Under the pieces are notes generated by a model. It made no database searches. It had not been told where the DNA came from and saw only the letters and a list, made by a program, of their open reading frames with translations. Shown one piece after another: positions 1-64,000 of a stretch of 64,000 bases of DNA. This stretch comes from Pseudarthrobacter sp. NIBRBAC000502772. Its GTDB lineage: Bacteria; Actinomycetota; Actinomycetes; Actinomycetales; Micrococcaceae. The stretch spans positions 434,001 through 498,000 of the forward strand of contig NZ_CP041188.1 in assembly GCF_006517235.1 (NCBI RefSeq), given 5' to 3'. How positions within the stretch are numbered: position 1 is the first letter of the stretch; each line of letters opens with the position of its first letter. The translations under genes were made by a program, and so were the position numbers.

Positions 1-176
1 ACCGCGAGGGCCCCGACGCCGATAATCGCCACCAGGGTCAGGAGCAGCAGGATGCGGGTGGACATCAGGGAGAACAGCTTGATCCATTCGGACCGCAGCA
101 CACCGGCGAACGTCACGCCCTTGGTACCAGCGGTGGAACGGACCCGGGAAGTTTGGGTTTCAGTCATGGTGGTCAT
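1..176 (-). CDS. ABC-2 type transporter permease, N-terminal part (cut by window edge)
   Basis: The first 58 codons are visible and the rest lies left of the window. The start is the first of two in-frame ATGs (MTTMTETQ), with an AAGGA ribosome site six bases upstream; the second ATG is at 167. A short polar N-terminus is followed by the R-S-E-W-I-K-L motif and a hydrophobic first membrane helix, which is typical of ABC-2 permeases paired with CcmA/DrrA-type ATPases. It starts five bases after the stop of the ATPase gene, so the two form one operon and one exporter. The substrate cannot be told from this fragment. Confidence 0.75.
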   Translation of the reverse strand, partial: MTTMTETQTSRVRSTAGTKGVTFAGVLRSEWIKLFSLMSTRILLLLTLVAIIGVGALA

Positions 177-181
177 CGTCC

Positions 182-1144
182 TTACTTTCCTGCCGTTGCC
201 GAGGCGGTTTCCGGGGCGAACTCGCCGGCGGGTCCACCGGTCAGGTGTGAGTGGTATTCCACTTCGTCCTTGGTGAGGTCGAAGTAGGCGTCTTCCAGAG
301 ACGATTGCTGCGGGGTGAGTTCGTAGACGAGCACGCGGTTGTCCAGTGCCACTTGGGCGATCTGGCGTGCGTCCAGGCCTGTCACTTCCAGGGTTTCGGG
401 CTGGCCCTGGTTCACGGTCACGCCATCGCCGGACAGCAGGGCGGACAGCTGGGTGGCGGCGGACGTGCGGACCAGGGTTTTGACCTGACGGGTGCCCGCA
501 ATGATGTCCTGCACGGGGGCGTCCGCGATGATTTTGCCGCGGCCGATCACGATCAGGTGGTCTGCCGTCTGGGCCATTTCGCTCATGAGGTGTGAGGACA
601 GGAAGACGGTTTTGCCCTGCCCGGCGAGGTAGCGGACCAGGTTGCGGACCCACAACACACCTTCCGGATCGAGGCCGTTGACCGGCTCGTCCAGGATCAG
701 GGTCTGCGGGTCGCCAAGGAGCGCGTTGGCAATGCCCAGGCGCTGCCCCATGCCCAGCGAGAAGCCGCCTGCCTTCTTCCTGGCCACTGCCTCCAGGCCG
801 GTCATTTCGATGACTTCATGCACCCGGGACGTGGGAATGTTGTGCGTCGCCGCCATGGCCCGCAGGTGGTTGTAGGCGCTGCGGCTGGTGTGGACGGCTT
901 TGGCGTCCAGCAGCGCCCCCACCTGGTGCAGGGGGGCCTTGTGATCGGCGTAGTGCAGGCCGTTGACGGTGACCGTGCCCGACGTCGGCCGGTCCAGTCC
1001 CATGATCATGCGCATGGTGGTGGATTTGCCGGCACCGTTCGGGCCCAGGAAGCCCGTTACCTGTCCTGCTTTGACGGTGAAGCTGACGCCGTCAACCGCC
1101 GTTTTGCTGCCGTAGACCTTTGACAGGCCTGTTGCCTCAATCAT
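182..1144 (-). CDS. ABC transporter ATP-binding protein (CcmA/DrrA-type exporter)
   Basis: This is a 320-residue nucleotide-binding subunit that should energise the permease encoded immediately downstream at the plasma membrane. The Walker A motif (GPNGAGKST), the signature region (LGMGQR, a degenerate form common in this subfamily), Walker B (LILDEPVNGLD) and the switch His (SSHLMSE) are all visible. A C-terminal regulatory segment of about 100 residues follows the ATPase fold, as in DrrA-like proteins. The start chosen is MIEATGLSKVYG, because the frame stays open to 1213 but the extra 23 residues are unlike the family and an AAGGAA site precedes 1144. Multidrug, antibiotic or lipid export are all possible. 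Confidence 0.88.
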   Translation of the reverse strand: MIEATGLSKVYGSKTAVDGVSFTVKAGQVTGFLGPNGAGKSTTMRMIMGLDRPTSGTVTVNGLHYADHKAPLHQVGALLDAKAVHTSRSAYNHLRAMAATHNIPTSRVHEVIEMTGLEAVARKKAGGFSLGMGQRLGIANALLGDPQTLILDEPVNGLDPEGVLWVRNLVRYLAGQGKTVFLSSHLMSEMAQTADHLIVIGRGKIIADAPVQDIIAGTRQVKTLVRTSAATQLSALLSGDGVTVNQGQPETLEVTGLDARQIAQVALDNRVLVYELTPQQSSLEDAYFDLTKDEVEYHSHLTGGPAGEFAPETASATAGK

Positions 1145-1313
1145 GGAAAGGTTCCTTAGAACAGCAGCCTGGTGGCTGCGGGATGCGGGGGAGTTTTCGT
1201 GTGTACGCTCCACGCTACCGACGGCTCGGCGGGATTTCGCCTGTCTCAGGGATGATTCAGGGTCGAATCAGGGTAGTCCGCACGGATGATCAGGGGCCCC
1301 TCGGGGGGCAGCC

Positions 1314-2810
1314 TTAGGTGCGGGGCGAGTAGTAGGTCAAGGCACGCGGTTCCACCCGGATCCGGACGCTGCGCACGCCCGCCAGCGCCTCGCCGTCGAC
1401 CGCCAGTGCCATGGGGGAGCCCTCCGACTCAATCCGGACCTCGGTAGCCTCCCGCAGATGGGTGATCCGGGACGTAGCCACCGTGCCGGTCAACACCGAC
1501 CACAGGAGCCGGAGCCGGGCAAAGGATTCGTCGGCGGTGATCATGCGGACATCCAGGACGCCATCGTCCAGCACGGGCCGCGACAGGGGCGCGTGGTCCC
1601 GGGGGTAGTAGCGCCCGCGTCCGATGTACGCGATCCAGAGTTTGTGCCGGACGCCGTCCACGGTCAGGGTGGTGGGTGTTCCCGCGGCGAAGGTCCGGAA
1701 CATTGCCACCACGCCGGCCAGCGGTTTGCCGAGGGCCGGCTGCAGCTGCTCCCTCCGCCGGACCAGGTTGGGGTACAGGCCGATGCTGGCCGTGTTCAGC
1801 ATGACCAGGTCAGCTGTTTCCGGGTTAACCGCCAGCCCGCGCTCCACGGTCACAATGCCGACGTCGGCCCGCGCGGCCTCACCGGCGGCCGCGGCTTCCA
1901 CAGCGTCCTTCAGGGTGGCAGTCCCTGTGTCCCGCGCGAAGTGGTTGAGCGTTCCGCCCGGGAGCACCAGCAGCGGCAGGGAATGTTCGACGGCGGCTGC
2001 GGCGGCGGTGCCAACGGTACCGTCGCCGCCCCAGACGCCCAGGGCACGGGTGTCCGGGTGGGAAGCGGTGGCCTGGATGGCATCCTCCAGGCTCTCTCCC
2101 AGCTCGACTGTTTTTATATACGCCTCGGGGAATACTTCCTGGAGCGCGCCTGCCGTTTGTTCCGTGAAGGAGCCGCCGAGGGTATTCACCACGATGCTGA
2201 GGCCTTCACCGCCCGGCAGCTCCGGCGCCTGGGTTGCGGTGCGCGATACTCCGGGAAACGGTGGGCGGACGGGCCACCACTTCCGGGTCATCAGCGCCGC
2301 CCCTGCGCCGATCGCCGAACCGAAGAACACATCCGAGGGCCAGTGGGCCCCCGTGTGGACGCGGGAGTAGGCCACCCCCAGCGCCGCTGGCGCAAGTGCA
2401 GCACCGACAACCGGCTTGACCAGCCCCGCGCCGAGCGCGAAGGCGATAGCTGAGGCCGAATGCCCCGAGGGCATGGACGAACTGGTGGGCTGGGGATGGA
2501 CGAACCGGAAAATCGGCAGATGTTCAGGGAGCGGGCGTGCCCGCGGCAACAGGGTCTTGAACACCACGTTGGTCACCGCCGATGCCACCGCTTGGGCGAT
2601 CAGCCCGTGCAGGGCAGCCCGGCGGGGCTTGCCGGGGAAGGCAGCCATGATCGCCGCAGCCCCGATCCACAGTTTGCCGTGGGTGGCGGAGGCGGAGAGG
2701 CGCCGGAAAAACTCATCGTGGTTTCCACCCGGGAACGACGACACGCCGCGAACAAGGTGCCGGTCAAAGCGGCTGATCCAGCCCGGTCCCTTGCGCCACA
2801 CTCTGTACAT
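1314..2810 (-). CDS. PAP2 phosphatase - diacylglycerol/lipid kinase fusion protein
   Basis: The 498-residue protein joins two lipid-head-group enzymes. The N-terminal half is a membrane-embedded type 2 phosphatidic acid phosphatase with its three motifs: K85..R92-P93, PSGHS at 114-118, and S149-R150..H156..D160. The C-terminal half is a DAGK-like catalytic domain with GGDGT at 261-265 and a PGGTLNHFARD glycine-rich stretch. The pairing suggests dephosphorylation and phosphorylation of related lipids at the inner leaflet, possibly undecaprenyl-phosphate or phosphatidic acid, but the substrate is not readable. This fused architecture is known in actinobacteria. The gene stands alone, 29 bases from the next gene on the same strand. 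Confidence 0.88.
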   Translation of the reverse strand: MYRVWRKGPGWISRFDRHLVRGVSSFPGGNHDEFFRRLSASATHGKLWIGAAAIMAAFPGKPRRAALHGLIAQAVASAVTNVVFKTLLPRARPLPEHLPIFRFVHPQPTSSSMPSGHSASAIAFALGAGLVKPVVGAALAPAALGVAYSRVHTGAHWPSDVFFGSAIGAGAALMTRKWWPVRPPFPGVSRTATQAPELPGGEGLSIVVNTLGGSFTEQTAGALQEVFPEAYIKTVELGESLEDAIQATASHPDTRALGVWGGDGTVGTAAAAAVEHSLPLLVLPGGTLNHFARDTGTATLKDAVEAAAAGEAARADVGIVTVERGLAVNPETADLVMLNTASIGLYPNLVRRREQLQPALGKPLAGVVAMFRTFAAGTPTTLTVDGVRHKLWIAYIGRGRYYPRDHAPLSRPVLDDGVLDVRMITADESFARLRLLWSVLTGTVATSRITHLREATEVRIESEGSPMALAVDGEALAGVRSVRIRVEPRALTYYSPRT

Positions 2811-2839
2811 CTCCCCACCCTAATACCGGTGGGGTTCCC

Positions 2840-4066
2840 CTACTCGGAGGGCAGGGCCTTGGAGGACTGGGGCGCGGAGGCCAATGGCCTCGCGGCCCCG
2901 GCGAGGAGCAGTGCCACCAGGATCGGGGCCAGGATCGCGAGGAGCGCCAGGTGGATTCCCGTGAGGTCGCCCAGGTAGCCCAGCAACGGCGGGCCGGCGA
3001 GGAAGGAAACATACCCCAGGGTGGATACAACCGAAACCCTCGCGGCCGCATGCTTCGGGTCGTCGGCGGCCGCTGACATTCCCATGGGGAAGGCCAGCGC
3101 GGAGCCCACGCCCCACAGCGCAGCACCAACCCCGGCCAGCCAGATGTTCCCCGCGAGCACAAACAGGCACAGACCGGCCGTGGCCGCGGCCATGCTGGCC
3201 CGGAGCACTACGACGCGGCCGTAGATGTCGATCACGCGGCCGCCGAAGAGTCGCATCGCCGTCATTGCCAGGACAAACAAGGCGAACATCAGGGCACCTG
3301 TGGATTCCGAACTGCCCAGGCCGTCAACAGTGGCCTTGGCGATCCAGTCGTTTCCGGCGCCTTCGGTGAGGGTTGCACCCAGGACCACCACGCCGATCAG
3401 CAGGGTGCGGCCGTCACGCCAGGCCGATGGCCCCTTCACCGCCGTCGGTTCACCCTCCACCGGAGCGGCCTGGGCGGCGTGGGGGAGGAAATAGCGGGGC
3501 GCCACGAGGGCTACCACCACTACTACGCCGGCGATGACCAGCAGGTGCAGCGGGAGGCCAATACCGAGTGTCGAGAGGCCCGCACCGATCAGCGCCCCCA
3601 CAAAGGCCCCGCCGCTGAAGGCCGCATGGAACTGCGGCATGATGGTGCGCCGAAGCTTGTGCTCGACGTCGGCTCCTTCAATATTTTGGGAAACGTCCCA
3701 CAGCCCGACGCCAATGCCGAAGAAGAACAGCGAAACGGCAGTGCCCGGGATCGATTCCGCCGACAGGGAAAGGGCAATGCCCACGCCGGCCAGGGCTGAC
3801 AGCAGGCCGCCTGTGCGCACGGCATTGGCCGTGCCGATCTTCCCCACCACAAGTCCCGCCGTCGGAAGGGCGAGCAGGGAGCCGACGGCGATGCACAGCA
3901 GAAGCGTGCCCATCTGGCCGGAGGTCAGGTGCAGCGTCTCAGTGACGGCGGGGATCCTGGCGGCCCAGCTGGCAAAAACGAAGCCGTTGATCCCGAAGAC
4001 CACAAAAGTGGCGGCGGCTGCTGCCCTGAGGGACGGTCCGGCCGTCGTGCTGGTGTTGATGCTCAT
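2840..4066 (-). CDS. MFS transporter
   Basis: This is a 408-residue major facilitator with about twelve hydrophobic helices, resembling the bacterial sugar/drug permease group (start MSINTSTTAG, helix 1 with F-V-F-A-S-W-A-A-R-I-P). Its ATG overlaps the stop of the DeoR regulator gene in an ATGA arrangement, so the two are translationally coupled and the transporter is probably the regulator's target. An upstream in-frame extension to 4192 lies inside the regulator gene and was rejected. The substrate is unknown; DeoR partners often suggest a sugar, sugar phosphate or nucleoside (inference). Confidence 0.85.
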   Translation of the reverse strand: MSINTSTTAGPSLRAAAAATFVVFGINGFVFASWAARIPAVTETLHLTSGQMGTLLLCIAVGSLLALPTAGLVVGKIGTANAVRTGGLLSALAGVGIALSLSAESIPGTAVSLFFFGIGVGLWDVSQNIEGADVEHKLRRTIMPQFHAAFSGGAFVGALIGAGLSTLGIGLPLHLLVIAGVVVVVALVAPRYFLPHAAQAAPVEGEPTAVKGPSAWRDGRTLLIGVVVLGATLTEGAGNDWIAKATVDGLGSSESTGALMFALFVLAMTAMRLFGGRVIDIYGRVVVLRASMAAATAGLCLFVLAGNIWLAGVGAALWGVGSALAFPMGMSAAADDPKHAAARVSVVSTLGYVSFLAGPPLLGYLGDLTGIHLALLAILAPILVALLLAGAARPLASAPQSSKALPSE

Positions 4067-4842
4067 GCTTTGACTACTTCCACCGAGAGCTTGTTGAGGT
4101 GTGCGAGTTCGTCCGCACTCAGGTCTTTGTCCGTAACTATCACGTGCACTGCGTCCAAGGGGGCAACCAGGGCCATCGCGGTGGCATTCCATTTGGCGCC
4201 GGCGCAGGCAACAATCACCCGCGCCGCGGATTCGAGGCCGGCCCGCTTCACTGCAGCGTCTTCCAGATCATGGGCCAGGAGACCGTCCCTGAGGTTCAGG
4301 GCGCAGGGCGTGACCACCGCCGTGTCGAAGCGCAGGGACCGGATGTTGGCTTCCGCGAGCGGGCCGCGGAAGGAGAGCTCGCCGGGAACCAGGCTTCCGC
4401 CGGGGAGCAGCAGGGCAGGACGCTGGCCGGCATGCGGGTCGTCGTCGGTGACCGTCGTCAGGGAGCGCATGGACATGGGCATCAGCGTCAGTTCGCGCCC
4501 GCGGAGGACGCGGGCAATTTCCGTGGCTGTGGTGCCGCTGTCCAGCCACACGAGTTCGCGCTCTCCCAGCAGGCCTGCCACGGCGGCGGCGATCCTGGCC
4601 TTCACGGCCTGGTCTTCAAGTTCGCGCTGGCCGTAGCCGGGGTTTTCGCCGCCGGCAATCAGGCTCCTGGCACCGCCGTGGACCCTGCGCAGCACACCAT
4701 GCGATGCGAGCAGCTCAAGGTCCCGCCGGATGGTGGCGCCCGATGCGTCGCACGCGTGGGTCAGCTCTTCAACGGAGACCTCGGCCTGGTGGCGAAGCAG
4801 CTCCCCGATCAGGCGGTGCCGCTCTTCAGTCTTCATGCTCAT
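4063..4842 (-). CDS. DeoR/GlpR-family transcriptional regulator
   Basis: The protein has an N-terminal winged helix-turn-helix (about residues 6-55, E-E-R-H-R-L-I-G-E-L-L and the A-T-I-R-R-D-L recognition helix) and a C-terminal DeoR sensor domain with the D-S-G-T-T-A phosphosugar-loop signature. It usually represses catabolic or transport genes and is released by a sugar-phosphate. Here it heads a two-gene unit with the overlapping MFS gene. The start is taken at MSMKTEERH (4842); 4836 is an alternative. The start codon lies inside a perfect inverted repeat (4838-4868), which suggests autorepression. Confidence 0.86.
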   Translation of the reverse strand: MSMKTEERHRLIGELLRHQAEVSVEELTHACDASGATIRRDLELLASHGVLRRVHGGARSLIAGGENPGYGQRELEDQAVKARIAAAVAGLLGERELVWLDSGTTATEIARVLRGRELTLMPMSMRSLTTVTDDDPHAGQRPALLLPGGSLVPGELSFRGPLAEANIRSLRFDTAVVTPCALNLRDGLLAHDLEDAAVKRAGLESAARVIVACAGAKWNATAMALVAPLDAVHVIVTDKDLSADELAHLNKLSVEVVKA

Positions 4843-4868
4843 ATGATAGCAATTTTTGATCATATGAG
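4838..4868. promoter_or_regulatory. Probable operator of the DeoR-MFS unit
   Basis: There is a perfect 10-bp inverted repeat, CTCATATGAT (4838-4847) and ATCATATGAG (4859-4868), separated by 11 bases. The two CATATG centres are 21 bp apart, two helical turns, as expected for a tetrameric or paired-dimer repressor. It overlaps the regulator's start codon. That it is bound by this DeoR protein is inferred. Confidence 0.6.
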
Positions 4869-4882
4869 CAGATCACCGCCAG

Positions 4883-4983
4883 ACGCTCTCTCACTTAACG
4901 CAGGAAAATCACCAACGCTCTCTCACTTTCCTCAAGGAAGTGAGAGAGCGACGGCCGAAAACCCGCAGGAAGTGAGAGAGCGT
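4883..4983. repeat. Intergenic direct/inverted repeat (REP-like) and possible terminator
   Basis: The 13-mer CGCTCTCTCACTT occurs twice (4884-4896, 4916-4928) and its complement AAGTGAGAGAGCG twice (4938-4950, 4970-4982). The central pair forms a hairpin with a four-base loop and one bulge. The block fills the space between the ABC-F stop and the DeoR promoter, so it may end ABC-F transcription. The double arrangement is more than a simple terminator needs. Confidence 0.65.
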
Positions 4984-6665
4984 CAGCGGGCGCGCTCAAC
5001 CCGCTTTTCGTCCCACACAGGCTCGGGGGATTCGTAGACGCGGCCGTCGGAACCGAACACCAGGAACCGGTCGAAGGTGCGGGCGAACCAGCGGTCATGG
5101 GTGACTGCCAGGACGGTACCCTCGAAGTGGTCGATGGCCTTCTCCAGCGCCTCGGCCGAATGTAGGTCCAGGTTGTCCGTGGGCTCATCCAGCAGCAGGA
5201 GCGTGGCGCCGGAGAGCTGCAGCAGCAGGATCTGGAACCGTGCCTGCTGGCCGCCGGAGAGGGACTCGTACTTCTGCTCCGACTGCGACGCCAGGCCGTA
5301 GCCGTCCAATGCGCCGGCGGCTGCCTCCCGGCCCAGGCCGGACCGGTGCTCGTCGCCGCGGTGCAGGATCTCCAGCAGGGTCTTGCCCAAGAGGTCGGGC
5401 CGGACATGGGTCTGGGCGAAGAAGCCGGGCCGGATACGGGCGCCGAGTTTCACGGTCCCCTCGTGCGGCACTTCGGCAATATCGACGTCGGACACGGGAA
5501 GGTGCTCCCGTTCCGGGTCCGTCCCGCCCGTGGCGAGCAGGCGCAGGAAGTGGCTCTTGCCGGAGCCGTTGGAGCCGAGCACACCCACGCGGTCCCCGAA
5601 CCACACCTCGGTGGAGAACGGCTTCATCAGCCCGGTCAGTTCCAGTTTCTCGGCCACAACGGCCCGCTTGGCGGTCCGACCACCCTTCAGGCGCATGCGC
5701 ACGTTCTGCTCGATCGGCAGTGCTTCCGGCGGGCCGGCCTCGAGGAACTTGGCGAGGCGCGTCTGGGCGGCCTGGTAGCGGTTGGCCATGTCGGAGCGGA
5801 AGGCGGCCTTGTTTTTGTACATGTTGACGAGTTCCTTGAGCTTCACGTGCTCCTCGTCCCAGCGCTTGCGGAGCTCCTCGAAGCGGGCGTTCCGGTCAGC
5901 GCGGGCGTCAACGTAGGAGCCGAAGCCGCCGCCGTGCACCCAGGCGCCGGCTCCGTTGATGCCCGGCTCAAGGGTCACGATGCGGCCGGCAGCATTGTTG
6001 AGCAGCTCGCGGTCGTGGCTGATGAAGAAGACAGTCTTTTTGGACTCGTTCAGCTTGTCCTCAAGCCAGCGCTTGCCGGGCACATCGAGGTAGTTGTCCG
6101 GTTCGTCCAGGAGCAGGAGCTGGTCGGGTCCGGCAAACAGGGCCTCCAGCACCAGCCGCTTCTGCTCGCCGCCGGAAAGGCTCGACGCCGGGCGGTGCTG
6201 TGCGCGGTCAAAGGGCAGTCCCAGCGCGGCCATGCAGACCTCGTCCCAGACAGTCTCCACGTCATAACCGCCGGCATCTCCCCAGTCCACGATGGCCTGC
6301 GCGTACCGCATCTGGCTGGGCTCGTCGTCGTGCTCCACCATCGCGATCTCGGCCTCGTCCACCTCCCTGGCCGCGGCGGCCAGGGCCGGCGGAGCGGCGG
6401 ATACCAGCAGATCCCGGACGGTGGAATCGTCCCTGACCTGGCCCACGAACTGGCGCATTATGCCCATGTTTCCGGAGCGCCCGATCACACCTTCGTCCGG
6501 TACGAGGTCGCCGGAAATGATCCGGAAGAGGGTGGTCTTGCCCGTGCCGTTGGGGCCGATCAGGGCGGTTTTGGTACCGTCCGGGACCTTGAAAGTCACG
6601 CCGTTGAGCAGCTGGGTGCCATCGGAGAGGAAGTAGTCAATGCCGGAAATGTCTATGTGGGCCAC
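4983..6665 (-). CDS. ABC-F family ATPase (ribosome-associated type)
   Basis: This 560-residue protein has two ABC ATPase domains in tandem and no membrane segment. Domain 1 has GPNGTGKTT, LSGGEQKR and LLLDEPDNYLD. Domain 2 has GSNGSGKSH, LSGGQQAR and LLLDEPTDNLD. The charged linker between them (around residues 240-330, with ERADR/RWDEEHVKL helices) corresponds to the P-site tRNA interaction motif region. Members act on the ribosome, either as translation factors or as antibiotic-protection proteins; which applies here cannot be told. It is transcribed alone between two inverted-repeat blocks. Confidence 0.88.
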   Translation of the reverse strand: MAHIDISGIDYFLSDGTQLLNGVTFKVPDGTKTALIGPNGTGKTTLFRIISGDLVPDEGVIGRSGNMGIMRQFVGQVRDDSTVRDLLVSAAPPALAAAAREVDEAEIAMVEHDDEPSQMRYAQAIVDWGDAGGYDVETVWDEVCMAALGLPFDRAQHRPASSLSGGEQKRLVLEALFAGPDQLLLLDEPDNYLDVPGKRWLEDKLNESKKTVFFISHDRELLNNAAGRIVTLEPGINGAGAWVHGGGFGSYVDARADRNARFEELRKRWDEEHVKLKELVNMYKNKAAFRSDMANRYQAAQTRLAKFLEAGPPEALPIEQNVRMRLKGGRTAKRAVVAEKLELTGLMKPFSTEVWFGDRVGVLGSNGSGKSHFLRLLATGGTDPEREHLPVSDVDIAEVPHEGTVKLGARIRPGFFAQTHVRPDLLGKTLLEILHRGDEHRSGLGREAAAGALDGYGLASQSEQKYESLSGGQQARFQILLLQLSGATLLLLDEPTDNLDLHSAEALEKAIDHFEGTVLAVTHDRWFARTFDRFLVFGSDGRVYESPEPVWDEKRVERAR

Positions 6666-6698
6666 GCCAACAATCTTCCCACGCCCGCCCTACCCGGG

Positions 6699-6755
6699 TT
6701 TTTGTCCAGATAATCTGCCTTCGAGGCATTCCTGCGCGCACTATCTGGACAAAAA
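6699..6755. terminator. Long inverted repeat between PBP and ABC-F genes
   Basis: TTTTTGTCCAGATA (6699-6712) and its exact complement TATCTGGACAAAAA (6742-6755) frame a 29-base loop, 11 bases beyond the PBP stop. The T-rich end suits termination of the leftward PBP transcript. The loop is long for a classical terminator, so a REP-like role is also possible. Confidence 0.55.
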
Positions 6756-6765
6756 GTCGGGGGCG

Positions 6766-8754
6766 CTAGCCGGCGGCGGTCAGGAACTGCTTGAGCAGCG
6801 GCCCGGACGTGGTGGCTCCGAGTCCGCCGTCCTCGACGAACACGGCCACGGCCAGGTCACCGTGGACGGCCACAATCCAGGCGTGCGTCTTGGGCGGGGT
6901 CTCCTTGCCGAACTCCGCCGTGCCGGTCTTGGCCCCCACCGGCGCGCCGGGAACTGTCGTCAGGAAGCCCGCGTGGCCGGACGTGACTACCGCCCGCATC
7001 ATGTCGGACAGTGCCGCGGCCTCGGCGGCAGTGATGGGCTGGCCGGACGCCTTGGCCGGCGCTTCCGGCGTAACGGTCGACGGCGGCGACCCGCCCTCCG
7101 CGGTCGTCCCACCGGCGGTGTCTGCCGCGGCAGCGCCGGCGTCGGGGTTCAGGACCAGCTGCGGTGAGACGGGGGATCCCTTGCCCACGGAACCGGCCAT
7201 GATGGCCGCTGCCAGCGGGGACAGGAGCACCTTGCCCTGACCGATCATCGAGGCGGCATGTTCGGTGCCCGCAGCCTCGCCCGGAACGGACCCCAGGAAA
7301 GCCGCGGCGCCCAGCGCGGGGGCCTCCACCGCCACGCCCATGGCGACGGCGGCGGCCTCAAGCTGGGCCTGTGTGACTGTGTCGCGCGCAGCGATGAACG
7401 CCGTGTTGCACGAGTGGGCAAAGGCATCGCGGAGTGCTACGGACCCCAGCGACGTTTCCGGGTAACCTTCCGCGTTCTTGAACGTCCGGCCGTCCACGGT
7501 AAGGGTGGGTGTGCATTCCACCTTCGAATCGGGCGTCAGGCCGTTGCGGAGCATGGCAAGCGAATCGACGATCTTGAAGGTTGACCCGGGCGCGTACTGG
7601 CCCAGCATGGCGGTGTTGTAGCCGTTGCTTCCCGGGCCTGAGGCCGCGGCGAGGACGGCCCCCGTGGAGGGGCGGAGCGCCACGATGGCCGACGCCGGGC
7701 CTACACCGGCAAGGGTGCTCTCGGCGAGTGACTGGAGGTTCGGATCAAGGGTGGTTTTCAGTGGCGTGCCCGGTGTCGGGGCCATCTCGAAGACCACCCT
7801 GCGCGGATCCGTTCCGGCGGCCTGGATCTGTTCGCGGGTCAGGTCGGCCCGCTGGGCACGGATCACCACGGCGTCGGTGCCGCGGAGCTGCGCGTCGTAC
7901 TGCTGCTGGAGCCCGCCGATGCCAGTGACGTCGCCAGCCGTCAGGACGCCGTCGGACGCCTCGATCTGCTCGGCCGTGGCCTCGCCGACGGTGCCGAGGA
8001 CTGCCCTTGCGAATGTGCGGCTGGGTGCCAGCGGCTGGGCTTCCGGGATGGCGCGGGCACCGGGAATGGCCGTGATCTGCGCGTCCGTGACGGTGCGGCC
8101 CTCATCACGGAGAGTGATGGCCCGGACGAACGCCTCGGCACCGGAGGCCGCTACCTGTTGGGCGTAGCCGGCGGGATCCACACCCACCAGTTCGGCCAGT
8201 TTGGTGGCTGACGCGGCGGCGTCCGCGGATCCCAGAAGCAGTCTGTCGATCCCCACGTTGACCACGGGACGGTACGTGACCAGCTTCGCGTCACCCGCGC
8301 CCAGGATGTCGGCGCGTTGCGGCGACTGGGTGCCCTTGCTGAGGATTTCGCTGTCGGCGAGTCCGGGGACCAGGACTGCCGGGTTCCAGACCGCCAGCCA
8401 TTTGTCCCCTGACTTCGTGAAATCTGCGGAGACCGTGTATTTCCACTCGCCGGTGCCGATTTTCCAGGTGTAGTCCAGCGGAACTGTTGCAGTGTCGCCG
8501 TCCAGGGTGAGATCGCCGGCCGACACGGTGGGCTTGTCCGGCTCCAGGGCCTTGAAAACGTCCTGGACCTGTTGCTTGGCCACCCCGGAGTCCTTGCCAT
8601 CAAAGGCGACCGAGCCGACGTCGAGCGTGGAAAGAGCGGACGCAAACTGCTTGGCCGCGCTTTCGGCACCCCCTCTGCCGTCGTCGCAGGCAACCAAGGA
8701 GGCGCCGAGAATGAGTGCAGCTATGGCAAGCGATAGTTTCTTTGAGTTCCCCAC
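6766..8754 (-). CDS. Class B penicillin-binding protein with MecA-type N-terminal domain, lipoprotein
   Basis: The 662-residue protein begins with a signal peptide ending in the lipobox L-V-A-C (Cys23), so it is probably a lipid-anchored D,D-transpeptidase outside the membrane. Residues about 30-140 look like the NTF2-like MecA N-terminal domain, followed by a dimerisation domain and the transpeptidase domain. The catalytic triad motifs are visible: S391-T-F-K394, S448-C-N450 and K609-T-G611. It cross-links peptidoglycan. An anchored lipoprotein form instead of a transmembrane helix is seen in several actinobacteria. The gene is monocistronic and flanked by inverted repeats on both sides. Confidence 0.9.
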   Translation of the reverse strand: MGNSKKLSLAIAALILGASLVACDDGRGGAESAAKQFASALSTLDVGSVAFDGKDSGVAKQQVQDVFKALEPDKPTVSAGDLTLDGDTATVPLDYTWKIGTGEWKYTVSADFTKSGDKWLAVWNPAVLVPGLADSEILSKGTQSPQRADILGAGDAKLVTYRPVVNVGIDRLLLGSADAAASATKLAELVGVDPAGYAQQVAASGAEAFVRAITLRDEGRTVTDAQITAIPGARAIPEAQPLAPSRTFARAVLGTVGEATAEQIEASDGVLTAGDVTGIGGLQQQYDAQLRGTDAVVIRAQRADLTREQIQAAGTDPRRVVFEMAPTPGTPLKTTLDPNLQSLAESTLAGVGPASAIVALRPSTGAVLAAASGPGSNGYNTAMLGQYAPGSTFKIVDSLAMLRNGLTPDSKVECTPTLTVDGRTFKNAEGYPETSLGSVALRDAFAHSCNTAFIAARDTVTQAQLEAAAVAMGVAVEAPALGAAAFLGSVPGEAAGTEHAASMIGQGKVLLSPLAAAIMAGSVGKGSPVSPQLVLNPDAGAAAADTAGGTTAEGGSPPSTVTPEAPAKASGQPITAAEAAALSDMMRAVVTSGHAGFLTTVPGAPVGAKTGTAEFGKETPPKTHAWIVAVHGDLAVAVFVEDGGLGATTSGPLLKQFLTAAG

Positions 8755-8801
8755 GGCGCTATTATGCCCCGATTTGGAACGCGCTTGTTGTCACGCATTC
8801 C

Positions 8802-8886
8802 GCGCGAACGGACACTTGGCGCCCCAATGATTTGCGCGAAAGAACACTCGAGGACCGCTGCCAGGGGCTTAAGTGTCCGTTCGCGC
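8802..8886. repeat. REP-like inverted repeat with an internal third copy
   Basis: GCGCGAACGGACACTT (8802-8817) and its exact complement AAGTGTCCGTTCGCGC (8871-8886) enclose a further imperfect copy, GCGCGAAAGAACACT (8834-8848). The element lies between the oxidoreductase stop and the PBP start and may act as a terminator for the oxidoreductase transcript. Confidence 0.6.
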
Positions 8887-8903
8887 CGGCGTAGAGGCGG
8901 GGT

Positions 8904-10343
8904 TCAGAGGCCGAGCGAAGGGACCCCAAGACCAAATATGTCCTTCAGGGCATGTTTCGCGGCGAAGAACCCTGGCATGCCCGTTACGCCGGGGCCGGGC
9001 GGCGTAGAGGAGGAACAGAGATACACGCCGGGCACGGGCGTCCGCCATGGAACGCGGGAGACCACAGGGCGCTGGATAAGTCCGCGCACATCCATGATGC
9101 CGGCACTGAAGTCCCCGCCCACGTAGTTCCGGTTGTAGCTGGCCAGTTCCGCCGCAGTGGTCACCCGGGTCTGCATCACCACATCCCGGAACCCGGGCGC
9201 GAAGCGCTCGAGCTGCGCGGTGACGGCCTCGCCCATGTCGCGGGTTGATCCGGCAGGCACATGGCAGTATGCCCACAGGATCTGCCGGCCGGCCGGCGCC
9301 CGGCCCGTGTCGAACCGTGATGGCTGGGCCACCAGGACGTAAGGGCGTTCCGGGTGTTTCCCGGCGGATACTTCGTTCTCGGCACGGGCAAGTTCAGCAC
9401 GCGTGCCGCCGACGTGCACCGTTCCGGCGTCCCCCAGTTCCTTTGCTGCCCACGGAACAGGTCCGGACAGAATGAAGTCCACTTTGCAGGAACCATTCCC
9501 ATAGCGGAACGCCTCCAGGGCTTGCCGGTACCTGGCCGGGAGGCTGTCGCCTGCAATGTTCAGCAGGCCCCGTGGGGCCACGTCCAGGAGAGTGGCCCGC
9601 GCGCCGCGGAGTTGTTGGAGGCTCTCGATCGTCGCCCCCGTACGGATCACCCCGCCGTGGGCACGGATGTCGGCCTCCAGCGCCGCCGCAATGGAGGCCG
9701 ATCCCCCCAGCGGAATCGGCCAGCCTTGGGCGTGGGCCAGTGCGGTGAGCATGAGACCGGCGCCTGCAGAGGCCAGCGAGGGCAGCTGCGAAACCGCATG
9801 GGCGGCCACGCCGCTGAGCAGTGCGGGCGCAAGGTCCTTGTGGAACCGCGCGTTCCACAGCCGCGATCCCTGCTCCAGTGTCCGCAGCCCGAACAGCGCC
9901 GCCGCCAGGGGATCCCGGGGGATCCTCAGCAGCTGGTGCTGCGTCAGATCCATCACGCCGTCAATGCGGTCAACCAGCGGTCCAATAAGCCGGCGGTACG
10001 CGTCGCCGTCCCGGCCCAGGCCTTGGACCGTCCGTTCGAGGCTGTGATATCCGAGGGCCGCCCGTCCGCCGTCGAGCGGTGATCCGAACGAAAGCTCCGG
10101 GACCACCAGGTCTATCCGGCGTGCCAGCTCGAAGTCGCGGAAGAAGGGTGATGCCAGCGCCATGGGGTGCACGGCCGAGCAGATGTCATGGAGGTGCCCG
10201 GGCTGCATCAGTTCGGCGGTGCGTGTACCGCCTCCGATGGTGTCCGCCGCCTCGTGGACTTCGACGGAGAGGCCGGCGCGCGCCATTACGGCGGCTGCAG
10301 CCAGCCCGTTGGGTCCGGACCCGACGACGGCGACGTCAGGCAT
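8904..10343 (-). CDS. FAD-dependent oxidoreductase (phytoene desaturase/CrtI-like family)
   Basis: This is a 479-residue NAD(P)/FAD protein. An N-terminal Rossmann dinucleotide-binding motif (V-V-G-S-G-P-N-G-L at residues 5-13) is followed by the E-V-H-E-A adenine-ribose strand and the G-G-G-T-R-T segment of the CrtI/amine oxidase superfamily. The C-terminal P-G-x-G-V-T-G-M-P-G segment matches the second FAD contact. The start is at 10343, overlapping the upstream glycosyltransferase by eight bases, so the two are cotranscribed. The substrate is not known; carotenoid-like or other polyene substrates are only a family possibility. The longer open frame to 10496 lies inside the neighbour and was not used. 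Confidence 0.82.
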   Translation of the reverse strand: MPDVAVVGSGPNGLAAAAVMARAGLSVEVHEAADTIGGGTRTAELMQPGHLHDICSAVHPMALASPFFRDFELARRIDLVVPELSFGSPLDGGRAALGYHSLERTVQGLGRDGDAYRRLIGPLVDRIDGVMDLTQHQLLRIPRDPLAAALFGLRTLEQGSRLWNARFHKDLAPALLSGVAAHAVSQLPSLASAGAGLMLTALAHAQGWPIPLGGSASIAAALEADIRAHGGVIRTGATIESLQQLRGARATLLDVAPRGLLNIAGDSLPARYRQALEAFRYGNGSCKVDFILSGPVPWAAKELGDAGTVHVGGTRAELARAENEVSAGKHPERPYVLVAQPSRFDTGRAPAGRQILWAYCHVPAGSTRDMGEAVTAQLERFAPGFRDVVMQTRVTTAAELASYNRNYVGGDFSAGIMDVRGLIQRPVVSRVPWRTPVPGVYLCSSSTPPGPGVTGMPGFFAAKHALKDIFGLGVPSLGL

Positions 10344-11802
10344 GGTGTTTCGCCCGCCAAGGGAGCACCGCGTGCGAGGGATGGCGGGGGCTGAACCGCA
10401 ACCAGTCCGGGAGCCCGTCGAACGGCCCTCCCTGTGGATCATCGAGGTGATGGCGGCGGACGGGATCGTAGTCCGGATCGTAGATGTCCCATACAACCCG
10501 GAACATCAAATATGCCGTTGCAAGCATATGTGCTGCCACGGCCAGAACGTAGTAGGGCATGTCAATATTGTGCTGGGTCGGGCCCTGGCTGGCCACCTGG
10601 CCCAGGTACATCCAGACGGCTGCCCAGTGCAGGCCTTCAACGCCCTGCCAAATGAGAAAATCCCGCCACCGCGGCCGGGCCAGCGCCAACAGCGGGATAA
10701 GCCACAGGACGTGCTGCGGCGAATAGACCTTGCTGGTCAGGATAAAAGCACCCACGATGAGGAACGCCAACTGGGCCAGCCGCGGCCGGCGTGCTGCTGT
10801 CAGCGCCACCGCGGCAATCATGGTGCAGGCCAGCAGGAACACGGCCAGCGCCAGCCAGTTGATGGTTGCGGGATCCAGCACCGGCCAGCGCAGCCGCCGG
10901 GCCACCAGGTTGTAGGCGAACCATAGGGACCCGTAGCCGGCTTCCCTCGTCTCGGTGAACCTGAAGAAGTACCCCCAGCCTGACGGATTGGCCGCCGCAA
11001 CAGGCACGTTAATGGCCAGCCAGGCCGCTGCGCTGGCGCCTGCAGTGACCAGGAAACCGCGGATCCGCCCGGTCCGCAGGGCCAGCAGCAGAACGGCTCC
11101 GAGAATCAGGGCGGCATAGGGCTTCGTCGCTGTGGCGAAGCCGATCAGGGTGCCGGCGAGGACCAGCTTTTCCCGCGAAAAACACAGCATGCCCAGCGCC
11201 AACAACGCCACGGCCCACATGTCCCAGTTGATGGTTCCGGCCAGCACGATGCCAGGTGCCAGCGCCACCATGGCCGCATCCCAGGGGCGCCGCTGTGACA
11301 TCCGGGCCGTAGCCAGCACGGTGACAATCCATACGGCTGCAACCAGAGTGGCATTAACGTCGAAGTAGCCAAGAATCCGCGCGTCACTGATGCCCTGGCC
11401 CGGGACCATCCAGGCAGTCACCCCGGCAATGAGTCCCATCAGGACGGGGTCTTCAAAGAGAGATCCCGGGCTCAGGACCGGGAACGTGCCGTCCCCCAGG
11501 CCCCGGTTGCGGAAGAATTCCGGGAAGTCAGAATAGCAAGTGGAATAGAACTGGCCGGGGCTCGCCCAGCCGTTGGCCCGGCAGTAGCCCTTGATGGCGA
11601 GGCCGGCCAGCGCCGCGACGACGGTCAAGATGATCAGGACACGTTCCACGGTAAAAACGCCGGGGGAGACGAGGCCGGGCGCCGACCGGGCACCCATCGG
11701 CCCGCCGATCAGTTCCGTGAAGTTCTTCAGCAGCAGGTCGCTGCGGCTCGGAACAACCAAGCGGGCGCGCCGTGGGTGCGCCGGTGGCTTCGTCTCCTGC
11801 AT
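10336..11802 (-). CDS. Polytopic GT87/DUF2029-type glycosyltransferase
   Basis: The 488-residue protein has about ten hydrophobic helices and resembles polyprenyl-phosphate-dependent mannosyl/arabinosyl transferases of the GT-C fold (GT87). The early periplasmic loop carries Y-S-D-F-P, with the acidic residue expected at the GT-C active site, and later helices contain T-K-P-Y-A and Y-S-P-Q-H-V-L-W-L-I-P motifs typical of this family. It probably adds sugars to lipid-linked glycans on the outer face of the membrane. It is coupled to the overlapping oxidoreductase gene; what joins the two functions is not evident. Confidence 0.78.
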   Translation of the reverse strand: MQETKPPAHPRRARLVVPSRSDLLLKNFTELIGGPMGARSAPGLVSPGVFTVERVLIILTVVAALAGLAIKGYCRANGWASPGQFYSTCYSDFPEFFRNRGLGDGTFPVLSPGSLFEDPVLMGLIAGVTAWMVPGQGISDARILGYFDVNATLVAAVWIVTVLATARMSQRRPWDAAMVALAPGIVLAGTINWDMWAVALLALGMLCFSREKLVLAGTLIGFATATKPYAALILGAVLLLALRTGRIRGFLVTAGASAAAWLAINVPVAAANPSGWGYFFRFTETREAGYGSLWFAYNLVARRLRWPVLDPATINWLALAVFLLACTMIAAVALTAARRPRLAQLAFLIVGAFILTSKVYSPQHVLWLIPLLALARPRWRDFLIWQGVEGLHWAAVWMYLGQVASQGPTQHNIDMPYYVLAVAAHMLATAYLMFRVVWDIYDPDYDPVRRHHLDDPQGGPFDGLPDWLRFSPRHPSHAVLPWRAKHHA

Positions 11803-11860
11803 GTCTGAGAGCTTACCCGGGACCTGCCTGCCGGACCCCGGACCGGATCCGTCCCTCGGA

Positions 11861-12022
11861 TCAGTTCATGCCGCTCATCTGCTGGTGCAACAGGACGAAA
11901 ACGTCTTCGCGTTGCCGGTCCAGGAGCTCCCCGTTGAATTCCCGGCGGTTATCGCGGACAGACCGGTCATCCCGGACAGACCTCCGCAGGAAGAATAGTG
12001 CGTTCTTCATTCGTTTGATCAT
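11861..12022 (-). CDS. Small basic hypothetical protein (53 aa)
   Basis: The start at 12022 follows an unusually strong ribosome site, AAGGAGGTGA, seven bases upstream. The 53 residues begin with a basic amphipathic stretch (MIKRMKNALFFLRR), contain a tandem R-S-V-R-D repeat, and end in Q-Q-M-S-G-M-N. There is no signal peptide or recognisable domain. It lies 58 bases before the glycosyltransferase gene on the same strand, so it could be the first gene of that transcript. I do not recognise a family; the strong ribosome site is the main evidence that it is translated. Confidence 0.5.
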   Translation of the reverse strand: MIKRMKNALFFLRRSVRDDRSVRDNRREFNGELLDRQREDVFVLLHQQMSGMN

Positions 12023-12377
12023 GGTGGTCACCTCCTTTCGGCGTGTAATTGGGCATGACAAATAGAGCCATTTAATGTCGAAGTAATAACGGCATAATTT
12101 AGGCAGGGAAAATGCCCGGCGGTTATGAATTGTTCGCAAATGCGAAGAAGGACCCCTGTTGCAGCGGCCGTGCAGACCCCAACGAGGAAGCTTGAGTTCC
12201 GAACTATGGGGATGCCGCGTCGCCGCGAGGACCAGCCTTGAAGCTGCGCCGACAGGAGACTTCCAGCAGGCGTCGCCTGAAGCGAGCCACTAGCGCGAAC
12301 CAGCCGAGAAGGAAGTGGCCTGGATATACCTCATTGCAAGTGACGCCGCCGCGGGGGCGGGATCAGTTGCAGGAAGG
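12023..12377. other. Gene-free stretch between two small ORFs
   Basis: No credible coding region is seen here on either strand. The end next to the 53-aa ORF contains ATTAAATGG and GCTCTATTTGT on the minus strand, about 35-50 bases before its start; a close variant also lies upstream of the 31-aa ORF. The rest is GC-rich and contains short complementary words, so an untranslated RNA cannot be excluded. Confidence 0.35.
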
Positions 12378-12473
12378 TTAGGAGGCAGACACTCCATTAA
12401 GACGGCGCGTAAAAGCAGCAGAGGCCGGGTTCGCGGTGATGGTCATCTTCCATCCGCTAGTCAAAGTAATCAT
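12378..12473 (-). CDS. Very small ORF with strong ribosome site and structured leader (31 aa)
   Basis: ATG at 12473 opens a 31-codon frame (MITLTSGWKMTITANPA...) ending in TAA. It is preceded by AAAAGGAGGT at eight bases spacing, one of the strongest Shine-Dalgarno sites in the window. The upstream leader holds two hairpins, GACCCC..GGGGTC (12538-12563) and CGGCT..AGCCG (12509-12522). No family is recognised. It could be a real micropeptide or a leader peptide for the genes downstream. Confidence 0.4.
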   Translation of the reverse strand: MITLTSGWKMTITANPASAAFTRRLNGVSAS

Positions 12474-12508
12474 TTTTCCCAACCTCCTTTTCCGTTATGC
12501 CGCTGCCT

Positions 12509-12563
12509 CGGCTGACTAGCCGGACAACGCGCGCCGCGACCCCGGCAAAGACGCTCTGGGGTC
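12509..12563 (-). promoter_or_regulatory. Two hairpins in the leader of the 31-aa ORF
   Basis: On the minus strand a 6-bp GACCCC/GGGGTC stem is followed by a CGGCT/AGCCG stem with a four-base loop, then the ribosome site of the 31-aa ORF. The arrangement resembles a regulatory leader but matches no riboswitch I know. Confidence 0.3.
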
Positions 12564-12642
12564 AGGAATAAAATTACCCTACGAATAGAGCAATGCGCCA
12601 CTTAATTCGCAAAGTTTTTCAAGAAAGTTTATGAATGCGCCT

Positions 12643-13227
12643 TTAGAGTCCCCAGCGGACAATGGCCGGGGTCCGCTTATCCCAGCCGAGCGTGCAGACT
12701 TTCGCGGTTCCCAGGATGAAATGGCGGCCCTCGGCAGGCGGGAGTTCCAGCCAGCGCGCGGTGAGGATCCGGGAGAAGTGCCCGTGCGCCACGATCAGCA
12801 CGTTGTCCAGGCCGGATTCAAGCACACTGGCCACAATCTTGTCGGCGCGGGCTGCCACTTCGTCCAGGGTCTCGCCGTTGGGCACACCATGGGTCCAGAT
12901 CAGGTAATCCGGGTTGTCCTTGCGGATCAGGTCCGAACTGATGCCCTCATAGTCGCCGTAGTTCCATTCCACCGCCAGCGGCTCATGCTGCGCGTCAGGG
13001 TAACCAGCCAGCTCCGCGGTCCGCCGGGCGCGGCGCAGCGGAGACGTCAGGACCAGGTCGAAGTCCACCTGGTCCAGCACCTTCCGGGCCTCCACGGCCT
13101 GCTGCTCGCCTTCCACGGTCAGGGGCAGGTCGGTGAGCCCGGTGTACTGCCCGCTCTTGGACCACTCGGTCTCACCGTGGCGCAGGATCCAGAGCTGGGG
13201 GCGGGGCGCGGTCATCGGGTCAGTCAT
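12643..13227 (-). CDS. Histidine phosphatase (phosphoglycerate mutase-like) family protein
   Basis: The 194-residue protein carries the phosphohistidine motif L-R-H-G-E-T-E-W near its N-terminus, the S-P-L-x-R-A-x-x-T-A-E-L motif and the second catalytic His in V-A-H-G-H. This is the cofactor-dependent phosphoglycerate mutase/acid phosphatase superfamily. The size fits broad-specificity phosphatases better than glycolytic mutase (about 250 residues). Its ATG overlaps the stop of cca (ATGA), so it is translated from the same message. The substrate is unknown. Confidence 0.85.
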   Translation of the reverse strand: MTDPMTAPRPQLWILRHGETEWSKSGQYTGLTDLPLTVEGEQQAVEARKVLDQVDFDLVLTSPLRRARRTAELAGYPDAQHEPLAVEWNYGDYEGISSDLIRKDNPDYLIWTHGVPNGETLDEVAARADKIVASVLESGLDNVLIVAHGHFSRILTARWLELPPAEGRHFILGTAKVCTLGWDKRTPAIVRWGL

Positions 13228-14732
13228 TTGGACTCCTCATTCGGGGAAGGTTCGACGGCGGCGGGAGCGTCTGGTGACTCAGGAACCGGGGGTGCTGCCT
13301 CGGGCTGCTCTGACCACCAGGCGAGCAGCCTCGCTTCGGCGTCGTCCGGTTGCAGCGGTCCGTGTTCCATCCGTTCCTCGAGCAGGAACTTGTAGGCACG
13401 GCCCACCACGGGACCAGGTTTGAGGTTCAGGATGGACATGATTTTGGCGCCGTCCAGATCGGGCCGGACCGCATCCAGGGACTCCTGCTCGCGCAGGACG
13501 GCGATCCGGTCTTCCAGGTCGTCGTAGGCGAAGGCGAGCCGTTCAGCCTTCCGCTGGTTGCGGGTGGTGACGTCCGAGCGGGTCAGCCGGTGCAGCCGTT
13601 CCAGGAGCGGGCCGGCGTCCGTGACGTAGCGGCGGACGGCCGAGTCGCTCCAGCCGGCATCGCCGTAGCCGTAGAACCGCATGTGCAGCTCCACCAGCCG
13701 GGCCACAGCCTTGATGGTGTCGTTATCGAACCGCAGGGTCTTCATCCGCTTGGCCGTGAGCTTGGACCCCACCATGTCGTGGTGGCGGAAGCTGACCGCG
13801 CCGCCCGGTTCGAAACGCCGCGTAGCCGGCTTGCCGACGTCGTGCATCAGCGCTGCGAACCGCAGCACAAAATCGGGGGCCGGCACGGCGCCGTCGGCAT
13901 CCGTTTCCAGGGCGGCGGCCTGTTCCAAAACCTGAAGGGAGTGCTGGTAGACGTCCTTGTGGCGGTGGTGCTCGTCGGATTCCAGCCGGAGCGCGGACAC
14001 CTCAGGCAGCATAAACTCGGCGAGGCCGGTGTCCACCAGCAGGTCCACACCGACCCGGGGGTTCGCACCGCAGATGAGCTTGACCAGCTCATCACGGACC
14101 CGTTCAGCCGAGATGATCTTGATCCGCTCGGCCATCTGGGTCATCGCCAGCCGCACGTCGTCGTGCACGGAAATACCCAGCTGCGATGCGAACCGGGCAG
14201 CGCGCATCATGCGAAGGGGATCATCGGAGAAGGAGGCCTCGGGTGAACCGGGCGTCGCCAGGACAGAGGCGCTGAGGTCCCGGACGCCGCCGAACGGATC
14301 AATAAGTTCAAGGGAGGGCAGCCGCAGCGCCATGGCGTTGATGGTGAAGTCGCGGCGCAGGAGATCGTCGGTGAGTGACGTGCCGAATGCCACCACGGGT
14401 TTGCGCGACTCCGGATCGTATGCCTCGGCCCGGTAAGTGGTGATCTCGATCTGGAAGCCGGCTTTCCGCATGCCGATCGTCCCGAACGCGCGGCCGATCT
14501 CCCAGAAGTTGTCCGCCCATTTCTTGATCAGGGCAACTGTCTGGTCCGGGCTGGCGTCGGTGGTGAAGTCCAGGTCCGGCGAGGTGCGTCCCAGGAAGAG
14601 ATCCCGTACCGGACCGCCCACCAGGGACAGCTCGTGGCCGGCGTCGACAAAGCGCTGCCCGAGCTCCAGGACCACCGGGTCCACCTGGAAATCGACGGTG
14701 TTGGAATCAATCTTGTGATGTGCGTGCGCCAT
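13224..14732 (-). CDS. cca: CCA tRNA nucleotidyltransferase
   Basis: The 502-residue protein belongs to the polymerase-beta superfamily. It has GGPVRD at 39-44 and the metal-binding D53-L-D55, followed by the RRDFT(I)N head motif, the neck and body helices, and an HD domain (H-D-V-G-K-P). It adds or repairs the 3' CCA end of tRNAs in the cytoplasm. It corresponds in position to mycobacterial pcnA, divergent from a NUDIX gene. A role as poly(A) polymerase is less likely but not excluded by sequence. Confidence 0.92.
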   Translation of the reverse strand: MAHAHHKIDSNTVDFQVDPVVLELGQRFVDAGHELSLVGGPVRDLFLGRTSPDLDFTTDASPDQTVALIKKWADNFWEIGRAFGTIGMRKAGFQIEITTYRAEAYDPESRKPVVAFGTSLTDDLLRRDFTINAMALRLPSLELIDPFGGVRDLSASVLATPGSPEASFSDDPLRMMRAARFASQLGISVHDDVRLAMTQMAERIKIISAERVRDELVKLICGANPRVGVDLLVDTGLAEFMLPEVSALRLESDEHHRHKDVYQHSLQVLEQAAALETDADGAVPAPDFVLRFAALMHDVGKPATRRFEPGGAVSFRHHDMVGSKLTAKRMKTLRFDNDTIKAVARLVELHMRFYGYGDAGWSDSAVRRYVTDAGPLLERLHRLTRSDVTTRNQRKAERLAFAYDDLEDRIAVLREQESLDAVRPDLDGAKIMSILNLKPGPVVGRAYKFLLEERMEHGPLQPDDAEARLLAWWSEQPEAAPPVPESPDAPAAVEPSPNEESK

Positions 14733-14891
14733 AGTTACTTAAGCTTGTCAGAAACCAGCGGCTTGGCAGGCCAAAATCTCCTCAAGATCGCTCCTATTCG
14801 CCTACAGCCCCTCAAAGTGCGTCATACGCAGTCCACTTTGATGTCATGTTCCGGTCATCATGATCGGACAAGAGTCGTTAGAGTGGACTCC

Positions 14892-15440
14892 ATGGCCCAT
14901 CCCGTACCGAGCGCTCCCGGCAGGAGGACAAACGCACCGTTGCCGTCGGCAATTGGTGCCCACGTCGCGCCTGCCTTGCACTCGGCCCCGGCCTCGCTCC
15001 CTACGGTGGAGGAAATTTCCGCCGGCGGCGTTGTGGTGGACACGTCCGACGGCGAACTAAGGGTTGCGATCATCGCCCGCCTCAACAGGGGCGGACGGCT
15101 GGAGTGGTGCCTGCCCAAGGGCCACCCGGAAGGCAAAGAAGACAACGAGCAGGCAGCTGTCCGCGAGATTGCCGAGGAAACCGGCATCGAGGGCGACATC
15201 CTGGCGCCGCTGGGCAGTATCGACTACTGGTTCACTGTCAGCGGGCACCGCGTCCACAAGACCGTGCACCACTATCTGCTGCGCGCCACCGGCGGCGAAC
15301 TCACTATCGAAAACGATCCGGACCACGAAGCCGTGGACGTGGCATGGGTCCCCATCAAGGAACTCGCACGGAAGCTCTCGTTCCCCAATGAGCGGCGCAT
15401 CGCGGATCTGGCCCGGGACGTCCTGCCCGAACACCTCTAA
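14892..15440 (+). CDS. NUDIX hydrolase (MutT4-like position)
   Basis: This 182-residue protein has a complete Nudix box: G77-(x5)-E83-(x7)-R91-E-I-A-E95-E96-T-G98-I99. It hydrolyses a nucleoside diphosphate linked to another moiety, using Mg2+; the substrate is not predictable. The first 40 residues are Pro/Ala-rich and look disordered. The ATG at 14892 is used because the longer open frame, back to 14634, lies antisense over cca. The pair cca (minus) / NUDIX (plus) followed by murJ mirrors the Rv3907c-Rv3908-Rv3910 region of Mycobacterium. Confidence 0.88.
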   Translation: MAHPVPSAPGRRTNAPLPSAIGAHVAPALHSAPASLPTVEEISAGGVVVDTSDGELRVAIIARLNRGGRLEWCLPKGHPEGKEDNEQAAVREIAEETGIEGDILAPLGSIDYWFTVSGHRVHKTVHHYLLRATGGELTIENDPDHEAVDVAWVPIKELARKLSFPNERRIADLARDVLPEHL

Positions 15441-15523
15441 GGCCGTCTCCGCCGGAGCAGCGTGTATGCCTGTACGGGCATATAGCCTGTCCGTTGCGGT
15501 ACAAACAGCGTCCGGGTGAGACG

Positions 15524-17638
15524 ATGAACTCGATGTCAGCTACCAATCCCCCCTCCGATAAGGCCGGCCGCGCCGCCCCAAGCGGAACCGCGAGTGAAAC
15601 CCGGTCCAGCGCCATCATGGCTGCTGGCACCCTGGTATCCCGGTTCCTGGGCTTCGGCAAGACCTGGATGCTGGGTGCCGCACTGGGCCTCGGCTCTACG
15701 GTTAACGACACGTTCATCAACGCCAACAACCTGCCCAACCTGATCTTCCTGCTGGTGGCCGGTGGTGTCTTCAACGCCGTGCTGGTGCCGCAGATCATCA
15801 AGGCGAGCAAGGCCCCGGACAGGGGAGCGGACTACATCAGCCGGCTGCTGACGCTGGCCGTGCTCCTGCTACTGGGCCTAACCGCGCTGGTCACGCTGGC
15901 TGCTCCGTGGGTCATCGAATTGACCACCCAGGGTTATTCGCCGCAGCAGAAGGCCCTGGCAGTCGCGTTCGCCTTCTGGTGCCTGCCCCAGATCTTCTTC
16001 TACGGCCTCTACGCGCTGCTGACACAAGTCCTCAACGCCAACGGCGCGTTCGGGCCTGCCATGTGGGCCCCCATCATGAACAACCTGGTGGCCATTGGCG
16101 GCCTGGGCATGTTCATCTGGATCTTCGGCGAGAACCGCATGAACCCGCACACGCTGGACAACTGGGGCCCGTCCCAGACCCTGCTTGTGGCCGGCTTCTC
16201 AACCATAGGCGTGGTGGCCCAGACAGCCATCCTGCTGATCCCGGTGATCCGCCTGCGGCTGGGTCTCCGGCCCCGGTTTGGCTGGCGCGGAGTGGGCCTT
16301 GGCCAGGCCGCTAGGCTGAGCGTTTGGACGCTCCTGACGGCCGCCGTGGGGCAGTTGGCGTTCCTGTATGTCATGCGCATCGCCACAATTCCCGGTGCTG
16401 AGCGCCTGCGACTGAAGGAAGCGGGGGATCCGGCGGCAGAGATGCTGCCCGGCAACGCCGTTCTGGAGGTGGCCAGCCAGCTGTATCTGCTGCCGCACTC
16501 GATCATCGCGCTCTCCCTCGCCACGGTCCTCTTTAACCGGATGACCCGTGCCTCGCAGGATGGCAACCGCGCGGAACTCCGCGACGCCCTCTCGCACGGC
16601 CTCCGCACCATGGCTGTGGCCACCGTCTTTGGCGCGCTGGCGCTCTTTGCGCTGGCCGGGCCGCTGGGTATGTTCTTCTCCGGTGGCCTGAGCCAGGACG
16701 GCGTGATGCTGGCCCAGACTCTCACCATCCTCGCGCTGAGTACCCCGTTCATGAGCGCCAACTTCATGATGTCGCGGGTTTTCTACGCCAACGAAGACGC
16801 CCGCACGCCCTTCAATATCCAGCTGCTGCTTGCCCTGGTCTACGTGGCCGGTGCTTTTGGGATCCAGTTCCTGCCGGTGGGCCAGATCATTTACGCCATC
16901 GCCCTGCTGTACATGGTGGGCAACATCCTCTCGGTGATCATCAGCGCCTTCTTCCTGCGCCGGCTGCTGGGCCACCTCGACGGGCCGCGGATCGCCAACT
17001 CGTATATCCGAATGGGCTATGCGGCGCTCGGTTCCGCGATCGCGGGCGCCGGGGCCTTGTGGCTGATGGGCAGCTACAGCGCGGACGGGTTCGCCTGGAG
17101 GGACCGGCTCGCCGCCCTGGTGACCGTTATCGTCGTCGGACCCATCATGCTGGTTGCCTATGTCTTCCTGCTGAAGGTCTTCCACGTCGCCGAACTCCGG
17201 GACCTCATGCGCCCCCTGTTGGGACGGCTGGGACGCGGCACGGGACCGTCCGGCGGCGGGGGAACGCCGTCGTCGGCTGCGGGTGCCGACGTTTCCGGAA
17301 CGGAACGTCCGACGCCGGAACGCGCCACAGTCTCTGTGGACACCGGCCTGATTCCCCGGATCTCCGGCGAATTCGACGCCGCCTCCTTCCGCGCAGGTCC
17401 CGTACCGGAACGCCAGGCAGCGCCTACGGCGCCAGCTGACGGCGCACAAGGGGAAACTGAGGCAGTGGCTAACGGGGGCACAGAAACCGCCGCGGGATAC
17501 CTTCCCGCAGAGGACGTGCCCGGCACAGCACGGGGCGGGCTGCTGCGCGACGAAATTCCCCTCCCCGGCCGGCGCACGTTCCAGGGCCAGGCCGGACAGA
17601 ACCCCCATTTCAGGCCACGCCGGCCTCGAAAAAAGTGA
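15524..17638 (+). CDS. murJ: Lipid II flippase MurJ
   Basis: The protein has about 704 residues. The first ~540 form the MviN/MurJ core with about 14 membrane helices (A-A-G-T-L-V-S-R-F-L-G-F-G-K near the N-terminus is diagnostic). It flips lipid II across the membrane for peptidoglycan synthesis. The last ~150 residues are a Pro/Gly/Glu-rich cytoplasmic tail without a kinase domain. The ATG at 15524 is preceded by GGTGAG; 15533 is an alternative. In Mycobacterium a pseudokinase is fused to MurJ; here a kinase-like protein is encoded separately just downstream. Confidence 0.93.
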   Translation: MNSMSATNPPSDKAGRAAPSGTASETRSSAIMAAGTLVSRFLGFGKTWMLGAALGLGSTVNDTFINANNLPNLIFLLVAGGVFNAVLVPQIIKASKAPDRGADYISRLLTLAVLLLLGLTALVTLAAPWVIELTTQGYSPQQKALAVAFAFWCLPQIFFYGLYALLTQVLNANGAFGPAMWAPIMNNLVAIGGLGMFIWIFGENRMNPHTLDNWGPSQTLLVAGFSTIGVVAQTAILLIPVIRLRLGLRPRFGWRGVGLGQAARLSVWTLLTAAVGQLAFLYVMRIATIPGAERLRLKEAGDPAAEMLPGNAVLEVASQLYLLPHSIIALSLATVLFNRMTRASQDGNRAELRDALSHGLRTMAVATVFGALALFALAGPLGMFFSGGLSQDGVMLAQTLTILALSTPFMSANFMMSRVFYANEDARTPFNIQLLLALVYVAGAFGIQFLPVGQIIYAIALLYMVGNILSVIISAFFLRRLLGHLDGPRIANSYIRMGYAALGSAIAGAGALWLMGSYSADGFAWRDRLAALVTVIVVGPIMLVAYVFLLKVFHVAELRDLMRPLLGRLGRGTGPSGGGGTPSSAAGADVSGTERPTPERATVSVDTGLIPRISGEFDAASFRAGPVPERQAAPTAPADGAQGETEAVANGGTETAAGYLPAEDVPGTARGGLLRDEIPLPGRRTFQGQAGQNPHFRPRRPRKK

Positions 17639-17819
17639 TCTTTGCGCGGTTTTTGGTTGCCTGTCGACCACGGCGGCCATAGCCGATCGGCTAGGATCGA
17701 CAGTGAACAGGGGTAGTTGCAGGCAAGCGCAGACCGGCTCGCCGGCTGGCTTTTGGCCGGTTTCTGACCGGCGGTGGCATCATCTACGCCGGCATTCCCG
17801 GACAGTCTAGGAGGAACAC

Positions 17820-19394
17820 GTGTCCCACCCGATCGACGTTGGATCAGTACTCGGCGGCCGCTACAAGGTCACAGCCACGGTATTGACCTCACACGACCAG
17901 GATCTGGTGCTGGACGGGGTGGACCAGGTTCTCAACCGACCGGTCAGCATTCTGGTCGCCGGCCCGGACAACACCGAACAGGTGGCCCAGAGCGCCCGCG
18001 AGGTGGCTACCGGTGAGCGCCCGGGTAACGTCCAGGTCCTGGACCTTGGTGTCACTGAGGCCACCACGTACCTCATCACCAACCACACGTCCGCGGCAGA
18101 CCTGTTGGACCTCGTGGTTGCCTCCGACGCGCCTTACGTCGAGCCGTTCTTCACGGATACCCTGGGCAGCGAAATTTTCGGCCAGGTGCGTTCACACGAA
18201 CCTGAACCGTACGACGACGAAGAGAACGTCGACGCCGGATATATCAACTATTCGGACAATCACCCCCACCAGGTTGACCCACACCGGTCGGCCGCACCGG
18301 TTGCTCCGCCGTTTGTACCCCCGGTTGTTCCGGCCCGTCCGCCGCTCCGCCCGGCGGTCCGTCCCGCGTCGGGGCCTGCCAAGGCCGGAGCCGTTGGAGC
18401 AGGAGCCATTGGAGCAGGCGCCGCCGCTGCTGGCGCCACTGCCGCACATCAGCACGTCACTGCGCCGCAACCGGTGCAGGCTGCGGAGAACCGGCCAGTT
18501 TCCGGTCCGGCCGAGCCCAGGGCCGGCGCGGGTTCCGATTCGCCCAAGGTTTCCCTGTGGTCTGAGGACGACTATTCCAACGGCTCCCAGGACGCAGCCT
18601 ACGACGAACCGGTGGTCTCCCGAGCGCCGGAACGCTCCGATCGCGCAGCGGGCGCCTTCCCGTCGCTTGCCCGGAAAGGTGCTCCGGCGGCCGCAGTACC
18701 GCCTTCCGGCGGGACGGATGACTATTACGACGACGACGAGCCCGAGCGTGAGCCCCGCTCCATGCGCTGGCTGGTGGGCGGGCTGCTTGCCGTGGTGCTG
18801 ATTGCCGGGCTGGTCTTTGCGGTCACCAACCTGGGCAGTCTATTCAAATCTAGCCCCCAGGCCGCCCCATCCTCCACGTCGACGGGCTCCACGTTGCCAA
18901 ACTCCGGGTCGGCTTCCCCGAACCCGAGCTCCGCACCTCCCGCGGCACCGCCTGCCATCGACAGCATCACCCGCCAGGGGGATTTTGACTTCGCAGGCAC
19001 CTACGACGTGGATCTTGTGAAGGCGTTTGACGGCAACGCAGCCAGCTACTGGTCAGACATGGAATTTGCCACCGAGGGCTGGGGCGGCCTCGCAACCGAT
19101 GGCGTGCCCTTGTTCGTCAAGCTGAAGAATCCTGCGAAGGTTTCATCCATCACCCTGACTCAGCTCGGGGCCTCGGGCGGCAATCTCAGTGTCTTCACCA
19201 ATGACCGCCCGTCACTGGACGGAGCCAAACTGGTGGGGACCAACAGCTTCACGTCAACAGATCTGACCATGCCACTGGCCGAGCCGGTGGAGGCACAGTA
19301 CGTGATCGTGTCCATCAAGACGCTTCCCAAGCTGGCCGCCCCGAAGACCCGCTATGGCTTTGGCATCCGCCTGGCGGAGATCAAGATCCAGTAG
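17820..19394 (+). CDS. Membrane protein with degenerate pseudokinase N-lobe and extracellular discoidin-like domain
   Basis: GTG at 17820 follows AGGAGGAACAC. Residues about 10-110 resemble the N-lobe and hinge of a Ser/Thr kinase (G-G-R-Y-K-V..D-Q-V-L-N-R-P-V-S-I-L-V), but no invariant Lys, HRD or DFG is seen, so it cannot be an active kinase. A long Ala/Pro/acidic linker follows, then one transmembrane helix near 320-340, a Ser/Pro stalk, and a C-terminal beta-rich domain of about 140 residues resembling F5/8-type carbohydrate-binding modules. It looks like the separated pseudokinase/ectodomain half of mycobacterial MviN (Rv3910), suggesting a partner of MurJ and FHA proteins (inference). 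Confidence 0.7.
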   Translation: MSHPIDVGSVLGGRYKVTATVLTSHDQDLVLDGVDQVLNRPVSILVAGPDNTEQVAQSAREVATGERPGNVQVLDLGVTEATTYLITNHTSAADLLDLVVASDAPYVEPFFTDTLGSEIFGQVRSHEPEPYDDEENVDAGYINYSDNHPHQVDPHRSAAPVAPPFVPPVVPARPPLRPAVRPASGPAKAGAVGAGAIGAGAAAAGATAAHQHVTAPQPVQAAENRPVSGPAEPRAGAGSDSPKVSLWSEDDYSNGSQDAAYDEPVVSRAPERSDRAAGAFPSLARKGAPAAAVPPSGGTDDYYDDDEPEREPRSMRWLVGGLLAVVLIAGLVFAVTNLGSLFKSSPQAAPSSTSTGSTLPNSGSASPNPSSAPPAAPPAIDSITRQGDFDFAGTYDVDLVKAFDGNAASYWSDMEFATEGWGGLATDGVPLFVKLKNPAKVSSITLTQLGASGGNLSVFTNDRPSLDGAKLVGTNSFTSTDLTMPLAEPVEAQYVIVSIKTLPKLAAPKTRYGFGIRLAEIKIQ

Positions 19395-19418
19395 GACCAC
19401 GCCTGCGTGGTTCCCGTT

Positions 19419-19470
19419 GAGCCGCGGCTGTTCTGCCCGGAGCATTGCTCCGCAGTAACAGACGCGGCTC
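19419..19470 (+). terminator. Terminator after the pseudokinase gene
   Basis: GAGCCGCGGCTGTT (19419-19432) pairs with AACAGACGCGGCTC (19457-19470) with one mismatch; a GTTTTC run follows within six bases. It lies 25 bases after the stop codon. Confidence 0.55.
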
Positions 19471-19558
19471 AGCTGTTTTCAGACGGTAATCTGGTAGGGC
19501 GTCCCGTCCACGTGACGGGGTTATGGCCGCTGATGCTTCCTCCGTTCGCGCGGCGCCC

Positions 19559-19584
19559 GGAATATTCACCACCTAGATTCAGTT
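19559..19584 (+). promoter_or_regulatory. Sigma-R/SigH-type promoter of trxBA
   Basis: GGAAT (19559-19563) and GTT (19582-19584) are separated by exactly 18 bases. This matches the GGAAT-N18-GTT consensus of the thiol-oxidative-stress ECF sigma factor (SigR in Streptomyces, SigH in Mycobacterium), and trxBA is its classical target. Transcription would begin about 50-55 bases before the trxB GTG. Confidence 0.7.
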
Positions 19585-19643
19585 GTGCCATGTGGCCGGC
19601 CGCAATAGCCGGCGCATCGACTAAGGAAGAGGTTCACCGTTCA

Positions 19644-20600
19644 GTGAGCAACGCAGAAAACACCGCGTCCGAAGTACGTGATGTCATCATCGTCGGCTCG
19701 GGCCCGGCCGGGTACACGGCCGCTGTCTACACGGCGCGCGCCAACCTGAAGCCCTTGCTTCTGGCCGGATCAGTTACCGCCGGCGGCGAACTGATGAACA
19801 CCACCGACGTCGAAAACTACCCTGGCTTCCCCGAAGGCATCATGGGGCCGGACCTCATGGAGAACTTCGAGAAGCAGGCAGCCCGGTTCGGAACGGAAAT
19901 CCAGTTCGAGGACGTCACAGCACTGGACCTCGACGGCGACATCAAGACTGTCACCATCGGTACAGGCGAGACCTTCCGTGCGCGGGCCATCATCCTGTCC
20001 ACCGGGTCCGCTTACCGTGAGCTGGGCCTCCCGAACGAAAAGCGCCTCTCCGGCCACGGCGTAAGCTGGTGTGCAACCTGCGATGGTTTCTTTTTCAAGG
20101 ACCAGGACATTGCGGTCATCGGCGGGGGAGACTCGGCCATGGAAGAAGCCCTCTTCCTGACCAAGTTCGCCAAGTCCGTCACCGTTGTGCACCGCCGCGA
20201 CGCACTCAAAGCTTCCAAGATCATGGCAGACCGCGCCCTGGCCCACGACAAAATTTCGTTCATCTGGAACAGCTCCGTTGACGACGTCATCGGAACGGAC
20301 AAAGTCACCGGGCTTAAGATCAAGAACCTGAAGGACGGCACCGTGTCCGACCTCTCCGTCACCGGCGTCTTCGTCGCCATCGGAAACGACCCCCGCACCG
20401 AACTGGTCAAGGACTCCCTGGAGATCACGGCGGCCGGTACCATCGCCGTCGAGGGCCGGAGTTCCAAGACCAGCATCCCTGGCGTCTTCGCCGCCGGAGA
20501 TGTTGTTGATCCCACCTACCGTCAGGCCATCACGGCCTCCGGTTCCGGATGTGTAGCCGCGATCGACGTGGAACACTACCTCGCAGACCTTCACGCGTAA
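19644..20600 (+). CDS. trxB: Thioredoxin-disulfide reductase
   Basis: This is a 318-residue flavoprotein of the low-molecular-weight class. The FAD motif GSGPAG is at 18-23, the redox-active C143-A-T-C146 lies in S-W-C-A-T-C-D-G, and the NADPH-binding G-G-G-D-S-A is at 160-165. It passes electrons from NADPH to thioredoxin in the cytoplasm. The GTG start at 19644 is chosen because the similarity begins there; the frame is open further upstream across the promoter. It is followed after 36 bases by trxA, and both are probably driven by the SigR-type promoter. Confidence 0.95.
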   Translation: MSNAENTASEVRDVIIVGSGPAGYTAAVYTARANLKPLLLAGSVTAGGELMNTTDVENYPGFPEGIMGPDLMENFEKQAARFGTEIQFEDVTALDLDGDIKTVTIGTGETFRARAIILSTGSAYRELGLPNEKRLSGHGVSWCATCDGFFFKDQDIAVIGGGDSAMEEALFLTKFAKSVTVVHRRDALKASKIMADRALAHDKISFIWNSSVDDVIGTDKVTGLKIKNLKDGTVSDLSVTGVFVAIGNDPRTELVKDSLEITAAGTIAVEGRSSKTSIPGVFAAGDVVDPTYRQAITASGSGCVAAIDVEHYLADLHA

Positions 20601-20636
20601 CTCCGCGTACCGCCGTTCGAAGAGAGAGACAAGGTT

Positions 20637-20963
20637 ATGAGCAACGCTAAAGACGTAACAGATGCAAGTTTTGCTGCGGACGTACTGTCGGCCGACAAGC
20701 CAGTAATTGTGGACTTCTGGGCTGAGTGGTGCGGCCCCTGCCGCAAGCTGGGACCCATCCTCGACGAGATCTCGGTCGAATACAGCGAGAAGGTTAATGT
20801 CGTCAAGCTCAACGTCGACGACAACCCCGCCATCGCCGCCGAGTACGGAATCACGTCCATCCCCGCCGTTTACCTGTTCCAGGACGGCCAGGTGAAGAGC
20901 ACTGTTATCGGTGCGAGGCCGAAGCAGTTCTTCGAAAAGGAATTTGCGGACGTCCTGTCCTAA
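20637..20963 (+). CDS. trxA: Thioredoxin
   Basis: This 108-residue cytoplasmic thioredoxin has the active site W31-C-G-P-C35 and the cis-proline in S-I-P76. It reduces protein disulfides and is recharged by TrxB encoded just upstream. Its length and motif spacing are typical of the family. A hairpin terminator follows 45 bases after the stop, ending the trxBA unit. Beyond it no gene is seen for 5.6 kb. Confidence 0.97.
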   Translation: MSNAKDVTDASFAADVLSADKPVIVDFWAEWCGPCRKLGPILDEISVEYSEKVNVVKLNVDDNPAIAAEYGITSIPAVYLFQDGQVKSTVIGARPKQFFEKEFADVLS

Positions 20964-21007
20964 TCAGGTAGGGGACTTCTGTCCCATATGACCAGTGACA
21001 CCGGCCT

Positions 21008-21047
21008 GTGGCCACTGCTTCCATGAAGCGGTGGCCACGCGTCTTTA
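21008..21047 (+). terminator. Terminator of trxBA
   Basis: GTGGCCACTGCTT (21008-21020) pairs with AAGCGGTGGCCAC (21026-21038) around a five-base loop (one G-T pair), followed by GCGTCTTTAAG. Confidence 0.7.
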
Positions 21048-21239
21048 AGACCGAGCCCGTCGAAGCACAACCACATTGCATCAACCTTGATTCGTTTCCT
21101 AACTTCAGTGATTGCTCAGAGTCGCTCCTGGGGATCCAATGCAGGGATGGGGTTCGTACCTATGAGGGCGAGCGGTTGTAAATTCCAGTCAGACGTCGCC
21201 GTCACCATCCTGGAGTTGGCCTTTCAGGATTCGGATTCT

Positions 21240-21255
21240 TGTTTCACGTGAAACA
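21240..21255. other. parS: parS site 1
   Basis: This is an exact TGTTTCACGTGAAACA palindrome, the ParB-binding centromere consensus. It is followed by TTGGCGATCG, as is site 2. Confidence 0.93.
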
Positions 21256-21471
21256 TTGGCGATCGAGATGCAGAGCCTAGTGGGCCTGGCCTCGCTCACG
21301 TGAGGAATCGGCGTACGACAATGTGGGACACTCGCAGGATGGCCGGTCTTCGTCGGCTTCGACCCCCGAGTTGCGGTCAGAAGGCATAGGTTCGCCGGCG
21401 GCAGGCAGAGCGTTCCCGGATTCCAGCTCACTACGGAATTCGTATCCCCGCCGACGCAAGCCTGAGTGCAC

Positions 21472-21487
21472 TGTTTCACGTGAAACA
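21472..21487. other. parS: parS site 2
   Basis: This exact TGTTTCACGTGAAACA shares its right flank TTGGCGATCG with site 1, so the two are copies of a longer unit. Confidence 0.93.
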
Positions 21488-21683
21488 TTGGCGATCGCGA
21501 AGCATGGATTCATGTGCAACATCGGCGATTCGCCAATCCAACGGGCGTATGGTGCGGCCACGCTCGCGGGTCGAGCGAAATTTCTTGGTCGTCAGTGCAT
21601 GCTGATCCTTACATCCGAGTGCCCTTGCCGCACGACAATGCCGCAGCGATTCAGTTCGACATACTTGAATTCAGTTGAGTTCA

Positions 21684-21708
21684 GCTCGGCTCGGCTCGGC
21701 TCGGCTCG
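21684..21708. repeat. Tandem repeat, GCTCG x5
   Basis: Five perfect copies of GCTCG lie in the gene-free region. Confidence 0.85.
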
Positions 21709-21779
21709 ATAAATCAATCAACCCAGGCTTCCACTTTCGTGACGGTCCTACTCTGCAAACTGATGCGTACCCCGCGCTA

Positions 21780-21795
21780 TGTTTCACGTGAAACA
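21780..21795. other. parS: parS site 3
   Basis: This is an exact TGTTTCACGTGAAACA palindrome in the gene-free region. Confidence 0.93.
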
Positions 21796-22177
21796 CGGCC
21801 GAAGCCTGCGACAGTCTGCTCCCTCCAGTCCTACTGGCCTGCCCGACGGCATTCGAGCCAGTCCCCAAGGATCGGGTTCACGCGATGTGGCCGTATTGCG
21901 TCCCCTCCATTCGCTGAGGAGAATATCCGCGGCGCACTCAAAGACTAGATCGAACAATGAGCAGCGAATGCCAATTGGATTAGGTGGCCTAGTGGCCTTC
22001 ACGCCCCGTTTCACCTCGCGGAGGACAATGTGGGACCGGAGCATGAGACTACCGGAAGAACCCTGACCAGACCAGCGTTCCAGTCTCGCTCGCCGTCCAT
22101 GGTCTAAAATCAAACGCCGATTCATACAGTTGACTCCTAGAAGCTCCGGGTTCCAAGGGTTGGTCAGACTCAACACC

Positions 22178-22208
22178 TGGTCGGGGGAATCGGGGCTGGT
22201 CGGGGGAG
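22178..22208. repeat. Short direct repeat CTGGTCGGGGGA
   Basis: CTGGTCGGGGGA occurs twice, 18 bases apart (starting 22178 and 22196), with a G-rich sequence between. Confidence 0.7.
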
Positions 22209-22946
22209 TCGTCGCTGGCAAGAGAAGCCAGGGAACGCCGGGGGACACCAGGTGACTGCTATTGGTTAGGATCCGAGCAATTGGAATGGATTTCCGACAT
22301 CATATGGCACCGGCCCGTCGTAAGTGACTGGCCTCTCTCGAATTGACTGCCAGATCGGAAATGGGCACAAGTCGAATCGCCAAACCGCAGCCCGTCGGTA
22401 ATCTGCCGCGACAGTATCCAGTTCAGTGACAGCCTGACCAGTTGCAGCAGTCCATTCTTGTCCACAGCATGTCGACGACACACCAGCGCGCAACTCAAGA
22501 TTCAGCGACCCCCGGGAACATACTCACACAGCGTTGGGAACCCGCAAGCACAGACAAGGTGCCTGCGCACGAATTCGAGACCGTCGGCTTGGAGACTCAC
22601 TAAGCCCCTCCGCCGATACCTGCAGTCTTGGGTGGTGATTCAGGATACGCACGGAGTGGGCACGCGTCGTGCATTCGGTCTCTACTCGCTGCGCTGGTGG
22701 GTCCATTAGGACCATCGCTCGTATTGTCCGAGATGTCCATGACGCCGATGGCCCGAAGAGGAAGCACATGCGGAGATTGTCCAAGCCAGATATTCCCCTC
22801 AGCCGCAGCCCGCGACGGTCTCGACACACACTTGTTGGCGCCTCACCCCTTCACAACGCCGTGCTCGTCTCCGCGGGGCCACACCAAGAGACGGGCCATA
22901 CCAGGAGGCCTCCTGCGCGCCGCGCGTGCGGGCCGGCAAAGACGGC

Positions 22947-22970
22947 ACGAGGACACGAGGACACGAGGAC
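22947..22970. repeat. Tandem repeat, ACGAGGAC x3
   Basis: Three perfect copies of the 8-mer ACGAGGAC lie 24 bases before parS site 4. Confidence 0.85.
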
Positions 22971-22993
22971 GCGGTTAGTCTTCCACGTCCGAC

Positions 22994-23009
22994 TGTTTCA
23001 CGTGAAACA
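22994..23009. other. parS: parS site 4
   Basis: This exact TGTTTCACGTGAAACA is the first of three sites within 107 bases. Confidence 0.93.
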
Positions 23010-23056
23010 TTCCGGCCCCGGTGACGGCTTCGTGAATGACAAGATCTCGAGCGTAC

Positions 23057-23072
23057 TGTTTCACGTGAAACG
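23057..23072. other. parS: parS site 5
   Basis: TGTTTCACGTGAAACG matches the consensus at 15 of 16 positions, with the last base changed. Confidence 0.88.
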
Positions 23073-23084
23073 AACTAGGCGCGC

Positions 23085-23100
23085 TGTTTCACGTGAAACA
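23085..23100. other. parS: parS site 6
   Basis: This exact TGTTTCACGTGAAACA lies only 12 bases after site 5. Confidence 0.93.
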
Positions 23101-23921
23101 AACTGAATGAAATCCCCGTCCAAGCCTTCCCGGGATGGGATGCTAAGAACGCCGGCTTCGCGCGTGCTGGATGCTATCTCCTGAGGCCAACTCCCAGATG
23201 GCCGCAACCCCACGTCAAGCTAGTTGGGCCACGACCGAAAATTCGAAGAGACCCGGGCCACCCGTACACACCCCAGCCACACGAGGAATACACTTCTCAC
23301 CCCGGGAATGCTCAATACTGCCGGGCGCCCTCGATCCTGCCACTGGGCCCTGTGGACGATTGCGTGACAGCTGAGCCTTCGCCCACGCCCTGCGGTCCGC
23401 TGCGTCGATGGGGGACCGTCAGTCTGAACCAGGACAGGAAGACCGTGATCGCCGTGTACCTGCCCGTGGCCAAAATAGGCGCTGTGGCTTCTCCGCCACG
23501 CACACGTCCGTTCGCAAGACCGCTGCGGCTGCCGTCCGGTCAGCGAAGGACGGTACCAGAGCCACCTTGCTCGGTCATCAGCGCAGGACGGCATCGGAAC
23601 CACCTGCTCGGTCTCCATCACGTCAGTCCGCACTGCTGCTCCCGACCGGAGCGACACGCGTCGGCATGTGCCGTTAGGATGCGCGTCTGATCAAGGCACC
23701 AGGCACCCAGCTGCGAACGCATCCTAAGGCAGGTCATGAGTCATCTGGCCAATGCCGACTTTCATGCTCGAACGGCGGAGCCTAGGTGCCCGACCAACTC
23801 CACACCAAAGACCTGGAGCAGGTGATGAATGCCAGCGGAGGACTGAATCGTATCCATCCGAAGTGTGACTATTCGGTTCGACTGGAGGGTTCCATCGCGC
23901 TGATGTCCACCGACTTCGAAG

Positions 23922-23967
23922 TTATCCCCAAATGTTATCCACACCGATATCCACAGGCTTATCCACC
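23922..23967 (+). other. Phased array of four DnaA-box-like 9-mers (array 1)
   Basis: TTATCCCCA (23922), TTATCCACA (23935), ATATCCACA (23947) and TTATCCACC (23959) all face the same way, with start-to-start spacings of 13, 12 and 12 bases. One is a perfect DnaA box and the others have a single mismatch. The array lies 9 kb left of dnaA, outside the usual oriC. Confidence 0.75.
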
Positions 23968-24159
23968 GGCCTTCAAACCGTGGACACGGTACCCCTGGTG
24001 CCGGACTTTGGATCAGCCGACACCCTCAAGCCGGAGTTGCTCCCAGGACAACTACCACGGCCGAAGCGCATGCGCACGTCGGACTGTAAATATCGGCGAA
24101 AATCCAACTATTGAAGTCGCTTTCCGCCCGGAGAGAGAGTCCCGATCGGGCCTTGGTAA

Positions 24160-24175
24160 TGTTTCACGTGAAACG
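24160..24175. other. parS: parS site 7
   Basis: TGTTTCACGTGAAACG (15 of 16) lies between the two DnaA-box arrays. Confidence 0.88.
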
Positions 24176-24270
24176 GGACTGCAGACGATATCCAATGCTC
24201 GTGCGGACCGCTCGTTGCCGGATCCGATGGTGTGGGCCGAATCTCTTCGTGATCCCTGCCACCAAGGAAC

Positions 24271-24315
24271 CTATCCACAAAGTTATCCACAGTGATATCC
24301 ACCATGTTATCCACC
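24271..24315 (+). other. Phased array of four DnaA-box-like 9-mers (array 2)
   Basis: CTATCCACA (24271), TTATCCACA (24283), ATATCCACC (24295) and TTATCCACC (24307) repeat at exactly 12 bases in one orientation. The order of variants parallels array 1, including an ATATCCAC unit in third place, so the two arrays are probably duplicates. Confidence 0.78.
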
Positions 24316-24934
24316 GCGCAGTTCACACCTTCGGGCCCAAGGCTGACTTGGCCCCATCTGTTGTTGTGGCAAGTTTGCCGCACACGATGATGAAGAGTGG
24401 GCCGAGGAATCATAGTTCCCCGAGCATTCTCTTTCCCATAAAACAGGCTGTTGCCCGTCTGGCTAGCCGATTCATTCTCGGCAGGGCCATGATCCGACGT
24501 GACTGCAATTGTGGCCGCTTCCCGATGTCGAGTCCGAACCTCTCCGAACAGTCGCGTCTGTTTCAAACTGCTGAACAACAAGACGACTCGGCTTCCACCA
24601 ATTCCTTCCCGTCCCGGACACTCCAAGACTGGGGCTATTCTGTGCACCCCGCGGCCACGTCCTAGAGGGGCGAAGCCAAGTCGCGGAGCTGGTTCAGAGA
24701 CGCACTATGGCGAGCTACCCAGCGTCATGCTGTAACGACTTAGAGTGTCGCAGTCCTGCCCAGGGCGGTGGTCCCGTATGACGCAGCCGGCGACACTGTT
24801 GGCCAAGCCAGGGGGACCGAGGCACCCTCCTGACATTCGTGTGTATCGAGGCACCCTGCAGATTCAGTTCCGTCCACATCCCGTCTCCACAAAAGGCTAT
24901 TAGACGAAAGGCCCCGGGGCCGAGGTCGTACGTG

Positions 24935-24982
24935 CCTGCCTACCTGCCTACCTGCCTACCTGCCTACCTGCCTACCTGCCTA
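24935..24982. repeat. Tandem repeat, CCTGCCTA x6
   Basis: Six perfect copies of an 8-base unit lie in the gene-free region; the frames that cross it read as simple L-P-x-Y repeats. Confidence 0.9.
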
Positions 24983-25510
24983 CCTCAGCCGATGCTACCG
25001 GTGCGCCGGCGTGCGCCAACAGCCCGGCCCTAGCCCGAATATCCGGAGATGCCTCAACCTCAGGCATCGACACTGCCTGCCAGCTAAGAAGTCCTCGGAT
25101 GCGCCAGGAAGTCATCTGTTCAGGCTAACTGCCCGGCGAGTGGAACTCAGGCGTCAGGGTTGGGGCCACCACGCACGGGACATGCTGGACCCTGACCATC
25201 GCTCTCTCCACCCGACTACGAACCCTCCGGACGGCTTACCAAGGTCCCAGAGCCCTGGGCAGGTGCGCTGGGTCCGCAGGATGTCGCCAGCGGCGGGCCG
25301 TCACTGCCGGCCGGGGGATTGTGGGCGGAATCTTCCTCGAGGCGAGAAGAGGCCAACGTGGGCTCTAAGCCGTCAACTCCACAGTCCGTGAATTGTCTCT
25401 GTTCCAGCGGCGATCGATGTGGGAGGGCGCCTGCGCTGCATGTTTACAATCCGAGTCGCAGCCCGCTCGACGACGCCGCGAGGGCGACGGGGCGACCGGT
25501 TGTCGGGGTC

Positions 25511-25558
25511 CTGGGGTGCCGGGGTGCTGGGGTGCTGGGGTGCTGGGGTGCCTGGGTG
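25511..25558. repeat. Tandem repeat, CTGGGGTG x6 (two units degenerate)
   Basis: Six 8-base units are present; units 2 and 6 each differ slightly from CTGGGGTG. This is the third octamer repeat in the region. Confidence 0.88.
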
Positions 25559-25606
25559 CCGGGGCCATGGGGGAGATGCCGGCACGGTGCGCTGGACTCG
25601 CCACTA

Positions 25607-25622
25607 TGTTTCACGTGAAACC
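25607..25622. other. parS: parS site 8
   Basis: TGTTTCACGTGAAACC has 15 of 16 consensus bases. Confidence 0.87.
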
Positions 25623-25890
25623 ATTTGGAAGACGGCTGGGCGTAGGCCGAGCCTGCTCAGCAATCTCGGCTACCTCACGAAGCTTGGTGAATTGCTTCTG
25701 CAGGAGTGTTTCTGCCCCGGCTTTGGCTGCGGGCGAAGTCCCTCGGATGCTGCAAAGCCGAATTCACTTCACCAGCCGCATCCGCAGCGCAGGTAACTCG
25801 CTGGCATCACTCGCCGAGGGCTTTAGACCCTACCACCTTCATGTTTGTTCTCGATGGCGCCGACGCCTAGATCGCGCGCATACCTGTTGA

Positions 25891-25906
25891 TGTTTCACGT
25901 GAAACA
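25891..25906. other. parS: parS site 9
   Basis: This is an exact TGTTTCACGTGAAACA palindrome. Confidence 0.93.
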
Positions 25907-26605
25907 GCCACCGCGAGGCGCCTTCCCATCCGAACCCGGATGTTGCCGAACCAGACTGAAGGTCGGAAGACTATCTGGCGACGTGTCTCCGGGGGAGACG
26001 TCCACCCTGGCGCATCCTCTCAGTCACCGTGCCAGCCACAGGCTGAGGCCAACAGCTGCACGGGTGCGTACGCTGCGCACCAGATCTCTGGAATAGGACG
26101 GGGCAAGAGCATTCGAACACGGTGTTTCCGCCGCCCTGCAGGATGACCACCGCACCCGACTGATTGGAAATTGCGCGAACCGACGCATTCTTTACTGCCT
26201 CGGAGCAACGGAACCCATTGCATGCCCAGTATCAAGAGTCGCATCGGAATGTCCAGCGATCCGTCGAGTCCTCCACTCCTGCCTGATCTCCGTCTCGAGA
26301 GTTCGCAGCCCCGCCATCTGCATCGCCCTCAGGCCCACCTCCAGTGCGTCAGCAAACCCGAAGCCACAGAAGTCCACCACTGCCGTGGGAACACAAGCAG
26401 AGACGACAGTCGTTGGAAGAGACCAGTCTCTAGGGGAATCCAGGCAGCAGACAGTGCAAAACTCGCGTCCCCACAACGGAACTATCCCATCGGGACCAGC
26501 GTGTTCCGCCATGCGAACCACGGGCTCGATCCCGGGGGCGCGTCACAACCACGATGGCCACGCCAGTATCAGCTCCGGAGTGCAAAGATGGCGTCGATTC
26601 AGACG

Positions 26606-26643
26606 AAAGAAGGGCCTGTTTCACGTGAAACAGGCCCTTCTTT
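26606..26643. terminator. parS: 38-bp perfect palindrome centred on parS site 10 (26617-26632), behind parB
   Basis: The parS core TGTTTCACGTGAAACA is flanked on both sides by 11 further complementary bases (AAAGAAGGGCC and GGCCCTTCTTT), giving a 38-bp palindrome without a single mismatch. It begins 12 bases beyond the parB stop. As RNA it would form a long hairpin with the A/T-rich ends of a bidirectional terminator; as DNA it is a ParB nucleation site. Confidence 0.85.
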
Positions 26644-26655
26644 GAACGGAGAACG

Positions 26656-27963
26656 CTAGTTTTCAGATCCTGGCGCAAGAACTTCCATGATGCGGTTCAG
26701 GTCTTCAACACTGGCGAATTCAATGCTGACACGCCCCTTGCGGACACCCAGGGAAATCTTGACGTTGGTGTCCAAGCGGTCGGACAGCGAGGATGCCAGA
26801 TAGTCCAGGCGCTCATGGCGGGCTCCCGGACGAGGGATATTGTTCTTTGCAGGCTTCGCAGGATCCTGGTAGAGAGTGACGGCCTCTTCGGTTGCCCGAA
26901 CAGACATGCCTTCAGCCACGATCTTCTGGGCGAGGCGTTCCATGGCTGCTGCATCCGGCAGGGCGAGCAGCGCGCGCGCGTGGCCAGCGGAAATAACGCT
27001 GGCCGCCACACGACGCTGAACCAGGGGTGGAAGTTTGAGGAGACGCAGCGTGTTCGAAACCTGGGGACGTGACCGGCCAATGCGGTCCGCAAGCTGCTCG
27101 TGAGTGGTTCCGAAGTCTTCAAGCAGCTGCTGGTAGGCCGCAGCCTCTTCGAGCGGGTTCAACTGGCTGCGGTGCAGGTTCTCCAGCAGTGCATCCCTGA
27201 GGAGGTCATCATCAGTGGTGTCCCGGACAATGGCTGGGATGGTCGCCATCCCGGCCGCCTGTACTGCCCTCCAGCGACGCTCACCCATCACCAGCTCGTA
27301 CGGTTCTCCACCTTCTTCGGTTGAGGTACGAACCACAATTGGCTGGAGGACGCCGATTTCGCGCACGGAGTGGATTAGCTCCGCCATGTCATCGTCATCG
27401 AAGACTGAGCGGGGCTGTTTGCGGTTCGGATGGATGTCGGTGACCGGAATCTCGGCAAACCGCACGCCGGGGACTTCCACGAGGTCAACACCGTTATCCG
27501 GCGTACTGCTCTGGGACTCAGACACCTCGGACACAGACTCGCCAGTCGCGCCTTCAACTGGCGTGGGCGAACCATCCACCGTTGATGTAGTTGCACCGCC
27601 CTTTGCAGGAGCTTTCGCGGGAGCCTTGGCGGGAGCATTTGCGGCCGGCAGCTTCTCTGCTGCCTTGGCCGACGGATTCGCGGGGGAGGCCGTTCTCGGC
27701 GCGGCTGCCTTCTTGGTTACCGATGCGTCGTTGGCCTGGGTCGGCGCGATCGACTCGGAAACAACCGACTCCGAAGATGCAGCATCTGAAGCTGCCCCAC
27801 CATTCCCTGAAGCGTCGTCAGGGGACCCGACTTTCTTACGGCCTTCGGGGAAGAAGAGATCCACGGGCCGCGACGCAGCGCCGCCGTTGCCCGACGCACT
27901 ACCGGCGGAACTTGGAATGAGTGCGCCAAGACCGCGGCCTAGGCCACGTCGCTTTTCGCTCAT
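26656..27963 (-). CDS. parB: Chromosome-partitioning protein ParB
   Basis: The protein has 435 residues. The N-terminal [14 protein letters not shown] motif contacts ParA. The CTPase/ParB motif is seen as G227-E-R-R-W-R-A233, a helix-turn-helix lies near 286-308, and a C-terminal dimerisation segment ends the protein. It binds parS, spreads as a CTP-dependent clamp and loads SMC. Between residues about 17 and 165 there is a long Ala/Pro/Lys/Ser-rich linker, much longer than in most ParB proteins. It is 66 bases from parA on the same strand and sits next to ten parS sites. Confidence 0.96.
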
Positions 27964-28029
27964 GGATAAATCCCTCCGATGGAAGAGTCAGATCTTGCCG
28001 GACTCCGGTTGTTGCAGTTCTTGAAGATT

Positions 28030-29103
28030 CTAGCGTTCAGCGATTTCGGCTGCAGCTTCCAGGTAAGACAGGGCTCCACTGGAGGAAGGATCGTACGTCA
28101 TGACGGTTTGCTGGTAGCTCGGAGCTTCTGAAATCCGCACGGAGCGGGGGACTACAGCACCAAGGACCTGCTCGGGGAAGTGGAGGCGAACTTCCGCTGC
28201 CACCTGGGCTGCAAGATTGGTCCGTCCGTCATACATCGTGAGGAGAATAGTGGAGACCACCAGATCCGCATTCAGGTGCTTCTGGATCATCTCAATGTTC
28301 TTGAGGAGCTGACTGAGGCCTTCCAGTGCGTAGTACTCACACTGGATGGGGATAAGGACCTCACCGGCAGCACAGAAGGCATTAACCGTAAGCAACCCGA
28401 GGCTGGGCGGGCAGTCAATGAAGATGTAGTCGAGGCGTTTTTCGCCGTTCTTTGCCCGGGTCTTGGCATAGACATCGATCGCCCGGCGGAGCCGCTGTTC
28501 ACGGGCCACAAGCGAAACAAGCTCAATCTCCGCTCCGGCCAGGTGAATGGTGGCAGGAGCACAAATCAGGTTGCTGATGTCCGGGCAGGGTGCCACGACG
28601 TCAGCAAGAGGGAAATCGTTGATGAGGACGTCGTAGATGCTGTCCACATCGGCATGGTGCTCGACGCCGAGGGCGGTGGAGGCGTTGCCCTGGGGATCGA
28701 TGTCAATGACCAGGACGTTCAGGCCGGCTGCGGCCAGGGCAGCAGCGATGTTCACGGTGGTGGTGGTCTTGCCCACGCCGCCTTTTTGGTTGGACACCGT
28801 GAAGATACGGGTCTTCTCCGGCTTGGGAAGTTTCCGGCCAACCAGCCGTTCGCGGCGCCTGGTCTCGTGCGCGAGTTCCCGGGCGATAGGACTGGAATCG
28901 TCCATGGTGTCCATGACGTTGATCCTGCCTCCCGTTGTTGTTTCACGTGAAACAGAGGCAAGGATTGCCATTTCAGCAACCGGATTAGGGTGACTTTCCC
29001 CTCGTCCGGGCACGGAACCCATACCCATGCCAGCAACTGATCGTGCTGACCCCAAAGACACGAACGGGGGTATCCGTTGTGTGGAGGCTTCGCTACTGGT
29101 CAC
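28030..29103 (-). CDS. parA: Chromosome-partitioning ATPase ParA
   Basis: This Walker-type ATPase has the deviant Walker A motif K107-G-G-V-G-K-T-T, the D-x-D-P-Q-G-N switch and I-D-C-P-P-S Walker B. It forms the nucleoid-bound gradient that moves ParB-parS complexes. The long form (357 residues, GTG at 29103) is given, but its ribosome site is weak. An ATG at 28914 (MDTMDDS), preceded by AGGA, would give 294 residues. With the short start, parS site 11 would lie in the 5' leader; with the long start it encodes V-S-R-E-T. Confidence 0.93.
   Translation of the reverse strand: MTSSEASTQRIPPFVSLGSARSVAGMGMGSVPGRGESHPNPVAEMAILASVSRETTTGGRINVMDTMDDSSPIARELAHETRRRERLVGRKLPKPEKTRIFTVSNQKGGVGKTTTTVNIAAALAAAGLNVLVIDIDPQGNASTALGVEHHADVDSIYDVLINDFPLADVVAPCPDISNLICAPATIHLAGAEIELVSLVAREQRLRRAIDVYAKTRAKNGEKRLDYIFIDCPPSLGLLTVNAFCAAGEVLIPIQCEYYALEGLSQLLKNIEMIQKHLNADLVVSTILLTMYDGRTNLAAQVAAEVRLHFPEQVLGAVVPRSVRISEAPSYQQTVMTYDPSSSGALSYLEAAAEIAER
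28939..28954. other. parS: parS site 11, in the 5' part of parA
   Basis: This exact TGTTTCACGTGAAACA lies 25 bases upstream of the alternative parA start at 28914 and inside the longer frame. ParB binding here could affect parAB expression. Confidence 0.92.
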
Positions 29104-29189
29104 TGGGACACACTCACTCTCGTTCGGCTTTTGCTGCCGTTGTCTAGCCTAACCGCTTCGCCCTGCAGACCAAGGCTACCGGGCCAGGA

Positions 29190-29840
29190 CTAGGAGATCT
29201 TTCGGGACTTGTTAACGACGATCCGTACCACCGTGGTGGGTTCCTCCAGGAGGTTTTCACCGACAGTCACTACAGAGGTCTGGACGCCACCGAGTTTCCG
29301 GATGACCTTCGCTGCTTTTTCGATTTCCTCGCCTGCGCTGCGTCCCTTAATGGCCACAACCTCGCCCTTGCCGGCGAGCAAGGGGATGGTCAGGCCGGCG
29401 AGGTTGCTCAGCGCGGAAACAGCCCGGGCAGTCACAACATCAGCGTCCACCATGCCAACCGCAAGCTCCGCCCGGGTCCGCATCACCGTGACATTTGTCA
29501 GGCCGAGATCGTCCACCACTTCCTGGAGCCAGATCACCCGGCGTTCCAGCGGCTCGATCAGTGTCAGCTGGAGGTCCGGACGCGCGATGGCGAGGCAAAG
29601 TCCGGGAAGTCCGGCTCCGCTTCCGACGTCGGCAACATGGCTGCCGTGCGCGATCTCGCTTTCGATAACGGCACAGTTAAGGACGTGCCGGCTCCACAAC
29701 CGTGGGATCTCACGCGGCCCGATCAGCCCGCGTTCGGTTCCCGACGTGGCCAGGTGCTCCACGTAGCGTTTGGCCAGGTCCAGGCGGTCACCGAAAATCT
29801 TCTCGGCCGCCAGCAATTCTGCTGCCGTGATGTCAACCAT
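29190..29840 (-). CDS. rsmG: 16S rRNA (guanine-N7) methyltransferase RsmG (GidB)
   Basis: This 216-residue Rossmann-fold methyltransferase has the SAM-binding D-V-G-S-G-A-G-L-P-G loop and the preceding R-x-x-x-R-H-V-L-N segment typical of RsmG. It methylates G527 of 16S rRNA; its loss is known to give low-level streptomycin resistance in other bacteria. It lies between jag and parA in the conserved leftward operon. Length and order are as expected, and nothing is odd about it. Confidence 0.94.
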   Translation of the reverse strand: MVDITAAELLAAEKIFGDRLDLAKRYVEHLATSGTERGLIGPREIPRLWSRHVLNCAVIESEIAHGSHVADVGSGAGLPGLCLAIARPDLQLTLIEPLERRVIWLQEVVDDLGLTNVTVMRTRAELAVGMVDADVVTARAVSALSNLAGLTIPLLAGKGEVVAIKGRSAGEEIEKAAKVIRKLGGVQTSVVTVGENLLEEPTTVVRIVVNKSRKIS

Positions 29841-29860
29841 GATTAGCGGTTCAGCATTCT

Positions 29861-30427
29861 CTAGTCTGCGGATACTACGATGTGGCGCCCGGCGCCTTCG
29901 CCCTCGGACTCGCTGACGAGTCCCAGGTCAGCCACGGCGTCATGAACGATTTTGCGTTCGTACGCACTCATCGGCTCCAGTGCCACGGCTTTGCCGGACT
30001 CCTTGACCGAAGCTGCTGCATCCTCCGCAATCTTCTGGAGGTGGCCGGCGCGCTGCTCACGGTAGCCGTTGATGTCCAGCACCAGGCGAGAGCGGTTCTC
30101 CGTCGCGGAGAGGACAGCGAGCCGGGTCAGTTCCTGAAGGGCTTCCAGGACTTCGCCGTCTTCGCCGACGAGGCTGTCGAGGCTATCGGTTTCTTCCTCG
30201 GCAACGATGGAAATGTAAGTGCGGCCGTTCCGGACTTCGATGTCGATGTCACCGTCGATGTCCGCGATATCCAGGAGCTCCTCGAGGTAATCGGCAGCAA
30301 CGTCTCCTTCCTCTTCGAGGCGGCTGGCAGCGGATCCCTTGGGGGAAGCATCGGCGTCAGTCGCTGATTCGTCCTGATCGTCAATGATCTCGTCGGAAAG
30401 GGCGTGTTCGGTGCTCTCGGCTGACAT
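29861..30427 (-). CDS. jag: R3H/KH-domain RNA-binding protein (Jag/KhpB)
   Basis: The protein has 188 residues. An acidic N-terminal stretch is followed by a KH-like domain (about residues 50-115) and an R3H domain near the C-terminus (E-R-K-I-V-H-D-A-V-A-D). It is an RNA-binding protein whose gene usually travels with yidC and rnpA. The start codon overlaps the yidC stop by one base. The Jag N-terminal domain of firmicutes is replaced by the acidic segment, as in other actinobacteria. Confidence 0.9.
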   Translation of the reverse strand: MSAESTEHALSDEIIDDQDESATDADASPKGSAASRLEEEGDVAADYLEELLDIADIDGDIDIEVRNGRTYISIVAEEETDSLDSLVGEDGEVLEALQELTRLAVLSATENRSRLVLDINGYREQRAGHLQKIAEDAAASVKESGKAVALEPMSAYERKIVHDAVADLGLVSESEGEGAGRHIVVSAD

Positions 30428-31401
30428 TACTTCTTCTTCCTGTTCTTACGCTGGGGCTGGACGCGCTGTCCCTTTTGCTCGATGATCGCAGCTGCGGCAG
30501 CTGCCTCCGCTTCGGCGTCGGCCTTCTTCCCGCCCAGAATGGGCAGGGCCGGCAGGCCCTTGGCCGCACGGCGTTCGGCGAGTGCCTTGGCGGCGGGGGA
30601 TCCCGGCGTCGGCATGCGGCGGATGACGAAGAACTGCTGCGCCATGGTCCAGAGGTTGGTGGTGGTCCAGTAGATGAGGACACCGATGGGGAAGTTGATG
30701 CCACCCACACCGAACACGACGGGCAGGATGTAGAGCATCATCTTCTGCTGGCGCATGAACGGGCTGGCCATGGCCTCTTCAGACATGTTCTTGGCCATGA
30801 TCTGCTTCTGCGTGATGAACTGCGACGCTGTCATGGCCAGGATCATCACGATCGACAGGATCCACACGGCGGTCTGGTTGCCGGCGCCGCCATGCAACAG
30901 GGAAGCGGAAAGCGTAGCCCCGAAGATGCTGGAATCGTCGAACTGCACCACTTGCTCGTGGCTCATGGCACCGATGCCGGCGCCCTTGGTTCGGGCCGCT
31001 GTGATGCCGGACAGAACCTGGAAGAGCGCGAAGAAGAACGGCATCTGGATCAGCATCGGCAAGCAGGCAGAGAACGGGTTGGTTCCGTGCTTCTTGTACA
31101 TGGCCATCTGTTCCTGCGCCATTGCCTGGCGGGAGAGCTGGTCGGTCTTGCCTTTGTACTTGTCCTGGAGTTTCTTCAGGTCCGGCTGCAGCAGCTGCAT
31201 GCCACGCTGCGCCTTGATCTGCTTGACGAATACGGGGATCAGGGCGGCACGGATCACCAGCACCAGCCCGATGATGGACAGCGTCCACGTCCAGCCCGAA
31301 GCCTCAGGCAGCCCGATGCTGCTCAGGCCCTCGTGGAAGCCCACCATGATGATGGAAACCAGCCACTTGAACGGAAACATGATTGTTTCAAAGAAGTCCA
31401 T
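30427..31401 (-). CDS. yidC: Membrane protein insertase YidC
   Basis: This is a 324-residue Oxa1/YidC-family insertase with five hydrophobic segments and the conserved Arg in the first core helix (L-V-I-R-A-A-L-I-P-V). The cytosolic hairpin region M-Q-L-L-Q-P-D-L-K-K-L-Q-D-K-Y is clear. The C-terminus is a Lys/Arg-rich tail that can bind ribosomes. It inserts and folds membrane proteins with or without SecYEG. It lies between yidD and jag in the conserved origin operon. Confidence 0.95.
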   Translation of the reverse strand: MDFFETIMFPFKWLVSIIMVGFHEGLSSIGLPEASGWTWTLSIIGLVLVIRAALIPVFVKQIKAQRGMQLLQPDLKKLQDKYKGKTDQLSRQAMAQEQMAMYKKHGTNPFSACLPMLIQMPFFFALFQVLSGITAARTKGAGIGAMSHEQVVQFDDSSIFGATLSASLLHGGAGNQTAVWILSIVMILAMTASQFITQKQIMAKNMSEEAMASPFMRQQKMMLYILPVVFGVGGINFPIGVLIYWTTTNLWTMAQQFFVIRRMPTPGSPAAKALAERRAAKGLPALPILGGKKADAEAEAAAAAAIIEQKGQRVQPQRKNRKKK

Positions 31402-31417
31402 ACGATATCCCTATTCG

Positions 31418-31813
31418 TCAGGCCGCAAGGCGGCCTTCTCCATCAGTCTGAGCAGCCAGGTACTTGTCCGGGTTGTTCAGCACAACAATTGTGGGGGTCC
31501 GGTGATCGGGCCAGTGGCGGTGGCCGGCGGGGACATGGTCCACACCGCCGGCATTCCACGGATGGCAGCGCACAAGGCGACGGGCCGCAAGCCAGCTGCC
31601 CTTCACCGCCCCGTGGACAGTGATCGCCTCAAGGGCGTACGCGGAGCAGGAAGGAAAGAAACGGCAGACCTGGCCATACAAGGGAGAAATCACCTTGCGG
31701 TAGGCCATCAGCAGCAGAATAAGAATGTTTCTGGGCAGGTTCCAGAGGAAGGTGCCCACGGTGGCAGCAACAGGATGAAGGTAGTGGACGACGGCGGCAG
31801 TTACCTTACGCAC
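31418..31813 (-). CDS. yidD: Membrane protein insertion efficiency factor YidD
   Basis: This 131-residue protein of the YidD (UPF0161) family contains the signature Y-R-K-V-I-S-P-L-Y-G, C-R-F-F-P-S-C-S-A-Y-A and R-C-H-P-W-N-A-G-G. The family assists YidC/Sec insertion at the inner face of the membrane. The gene overlaps rnpA by eight bases and precedes yidC, as usual. The C-terminal 35 residues beyond the core are variable. Confidence 0.93.
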   Translation of the reverse strand: MRKVTAAVVHYLHPVAATVGTFLWNLPRNILILLLMAYRKVISPLYGQVCRFFPSCSAYALEAITVHGAVKGSWLAARRLVRCHPWNAGGVDHVPAGHRHWPDHRTPTIVVLNNPDKYLAAQTDGEGRLAA

Positions 31814-32216
31814 GCTGTGTCCCTTCCTGTGTTGTACCGGTTGAACCGTTTACAGCAGCCCGCGGAAGGCGGCTGCCCAACCGGCTCATGGTTGATTCCA
31901 GTGCGGCGTTGTAGTCCGCCAGCAGTTGATCCCAGCTGGCGGCAGCGGACGCAGGCAGCGCCCGGACCACTATGGCGAACCCGGTACCGTACTCGCGCAG
32001 CGAGGCAGCACCGGCTTCTCTCAGTCTCCTCTTAACGAGGTTCCTGACCACAGCGTTCCCGACACCTTTGGAAACGATGAACCCGATCCGGCTGGGTTCG
32101 TCGGCAGCAATAGCTGCCGCATATAACACTACGTTCCGGCGTCCATTGCGGACACCGGAACGTACAGTTGTTGAAAAATCGGTTGCAGTCCTCAAACGGT
32201 TACGGGTGGCCAGCAC
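31806..32216 (-). CDS. rnpA: Ribonuclease P protein component
   Basis: This 136-residue basic protein has the RnpA signature G-N-A-V-V-R-N-L-V-K-R-R-L-R-E and the N-terminal R-L-R-T-A-T-D-F segment. With the M1 RNA (not in this window) it matures the 5' ends of tRNAs. It overlaps yidD downstream and lies 41 bases from rpmH. A C-terminal extension of about 15 residues is rich in Thr and Gly. Confidence 0.95.
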   Translation of the reverse strand: MLATRNRLRTATDFSTTVRSGVRNGRRNVVLYAAAIAADEPSRIGFIVSKGVGNAVVRNLVKRRLREAGAASLREYGTGFAIVVRALPASAAASWDQLLADYNAALESTMSRLGSRLPRAAVNGSTGTTQEGTQRA

Positions 32217-32257
32217 CTTAAACTCGCAAAGAAAAGTTAAACCGACGAGTCAGTTAT

Positions 32258-32395
32258 CTAGGCCGACAGTTCGGTGCGGCCCTTGCCACGACGGGCTGCC
32301 AGGATGGCACGGCCGGCACGGGTACGCATACGAAGGCGGAAGCCGTGCTTCTTGGCTCGACGGCGGTTATTCGGCTGAAAAGTCCGCTTGCTCAC
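32258..32395 (-). CDS. rpmH: 50S ribosomal protein L34
   Basis: The 45-residue sequence starts with GTG at 32395 ([19 protein letters not shown]) and ends in G-R-T-E-L-S-A. It is the standard actinobacterial L34. A GGAG ribosome site lies nine bases upstream of the GTG. It is the first gene of the leftward rpmH-rnpA-yidD-yidC-jag-rsmG-parAB series and faces away from dnaA across part of oriC. Confidence 0.97.
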
Positions 32396-32864
32396 GTTAG
32401 TTACTCCAGTGGATCAAAGGTGCGCCCACCCGATCAGTAAAAGGGGAAGAACTGGCCGACGCTAAGTTTTGTATATGCACGCTTCCCCCGGCTGCTCCAA
32501 CGCGGTGCGTCAGAGAGATTCAGAAGGGGCCAAAAAGCGTACACAAAGGACTTCACAACGTTAGGGCAAAATGCCTGCCAGAGTCAAACCGGGGTACCCC
32601 TGCGTCCCTGTCCCCGGCTGTGGTTAACCTGGCCCCACAGCCTGTGGATGAAGTGGCTCACAAGGCCTGTTTTCGAACCACAACGGTGTAATTATCCACA
32701 AGCTACTTCCCAGCTATCTTCTGGCCTTTTGTTCCCCTAGAGTGGCTCAGTAGCCGATTATCCACGGACTGTGCATAACCCTGTGGATGAAGCTGAACCA
32801 GCATCCTGGTTCGGGACTTGGGGCTGCACGTAATGCAGGCACGCAAGTTTTGAGGAACTGATTG
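32396..32864. other. oriC: rpmH-dnaA intergenic region with DnaA boxes (left part of oriC)
   Basis: Six DnaA-box-like 9-mers are visible: TGTGGATGA (32644), TTATCCACA (32693, perfect), TTATCCACG (32758), TGTGCATAA (32770, matches the TTATNCACA consensus on the other strand) and TGTGGATGA (32782), plus partial words nearby. They lie in the last 220 bases before dnaA. The divergent promoters of rpmH and dnaA must be here, but I cannot assign their elements with confidence. Confidence 0.75.
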
Positions 32865-34286
32865 ATGACAGTAGACGAAGCCAACCACGCCAATACTGTC
32901 GGAAGTTCCTGGCGTCGGGTTGTGAGCCTGCTCGAGCAGGACGACCGCGTATCTCCACGGCAGCGGGGCTTTGTCATCCTGGCCCAGGCCCAGGGCCTGA
33001 TCGGATCCACCCTCCTGGTGGCCGTTCCCAACGAACTGACCCGTGAAGTCCTTCAGACCCAGGTCAAGGACGCCCTGGATGACGCCCTGCATAACGTTTT
33101 CTCCGAGGACATCCGCTGCGCGATCGACGTGGACACCGATCTGGTGCCGCTCCACACGGAGCCGGAACCCGTCGTCGAACCTTCCTACTCGCCGGACCAG
33201 CTGATCGAACAGAAGCCGCAGCCGATGCTGCCGAGCACTTCCCACGAGTTCGGCCGGCTGAACCCCAAGTACGTCTTCGATACCTTTGTGATCGGTTCGT
33301 CCAACCGCTTTGCCCATGCAGCTGCCGTGGCCGTGGCCGAAGCGCCCGCCAAGGCCTACAACCCGCTGTTCATCTACGGTGATTCCGGGCTGGGCAAGAC
33401 CCACCTCCTGCACGCGATCGGCCACTATGCCCGCCGCCTGTACAGCGGAATCCGGGTCCGGTACGTGAACTCCGAAGAGTTCACCAACGACTTCATCAAC
33501 TCCATCCGCGATGACGAGGGCGCCAGCTTCAAGACCACGTACCGCAACGTGGACGTGCTGCTGATCGATGACATCCAGTTCCTGGCCGGCAAGGACCGGA
33601 CGCTGGAGGAGTTCTTCCACACGTTCAACTCCCTGCACAACAACAACAAGCAGGTGGTCATCACCTCGGATCTGCCGCCCAAGCAGCTGGCAGGTTTCGA
33701 GGACCGGATGAAGTCCCGCTTCGAGTGGGGCCTCCTCACCGACATCCAGCCGCCCGAGCTCGAAACCCGCATCGCAATCCTGCGGAAGAAGGCCCTCAGC
33801 GAAGGCCTCTCCGCCCCGGACGATGCCCTGGAATACATCGCTTCCAAGATCTCCAGTAACATCCGCGAACTCGAAGGCGCACTGATCCGGGTGACGGCAT
33901 TCGCCAGCCTGAACCGCCAGCCGGTCGATGTTGCGTTGGCTGAGATGGTCCTGAAGGACCTCATCACGGACGACGGCGCCCAGGAAATCACGTCGAGCCA
34001 GATCCTGATCCAGACGGCGGAGTACTTCAAGCTCACCATGGAGGAACTCTGCAGCAAGTCCCGGACCCGCACGCTGGTGACCGCCCGGCAGATCGCCATG
34101 TACCTCTGCCGCGAGCTCACGGATATGTCCCTGCCGAAGATCGGCCAGGAACTCGGCGGCCGCGACCACACCACGGTGATCCACGCGGACCGCAAAATCC
34201 GTGAGCTGATGGCTGAGCGTCGTGTGATCTACAACCAGGTCACCGAACTCACCAACAGGATCAAGCAGCAGCAGCGCAACTCCTGA
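32865..34286 (+). CDS. dnaA: Chromosomal replication initiator DnaA
   Basis: This 473-residue AAA+ initiator has an N-terminal helicase-loading domain, a short variable linker (P-E-P-V-V-E-P), Walker [10 protein letters not shown], Walker [10 protein letters not shown], and the C-terminal DNA-binding domain with the D-H-T-T-V-I-H-A signature. The ATG at 32865 lies eight bases after GAGGAA; a TTG directly before it is in frame but not needed. DnaA boxes flank the gene on both sides, and further unusual clusters lie at 23.9-24.3 and 49.9-51.2 kb. Confidence 0.98.
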
Positions 34287-34814
34287 GCCGTCGCCTCTAT
34301 ACCTTATTAACAGGTGCGTGTGGATAACCCTGTGGATACTTAAGGGGACAACCGAGCTTAATGGGCTTAAAACCCTTAAGCCGCCTGTGGATCAGCGAAA
34401 ACCCAAAAATTGTTATCCCCATCCACAGCCTGTTTAAAACCTGCGTCACCCACAATCCATGAACAGGGCTTAACCGCTGGATCCTGCGGCCGGATCGAGT
34501 TATCCACAGTATCCACAGCAGTTATTAACACTACTAATCCCAAGAAATTGATTTCCCTCAAATAACAATCTCGATCCGCACCCCGAACCGGCCCAGGCCC
34601 AAGGGCCTCCGGACCCCAGGCGTCCTGACCGGGGATGGGTTAATCAGCCGTCTTCCGGCTAAGCTGTCAGCAGCGCTCCCATCCTCGGGTTTCTTTGTGG
34701 TTCAGCACTCGATGAACCATGCAGGTTCCGTTGTTGGGGCGCCACTACTTTTGGGCTCCCTGTGGGAGTTTCCGGTTCAGACAAGGCAGCAGCAATGAAA
34801 GGCGGCACCCTTCC
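34287..34814. other. oriC: oriC: dnaA-dnaN intergenic region
   Basis: DnaA boxes are seen at 34319 (TGTGGATAA), 34331 (TGTGGATAC, 12 bases on), 34386 (TGTGGATCA), 34413 (TTATCCCCA), 34500 (TTATCCACA) and 34509 (GTATCCACA). An inverted pair CTTAAGGG / CCCTTAAG (34339-34346, 34373-34380) lies among several TTAA words. An AT-rich stretch at about 34519-34570 follows the last boxes and is the best candidate for the unwinding element. The dnaN promoter should lie in the remaining 240 bases. Confidence 0.88.
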
Positions 34815-35939
34815 GTGAAGTTCAGAGTCGAACGGGACGTCCTGGCAGAAGCCGTCACCTGGACAGCCCGGTCGTTGTCTCCGCGGCCGCCGGTTCCAGT
34901 ACTGTCGGGCCTGCTGCTGAAGGCTGAGGCCGGTACGGTCAGCCTCTCAAGCTTTGACTACGAGACCTCCGCACGGCTGGACATCCCCGCGGACATCACC
35001 ACTGAGGGAACCATCCTCGTTTCCGGACGCCTCCTCGCAGACATTTGTCGCAGCCTTCCTTCCGCTCCGGTGGTCGTGGAGACCGATGGCAACAAGGTGA
35101 CGCTGACCTGCCGCCGCAGCAGCTTCCACCTGGCCACCATGCCCGAGGCCGAATACCCGCCGCTGCCTGCGTTGCCCGCCATCAGCGGCACCGTCCCGGG
35201 TGACGCATTCGCCCAGGCTGTGTCCCAGGTGATCATTGCGGCCAGTAAGGATGACACGCTCCCCATCCTGACCGGCGTCCGGATGGAGATCGAGGACGAC
35301 CTCATCACGCTTCTGGCCACCGACCGCTACCGTCTGGCCATGCGCGAAGTGCCGTGGAAGCCCACCACACCGGGAATTTCCACCAGTGCGCTGGTGAAGG
35401 CTAAAACCCTCAACGAGGTGGCTAAGACCCTTGGCAACAGCGGCGACATCAACCTCGCCCTTGCTGACGATGACAGCCGGCTCATCGGTTTCGAAAGCGG
35501 CGGCCGAACCACCACGTCGCTGCTCGTGGATGGCGATTACCCCAAGATCCGCTCGCTGTTCCCGGATTCCACCCCCATCCACGCAACTGTCCAGACGCAG
35601 GAACTTGTGGAAGCCGTCCGCCGTGTGTCGCTGGTGGCCGAACGCAACACCCCGGTACGCCTCGCCTTCACCGAAGGACTGCTGCACCTGGACGCCGGCA
35701 CCGGCGAAGATGCCCAGGCCTCCGAAGAACTCGAAGCCCAGCTCTCCGGTGACGACATCACCGTCGCCTTCAACCCGCACTACCTGGTGGAGGGCCTGAG
35801 CGTCATCGAAACGAAGTACGTCAGGTTCTCCTTCACCACGGCGCCGAAGCCCGCGATGATCACGGCCCAGGCAGACGCCGACGGCGAGGACCAGGACGAC
35901 TACCGTTACCTGGTCATGCCCGTCCGCCTTCCCAACTAG
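34815..35939 (+). CDS. dnaN: DNA polymerase III sliding clamp (beta subunit)
   Basis: This 374-residue clamp with three repeated domains starts K-F-R-V-E-R-D-V-L-A-E-A-V. The GTG at 34815 is preferred because the clamp fold begins there; the frame is open back to 34719 without family resemblance. It forms the ring that holds the replicase on DNA. The C-terminus (Y-R-Y-L-V-M-P-V-R-L) is the normal end with the partner-binding pocket residues. It follows dnaA directly across oriC. Confidence 0.96.
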   Translation: MKFRVERDVLAEAVTWTARSLSPRPPVPVLSGLLLKAEAGTVSLSSFDYETSARLDIPADITTEGTILVSGRLLADICRSLPSAPVVVETDGNKVTLTCRRSSFHLATMPEAEYPPLPALPAISGTVPGDAFAQAVSQVIIAASKDDTLPILTGVRMEIEDDLITLLATDRYRLAMREVPWKPTTPGISTSALVKAKTLNEVAKTLGNSGDINLALADDDSRLIGFESGGRTTTSLLVDGDYPKIRSLFPDSTPIHATVQTQELVEAVRRVSLVAERNTPVRLAFTEGLLHLDAGTGEDAQASEELEAQLSGDDITVAFNPHYLVEGLSVIETKYVRFSFTTAPKPAMITAQADADGEDQDDYRYLVMPVRLPN

Positions 35940-36060
35940 TCCCCACCGCCACCCTCGCCTCGCAAGCTCGGCCAGGGAACCCTGGCGGCGTGGGCCCAGA
36001 CAGTTGATGTCGTTCTGGGCCCCAAAACGACAGCCAACCCCGCGCAGAAAAGAGACCCAC

Positions 36061-36945
36061 GTGCATATTGGACTGATCGGCCTTGGCAAGATGGGTTTCA
36101 ACATGCGCGAACGCCTGCGCAAGGGCGGCATTGAGGTCACCGGTTTTGACCGCAACCCCGAGGTCACCGATGTTGCCTCCGTGGATGAGCTCATTGCGGC
36201 CGTTCCGGCCCCGCGGCTGATCTGGGTCATGGTCCCGTCAGGCGACATCACCGATGCGGTCGTCACCGAACTCGGGGACAAGCTCGACGCCGGCGACCTG
36301 GTGATCGACGGCGGCAACTCCCGCTTCACCGAGGACCAGAAACATGGTGCCGCGCTGGCCGAGAAGGGGATCCGTTTCGCCGACTGCGGCGTTTCCGGCG
36401 GAGTGTGGGGCCTCCAGAACGGGTACGGGCTCATGGCTGGCGGCGATGCTGCCGATATTGAGCGGGCACTGCCGGTTTTTGATGTACTCCGTCCCGAAGG
36501 CGAGCGGGCGGACAGCTTTGTCCACGTCGGCGGAATCGGCGCCGGGCACTACGCCAAGATGGTCCACAACGGCATCGAGTACGGCCTGATGCAGGCTTAT
36601 GCCGAAGGCTACGAACTGCTTGCCGCCAAGGACATTGTCGACGACCTGCCCGGTACGTTCCGCGCCTGGCAAAAGGGCACCGTCGTCCGGTCCTGGCTGC
36701 TGGACCTCATGGTCAAGGCGCTGGACGAGGACCCGGGACTGGAATCCATCGATGACTACGTCGAAGACTCGGGCGAAGGCCGCTGGACCGTTGAGGAAGC
36801 CATTGCCAACGCTGTCCCGGCACCGGCCATCACGGCCGCACTCTTCGCGCGCTTTTCTTCCCGCGAGGAAAACTCGCCCGCCATGAAGATGGTTTCCGCA
36901 CTGCGCCACCAGTTCGGCGGGCATGCCACCCGTCCCGCCAAGTAA
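36061..36945 (+). CDS. gnd: 6-phosphogluconate dehydrogenase, decarboxylating, short (class III) form
   Basis: This 294-residue enzyme has the N-terminal Rossmann motif G-L-I-G-L-G-K-M-G-F-N-M and the substrate-binding C-G-V-S-G-G-V-W-G and G-A-G-H-Y-A-K-M-V-H-N motifs with the catalytic Lys. It converts 6-phosphogluconate to ribulose 5-phosphate and CO2. The short form is often NAD-preferring (family knowledge). GTG at 36061 is used. A location between dnaN and recF is common in actinobacteria. Confidence 0.93.
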   Translation: MHIGLIGLGKMGFNMRERLRKGGIEVTGFDRNPEVTDVASVDELIAAVPAPRLIWVMVPSGDITDAVVTELGDKLDAGDLVIDGGNSRFTEDQKHGAALAEKGIRFADCGVSGGVWGLQNGYGLMAGGDAADIERALPVFDVLRPEGERADSFVHVGGIGAGHYAKMVHNGIEYGLMQAYAEGYELLAAKDIVDDLPGTFRAWQKGTVVRSWLLDLMVKALDEDPGLESIDDYVEDSGEGRWTVEEAIANAVPAPAITAALFARFSSREENSPAMKMVSALRHQFGGHATRPAK

Positions 36946-36990
36946 CATCCACCCCGGGACCCGCGGGTTCCGAGAATTGTCGAACACCGC

Positions 36991-38193
36991 GTGTACCTAG
37001 AACACCTTTCGCTCACTGACTTCCGCAGCTACGCCCAGGTTGACCTTCCCCTCGAACCGGGGGTTACCGTGCTCGTCGGGGCAAACGGCATCGGCAAAAC
37101 CAACCTCATGGAGGCCATCGGGTACCTGGCCACCCTCAGCTCGCACCGGGTCAGCTCCGACGCCCCGCTGCTCCGGTTCGGCACGGACCGCGCGCTGGTC
37201 CGTGCCCGCCTGGTCCGCGGTGGCCAGACCACGGTCCTGGAACTTGAGATCAACGCCAGCCGCGCCAACAGGGGCCGAATCAACCGCAGCAATCCCGTCC
37301 GTGCCAGGGATCTCCTGGGGATCTGCCAGACAGTGCTTTTCGCCCCTGAGGACCTGGCGCTCGTCAAGGGAGATCCGTCCAACCGCCGCCGGTTCCTGGA
37401 CGAGCTGCTGGTCAGCCTCATGCCCCGGCATTCGGCGACGCGCACGGACTATGACCGTGTCCTGAAGCAGCGCAACGCCCTGCTCAAATCCGCCCGGGCT
37501 GGAAAATTCACTGCCGGGCACGAGGCCACCCTCGATGTTTGGGACCAGCACATGGCCCGGGCGGGCGCTGAGCTGCTGCACGCGCGGCTGGAACTGGTGG
37601 AACTGTTGAGCCCGCACCTGGCCAAGGCGTATGCCCAGCTCACGGATGGGTCCAAGGAAGCCAACGCCGTCTACCGGTCCACCCTCCAAAACCTGATGGA
37701 CGACGACGGCGGCGCGGCACCGGGTGCCGGTGGCGCTTCGTTGACGGATGGGTCCGCCGCTGCCGAAGATCTGCGGGACCTCACCGTTGAGGACCTCACC
37801 GGCCGCTATGTCCAGGCCTTTGCAGCCTCTCGCCGCAAGGAACTTGAACGCGGAATCTCCTTGGTGGGGCCGCACCGGGATGAGCTCGAACTGATCCTCG
37901 GCGAAGCGCCCGCCAAGGGGTACGCCTCGCACGGCGAAACCTGGTCGATGTGCCTCTCCCTCCGGCTCGCCTCGTATTACGTCATGCTCGATGACGCGAG
38001 GACCGGCGGGTCTGCACCGATCCTCATCCTCGACGACGTTTTCGCCGAGCTGGATGTGGGGCGCCGGCGTAAACTGGCGGCAATAGTCTCCGGCGCGGAA
38101 CAGGTCCTGGTGACCGCCGCCGTCGACGCCGATATCCCGGAGGAACTCTCCGGCCGGCGGGTGAAGGTCATCCCGGGAGGAATCGATGAATAA
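36991..38193 (+). CDS. recF: DNA replication/repair protein RecF
   Basis: The 400-residue SMC-like ATPase starts at GTG 36991 (Y-L-E-H-L-S-L-T-D-F-R-S-Y). Walker A is G-A-N-G-I-G-K-T-N, the signature segment lies in S-H-G-E-T-W-S-M, and Walker B is I-L-I-L-D-D-V-F-A-E-L-D. It helps load RecA at gapped DNA with RecO/RecR. Residues near 238-265 form a Gly/Ala-rich insertion. It overlaps the DUF721 gene by eight bases. Confidence 0.95.
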   Translation: MYLEHLSLTDFRSYAQVDLPLEPGVTVLVGANGIGKTNLMEAIGYLATLSSHRVSSDAPLLRFGTDRALVRARLVRGGQTTVLELEINASRANRGRINRSNPVRARDLLGICQTVLFAPEDLALVKGDPSNRRRFLDELLVSLMPRHSATRTDYDRVLKQRNALLKSARAGKFTAGHEATLDVWDQHMARAGAELLHARLELVELLSPHLAKAYAQLTDGSKEANAVYRSTLQNLMDDDGGAAPGAGGASLTDGSAAAEDLRDLTVEDLTGRYVQAFAASRRKELERGISLVGPHRDELELILGEAPAKGYASHGETWSMCLSLRLASYYVMLDDARTGGSAPILILDDVFAELDVGRRRKLAAIVSGAEQVLVTAAVDADIPEELSGRRVKVIPGGIDE

Positions 38194-38743
38194 GGATGAA
38201 AAGGGCGGGCTGCAGCCCGGCCGGGATCCTGACAACATCGACGCGCCGCAGGCTGCGCTGAACCGCATGCGTGAGGCCGCGGCCGCACGCGGCGAAATCC
38301 GCCGGAAGGCACCCCCCAAGGCCGGCGCCGCCAAGACAAAGGGTGGGATCCGGGATACCCGCGGTTTCAGCCAGTTCCATTCCACCGGCCGTGATCCGCT
38401 GGGGCTTGGCAAAGTGGTGGGACGCCTCGTGGCCGAACGCGGCTGGAGCTCGCCGGTAGCGGTGGGATCGGTCATGGCAGAGTGGGCCACGCTGGTTGGC
38501 CCGGAGATCTCAGCGCACTGCACCCCGGAGAGCTTCACCGATACCACCCTTCACGTGCGCTGCGACTCGACGGCCTGGTCTACGCAGCTGCGGCTGCTGA
38601 GCAACAGCCTGCTGGAGAAGTTCCGCACGGAACTGGGCGATGGCGTGGTCACCAGCATCCAGGTGCTCGGCCCGTCAGCACCCAGCTGGCGCAAGGGCGG
38701 ACGCACCGTCAACGGCCGCGGGCCGCGCGATACCTACGGTTAG
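38186..38743 (+). CDS. DUF721/DciA-family protein
   Basis: The protein has 185 residues. The N-terminal ~70 are polar, Lys/Ala-rich and probably disordered. The C-terminal ~100 form a KH-like DUF721 domain (V-G-P-E-I-S-A-H-C-T-P-E-S-F-T-D-T-T-L-H-V-R). Relatives called DciA recruit or stimulate the replicative helicase in bacteria without DnaC/DnaI. Its place next to recF and gyrB near the origin agrees with that role, which is inferred here by family. Confidence 0.88.
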   Translation: MNKDEKGGLQPGRDPDNIDAPQAALNRMREAAAARGEIRRKAPPKAGAAKTKGGIRDTRGFSQFHSTGRDPLGLGKVVGRLVAERGWSSPVAVGSVMAEWATLVGPEISAHCTPESFTDTTLHVRCDSTAWSTQLRLLSNSLLEKFRTELGDGVVTSIQVLGPSAPSWRKGGRTVNGRGPRDTYG

Positions 38744-41208
<2,465 letters not shown>

Positions 41209-41267
41209 CCGGTTCACCGAGTAGATATTCCAAGTCCGACATATACCTGAAACGGAAAATATAAACG

Positions 41268-43943
41268 ATGAGTGACGAGACACCCGAGAACCCGGCGGAA
41301 TCCGCCGATCTTCCGGAAACCGTTCTTGAAGGCGACGTGCTGGTTGACCGCGTGGAGCAGGTGGACCTGCAGACGGAAATGCAGCGCTCGTACCTGGACT
41401 ACGCCATGGCCGTTATTGTGGGCCGTGCCCTTCCCGACGTGCGCGATGGCCTCAAGCCCGTGCACCGCCGCGTGCTGTACGCAATGTTCGACGGCGGTTA
41501 CCGGCCGGAACGGTCCTTCAACAAGTGCGCCCGTGTGGTGGGCGAGGTCATGGGCCAGTACCACCCCCACGGCGACACCGCGATCTACGATGCGCTGGTC
41601 CGCCTGATCCAGGACTGGACCATGCGGTACCCGCTGGCCCTGGGCCAGGGCAACTTCGGTTCGCCGGGCAATGACGGTGCCGCCGCCCCGCGGTACACCG
41701 AAACGAAAATGTCCCAGCTGGCCATGGAGATGGTCCGGGACATCGACGAGGAAACCGTCGACTTCCAGGACAACTACGACGGCAAGAACCAGGAACCCAC
41801 CATCCTGCCGGCCCGTTTCCCCAACCTGCTGGTCAACGGCTCCTCCGGCATTGCCGTGGGCATGGCCACCAACATTCCGCCGCACAACCTCCGCGAAGTG
41901 GCTGACGGCGTCCAGTGGTACCTGGCAAATCCGACGGCCAGCCGCGAGGAACTGCTCGAAGAGCTGCTGCTCCGTATCAAGGGACCCGATTTCCCCACCG
42001 GCGCGACCATTCTTGGCCACAGAGGCATTGAGGACGCGTACCGGACGGGCCGCGGCTCCGTGACCATGCGCGCCGTGGTCAACGTCGAGGAACTCCAGGG
42101 CCGTACGTGCCTGGTTGTCACCGAACTGCCCTACCAGGCCAACCCGGACAACCTGGCCATCAAGATCGCCGAACTGGTCAAGGACGGGAAGATCTCCGGC
42201 ATTGCGGACCTCCGCGACGAGACCTCCGGCCGCACCGGCCAGCGGCTGGTCATTGTGCTCAAGCGCGACGCCGTGGCCAAGGTGGTGCTGAACAACCTGT
42301 ACAAGCACACCGACCTGCAGAGCAACTTTTCCGCCAACATGCTGGCCATCGTGGACGGGGTGCCGCGCACGCTGAGCCTGGACGCCTTCATCCGCCATTG
42401 GGTAACGCACCAGCTGGACGTCATTGCGCGCCGTACCCGCTACCGCCTGCGCAAAGCCGAGGAAGAGGCGCACATCCTGCGTGCCCTCCTGAAGGCATTG
42501 GACGCGTTGGACGAAGTCATTGCGCTCATCCGTGCGTCCAACACCACCGAAGCCGCGCGCGACGGACTGATGCAGCTGCTGGACATCGACGAACTGCAGG
42601 CCCGGGCCATCCTGGACATGCAGCTGCGCCGCCTGGCAGCCCTGGAACGCCAGAAGATCCAGGACCGCCATTCCGAACTTGAGGCCCTGATCGCCGAGTA
42701 CAACTCGATCCTTGCCTCCGAGGAACGCCAGCGCGAAATCATCAGCACCGAGCTGGGCGAGATCGTGGCCAAGCACGGCGATGACCGCCGCACCAAGATC
42801 CTGATGGGCTTCGACGGCGACATGTCCATGGAGGACCTGATCCCCGAAGAGGAAATGGTTGTCACCATTACCCGCGGCGGTTACGTCAAGCGCACGCGAA
42901 GCGACAACTACCGGTCGCAGCAGCGCGGCGGCAAGGGCATCAAGGGCGCCCAGCTCCGCGGCGACGATGTGGTGGAGCACTTCTTCGTGACCACTACCCA
43001 CCACTGGCTGCTCTTCTTCACCAACCTCGGCCGGGTCTACCGGGCGAAGGCGTACGAACTGGTGGAGGCCGGCCGCGATGCCAAGGGCCAGCATGTCGCC
43101 AACCTGATGGCCTTCCAGCCGGACGAGCACATCGCCCAGGTCCTGGACATCAGGGACTACCAGCAGGCCCCTTACCTGGTGCTGGCCACCAAGCGCGGCC
43201 TGGTCAAGAAGACCCGTCTGGAGGACTACGACACCAACCGCTCCGCCGGCGTCATCGCAATCAACCTGCGCGACGAGGACGAACTGGTATCAGCCCAGCT
43301 GGTCTCCGAAACGGATGACCTCATGCTGGTGTCCCGCATGGGCCAGTCCATCCGCTTCACCGCCACGGACGATGCGCTGCGTCCCATGGGTCGGGCCACG
43401 TCCGGTGTCACCGGCATGAAGTTCCGCGAGGACGATGAACTGCTGGCGGCCGACGTCGTCACGGACGGTTCGTTCGTCTTTGTGGTCACCGAAGGCGGGT
43501 ACGCCAAGCGCACCGCGGTGGAGGAATACCGCCTGCAGGGCCGCGGCGGCCTGGGCATCAAGGTGGGCAAGTACCAGGAGGAACGGGGCCACCTTGTGGG
43601 CGCCCTGATTGTCCAGGAAGAAGACGAGGTTCTGGTGGTCATGGAAGGCGGCAAGGTTGTCCGTTCATCCGTGGCCGGCGTACCTGCCAAGGGCCGCGAC
43701 ACCATGGGTGTTATCTTCGCGAAGCCGGACAAGAATGACCGCATCATTGAGGTGGCCAGGAACAGCGAACGCGGCCTCGAGGGCGAAGAATCCGTGGACG
43801 ATGACGTAACGTTGGCTGAAGAGGCCGGGTCCCCCGAGGGATCCGCAGGGTCAGTAACAACGGCAGAAACACCGGCTGTTGAGTCAGAGGACGCCTCCGG
43901 CGACGCTGAGCCGAACGAAGACTACACCGGAGGTAACGAGTGA
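41268..43943 (+). CDS. gyrA: DNA gyrase subunit A
   Basis: This is an 891-residue DNA-cleaving subunit. The catalytic tyrosine is Y143 in A-P-R-Y-T-E-T. The quinolone-determining segment reads H101-G-D-T-A-I-Y-D108; the position equal to E. coli Ser83 is Thr104 and the acidic Asp is kept. Six beta-pinwheel repeats form the C-terminal domain (including the GyrA box in Q-Q-R-G-G-K-G), and an acidic tail ends the protein. The stop overlaps the next gene's GTG. Confidence 0.97.
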
Positions 43944-44620
43944 GTAATCCCGACTCATATCCCAAGCCGAGCAGCAATGTCCCCGGCGGAACGCCGCCGC
44001 CCGCGGCCGCACCCCGGGTGAACGCCCCCGTCCGTCCGCAGCAGCGCCCACCGGCCCCTGCGGGCGCGCCGGGGCAGCGGCCGGCCGTTCCCGGCCAGCG
44101 CCCTGCGCAGGATCGGGTTCCGGCAGGCCAGACGGGCCAGATGGGCCAGCGTGCCGGCCAGGGCAGGCAGGCGGCAGCACAGGCCAGCCAGCGCCCAGTG
44201 CAGGGCCGGTCTCCGCGGGCCCAGCCCGGCCTGGTCAAGCCTGCACCCAAGGCCAAGGTCAGGCGTGCACGGCTGCTGGTCAGCAAGGTGGATCCCTGGT
44301 CCGTCCTGAAGATGGCGTTCCTGCTGTCGGTGGCGCTGGGAATCGTCACCGTCGTGGCCGCAATCGTCCTCTGGACTGTCCTGGACCTCACCGGAATCTT
44401 TGACCAGGTGGACAGCCTCCTAGGTACCCTGTCAGGCTCCGAAGGCGGCGGGTTCGAACTGAAGAAGGTCGCATCCCTGGGCCAGGTGGCTTCCTTTGCC
44501 ACGATTATCGCCGTGGTGAACGTTGTCCTGCTGACGGCACTGTCCATGCTGTCAGCGGTGCTTTACAACATCTCCGCAACGCTTGTTGGCGGCATCGGCG
44601 TCACCCTAACGGACGACTGA
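43940..44620 (+). CDS. DUF3566 transmembrane protein
   Basis: This 226-residue protein has a long Pro/Gln/Ala/Gly-rich cytoplasmic N-terminus (about 100 residues) and a C-terminal DUF3566 domain with two membrane helices (about 118-145 and 183-208). The gene overlaps gyrA by four bases (GTGA), an arrangement conserved in actinobacteria. A role at the membrane near the division site has been suggested for the family, but the function is not established. Confidence 0.85.
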
Positions 44621-44630
44621 AAACCCATAA

Positions 44631-44655
44631 TTTCACCGGAAATTCTCCGGCGAAA
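44631..44655 (+). terminator. Possible terminator after the DUF3566 gene
   Basis: TTTCACCGG pairs with CCGGCGAAA around a seven-base loop with one mismatch, ten bases after the stop. Confidence 0.4.
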
Positions 44656-44664
44656 TGCCTCGAT

Positions 44665-44694
44665 TTGAGATCGGGCCGGGATGTGCTGTAAAGT
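44665..44694 (+). promoter_or_regulatory. Promoter of tRNA-Ile
   Basis: TTGAGA (44665-44670) and TAAAGT (44689-44694) are 18 bases apart and lie 25 bases upstream of the tRNA. This is a housekeeping-sigma-type promoter. Confidence 0.55.
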
Positions 44695-44719
44695 CATGTC
44701 TCGGCCCGATGAGGCATCG

Positions 44720-44793
44720 GGGCGTATAGCTCAGGCGGTTAGAGCGCTTCGCTGATAACGAAGAGGTCCCAGGTTCAAGTCCTGGTACGCCCA
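44720..44793 (+). tRNA. tRNA-Ile (GAT anticodon)
   Basis: This is a 74-base cloverleaf with the acceptor stem GGGCGTA/TACGCCC, D-arm GCTC..GAGC, anticodon stem CTTCG/CGAAG with loop CTGATAA, and T-arm with GTTCAAGTC. No CCA is encoded. It sits beside gyrA as in many actinobacteria. Confidence 0.97.
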
Positions 44794-44862
44794 CGGAACC
44801 TGTGCAGGTTCGAAGGAAGGTTCGGTTTGCTTCACGGCAGGCAGGATCGGAACGGGGAGCAT

Positions 44863-44979
44863 GTGAAGAAGTTGCTGGTACTTGCAGCTGCGATCGCAGG
44901 CGTCCTGCTCTACAGGAAAGCACAGGAATCCGAGGCCCGGAAAACAGTCTGGAGCCAGTCGACCGACAAGGTCGAATAG
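44863..44979 (+). CDS. DLW-39 family small protein
   Basis: GTG at 44863 opens a 38-codon frame preceded by GGGGAGC. The sequence K-K-L-L-V-L-A-A-A-I-A-G-V-L-L-Y is a short membrane helix, followed by a polar tail with T-V-W-S-Q-S-T-D. The size, basic start, single helix, and place between tRNA-Ile and tRNA-Ala after gyrA agree with the actinobacterial DLW-39 family. The motif here reads T-V-W, not D-L-W. The function is unknown. Confidence 0.75.
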   Translation: MKKLLVLAAAIAGVLLYRKAQESEARKTVWSQSTDKVE

Positions 44980-45051
44980 GACGGATTCCCGGACCGGAAG
45001 CCTGCAAAAGGCTCCACGGTTCTAGGGTATGATTGACGGGTTGCTTCTTAT

Positions 45052-45127
45052 GGGGGCATGGCGCAATTGGTAGCGCACCTGCTTTGCAAGCAGGGGGTTC
45101 GGGGTTCGAGTCCCCGTGCCTCCACCA
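45052..45127 (+). tRNA. tRNA-Ala (TGC anticodon)
   Basis: This is a 76-base cloverleaf including an encoded CCA. The acceptor GGGGGCA/TGCCTCC contains one G-T pair. The anticodon stem CTGCT/AGCAG carries loop TTTGCAA, and the T-arm is GGGGTTCGAGTCCCC. The preceding tRNA-Ile lacks an encoded CCA. Confidence 0.97.
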
Positions 45128-45132
45128 TAAGG

Positions 45133-45168
45133 AAAGTCCCGGACAGCTGAAAAGCTGTCCGGGACTTT
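45133..45168 (+). terminator. Terminator after tRNA-Ala
   Basis: A perfect 16-bp stem (AAAGTCCCGGACAGCT and its complement) closes on a GAAA tetraloop, starting six bases after the tRNA. The T-run is short. Confidence 0.8.
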
Positions 45169-45214
45169 GTCGTTAAGGCGGCACAGTGTTAATCCAGAAC
45201 AGTAGGGTTGAACG

Positions 45215-46159
45215 GTGAACTTTCTTATTGCGGCCGTGGGCGTCCTTGGTGTGGCGTCGTCCGGGCCGTTGATCGCCGCGACCCTCGGCGCCACCACCGT
45301 CAGTGCCCTCGCCATCGCCTTCTGGCGCAACGCCATCGGGGCCGCCGTCATGGCCACTCCCACCGTGGTCCGCGAACCCCGGCAGTTCGGCCGGATCACC
45401 GGCCCTGAGTTCCGCTGGTCGCTGCTCGCCGCCGTCGCCCTGGCCCTGCACTTTGCCTGCTTCATCACGTCCCTCCAGCTGACGTCCGTGGCTGCCGCCA
45501 CCGCCCTGGTCTGCCTGCAGTCGGCCTGGATCGCGGTCTTCCAGCTCCTCCGTGGCACCAGGCACCGCTGGCAGGTGCTGGCAGGGCTGGGGATCGCCTT
45601 TGGTGGTGTTGTCACCATCACCGGGTTTGACATGGGATCCTCGCCGGACGCGCTCCTGGGTGACCTGCTGGCTGTCGCCGGTGGGGCCCTGGCCGGCCTG
45701 TACACGCTCGCCGGCGGCAAGGCCCGCCAGACCATGACCACGGGAACCTACACCACGCTCTGCTACGGGATGTGCGCTGCCTTTGTGGCGGTGCTGGCAC
45801 TCTTCAGCGGCCAGCCGCTGGTGGGGTTCGACGCCGTTGGCTGGGTGGGGATCCTGGCCATCACCGTGTGTGCCCAACTGGTGGGCCACACAGCCTTCAA
45901 TCACCTGCTGGCCACCATGAGCCCGCTGCTGGTGTCGATGATCATCCTGTTGGAGATCCCCGGCGCAGCCGTGCTGGCCGCGGTCTTCCTGCACGAGACA
46001 CTGCCCGCAGGCACCTACGGCGGGCTGGGGCTCATCCTCGTGGGCCTCGCCGTCGTGGTTCTGGGACAGCGGTCAGGCTTCAGGAAACGGCGCGAAGGTT
46101 CCGCCGTGCGTGGGGATGAACCGCCGTCGGATCGTCTGGCTGAACTAGGAACGGACTGA
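45215..46159 (+). CDS. EamA/DMT-superfamily exporter
   Basis: This 314-residue membrane protein has ten hydrophobic helices in two EamA repeats (about residues 5-135 and 148-282), as in the RhaT/YdcZ-like drug/metabolite transporters. The start is GTG 45215. The C-terminal 30 residues are polar. The substrate is unknown. It is transcribed alone and converges on the glycosyltransferase gene, whose stop lies 27 bases away. Confidence 0.87.
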   Translation: MNFLIAAVGVLGVASSGPLIAATLGATTVSALAIAFWRNAIGAAVMATPTVVREPRQFGRITGPEFRWSLLAAVALALHFACFITSLQLTSVAAATALVCLQSAWIAVFQLLRGTRHRWQVLAGLGIAFGGVVTITGFDMGSSPDALLGDLLAVAGGALAGLYTLAGGKARQTMTTGTYTTLCYGMCAAFVAVLALFSGQPLVGFDAVGWVGILAITVCAQLVGHTAFNHLLATMSPLLVSMIILLEIPGAAVLAAVFLHETLPAGTYGGLGLILVGLAVVVLGQRSGFRKRREGSAVRGDEPPSDRLAELGTD

Positions 46160-46185
46160 GGCCGCGCAACAGCCGGAAACCGGGC

Positions 46186-47061
46186 CTATTGTCCGCCGCG
46201 GCGGACAGACTGGGCGGTGTTGACCGTGTGGATGGCCCGCAGGAGCTTCGCCGGGAAGTAGACCGAGAAGAACACCACCATGGGTGCCTTGAGGGCCATT
46301 TTCTTGACGTTGTGCGCCTTGTACGTGCGGTCGAAGCGGGTCACGTAGTACCGGTAGTCCCGCGGTGAATCCTCGAGCCGGCGGGCGGACATCCCGGACA
46401 CCATCTGGGGCCAGTACTGGACCTTGAGTTCGTGGTCGGCGAGGTGCAGGGAGAGGTCGATGTCCTCGTGCATTTCGTCCTTCTCGTCCCGGCAGGTTTC
46501 GTCCCGGATGGTTTCCCATGCCGTAGCCCGCAGGGCCATGTTGGAGCCGAACAGGAAGTGGTATTGGTGCTTGGCGAGCTTGAGCATCAGCTGACGCATC
46601 TTGTCGTCTGCCTTGAGCCCGAACCGCCGCATCGGCATGTCGTAGTAGACCACGGGTCCGGTGGCTGCCTGGACTGACGGATCAAAAAAGGCGTTCTGGA
46701 CCTGCTCCACCCAGTCCGGCTCGACAACGGAGTCGGCGTCAATGCGACCCAGGACGTCGCCGGTGGCATGGTTTAGGCCAAAATTTCGGGTGGGAATCAG
46801 GCCCTGGTCCCGGTCCTGGCTGAGCAGGATGATGGGACTTTCCGGATACTCCAGCTGCATCTGCGCCACGATGGTGGCGGTGCGGTCAGTGGAGAGGTTG
46901 TCCACCACGATGATTTCGTGGGCCGGCACCGACTGGTACACCGCAGCGATGAGACACTGCCGGATGACACTTTCCTCGTTGTAAGCCGGGATGACAATGG
47001 ACACGAGCGGCAGCTGTGCTGCGTCGTTCAAGGCATCCCCAGGGGATTTATCGGCTGACAT
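46186..47061 (-). CDS. Family 2 glycosyltransferase
   Basis: This is a 291-residue GT-A enzyme. It has the N-terminal V-S-I-V-I-P-A-Y-N-E-E strand, the D-N-L-S-T-D-R-T segment, the metal-binding G-R-I-D-A-D-S (DxD), and the acceptor-side E-D-I-D-L-S (ED motif). A hydrophobic C-terminal helix (V-V-F-F-S-V-Y-F-P-A-K-L-L) suggests membrane association. It transfers sugar from a nucleotide or polyprenyl donor; the acceptor is not known. It stands alone on the minus strand. Confidence 0.87.
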   Translation of the reverse strand: MSADKSPGDALNDAAQLPLVSIVIPAYNEESVIRQCLIAAVYQSVPAHEIIVVDNLSTDRTATIVAQMQLEYPESPIILLSQDRDQGLIPTRNFGLNHATGDVLGRIDADSVVEPDWVEQVQNAFFDPSVQAATGPVVYYDMPMRRFGLKADDKMRQLMLKLAKHQYHFLFGSNMALRATAWETIRDETCRDEKDEMHEDIDLSLHLADHELKVQYWPQMVSGMSARRLEDSPRDYRYYVTRFDRTYKAHNVKKMALKAPMVVFFSVYFPAKLLRAIHTVNTAQSVRRGGQ

Positions 47062-47134
47062 CAGTTCAAATTTAGCACCGATCAGGGTTCGTCCCGCCAG
47101 CGACTGGGTCCAGCCCGGACAAACACTGGGAAAA

Positions 47135-47173
47135 CACTGAAGGGGCCCCGCACCAGGCGGAGCCCCTTCAGTG
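47135..47173 (-). terminator. Terminator after the helical-repeat membrane protein gene
   Basis: CACTGAAGGGGC (47135-47146) and its exact complement (47162-47173) form a 12-bp stem with a 15-base loop. It lies 24 bases beyond the stop of the leftward gene at 47198. Confidence 0.65.
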
Positions 47174-47197
47174 GGCGCCGCGAGGGCGCCGGAAGTG

Positions 47198-48163
47198 CTA
47201 GTTGCTGCTCTTGTCCGCGGAACCGTTCATGTTGGCCGCAATGTTCTTGATGGCGGTCTTGGCATCGGTGGACGCCTTAGCTGCTGCGTCTGCCGATTCA
47301 TCGGCGACGTGCTTGGCCTTCTCGTCCTCGGCGTCCGCGGCAACATCCTCTGCCTGGCCGGCCACGGCGTCAGCGGCTGAACCGGTGGCGGCCGCAGCCT
47401 TGCTGGCTGCGTCCCCGGCCGCTTCCTTGGCGTCGTTCACGGTGATGGCAGGCACCGGCGCCGGAGTAGGGGTGACCGGAGAAGGGGTCTTCCACGGGTC
47501 TTCCACGGGCTTGGAGGCCTTCCAGGCGGCGACGCCGGCGGCGACGGCTGCGGCGATGATGCCGAACACCAGCCAGCCGCGCTTCTTGGGCTTCTGCGGC
47601 TGGGCGATCTGGACCCCTACGGCCTTACCGGCTTCGTGCGCGGCGGCCTTGAGCTGCGTGCCGGCCGTCTGGGCCTGCTCCTGGAGGGAATGCACGACGC
47701 CGGAATCGGCAAGCCGCTGGGCGACGGCGTCCACGTGGGACGGCGCGCTTTCCAAGGTGCGGTGCACGGCGTCGGAGGCGTGGCCGATCTGGTCCGAAAG
47801 GCGCGGCAGGTATTCCACCACCACACGGTCCCGGGCGTTCTGGATAACGGGAGTGGCCTTGTCCAGCGCTTCGTACAGGCGCGGAGTGGCGACCTCAACG
47901 GCGTCGTGGATTTTCGGGGCGAGCTGGGCGAGCCCCTCCTGGATGCGCGGCGTCACTGTTGCGACGCCGTCGGCAAGGTTGTGGGCCGCGGTCTTGAGCC
48001 CCTCCTGGATTTTGGGAGATGCGGTGTCCAGGCCATGCTGCAGGCGGGGAACTGCCCAATCCACTGCTGCTTCCACGCGGGGGGATGCCCAGTCCTTGGC
48101 GCTCTCAACTGCGCTGTTGACTGACTGTTCAAGGTCACGGGCAATACGATCCGATTTCTTCAC
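47198..48163 (-). CDS. Membrane protein with amphipathic helical repeats
   Basis: The protein has 321 residues. Residues about 10-180 are repeated amphipathic helices with the recurring pattern (S/T)-P-(R/K)-(I/V/L)-x-E-(A/G)-(L/V), like apolipoprotein or phasin-type coils. One transmembrane helix lies at about 196-213 (G-W-L-V-F-G-I-I-A-A-A-V-A). A Pro-rich linker and an Ala/Asp/Lys-rich coil then form the C-terminus. There is no signal peptide, so the N-terminal repeats should be cytoplasmic. I do not recognise a function; it may bind membranes or act as a scaffold. Confidence 0.75.
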   Translation of the reverse strand: MKKSDRIARDLEQSVNSAVESAKDWASPRVEAAVDWAVPRLQHGLDTASPKIQEGLKTAAHNLADGVATVTPRIQEGLAQLAPKIHDAVEVATPRLYEALDKATPVIQNARDRVVVEYLPRLSDQIGHASDAVHRTLESAPSHVDAVAQRLADSGVVHSLQEQAQTAGTQLKAAAHEAGKAVGVQIAQPQKPKKRGWLVFGIIAAAVAAGVAAWKASKPVEDPWKTPSPVTPTPAPVPAITVNDAKEAAGDAASKAAAATGSAADAVAGQAEDVAADAEDEKAKHVADESADAAAKASTDAKTAIKNIAANMNGSADKSSN

Positions 48164-48318
48164 AACTACCTCCCGATTAATGTGACGGTTCTGTTGTTAG
48201 CCTACGTGCCTTGACCTGCACGGGCTATTCTTCCCGCGGATTTACACCTGATTTCACCCAGCGCGGAACTGCCCGTCCAGCCCCTTCCACGTTGACCTGC
48301 CGTGAAAGAATAGGCGGC

Positions 48319-48864
48319 ATGACTGCAATCGCAACTGCAAAAGCAACCATCCACACGAGCCTCGGCGACATCGTCGTTAATCTCTTCGGCAACCATGCCC
48401 CGAAGACGGTCAAGAACTTCGTTGGCCTGGCCACCGGGGAGCAGGCCTGGACCCACCCGGAGACCGGTGAGGACAAGACGGGCACGCCGCTGTATGACGG
48501 CACCATCTTCCACCGCATCATCAAGGACTTCATGATCCAGGCCGGCGATCCGCTGGGCCGCGGCGTGGGCGGACCCGGCTACAAGTTCGACGACGAAATC
48601 CACCCCGAACTCAGCTTCAACGCCCCCTACAAACTGGCCATGGCCAACGCCGGCATCCAGGCGGGCAAGGGCACCAACGGTTCGCAGTTCTTCATCACCA
48701 CCATCCCCACCGACTGGCTTCAGGGCAAGCACAGCATCTTCGGCGAGGTTGCTGACGAGGACTCCAAGAAGGTCGTCGACGCCATCGAGGGCGTCCGCAC
48801 CGGAATGGGCGACCGCCCGGTTGAAGACGTCACCATCAACAGCATCGACATCGAGCAGCTCTAA
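48319..48864 (+). CDS. ppiA: Peptidyl-prolyl cis-trans isomerase (cyclophilin)
   Basis: This 181-residue cyclophilin fold lacks a signal peptide, so it is cytoplasmic. The active-site segments F-H-R-I-I-K-D-F-M-I-Q-A-G-D, A-M-A-N-A and G-S-Q-F-F-I-T are present. It speeds proline isomerisation during protein folding. The ATG at 48319 is chosen because homology starts there; the frame is open to 48211. Its location right of gyrA matches Rv0009 of Mycobacterium. The rhomboid gene follows after eight bases. Confidence 0.93.
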   Translation: MTAIATAKATIHTSLGDIVVNLFGNHAPKTVKNFVGLATGEQAWTHPETGEDKTGTPLYDGTIFHRIIKDFMIQAGDPLGRGVGGPGYKFDDEIHPELSFNAPYKLAMANAGIQAGKGTNGSQFFITTIPTDWLQGKHSIFGEVADEDSKKVVDAIEGVRTGMGDRPVEDVTINSIDIEQL

Positions 48865-48872
48865 CCCATCAC

Positions 48873-49754
48873 ATGAGCTACGGAATTCCGGCGGCCGAGC
48901 CGTCCGCGCAGGTTCCGGTGTGCCCCAGGCACCCGGACCGGCCCTCCTATGTGCGCTGCCAGCGCTGCGGCCGCCCAGCGTGCCCGGACTGCCAGCGGGC
49001 GGCCGCCGTCGGATTCCAGTGTGTTGACTGCGTCAACGAAACAAAGCGCACGACGCCGGCGGTCAAGACTGTCTACGGCGGCGCCGTGGCAACCGGCAAA
49101 CCCATAGTGACGTTTGGAATCATCGCCCTGTGCGCGGTGATGTACGTTCTGCAATGGGTGGTCCCCGGTGAGTGGATCTACCAGAACCTGGCGTTCGCGA
49201 ATGTTTTTGCCACTCCCGAATTCGGTGAGTTCGAACCGTGGCGGATGCTGACGGCGGCGTTCCTGCACTCCCAGGGATTCATCCTCCATATTGTGCTGAA
49301 CATGTACATGCTGTGGATTTTCGGCCAGGCACTCGAACCGCTTCTGGGCCGGGTCCGCTTCCTGGCGTTGTATCTCATCTCTGCCATCGGAGGGTCTGTC
49401 GGCTATCTCTTGCTGACCCCCGGCTACGTGCCCGGCGTGCCTCTTGCCGGAGTGGTGGGTGCCTCGGGGGCGATCTTTGGACTCTTCGGGGCGATGCTGC
49501 TGGTACAGCGACACCGCGGCGGGGATACGCGGCAGCTGTGGATCCTGATCGCCATCAACGGCGTGATCGGATTTGTGGTCCCCCAGATCGCCTGGCAGGC
49601 CCACCTGGGCGGGCTCGTCACAGGAGCCCTGTGCGCTGCCGTCATTGCGTACGCGCCCCGGGGCCCGCGGCAGCGTCTGCTGCACGCCGCCGGACTGGCC
49701 GGAGTGGTTCTCCTGCTGGCCCTGGCGAGCTGGCTCCGCGTCACGGCCGGTTGA
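48873..49754 (+). CDS. Rhomboid-family intramembrane serine protease with B-box-type zinc finger
   Basis: This is a 293-residue protein. The N-terminal ~45 residues hold a Cys/His zinc ribbon (C-P-R-H-P-D-R-P..C-Q-R-C-G-R-P-A-C-P-D-C..C-V-D-C). Six or seven membrane helices follow. The rhomboid catalytic Ser is in V-G-A-S-G-A and the His in W-Q-A-H-L-G-G; the oxyanion H-I-V-L-N-M-Y segment is present. It cleaves membrane helices of unknown substrates. It is probably cotranscribed with ppiA and followed by a good terminator. Confidence 0.93.
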   Translation: MSYGIPAAEPSAQVPVCPRHPDRPSYVRCQRCGRPACPDCQRAAAVGFQCVDCVNETKRTTPAVKTVYGGAVATGKPIVTFGIIALCAVMYVLQWVVPGEWIYQNLAFANVFATPEFGEFEPWRMLTAAFLHSQGFILHIVLNMYMLWIFGQALEPLLGRVRFLALYLISAIGGSVGYLLLTPGYVPGVPLAGVVGASGAIFGLFGAMLLVQRHRGGDTRQLWILIAINGVIGFVVPQIAWQAHLGGLVTGALCAAVIAYAPRGPRQRLLHAAGLAGVVLLLALASWLRVTAG

Positions 49755-49792
49755 CCGTCCGGGTCCTCAGGCCCAGCTCCAACAGACCACTT

Positions 49793-49827
49793 AGACCCCG
49801 GCGTCCCAACGGACCCCGGGGTCTTTT
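49793..49827 (+). terminator. Terminator after the rhomboid gene
   Basis: AGACCCCGG (49793-49801) pairs with CCGGGGTCT (49816-49824), followed by TTT. It lies 39 bases after the stop. Confidence 0.75.
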
Positions 49828-49947
49828 CTGTGCCGGGTGAGGCTTCCGCATCGCGCTGCCCGTTCACTTGCTGCGTGCGTCCCGGCGTGCGAGCAGCCGG
49901 TGGTCCGCGTCAAGCCACGACGACGGCGCCGAAGTTATCCACAGTGG

Positions 49948-49987
49948 TTATCCACACTGTTGGTAACTTACACGGGTGTAGTTCAGG
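49948..49987 (+). repeat. Duplicated DnaA-box/palindrome unit, copy A
   Basis: A TTATCCACA box is followed by TGTT and the 19-base imperfect palindrome AACTTACACGGGTGTAGTT (49965-49983). Copy B at 50190 has the same order and matches at about 28 of 40 positions. Confidence 0.6.
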
Positions 49988-50189
49988 ATTTCGATGTGCC
50001 CCTGCTCCCGGGTGTCCGCCCTTTTGCCGGATTGGATCATCCGGTTGTCCACAATTGTGGACAACACCCGGGGATGCGCCTGTGGTTAAGTGGAAAAACA
50101 CGCCATTTGAGCCCGACCTGTGGATATCCTGGCCATTTTCCGCGCCGGGGGCCCATACGAGGGGATCCGGCCTGCCCGTATCAACAGGG

Positions 50190-50229
50190 TTATTCACAGT
50201 GTTAACAACTTACAGACATGTAGTTAACC
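50190..50229 (+). repeat. Duplicated DnaA-box/palindrome unit, copy B
   Basis: TTATTCACA is followed by TGTT and AACTTACAGACATGTAGTT (50207-50225). The pairing of the palindrome arms is kept although the central bases differ from copy A. Confidence 0.6.
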
Positions 50230-50407
50230 ATCAGTGTTTCCCCGACTGGGGCAGCTGAGGCGTCCGCTCGGGCCGTCCTGTGGATTGTTGTCCACAACTG
50301 TGGATAACTTGTGGGTAGTCCAGTGTTAGTAAGTGGATAACACGGTGTGTGCGAGGGTGTTCCTACGCAGCATCGGACCCAGCAAGCTTCCAGCCAGGAG
50401 GACCGCC

Positions 50408-50881
50408 TTGAGCGCCACCGCAACAACCCAGCACATCTACCTCGACAAGCAGCACCCCGCGGTATGGCGCGCTCTCAACGGTCTGGGGCTGAAAGTGCGC
50501 GAAGCCGCCGACGCGGCCGGGATTGACCGCAAGACCATAGAGCTGCTCAACGTGCGGATCTCCCAGATCAACGGCTGTGCCTATTGCCTCGACATGCATG
50601 TACGGGACGCCATGGAGGCCGGGGAGAGCCAGCAGCGGCTTGCTGTCCTGCCGGCGTGGCGCGAGACGGCCCTGTTCACGGACAAGGAGCGGGCTGCCCT
50701 TGCCTTGGCAGAATGCATCACCGAACTGCCGGACCACCGGACCACCGAGCTTGAGGAAGGATATGCGCGTCAGCACCTCAGCGCCGACGAATTTTCGGCG
50801 GTCAGCTGGCTGGTGATCACCATGAATGCCTTTAACCGGGTGTCCATCACCAGCCACCATCCGGTCCGCCGGGATCGCTGA
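50408..50881 (+). CDS. AhpD-like carboxymuconolactone decarboxylase-family protein
   Basis: This 157-residue protein has the AhpD core C-A-Y-C-L-D-M-H (redox C-x-x-C plus His), typical of alkylhydroperoxidase-like thiol peroxidases and related dehydrogenase partners. A TTG start at 50408 is selected because a strong AGGAGG lies seven bases upstream and family similarity begins just after. The gene is isolated and flanked on both sides by DnaA-box-rich DNA. A peroxidase or other thiol-redox role is a family inference. Confidence 0.83.
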   Translation: MSATATTQHIYLDKQHPAVWRALNGLGLKVREAADAAGIDRKTIELLNVRISQINGCAYCLDMHVRDAMEAGESQQRLAVLPAWRETALFTDKERAALALAECITELPDHRTTELEEGYARQHLSADEFSAVSWLVITMNAFNRVSITSHHPVRRDR

Positions 50882-51013
50882 CGGGCCCAGAACCGGTAAC
50901 GGACCACGCAGGACACGGGCAGGGCAACTGAGATTGCCCCGGGCCTTTAGCGGACTCCCGGATGTGCCTCCGGGTGGTGACACCAAGGATCGCCGTGGTC
51001 GGGTCAGTGTGAA

Positions 51014-51164
51014 TTATCCACAGCCAATCCACAATGTTAATAACTGTCCGTCCGAGCGCTTTGGATCCGGTCCCGTGCGCCATGGCCTGCACGGGCGGCT
51101 ATCGGTTCCGGCGCCGGGAAAAGTTATACACATTGTGGATAACTTTCCCAACAGCTGTGGACAA
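51014..51164. other. DnaA-box-rich intergenic region, part 2
   Basis: TTATCCACA (51014), TTATACACA (51124), TGTGGATAA (51134) and TGTGGACAA (51156) lie between the AhpD-like gene and tag. The word CACAATGTTAATAACT near 51031 resembles the CACxxTGTTxxxAACT core of the duplicated units of part 1. Confidence 0.72.
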
Positions 51165-51209
51165 CAGACGCCGGCGGGGCATCCGGTCAGCGCCCCGCGG
51201 AGCGGCAGG

Positions 51210-51842
51210 TCAGCCGGTCCAGACGCCTGAGGATCCGCGCCGGTGGCTGTCCAGAAGATGGGTGTCCACCATTCCGATGGCTTCCATCAGCGCGAACATG
51301 GTGGTGGGGCCAACGAACGAGAATCCCTGCGTCCGCAGCGCCTTGGAGAGCGCCACCGATTCCGGTGACTGCGTGGGGATCTCCGCGTGCGTGACCGGCT
51401 GGGGAGTGGCCCGGGGCTGGAACTGCCACACGAAGTCAACCAGGCCTTCCCGCTCGCGCAACGCGATGGTGGCCCGGGCATTGGTGATGGCGGCACGGAT
51501 CTTGAGCCGGTTGCGGACGATGCCGGGATCCTGGAGCAGGCGCTCAACATCCGCTTCCGTAAAAGCGGCAACTGCGTCCGGCTGGAAGTCGAGGAAAGCC
51601 TGACGGAAGGCGGGGCGCTTCCGGAGGATCGTTGCCCACGAGAGACCTGCCTGGAAGCCCTCAAGGCAGATGCGCTCGTACAGGCCTTGTTCGTCCCGGA
51701 CGGGCAGGCCCCATTCGGAGTCGTAGTACTCGCGCAATAGCGGATCCGCGGCGGCCCACGGCGGACGGGCGAGGCCGTCGTCGCCCAGGACAGTTCCGTC
51801 CACACTCTCGTTTAGGGGCCGGGCGGCGGCAGCGGGAGTCAT
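51210..51842 (-). CDS. tag: DNA-3-methyladenine glycosylase I, variant lacking zinc ligands
   Basis: This 210-residue TagI-fold enzyme excises 3-methyladenine from DNA. Conserved parts include D-P-L-L-R-E-Y-Y-D-S-E-W-G, the E-x-x-Q-A-G-L-S-W helix and F-V-G-P-T-T-x-x-A-L-M-E-A. In E. coli Tag, zinc is held by Cys4, His17, His175 and Cys179. Here the equivalents of Cys4, His17 and Cys179 appear to be Pro, Tyr and Ser/His, leaving only the His of V-D-T-H. The fold may be stabilised without metal, as in a possible subfamily. Confidence 0.85.
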   Translation of the reverse strand: MTPAAAARPLNESVDGTVLGDDGLARPPWAAADPLLREYYDSEWGLPVRDEQGLYERICLEGFQAGLSWATILRKRPAFRQAFLDFQPDAVAAFTEADVERLLQDPGIVRNRLKIRAAITNARATIALREREGLVDFVWQFQPRATPQPVTHAEIPTQSPESVALSKALRTQGFSFVGPTTMFALMEAIGMVDTHLLDSHRRGSSGVWTG

Positions 51843-51860
51843 GCGGGTCCTGCGGTCAGG

Positions 51861-52115
51861 TCAGGAACGCCAGCGCGTGGTCATCAGGAAGCCGATGATG
51901 GCAATGCCGAAGCCGGCCACGATATTCCACGACTCCCAGGCCTGGACAGGAAACCGGCCCTCGCTGATGTAGAACGTGATGATCCAGAAGAGCCCGATGA
52001 TCATCAGGCCGAACATCACCGGCTTGAACCAAACAGCGTTGGGCTTATACGCCTGCGCCCCGGAAGCGGGCTGCGCGGCGGTGGAAGTCTTCTTGCGAGG
52101 CTTTGACTCGGGCAC
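51861..52115 (-). CDS. crgA: Cell division protein CrgA
   Basis: This 84-residue protein starts at GTG 52115 after AAGGAG at six bases. A polar N-terminus (P-E-S-K-P-R-K-K-T) is followed by two membrane helices, about 35-55 and 63-82, with the conserved N-P/N-A-V-W-F-K-P motif before the first. CrgA sits at the division septum and interacts with FtsZ, FtsQ, FtsI and PBPs in actinobacteria. A longer open frame to 52490 runs antisense through the sortase gene and was rejected. It occupies the Rv0011c position. Confidence 0.92.
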   Translation of the reverse strand: MPESKPRKKTSTAAQPASGAQAYKPNAVWFKPVMFGLMIIGLFWIITFYISEGRFPVQAWESWNIVAGFGIAIIGFLMTTRWRS

Positions 52116-52290
52116 GGGCTCTCCTTGGCGGACTGGAGCAAGCTCGGCGCCGCGGGCTTGATATCCTGCAAGAAGGAAGTTGCCAGCGGTCTGCGCGATC
52201 TTGGTCAAATCTGGATTCTTACTAGCAGTCAATTCTAGCCGTAGTTCAGGGCATTCAAACGCCCATCGCGGCCACCCCGGAGGAGAACGC

Positions 52291-53091
52291 GTGGTAGTGC
52301 AGGAGAAGGCGAGGCGCGCCGCTACGCGGCCCGCCCGTGCGGCGCCCGTCCGCGCTTCCCTTCTGCGTGGCACAGTGCAGGTGCTCGGCGAGCTGCTCAT
52401 CACGGCCGGCATTATCCTCCTGCTCTTTGTGGGCTGGCAGCTGTGGTGGACCAACATCGAATCCGACGCCAAGCAGAGTGCCGTCATCAAGGAGTTCGCC
52501 CAAGGGCTGGGCGGCGCGGTGCCTGCAAGCCCGGAACCGGATCCATCGGCAGCGCCCGTGGATTACGGCACCCCGGCCGTTGCCGCGGCACCAGGCCATG
52601 CCGGCACCATCGGCATCATGTATATCCCCCGCTTTGGCCCCAGCTACACCCGGCCCATCGTGCAGGGAACCACCGGGGATGTCCTGGATACGCTGGGGCT
52701 TGGCCATTACGCCAACACCGCCATGCCCGGCGCCGTCGGTAACTTCGCGGTGGCCGGCCACAGGCAGACGCACGGTGCCGTCCTAGACAATATCCACACT
52801 CTTGTCCCGGGGGACAAAATCTACGTCCAGACCAAGGACGGCTACTACATCTATGTCTTCCGAAACAACCAGATTGTGATGCCGTCCCGGACCGATGTCC
52901 TGGAACCGGTCCCCACCCGACCCGGCGCCACTCCCACCGAAAGCTTCCTCACCATGACCAGTTGCAATCCGCGCTTCGGCGCCGAAGAACGCATCATCGC
53001 GTACGCGCTGCTGGACAGCTGGCAGCCTGCCGCGGCGGGCCCGCCGGCCGAGATCGCCGCCCAGGTGGCCGCAGCCGTGGGAGGAAACTGA
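52291..53091 (+). CDS. Class E sortase
   Basis: The protein has 266 residues. A basic N-terminus and one membrane helix (about 29-50, L-L-I-T-A-G-I-I-L-L-L-F-V) anchor it, with the catalytic domain outside. The catalytic His is in V-A-G-H-R-Q-T-H, and the Cys in T-M-T-S-C-N-P-R-F with a downstream Arg. Sortases attach LPxTG-like proteins to peptidoglycan; class E enzymes often prefer LAxTG. GTG at 52291 follows GGAGGAG. It heads a unit with a small membrane protein and the amidotransferase. Confidence 0.9.
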   Translation: MVVQEKARRAATRPARAAPVRASLLRGTVQVLGELLITAGIILLLFVGWQLWWTNIESDAKQSAVIKEFAQGLGGAVPASPEPDPSAAPVDYGTPAVAAAPGHAGTIGIMYIPRFGPSYTRPIVQGTTGDVLDTLGLGHYANTAMPGAVGNFAVAGHRQTHGAVLDNIHTLVPGDKIYVQTKDGYYIYVFRNNQIVMPSRTDVLEPVPTRPGATPTESFLTMTSCNPRFGAEERIIAYALLDSWQPAAAGPPAEIAAQVAAAVGGN

Positions 53092-53093
53092 GT

Positions 53094-53264
53094 ATGTACG
53101 GCTGGATTTTCCGCCACCTGCCCGGCCCCCTCTGGCTGCGGATCCTCACGTCGCTGGTGCTCATCGCCGGCGCACTGATCCTGATGGTTCAGTTCCTGTT
53201 CCCATGGATGTCCGGGTTCACCGCATTCACCGACTCAACGATTGGTTCTGCAAGCCAGCCATGA
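53094..53264 (+). CDS. Small single-helix membrane protein (56 aa)
   Basis: ATG at 53094 lies two bases after the sortase stop; the GGAGGAAACTG that serves as its ribosome site is within the end of that gene. The protein has a basic start (Y-G-W-I-F-R-H-L-P-G-P), one membrane helix (about 16-36) and a short polar C-terminus. Its stop overlaps the ATG of the next gene. Co-translation with the sortase and amidotransferase genes argues that it is real. I do not know its function. Confidence 0.72.
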   Translation: MYGWIFRHLPGPLWLRILTSLVLIAGALILMVQFLFPWMSGFTAFTDSTIGSASQP

Positions 53265-53902
53265 CCACAACCAAAATCCTGGTCGTAGACAACTACGACA
53301 GCTTCGTTTACACCTTGGTGGGCTACCTCCAGGAACTCGGCGCCGAGACCACCGTTGTCCGCAACGACGACGTGACCCTCGCTGAGGCCATCGAGATGGC
53401 ACAAACGCGCGACGGCGTCCTCATCTCACCCGGTCCGGGAAACCCCGCCGAGGCGGGCGTGTGCATTGAGCTGATCAAGTGGTGCGGGGCGAACAACAAG
53501 CCGATGTTCGGTGTGTGCCTGGGCCATCAGGCCCTGGCCGAAGCCTATGGCGGCACGGTGACCCACGCGCCGGAGCTGATGCACGGCAAGACCTCGCTGG
53601 TGGAGCACAACGGCACCAGCGTCTTCGCCGGGCTCCCCTCCCCCGTGACAGCGACGCGCTACCACTCGCTGGCAGCGGTAAGGGACACCATCCCCGACGT
53701 CCTGGAGATCACCGCCGAGACCGCAACCGGCGTCGTGATGGGCCTCCAGCACCGCACTGCCCCGCTGTGCGGCGTGCAGTTCCACCCGGAGTCGGTCCTG
53801 ACCGAAGGCGGCTACCAGATGCTGGGCAACTGGCTCGAGTCCCTGGGAATGGCGGGAGCCGCCGCCCGTGCCGCCACGCTGAGCCCGCTCATCCAGCACT
53901 GA
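53261..53902 (+). CDS. Class I glutamine amidotransferase (anthranilate/aminodeoxychorismate synthase component II)
   Basis: This 213-residue protein has the catalytic nucleophile in F-G-V-C-L-G-H-Q-A and the His-Glu pair in V-Q-F-H-P-E-S-V-L. It supplies ammonia from glutamine to a chorismate-binding partner, for tryptophan (TrpG) or folate (PabA) synthesis. No trpE or pabB is nearby, so the pathway is undecided. In Mycobacterium the gene at this place is called trpG (Rv0013). It overlaps the small membrane protein gene (ATGA) and converges on pknB. Confidence 0.9.
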   Translation: MTTTKILVVDNYDSFVYTLVGYLQELGAETTVVRNDDVTLAEAIEMAQTRDGVLISPGPGNPAEAGVCIELIKWCGANNKPMFGVCLGHQALAEAYGGTVTHAPELMHGKTSLVEHNGTSVFAGLPSPVTATRYHSLAAVRDTIPDVLEITAETATGVVMGLQHRTAPLCGVQFHPESVLTEGGYQMLGNWLESLGMAGAAARAATLSPLIQH

Positions 53903-53914
53903 CGGGCACACGAA

Positions 53915-53977
53915 CAACGCGGGGTCACTTCGCGCCCATGTTCCCCTTCGGGATGGGCGCGAAGTGACCCCGCGTTG
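53915..53977. terminator. Bidirectional terminator, 25-bp perfect stem
   Basis: The arms 53915-53939 and 53953-53977 are fully complementary over 25 bases, with a 13-base loop. The hairpin lies between the convergent amidotransferase and pknB genes and can serve both. Confidence 0.8.
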
Positions 53978-53998
53978 CTTTAAGGAGCGGGTGGAGGC

Positions 53999-55936
53999 TT
54001 AGCCCTTTTTAGTGGCTGTGGGCGTGGCCGTGGGCGTTGGCGATGGCGGCGGGGCCGGTTCCTTGGCCACAACAATATTGATCGTCTTGCCCTGGTCGAC
54101 GGCGGCGTTCACCGGGTCACTTTGATCCGTGACCCGGCCCGCCTCCACCTGGGAATTCTCCACTTCCTGGACGTTGGGGACCAGGCCAAGTTCCTTCAGC
54201 GCCGTTTCCGCCTCGGCACGCGTGCGGCCCCGCAGTTCAGGCATGGACACCTTGCCGGTGGAAATCACGATCTCCACCGTGGTGCCCGGGCCCACCATCT
54301 GGCCCGGTGCCGGGCTGGTGGTAATCACCCTGCCGCCGGGAACGGTGGAGCTGTTGGCTGTGGTGGTGGAAGGGGCTCCCACGAGTCCTGCCTGGCGAAG
54401 GATGTCCCGCGCCGCTGCCTCTGTCTGGCCCGGAAGGTTCTCCGGAATCTTGACGGCGCTTGGGCCTTCAGAGATATTCAGGATCACCTCCGCATTGGGG
54501 TCAAGCGAGGTTCCGGCCACTGGGTCAGTGCCGATGGCCGTTCCGCTGGGTATGGTCTCGTGCTTGTTCCGTTTGATCTGCGGGCGCAGGTTGGCACCAT
54601 AAAGTTCCTGCAGGGCCGCCGACTCCGTCAGGGACGCGACCGCCGGGACCGCCACCTTGGGCGGCGGAGGCGCGGGCCGGTTCACCGTGCTGTACAGCCA
54701 GAGACCGCCGCCGCCAAGAACCAGCAGGGTGAAGATCACCAGTGTGGCAATCCACGTACGACGACGGGACTTCTGCCGGGCGGACCGCTCACGTTCCGGA
54801 GCGAAGCCCAAGGGCAGTTCGTCGACATCCGACTGTCCCAGGGTTGCTGCCGCCATGACCGGTACGCCGTCAGTCCGGGTGTCGTCCGCGTTGCGCTGCC
54901 GTCCCGTGGGGGCATCGTCCAGGAAGCCGGCTCCGGTGAGCCCGAACGCCTCTGTCACGGGCGGGCGTTCCGGCGTCGGGACGTGGTCGTTGGGATCGGT
55001 GGGGGCTTCGGTCGGGGCCAGCGCGGGCACGGACACGCCCGCCCGGGCGGCGCGCAGCGCACGCCGGAAGGCGGCGGCGTCCTGGAAACGGTCCGCCCGG
55101 TTCTTCTGCAGAGCCTTGGCCAGGACACTGTCCAGGGCGGCCGAGACCTCCGGGTTCACGCTGCTCGCGGGCTCCGGGATTTCCCTGACGTGCTGGTAGG
55201 CCACGGACACGGGGCTATCACCAATAAAGGGCGGGCGGGCGGTAAGCATTTCGTACAGCAGGCACGCTGCGGAATAGAGGTCGCTGCGCGCATCCACTGT
55301 TTCGCCCCGGGCCTGCTCGGGCGAGAGGTACTGGGCAGTGCCCACCACGGCCTGGGTCTGCGTCATGGTGGCGGATGAATCGGCGATGGCCCGGGCAATC
55401 CCGAAGTCCATGACCTTCACGGAATTGGAGCCTTCGCAGTACATCACGTTGGCGGGTTTGATGTCCCGGTGGACGATGCCAGCCTTGTGGCTGTATTCAA
55501 GGGCAGAAAGCACGCCCAGGCAGAAGTCGATGGCCTGGTCAATGCTGACTTCCTTGGCCCGGATCAGGTCGCGGATGGTCCGGCCCTCAACAAACTCCAT
55601 CACGATATAGGGCACCCGGACACTGTCCTCCGAGCCATCCGGAACCGTGTGTTCGCCAGTGTCGTAAATGGCGACGATGGACGGATGGTTCAGCGCCGCC
55701 ACGGACTGCGCTTCCCGTTTGAAGCGCGCCTGGAACTGCGGATCACGGGCCATATCCGGGCGGAGAAGCTTGATGGCAACGGTCCGGCCAAGCCGGGTAT
55801 CCACTCCGCGGTGGACATCCGCCATTCCCCCGCGGCCGATGATTCCGCCGAGTTCGTAGCGGCCGCTCAGGACACGCTGGTTATCCACCGGGAGGCTGTC
55901 CTCCCGGTGGAGCGGGGTGCGGGCCGAATCACTCAC
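53999..55936 (-). CDS. pknB: Serine/threonine protein kinase PknB with three PASTA domains
   Basis: The protein has about 645 residues. The N-terminal kinase domain shows G-R-G-G-M-A-D-V, V-A-I-K-L-L, H-R-D-I-K-P-A-N, D-F-G and the activation loop T-Q-T-Q-A-V-V-G-T-A. A membrane helix near 390-410 leads to three extracellular PASTA repeats and a Pro/Thr tail. It senses peptidoglycan fragments and phosphorylates cell-wall and division proteins. GTG at 55936 is preferred over TTG at 55942 because of AGGA spacing. It lies 15 bases after pknA. Confidence 0.95.
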   Translation of the reverse strand: MSDSARTPLHREDSLPVDNQRVLSGRYELGGIIGRGGMADVHRGVDTRLGRTVAIKLLRPDMARDPQFQARFKREAQSVAALNHPSIVAIYDTGEHTVPDGSEDSVRVPYIVMEFVEGRTIRDLIRAKEVSIDQAIDFCLGVLSALEYSHKAGIVHRDIKPANVMYCEGSNSVKVMDFGIARAIADSSATMTQTQAVVGTAQYLSPEQARGETVDARSDLYSAACLLYEMLTARPPFIGDSPVSVAYQHVREIPEPASSVNPEVSAALDSVLAKALQKNRADRFQDAAAFRRALRAARAGVSVPALAPTEAPTDPNDHVPTPERPPVTEAFGLTGAGFLDDAPTGRQRNADDTRTDGVPVMAAATLGQSDVDELPLGFAPERERSARQKSRRRTWIATLVIFTLLVLGGGGLWLYSTVNRPAPPPPKVAVPAVASLTESAALQELYGANLRPQIKRNKHETIPSGTAIGTDPVAGTSLDPNAEVILNISEGPSAVKIPENLPGQTEAAARDILRQAGLVGAPSTTTANSSTVPGGRVITTSPAPGQMVGPGTTVEIVISTGKVSMPELRGRTRAEAETALKELGLVPNVQEVENSQVEAGRVTDQSDPVNAAVDQGKTINIVVAKEPAPPPSPTPTATPTATKKG

Positions 55937-55951
55937 CGTCAATCCTGACCG

Positions 55952-57616
55952 CTACGGCGCGCAGGTTGGGGGCAATCCGGGCAGTTGGCCGGGGTTGCAT
56001 TTGGGGAGGGTGGACGTTGGTGCAGCGGAGGCCGGCGTGGACGGCGGAGCGGTCGGCGTGCTGGCCGGGACCGGGACGGCGTAGGTCACAGTCACTTCAG
56101 CCCCCTTGGGCACGGTGCCCGTGGGGTTGACCTGCAACACCGTTCCGGCAACGGAGGTACTCTGCTGCGGGATGACCCGGACGGACAGGCCCATGGTTTC
56201 CAGCGTCCCCTGGACCTGACGGTAGTCCTTCCCGAGGTAGGCAGCAGAAATGATGTCCACCGTGCTGGGCGTGGGCGTTGGAGTGGGCGCATCGGTGGTC
56301 CGGCTGGGCGTAGGTGTAGCGGATGCCGAGGTCTTTGTCGGGCTGGCGCTGGTGGACGGCGGGTTGCTGGATGCCGAGTTCGTGACGGTGGTGGCCGGGT
56401 TAAAAATTCCCTGCTGTGTCAGGAAGAAACCCACCAGCGCGAACAGGACCAGCACGATCAGGGCGACCAGTGGCCACGTCCAGGGGCTGCGGCCGCGACG
56501 GTCGGGCTCGTCGGCCGGTTCGTCGTCGTACTTCTCTTCCTCCTGCACCCAGCTGCGCTCCGCGGCCAGGGCGTCCGCACGCGAAAGCGTGCTCCCGGCT
56601 CCTGCGGCCGCGGCGCCGACTGCAGCGCCGCCGGCAGCGGCACCCAGCACGGGCAGGGCGGACGTCGATGTCGTGTTGCTGTCCTTCTGGGCGATGACGC
56701 CGGTGGGTGCCGTGGCAATGTCCACCGGAGCGGTAATGGGGCCCGTGGTTGCCTCAAAGAGCAGCATGCCGGGAACCGCAGCATGCGCGGCGTCAATATC
56801 GCCGTTGCGGATGGCCTCGGCGGCTTCGGACAGCTTGATGGCGTTGGCCGGGCGGTTTTTGGGGTCCTTGGCAAGCATGGACATCAGCAGCGCGCGGACC
56901 GGCTTGGGGAGAGTTTCCGGAAGCGGTGGCGGGGCGTCGTTGACCTGGGCCAGGGCAATGGCGATCTGGGATTCGCCGGAGAAGGGCCGGTGCCCGGTGA
57001 GGCACTCGTAACCGATCACGCCGAGTGAGTAGATGTCCGAGGCGCCGGTAGCGGTCTGGCCGGTGGCCTGCTCGGGGGCGAGGTACTGGGCGGTGCCCAT
57101 CACCTGCCCTGTCTGCGTCAGCGGGACCTGGTCGGCCAGGCGGGCGATGCCGAAGTCGGTGACCTTGACGCGGCCGTCGGGGGTGATCAGCAGGTTGCCT
57201 GGCTTGATGTCGCGGTGGACCAGTCCCTGGGCGTGCGCGACGGAAAGGGCGCGGGCAGTCTGCGCCATCATGGACAGCGTCCGGTCCGGGGACAGCACCT
57301 GCTCGTGCTCGATGATGCTGCTCAGCGGCTGGCCCGGAACGAGCTCCATGACCAGGTAGGCGGAGCCATCCTCTTCGCCGTAGTCAAATACATTGGCGAT
57401 GCCCACGTGGTTCAACAGGGCGGTGTGGCGTGCCTCGGCGCGGAACCTCTGGAGGAAACCGGGGTCACCGGTGTACTCCTCCTTGAGCACCTTGATGGCG
57501 ACAATCCGGCCCAGGACCTGGTCCTTGGCCTTCCAGACCTCTCCCATCCCGCCGATCGCAATCCGCGTGGTCAGCTGGAATCTGCCGCCGAGGGTGATTC
57601 CCGTTGTAGGCCTCAC
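55952..57616 (-). CDS. pknA: Serine/threonine protein kinase PknA with one PASTA-like domain
   Basis: The 554-residue kinase has [27 protein letters not shown] and a Thr-rich activation loop. A membrane helix (about 386-407, [12 protein letters not shown]) follows an acidic segment. The extracellular part is Ser/Thr/Pro-rich and contains one PASTA-like unit (near 455-520, [17 protein letters not shown]). Mycobacterial PknA lacks PASTA. GTG at 57616 overlaps the pbpA stop. Confidence 0.93.
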
Positions 57617-59073
57617 TTATTCAACACCGCCTCAAAAATCTTCTTCGCGTTCGGACTGGTTAGCTGTGCGCCGGTGGTGATGTCTACGCCTTCCATGACG
57701 ATGGTGACACTCACCTCCGGGTTGTTCGCCGGGGCAAACCCGGTGAACCAGGAGTTGTTCAGGCCGTTGCCCAGTTCAGCGGTTCCGGTTTTGCCGGCCA
57801 CCTGCACACCGGGGACAGCCGCGCCGCGGGCTATGCCCTGGCTCACCGCACTGGTCATCCACTCATTGATCTGCCGGGAAATCTCCGGCGTGGTGGACGT
57901 CCGGAGCGCTTGAGGCTTGGGTTCTTCAATGACCCGGAGGTCCGGGGACCGCACGGTCTTGACCAGGCTGGGGCTCATCTGGACGCCGTTGTTGGCGATG
58001 GCCGCAGTCATCATTGCGATCTGCAGCGGCGTGGCGCGCACGTCCTTCTGGCCGATGGCGGACTGGGCCAGACCTGGCCCGTCCAGGTCATCGGGGAAGC
58101 CGTTGCCCCTGGCGTAGGCGAGCTTGAGCTGATCACCCACAGCCTCGCCGAAGCCGAATCTTGCCGCCTGCTCGGCGATGGCGTCGCGTCCCAGGTCGAG
58201 GGCAATGCTGGCGAACGGCGTATTGCAGGATTGCTGCAGGGCGAAGGCAAAGCTGGCCTTGTCCTGGGTGTAGCAGTTGCCTCCGGCGTAGTTCGGGAGT
58301 TTGTACTGGATCCCCGGGAACGGCATTTCGGCCGGGTTGGGGAGCACGCTGTCCTTGTTGTACTTCCCGGAGGCGAGGGCCGCCGCGGTATCTACCAGCT
58401 TGAAGACTGATCCCGGAGCGAGCAGCTCGCCCGTGGGTCCGCTGACATTCTGGTTCAGGTTGATGCCGGGTACCTTGACCAGCTCGTTGATGTTGGTGGT
58501 TTCGGCTTTCGGGTCCTGGGTGGCGATCAGGTTGGGGTCATAGGAAGGCTTGGACACCATGGCCAGGATGGCCCCGGTCTTGGGGTTGGTGACCACAATG
58601 GAACCCCGCTGGCCGTCCGGGATGAGGTCGTAGGCGAGCTTCTGGATGGCGGGATCGATGGTGAGTTCCACCGAAGCGCCCTTCGGCTGGTTGCCCAGGA
58701 ATAGCTGGCCGATCCGGTCGAAGAACTGCTGGTCCGAGCTGCCGGCCAACTGGGCGTTCATCGCAACTTCCAGGCCGGTGGCACCGTAGTTCTTCGAGAA
58801 GTAGCCCGTAATGCCTGCATACAATGCCGGCTGCGCGTACGTTCGCCGGAACTGGCAGACCTCGGACGTGCCTTCCACCGATTCGGCCACGGGGTTCCCG
58901 CCAACGATGATGGCGCCGCGGTCGTTGCAGTAATTCTGCAGAATGGCGCGCTGGTTCAGGGGGTTTGCCTTGAGGTCATCGGCACCCACCACCTGGACGA
59001 AGCTGATCGCGCCGAAGATCAAGGCGAACATGGCGATCGCTGCCACCCAGGAACTGCGGATTGCTTGGTTCAC
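57613..59073 (-). CDS. pbpA: Penicillin-binding protein PbpA (class B transpeptidase)
   Basis: This 486-residue protein has one N-terminal membrane helix (about 9-29), a dimerisation part and a transpeptidase domain with S222-V-F-K225, S282-C-N284 and K428-T-G430. It cross-links peptidoglycan together with RodA. It overlaps rodA upstream (4 bases) and pknA downstream, in the conserved fhaA-fhaB-pstP-rodA-pbpA-pknA-pknB operon. Start GTG at 59073. Confidence 0.95.
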
Positions 59074-60458
59074 GCTTGTTTCACCGCCTCGGTGGGAGTA
59101 TCAATTCCTGCAGGTTCCGCGGCGCCGCCGGGAGGAAGTGGTGTTGTGTCCACCGGCCCCCGCGCCGTATGGGAGATCAGCAGGAGCAGGCCAACGATGA
59201 TCCAGTTGGCCAGCAGCGACGAACCGCCGGCGGCAAGGAACGGCGTGGTCAAGCCGGTCAGCGGGATCAACCGTGTGACTCCGCCGATCACCACGAAGCA
59301 CTGAAGGGCGATGGCGAAGGAAAGTCCGCAGGCCAGCAATTTCCCAAAGGCATCCCGCGTGCCCAGTGCCGCCCGGAACCCTCGCGTGAACAGCATGACG
59401 TACATCAGCACCACGGCGAACAGCCCGATCAGGCCCAGCTCCTCGCCGATGGACGCGATGATCATGTCGCTGTTGGCGAAGGGCACCAGGTCCGGTCGGC
59501 CCTGGCCCAGCCCGGTACCCACCAGGCCGCCGTTGGCCATGCCGAAGAGTCCCTCGATGACCTGCCGGCTGCCCGTCTCGTAAACTTCCGGGCTGAAGGC
59601 GTTCAGCCAGCCGTAGATGCGGACTTCGACATGGGAAAACACCTGGGCTGCCACGAAGCCGCCGCCCAGGATGAGGCCCAAGCCGATCACCACCCAGCTG
59701 ATACGGCTGGTGGCCACGTAGATCATAACGATGAACAGGCCGAAGAACAGCACGGAAGACCCGAGGTCGCGCTGGAAGATCAGCACGCCGATGCTCACCA
59801 GCCAGGCGGTGATCATGGGGCCCATGTCCTTGAACCGGGGGAACTGCAGCGGGCCAACCTTGCGGCCGGCCAGCAGAATGAGGTCGCGGTTGGAGGAAAG
59901 ATACCCGGCGAAGAATATAGCCAGAGTGATTTTGGCGATCTCACCCGGCTGGAACGTCATGGGACCCACCCGGATCCAGACCCGGGCGCCCAGGATTTCG
60001 CCGGCCGAGATGCCGGGCACCAGCGGGAGAATCAGCAGGAGCGCGCTCACAGCCAGCGAGATATAGGTGAAGCGGCGGAGCACCCGGTGGTCCTTGAGGA
60101 ACCAGATCACGCCGATGGCCACGGCCATCGCGATCAGCGTCCAGCGCAGCTGGTTGTTGCCGGTGTCCTCTCCGGGGGCGTCAAGGCGGTGGATCATGGC
60201 AAGACCCAGACCATTGAGTGCCACCACTAAAGGAAGTATTACCGGATCCGCATATTTTGCGCGGACCCGCAGGACCACGTGGAAGACCAGGGCGGCCACC
60301 GCGAGGAGGCTGGACTGGAACCAGAAATCGGAGTCGAACGCCTTCGCTTGGTCAACGCCCACCAGCATGTTGGCGCCGATGCCCACAGACAGGGCGAGCA
60401 CCAGCAGCAACAGTTCCACGTTGCGCCGGGGCTTGGGGATGGTGCTGAGCTGGCTCAC
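59070..60458 (-). CDS. rodA: RodA/FtsW-family peptidoglycan glycosyltransferase
   Basis: This 462-residue SEDS-family membrane protein has about ten to twelve helices. The conserved G-A-R-V-W-I-R-V-G-P-M-T-F-Q-P-G-E-I-A-K segment and the G-L-G-Q-G-R-P-D-L-V-P-F-A-N-S-D family motif are seen. It polymerises lipid II into glycan strands in partnership with PbpA. It overlaps both neighbours by about four bases, so synthesis is coupled. The C-terminal 30 residues are polar. Confidence 0.95.
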   Translation of the reverse strand: MSQLSTIPKPRRNVELLLLVLALSVGIGANMLVGVDQAKAFDSDFWFQSSLLAVAALVFHVVLRVRAKYADPVILPLVVALNGLGLAMIHRLDAPGEDTGNNQLRWTLIAMAVAIGVIWFLKDHRVLRRFTYISLAVSALLLILPLVPGISAGEILGARVWIRVGPMTFQPGEIAKITLAIFFAGYLSSNRDLILLAGRKVGPLQFPRFKDMGPMITAWLVSIGVLIFQRDLGSSVLFFGLFIVMIYVATSRISWVVIGLGLILGGGFVAAQVFSHVEVRIYGWLNAFSPEVYETGSRQVIEGLFGMANGGLVGTGLGQGRPDLVPFANSDMIIASIGEELGLIGLFAVVLMYVMLFTRGFRAALGTRDAFGKLLACGLSFAIALQCFVVIGGVTRLIPLTGLTTPFLAAGGSSLLANWIIVGLLLLISHTARGPVDTTPLPPGGAAEPAGIDTPTEAVKQA

Positions 60459-62092
60459 CGGCCCCCCTCACAGACGGTAGTGGCGGTGGGTGAGGCGGCC
60501 GGGGCAGGTGCTGCCGCGGGAGCGGCTGGGTCCGGCGGTGGGGCAGGCGCGGTGGGTGTTGCAGCGGGCGCCGTTCCTGGCGCCGGAGTGGGCGAGGGGG
60601 TCAGACACTCATCCGGCGGAGCTATGGTGCCGGTGCCTTCGAGGTTCTTCACGATCCGCTGGGCGTCGTAGAGGTCACGCGCGGGCACTGTCTGCCGGAC
60701 GCGCTGCTGGGAGAACTGGGGCAAGGAATCCATCCGGATCTCTGTTACGGCTTCAAGGGTTGAAAGCTGGATAGGGCCAAGCCGCTGCGATACGCCGTTG
60801 AAGATGGCCACGCGGGAATCGTATTCCCCGATGTAGTAGCGGGTCTGGGTCCAGGCATAGCCGAGCCAGAGGCCCAATGTCAGGACCAGCAGCACGGACG
60901 CCGCGATGGACATGGTGACCCAGCGGCGGGGTTTGGGCCGGCCCAGGACGTCATCTACCTCCGCAACGGGCGCGTCGGCCTTGTGCGTCAGAACGGTGGC
61001 GGCCCGCCGGGCCACTGTGCGGCCGGCGATGGTGGGAATGGAGCCGGACTCGGCCGCGGTGGCCGCAGCACCGACGAGTTCGTGCGGGCGCGATGCGAGT
61101 TCCTGCCGCAGCACTTCGGCCGAAAGGTGCTCGCCGAGATGGGGGTCGGTGGAGGGCGGCGGTTCCGCGGCAGCTGGCTTTTCGGGAGCTTTGTCGGCGG
61201 CGGGCTTTTTGTCGTCGGCCGCCTCGGGGTCCGGTGAAGCGCTGGCGGCGTCGCTGGCCGCGGCGTGGGCTTCGGTGAGCAGCTGCGAAGGGATGATGTC
61301 GACGGCGGCGGTACTGACGTCGTCGGGCGTTTCCTCAGTAATTTCCACCATGACCACGGTGACGTTGTCCGGTGAGCCGGCTTCCAGCGTCAGGTTGACC
61401 AGGGTTTCGACGCACTCACGCAGATCTTTTGTCTCGCGGACGGTCCGCTCCACCACATGTCCGGCCACATAGTTGAGCCCGTCCGAGCACAGCAACCAGC
61501 GCTCCCCGGGCTTGACGTCCAGGGTGTCCAGATCCAGTTCGGGGCTGGCATCGACGTCGCCCAGGACGCGCATGAGGACGTTTTTGTGCGGGTGGGTTTC
61601 GGCCTCTTCGGGACGGAGCCGGCCCTCATCGATCAGCCGCTGGACGAACGTGTGGTCCACGCTAACCTGTTCAAACTCGCCATCACGCAGGCGGTACGCC
61701 CGGGAGTCGCCGATGTGCGCGAAGTGCAGCTTGCCCTCGGCGAGCAGCAGGGAGGTGACGGTGGTGCCCATGCCGGCGAGCTTGGGGTTGATGTGCACAA
61801 GCTCGGATAGCAGGGAGTTGGCCGTCTGGATCTCGTCGGCGAGGACCGTGCCGGCGTCGCCGTCGTAGTCGCCGTGGTCCAGGTGCAGCATGTCCAGCAC
61901 TGTGGCGGCGGAGGCAACATCGCCGCCCGCGTGGCCACCCATGCCGTCCGCGACCACTGCCAAATGGCGGCCGACGTACGCCGAGTCATCATTCTTGGCC
62001 CGGATGCGTCCCACATCCGAGCGCGCGGCATAGCGCATGATGAGGGGCCGCTGGACGGGTGTGGCCCCGCCGGCGGGAATGTCAGCGGCCAT
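60455..62092 (-). CDS. pstP: PP2C-type protein phosphatase PstP
   Basis: The protein has 545 residues. The N-terminal ~250 form the PP2C domain with D-G-M-G-G-H, G-D-S-R-A-Y and D-G-L/D-N-V-T metal-binding residues. A long acidic/Ala-rich linker, one membrane helix (about 390-415) and an extracellular part of ~120 residues ending in a Pro/Ala-rich tail follow. It reverses PknA/PknB phosphorylation. Overlap with rodA couples phosphatase and synthase expression. Confidence 0.94.
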   Translation of the reverse strand: MAADIPAGGATPVQRPLIMRYAARSDVGRIRAKNDDSAYVGRHLAVVADGMGGHAGGDVASAATVLDMLHLDHGDYDGDAGTVLADEIQTANSLLSELVHINPKLAGMGTTVTSLLLAEGKLHFAHIGDSRAYRLRDGEFEQVSVDHTFVQRLIDEGRLRPEEAETHPHKNVLMRVLGDVDASPELDLDTLDVKPGERWLLCSDGLNYVAGHVVERTVRETKDLRECVETLVNLTLEAGSPDNVTVVMVEITEETPDDVSTAAVDIIPSQLLTEAHAAASDAASASPDPEAADDKKPAADKAPEKPAAAEPPPSTDPHLGEHLSAEVLRQELASRPHELVGAAATAAESGSIPTIAGRTVARRAATVLTHKADAPVAEVDDVLGRPKPRRWVTMSIAASVLLVLTLGLWLGYAWTQTRYYIGEYDSRVAIFNGVSQRLGPIQLSTLEAVTEIRMDSLPQFSQQRVRQTVPARDLYDAQRIVKNLEGTGTIAPPDECLTPSPTPAPGTAPAATPTAPAPPPDPAAPAAAPAPAASPTATTVCEGGR

Positions 62093-62094
62093 GG

Positions 62095-62577
62095 CTACGG
62101 CCTCAATTCGATGACCGTCTTGCCGATCCTCACGGGTACACCAAGCTCAACGGGCAGGGCCCGGGTAAGTTGCTGGTCGGCCAGGTAGGTGCCGTTGGTG
62201 GAGCCAAGGTCCTCGATGAACCATCGACTGCCTTGCGGGAACAACCGCGCGTGGCGGCCGGAGGCGTAGTCGTCCTCCAGTACCAGTGTGGCTTCCTGAG
62301 CGCGGCCCAACAGGATGGGGCTGGCGGCCAGGGGGATGGTGGTTCCCTTGAGCGGGCCTTCGGTGACCACCAGTTGGTGGGCCTGCTGCTTGAGTGGCTG
62401 CGGCGGAGCCTCGGCCAGTTCCGGGTTTTTGCGGACCTGACGGGCGGTGGGGGTGCCGGCGGCGGCTTTGCGGCCCACCATCAGGTCCCTGCGCATGGCC
62501 GAAACGATGCTGAAGATGAGGACCCAGAGCAGGATCAGGAACCCAAACCGCAGGGCAGTGATGGTCAGGTCGCTCAT
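62095..62577 (-). CDS. fhaB: FHA-domain protein FhaB (FipA-like)
   Basis: The protein has 160 residues. One N-terminal membrane helix (about 5-27) is followed by a short linker with a Thr-rich segment (G-T-P-T-A-R-Q-V-R), which matches the phosphorylated linker of FipA. The C-terminal FHA domain has G-R, S-G-R-H-A and N-G-T motifs. It reads phosphothreonine on kinases and cell-division proteins. It overlaps fhaA and ends two bases before pstP. Confidence 0.93.
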   Translation of the reverse strand: MSDLTITALRFGFLILLWVLIFSIVSAMRRDLMVGRKAAAGTPTARQVRKNPELAEAPPQPLKQQAHQLVVTEGPLKGTTIPLAASPILLGRAQEATLVLEDDYASGRHARLFPQGSRWFIEDLGSTNGTYLADQQLTRALPVELGVPVRIGKTVIELRP

Positions 62578-63317
62578 GGGCGGCCCCCAGGGCTGGCGGG
62601 AAGCAGGCGGAAGATGATCTTTGTCCGTCCCATCGTGATGGTGGAGCCGTCGGTCAGTTCGGTGCTGCCTGCCAGTTTATGGCCGTTGACGTAGCTGCCG
62701 TTAGTGGAGCCGAGGTCCACAGCGCTGGTGACGCCGCTGGCGGTGCGGATCTCGAGGTGGCGGCGTGAGACGCCGGTGTCGTCAATCAGGATGTCGGCCT
62801 CGGAGGACCGGCCCAGGACGATGGAGGGGGCATTGAGGGAGTAGCGCTGGCCGTCGATGTCCAGGACGGGCTGCAGGCGTATGGGCGGCCGGCTGGGGGC
62901 TGCCGGCATGTTGGGCCTGGCCGAGGAGACTCCGGGGCCGGCTTTGGACTTCTCAGTGGAGGAGACGATCTCGAAATTGCCGGCGCGAAGATCCTCGGAC
63001 CGGCGGAAGGAGATCCGCACCGAGCCCTGCAGGGTGTAGCCCTGGCTCCGGACGTGGTTGATGACGACGTCGCAGAGTTCTTCGGCCAGCGGCGTGCCCC
63101 AGTCCTGTGCCCTCCTGAAGTCGTCGTCACTGAGTTGGACGTCGAAGACATTGGGGGCCAGGGTGCGGCCGGCGGCGATGGTGAGGGCTTTGTTGTCAAC
63201 CTCGCGGCGGAGCCGGCTGGCGATTTCCACAGGTTCAACCTGGGCGCGCGAACCGGTGGAGAAGACACCGCGGACGGCTTTTTCGATGCCGCGCTCGACC
63301 TTGTCCAGCAATCCCAT
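62574..63317 (-). CDS. fhaA: DUF3662/FHA-domain protein FhaA
   Basis: The protein has 247 residues. The N-terminal DUF3662 domain (about 1-125) is followed by a short Pro-rich linker and a C-terminal FHA domain with L-G-R-S-S-E, S-R-R-H-L-E and N-G-S-Y-V-N-G-H motifs. In Mycobacterium FhaA is about 527 residues and binds the phosphorylated pseudokinase part of MviN; this form is shorter mainly in the linker. It is the first gene of the operon and starts 330 bases from the tRNA-Leu gene. Confidence 0.93.
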   Translation of the reverse strand: MGLLDKVERGIEKAVRGVFSTGSRAQVEPVEIASRLRREVDNKALTIAAGRTLAPNVFDVQLSDDDFRRAQDWGTPLAEELCDVVINHVRSQGYTLQGSVRISFRRSEDLRAGNFEIVSSTEKSKAGPGVSSARPNMPAAPSRPPIRLQPVLDIDGQRYSLNAPSIVLGRSSEADILIDDTGVSRRHLEIRTASGVTSAVDLGSTNGSYVNGHKLAGSTELTDGSTITMGRTKIIFRLLPASPGGRP

Positions 63318-63648
63318 GGTCCTTCTCCTTTCCCCCCGGCTGAGGGGCAGTTTTCGTTCCGGAACTCAGCCAACAATGCAGTTCAGAACCCAGCGGCCTG
63401 CCTGGCAGTGGCAGGCACTACTACATCAGATACTACTGGGCAGGCCTGTGAATGACCTTAATCCACAACGGCCGGGCCCCCGGAAAAGTTCACTGGTGGT
63501 TCCCGGCTGGCCCCCTCCCGGTGGGGAATTTGACCCCTCCCGAGGCTCAATTGGTGTTTTGCCGCCGATGTCCGTTATGCTTGATCTCGCTGCTTTTACA
63601 AGGTTGCGGATCCGGGAAACCGGCCGTAATTCATGGAAAAGAAGTTGC
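63318..63648. other. Intergenic region upstream of fhaA and tRNA-Leu
   Basis: No gene is seen. It must hold the leftward operon promoter and the rightward tRNA promoter. A weak candidate for the tRNA is TTGGTG (63551) with TATGCT (63576), 19 bases apart. GCCTGCCTGGCAGTGGCAGGC-like complementary words near 63400 can form a small hairpin. Confidence 0.4.
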
Positions 63649-63731
63649 GCGCGAGTGGCGGAACGGCAGACGCGCTGGCTTCAGGTGCCAGTGTCCGAAA
63701 GGGCGTGGGGGTTCAAATCCCCCCTCGCGCA
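63649..63731 (+). tRNA. tRNA-Leu (CAG anticodon)
   Basis: This is an 83-base class II tRNA. The acceptor stem GCGCGAG/CTCGCGC, anticodon stem CTGGC/GCCAG with loop TTCAGGT, a long variable arm (TGTCCGAAAGGGCG) and T-arm GGGGGTTCAAATCCCCC are visible. No CCA is encoded. Confidence 0.96.
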
Positions 63732-63740
63732 CGCAATCAA

Positions 63741-63776
63741 GGGAACCCCGGTCTTCGGACCGGGGTTCCCTTCTTT
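63741..63776 (+). terminator. Terminator after tRNA-Leu
   Basis: A perfect 13-bp stem GGGAACCCCGGTC/GACCGGGGTTCCC with a TTCG tetraloop is followed by TTCTTT. It lies nine bases after the tRNA. Confidence 0.9.
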
Positions 63777-63887
63777 AACGCTGGGGCGGTCCTTAACGCT
63801 GGGCCCCGAATCCGGCATGCCGCGGGCGTAACTGTGGGTATAGCATGCGAGTGACACCCGCTGGATGATGCGGCCGGAGGACTGCTC

Positions 63888-64000
63888 ATGCTGACATTGG
63901 GCGCAATTGATATGGAATCGTTCATCGCCGATGTGCAGGATGAACGCGCCAAGGACCTGCTCTGGCGCGCAATAGACGGCAAGGGAGCGTTCCGGCGTTT
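63888..64000 (+). CDS. UPF0158-like protein, N-terminal part (cut by window edge)
   Basis: ATG at 63888 follows GGAGG at about eight bases. The visible 37 residues contain F-I-A-D-V-Q-D-E-R-A and A-I-D-G-K-G-A-F-R-R-F, the signature of the UPF0158 family, whose function is unknown. In the family members I recall, that motif sits much deeper in the protein, so this copy seems to lack most of the usual N-terminal half; the M-L-T-L-G-A-I-D-M start resembles the normal beginning. The rest lies beyond the window. Confidence 0.55.
   Translation, partial: MLTLGAIDMESFIADVQDERAKDLLWRAIDGKGAFRR

Follow-up and report, generated by a model that had tools for sequence, protein, structure and literature searches.

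Two phased DnaA-box arrays and a parS at near-constant distance in the centromere spacer of Pseudarthrobacter: a candidate DnaA-binding module

Genes, parS sites and DnaA boxes at the locus

The window, i.e. the whole stretch of 64,000 bp that was analysed, corresponds to positions 434001-498000 of the 4.80-Mb genome of Pseudarthrobacter sp. NIBRBAC000502772, which is assembled in one contig. The ParB encoded in the window has its nearest relatives among Arthrobacter/Pseudarthrobacter records. The gene order is trxB, trxA, a 5.7-kb spacer, then parB, parA, gidB, a KH/R3H (jag-like) gene and yidC on the minus strand, followed by dnaA, oriC and dnaN (Table 1). The trxA gene, which we take from its sequence to encode a thioredoxin, is close to parB in most of the relatives fetched. 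A scan of the whole chromosome gave 11 perfect parS sites, all at 21241-28953 and all but one in the spacer; with one mismatch allowed no extra site was found chromosome-wide.

Table 1. Features of the locus, in coordinates of the window
Feature	Coordinates	Strand	Description
trxA	20637..20963	+	ORF; left border of the spacer
Centromere spacer	20964..26655	.	non-coding, between convergent trxA and parB; holds ten parS
parS sites in the spacer	starts 21241, 21473, 21781, 22995, 23058, 23086, 24161, 25608, 25892, 26618		
Array 1	23922..23967	+	four 9-mers, steps 13/12/12: 23922 TTATCCCCA, 23935 TTATCCACA, 23947 ATATCCACA, 23959 TTATCCACC
parS between the arrays	24161..24174	.	GTTTCACGTGAAAC, perfect; start lies 122 bp ahead of the strong box in array 2
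Array 2	24271..24315	+	four 9-mers, steps 12/12/12: 24271 CTATCCACA, 24283 TTATCCACA, 24295 ATATCCACC, 24307 TTATCCACC
parB	26656..27963	-	Pfam HTH_ParB, ParB_N, ParB_C
Eleventh parS	28940..28953	.	within parA
parA	28030..29103	-	Pfam AAA_31, CbiA
dnaA	32862..34286	+	Pfam Bac_DnaA, Bac_DnaA_C
oriC	34287..34718	.	dnaA-dnaN intergenic; called by position and boxes; AT-rich stretch at 34520

Two arrays of predicted DnaA boxes lie near the middle of the parS cluster. The preliminary description of this DNA reported four 9-mers in each, all on one strand and with the steps of Table 1, and all eight are present. Its view that the phasing is not due to chance agrees with 300 dinucleotide shuffles of the spacer, in which no run of three or more phased boxes occurred. 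A three-box pattern searched with at most two mismatches in the 4.80-Mb chromosome gave three overlapping matches over both arrays and one match in oriC. Pairs of boxes with the 12-bp step are also found in the genome's own oriC and upstream of dnaA. The arrays had been placed 9 kb from oriC; they are near it, but the measured distance is about 10 kb, and the first box upstream of dnaA is 8.3 kb away.

The spacer is non-coding and its flanking genes converge, so that there is no obvious gene for the arrays to regulate. A coding or promoter role was rejected on account of this convergence, the lack of any Pfam family match at E up to 1 for the ten ORFs of the spacer, and the lack of a preference for multiples of three in the spacings. 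A plasmid origin was also rejected, as a plasmid match was absent.

Other groups of DnaA boxes were observed. At 49935-51164 of the window, about 15-16 kb to the right of oriC and 17 kb from the start of dnaA, ten plus four boxes, with head-to-head pairs, surround an AhpD-like gene. Six of six relatives fetched (L145-L150) have clusters at the corresponding place, including one without an ahpD or Tag hit (L147), and this cluster may be a site of DnaA control across oriC from the arrays. Three perfect DnaA boxes occur within 460 bp about 54 kb to the left of the arrays (G000:C1:403061-403518). Two genomes of another genus (L159 and L160, genus g29) have compact clusters of nine DnaA boxes with no parB, trxA, dnaN, rhomboid, ahpD or Tag hits around them.

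Occurrence and conservation in relatives

The exact three-box pattern was found in its own genome only among 394 class-sampled genomes (own included). In a sample of the family, with up to one mismatch allowed, it occurs in 63 of the 77 genomes from the same genus (own included) as against 16 of 318 from other genera. Three of the latter 16 were inspected: the match in L158 adjoins dnaN, and those in L159 and L160 have no parB, trxA or dnaN hits in 14-15 kb. All 14 same-genus genomes without a match (G005, G018, G096, G143, G163 and nine more) were inspected as well, and 13 have the pair of arrays and a close parS, the one without being G163. Array 2 is weak in some of these 13 (10.9 bits in L263, 15.4 in L256). 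Three further genomes (G008, G009 and G032) were added as two-mismatch matches or from the same search; two have the pair and G032 does not.

The preliminary description had taken absence of the phased pattern from all relatives that keep the region as evidence against its reading; the array pair, with a parS no more than about 145 bp from array 2, is present in 76 of the 77 same-genus genomes of the even sample (own included). The exceptions in the genus are G163 (locus L258) in this sample, where array 2 is doubtful and no parS is close, and G032 (locus L267) outside it. L267 was observed to have no arrays and just two parS in 8.5 kb beside parB, in an assembly that is 94% complete and in 240 contigs.

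Among 80 named loci fetched by ParB, 25 have arrays with a best array-2 score of at least 27 bits (L009-L027, L029, L030, L034, L048, L054 and L075, for which the same genus label is not proven), and the Sinomonas locus L028 has weak arrays (11 bits). The other 54 gave nothing above 13 bits to the left of parB, the spacer being incomplete in some of them. Since these 54 include loci named Arthrobacter or Paenarthrobacter (L031-L033, L035, L036), names do not track the element. In all, 105 loci were measured (the own locus, 25 named and 79 others), and five near-duplicates were dropped to give 100 distinct genomes, most of them drawn by a three-box match or a similar ParB; four of the 12 loci added late duplicate earlier ones.

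An 820-bp alignment of 34 sequences gave as conserved blocks array 1, parS, array 2 and two A columns near 24099; between the arrays no conserved block beyond parS and these columns was found by alignment or by alignment-free comparison. Pairwise identity anchored on array 2 in 10-bp bins, which needs no alignment, was 0.74-0.90 over a core of three boxes and 0.25-0.29 just outside it in the 34 genomes. This peak, together with the box set seen across spacing classes (below), places the conserved core of array 2 in its first three boxes, while the pair of array 1 that is conserved in relatives consists of the boxes at 23935 and 23947. The preliminary description noted ATATCCAC in third place in both arrays. 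This holds in the own genome and is frequent for array 2 (22 of 34 aligned sequences), but not for array 1 of relatives, where the third box is ATATCCACA in four of 34 and TTATCCACA in 24 of 34. The 12-bp same-strand step leads the distances between boxes in 33 spacers of the genus, with 136 pairs, and there are no opposite-strand pairs at 12 bp in the same spacers. The arrays are 319-394 bp apart in 99 of the 100 distinct genomes. Both were found, 331-391 bp apart, in eight loci held out of the profile, with array 1 down to 11.3 bits in one; array 1 is weak in some other genomes too (7.4 bits in L203). The pattern of the arrays is real and conserved, and is apparently under selection.

The separation is 1.85 kb in the remaining genome, L014. 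Here, in the reverse complement, the arrays are at 6116 and 7967, as if DNA had been inserted between them, and the distance from a parS to array 2 is still 119 bp.

Spacing between parS and array 2

All 100 genomes have a parS with no or one mismatch at a distance of at most 144 bp from array 2; 94 of these sites are perfect and six, at 112-134 bp, have one mismatch. The parS is upstream in 84 genomes, 109-144 bp before the strong box, and downstream in 16, at 76-104 bp. The arrays had been said to flank a parS, which they do in the own genome; as a general rule this bracketing was rejected, because parS is outside the arrays in these 16. Most of the genomes had been picked by the box pattern, and 15 more that were not chosen by the one-mismatch pattern were therefore inspected (among them G008 and G009, which the search with two mismatches had found). 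Thirteen have the pair, with parS 120-134 bp upstream in 11 and 80-90 bp downstream in two; G163 and G032 are without.

Most of these spacers have 5-11 parS, so that in a single genome the closeness of some parS would be unremarkable. The distance is kept without the sequence: among pairs of genomes with equal spacing, 367 of 394 have less than 40% identity between parS and array 2, the median being 28%. With the interval from array 1 to parS in the same DNA as a control, the interval from parS to array 2 changed about 5.5-fold less per free bp, in 25 of 27 phylogenetic contrasts (Wilcoxon p ~5e-6). The contrasts covered 28 of the first 35 genomes, leaving out six with a downstream parS and L014. 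The trees of the analysis were built on ParB or on ParB, TrxA and TrxB.

The 84 upstream spacings group at about 110, 121, 133 and 144 bp, and 77 of them are within 2 bp of 121+11k, where a uniform spread would give about 45%. This lattice was picked after the first set of genomes (26 of 29 fit). The second set (28 of 31) had already been seen when the prediction was noted, and the third (23 of 24) and later sets came after it. All 11 upstream values of the later set fit, eight of them from genomes new to the count. When genomes with related interval sequences are grouped, 62 of 68 clusters fit the lattice, and 25 of 29 do so with the main mode excluded. The separation between the arrays has modes near 323, 333, 346, 356, 367, 379 and 392 bp, and in the third set 27 of 28 separations were within 3 bp of modes noted beforehand, for which chance would give about 60%. 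The next-nearest parS gave no periodicity.

Slippage in the register of the boxes was rejected as the source of the 11-bp modes, because the box set of array 2 (-12, 0, +12) is the same in every spacing class. The -24 position has a near-random match in the main classes and is partly box-like in two genomes at 143-144 bp and in the downstream class. With a constant box set and a mostly random -24 position, true insertions and deletions are the likelier origin for most genomes, but probably not for L026, whose five boxes point to a register shift. For the separation of the arrays, register shifts of 12 bp may be the cause: only ten of 18 changes of at least 4 bp between independent pairs fit multiples of about 11.5 bp.

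For 39 independent pairs on the ParB tree, the difference in spacing is 0-3 bp in 32, 4 and 6 bp in two, and 10-12 bp in five. Comparison of the sequences thus indicates that the spacing is likely to be phased on the DNA helix; it is not proven, as the independent changes are few (a minimum of 16 over all classes) and the tree is of one gene. A more tentative suggestion, possible rather than probable, is that DnaA oligomers on arrays 1 and 2 and ParB bound to the parS about 11 turns from array 2 form one stereospecific complex on the same face of the DNA, and that evolution mostly adds or removes whole turns. To our knowledge, this would be the first centromere with helix-phased initiator and partition sites.

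Twin arrays with steps of 12-13 bp were also found in the same spacer of two sister genera, g28 (Sinomonas-like, four of four genomes) and g40 (three of three). The parB of g28 has 80-81% DNA identity to that of L028. In g40 the strong box of array 1 is followed by a parS that starts 92-103 bp further on (with one mismatch in L247). One g28 genome of the four has a parS starting 120 bp ahead of this box; the other three have none within 280 bp, and the Sinomonas locus L028 has none within 600 bp. Arrays can therefore exist without the lock to parS. Because the sister genera combine arrays with other arrangements of parS, the arrays seem to be older than the lock to one parS, and the distance of about 90-130 bp seems to have arisen in several arrangements. 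Ten genomes of nine other genera have no twin array, three of them (L246, L250, L252) having hardly any spacer. In the g53 genome L254 the spacer has six parS and zero boxes, and no box with up to one mismatch was found in the parS spacer of L031, L032 or L254. A three-box array with 12-bp steps was observed in the oriC region of L031-L033, which at a guess belong to g53. Eleven g53 genomes match the three-box pattern; in four, the match lies close to the beginning of contig 1.

A candidate DnaA-ParB module, its rivals and known systems

The spacing lock between parS and array 2 ties the arrays to parS. We lean towards a reading, somewhat favoured by the sequence comparisons, in which the element forms part of the centromere, as a DnaA-binding module where DnaA oligomers and ParB meet. 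A link of DnaA with ParB-parS had already been suggested in the preliminary description, and the locked spacing speaks for it; that the arrays would belong with one particular parS at a near-fixed distance goes beyond that guess. The pattern suggests that the machineries for copying and separating the chromosome meet at the arrays. DnaA-ATP would nucleate on the strong box of each array and spread head-to-tail across the weak neighbours, while ParB would load at the adjacent parS. The two assemblies could then touch or interfere, by which the DnaA level would be coupled with the state of the centromere. A point against such a module is that ParB clamps slide on DNA, for which alone a fixed distance is not needed.

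The claim that the phasing suits cooperative DnaA binding is supported by the 12-bp step kept in relatives and by the in vivo preference of E. coli DnaA for boxes with gaps of 2-3 bp (PMC11317965). Head-to-tail oligomers of ATP-DnaA are favoured by direct repeats (PMC10316083), and a strong box with weak ones at this step would suit such an oligomer. Contact with DnaA, or an effect on it, is described for ParA or ParB proteins of B. subtilis, Deinococcus and Vibrio (PMC7022226). The coupling could take two forms: DnaA might license movement of the centromere, as proposed for Caulobacter, or ParB might set how much DnaA stays close to oriC, in the way that ParB2 acts on RctB at rctA-parS2 of Vibrio.

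The main rival explanation, which we consider unlikely, is a site for titration or inactivation of DnaA, similar to datA or to the Bacillus and Streptomyces clusters, that would retain DnaA close to oriC following duplication and curb re-initiation, with the parS cluster as no more than convenient non-coding DNA. The arrays are close to oriC, early replicated and in one direction, as are the essential boxes of datA (PMC5742627, which also cites titration by DnaA-box clusters in Streptomyces); initiation came early in B. subtilis after removal of six DnaA-box clusters (PMC5295017); and the Sinomonas-like arrays are mostly without a close parS. Titration would explain the boxes, but not a distance from parS to array 2 that is kept without sequence. 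It is quite improbable that the boxes bind another protein, or that an unseen third element sets the spacing. The DnaA binding is predicted from sequence, and the two conserved A columns near 24099 could mark such an element, but the 9-mers are the DnaA consensus, they occur as 12-bp pairs also in oriC and upstream of dnaA, and there is no other conserved block in the interval. A DARS-like site that exchanges ADP for ATP on DnaA is very improbable: DARS are non-coding groups of DnaA boxes and the DARS1 region of E. coli has a 12-bp same-strand pair, but the three E. coli stretches scanned have no run of three phased same-strand boxes. A second replication origin or unwinding site, with box arrays of the oriC type, is barely credible, as 50-bp GC content gave no AT-rich unwinding element beside the arrays in the own genome (lowest value 0.40, as against 0.28 in oriC) or in the 100 genomes (mean 0.41, minimum 0.32).

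The coordination of replication initiation with segregation is an old open question. If the element is such a module, about 100 natural variants define it as compact and give its permitted distances, and they predict that half-turn insertions would disrupt it. Natural controls are provided by related genera whose spacers are rich in parS but have no DnaA boxes. A search of the open-access literature, with subscription literature mostly outside its coverage, gave neither a paper that deals with DnaA boxes at the centromere of Arthrobacter nor a report of selection on initiator-site geometry at centromeres, those of Caulobacter and Vibrio included.

Same-strand boxes 2-3 bp apart are present here as in the E. 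coli double DnaA box, with the difference that there are 2-5 boxes per array and two arrays. The arrays form a one-direction DnaA-box cluster outside oriC, and are in this respect like the non-coding clusters of B. subtilis and Streptomyces and like E. coli datA. We know of no lock to a parS at any of these. datA differs also in needing an IHF site, and the datA stretch that was scanned has no same-strand pair at 11-13 bp. The rctA-parS2-B region of Vibrio cholerae chromosome II is similar in that a control site for the initiator adjoins a parS (PMC3688505), and a predicted initiator site near a parS is found in all 100 genomes here. Vibrio ParB reaches rctA and is proposed to interfere with binding of the initiator (PMC3688505). 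The Vibrio initiator is RctB and its site a 39-mer at the edge of the origin, whereas here DnaA boxes lie about 10 kb from oriC. In Caulobacter crescentus, DnaA binds the parS centromere (Mera et al. 2014, via PMC6399470 and PMC4468827), so that the centromere contains an initiator site, at about 8 kb from the origin, and coupling of DnaA-ATP with segregation has been proposed (PMC6399470, PMC4468827); the DnaA boxes described here are likewise within a parS region near oriC. Caulobacter belongs to another phylum, and the candidate module here has two phased multi-box arrays locked to a parS amid ten parS sites.
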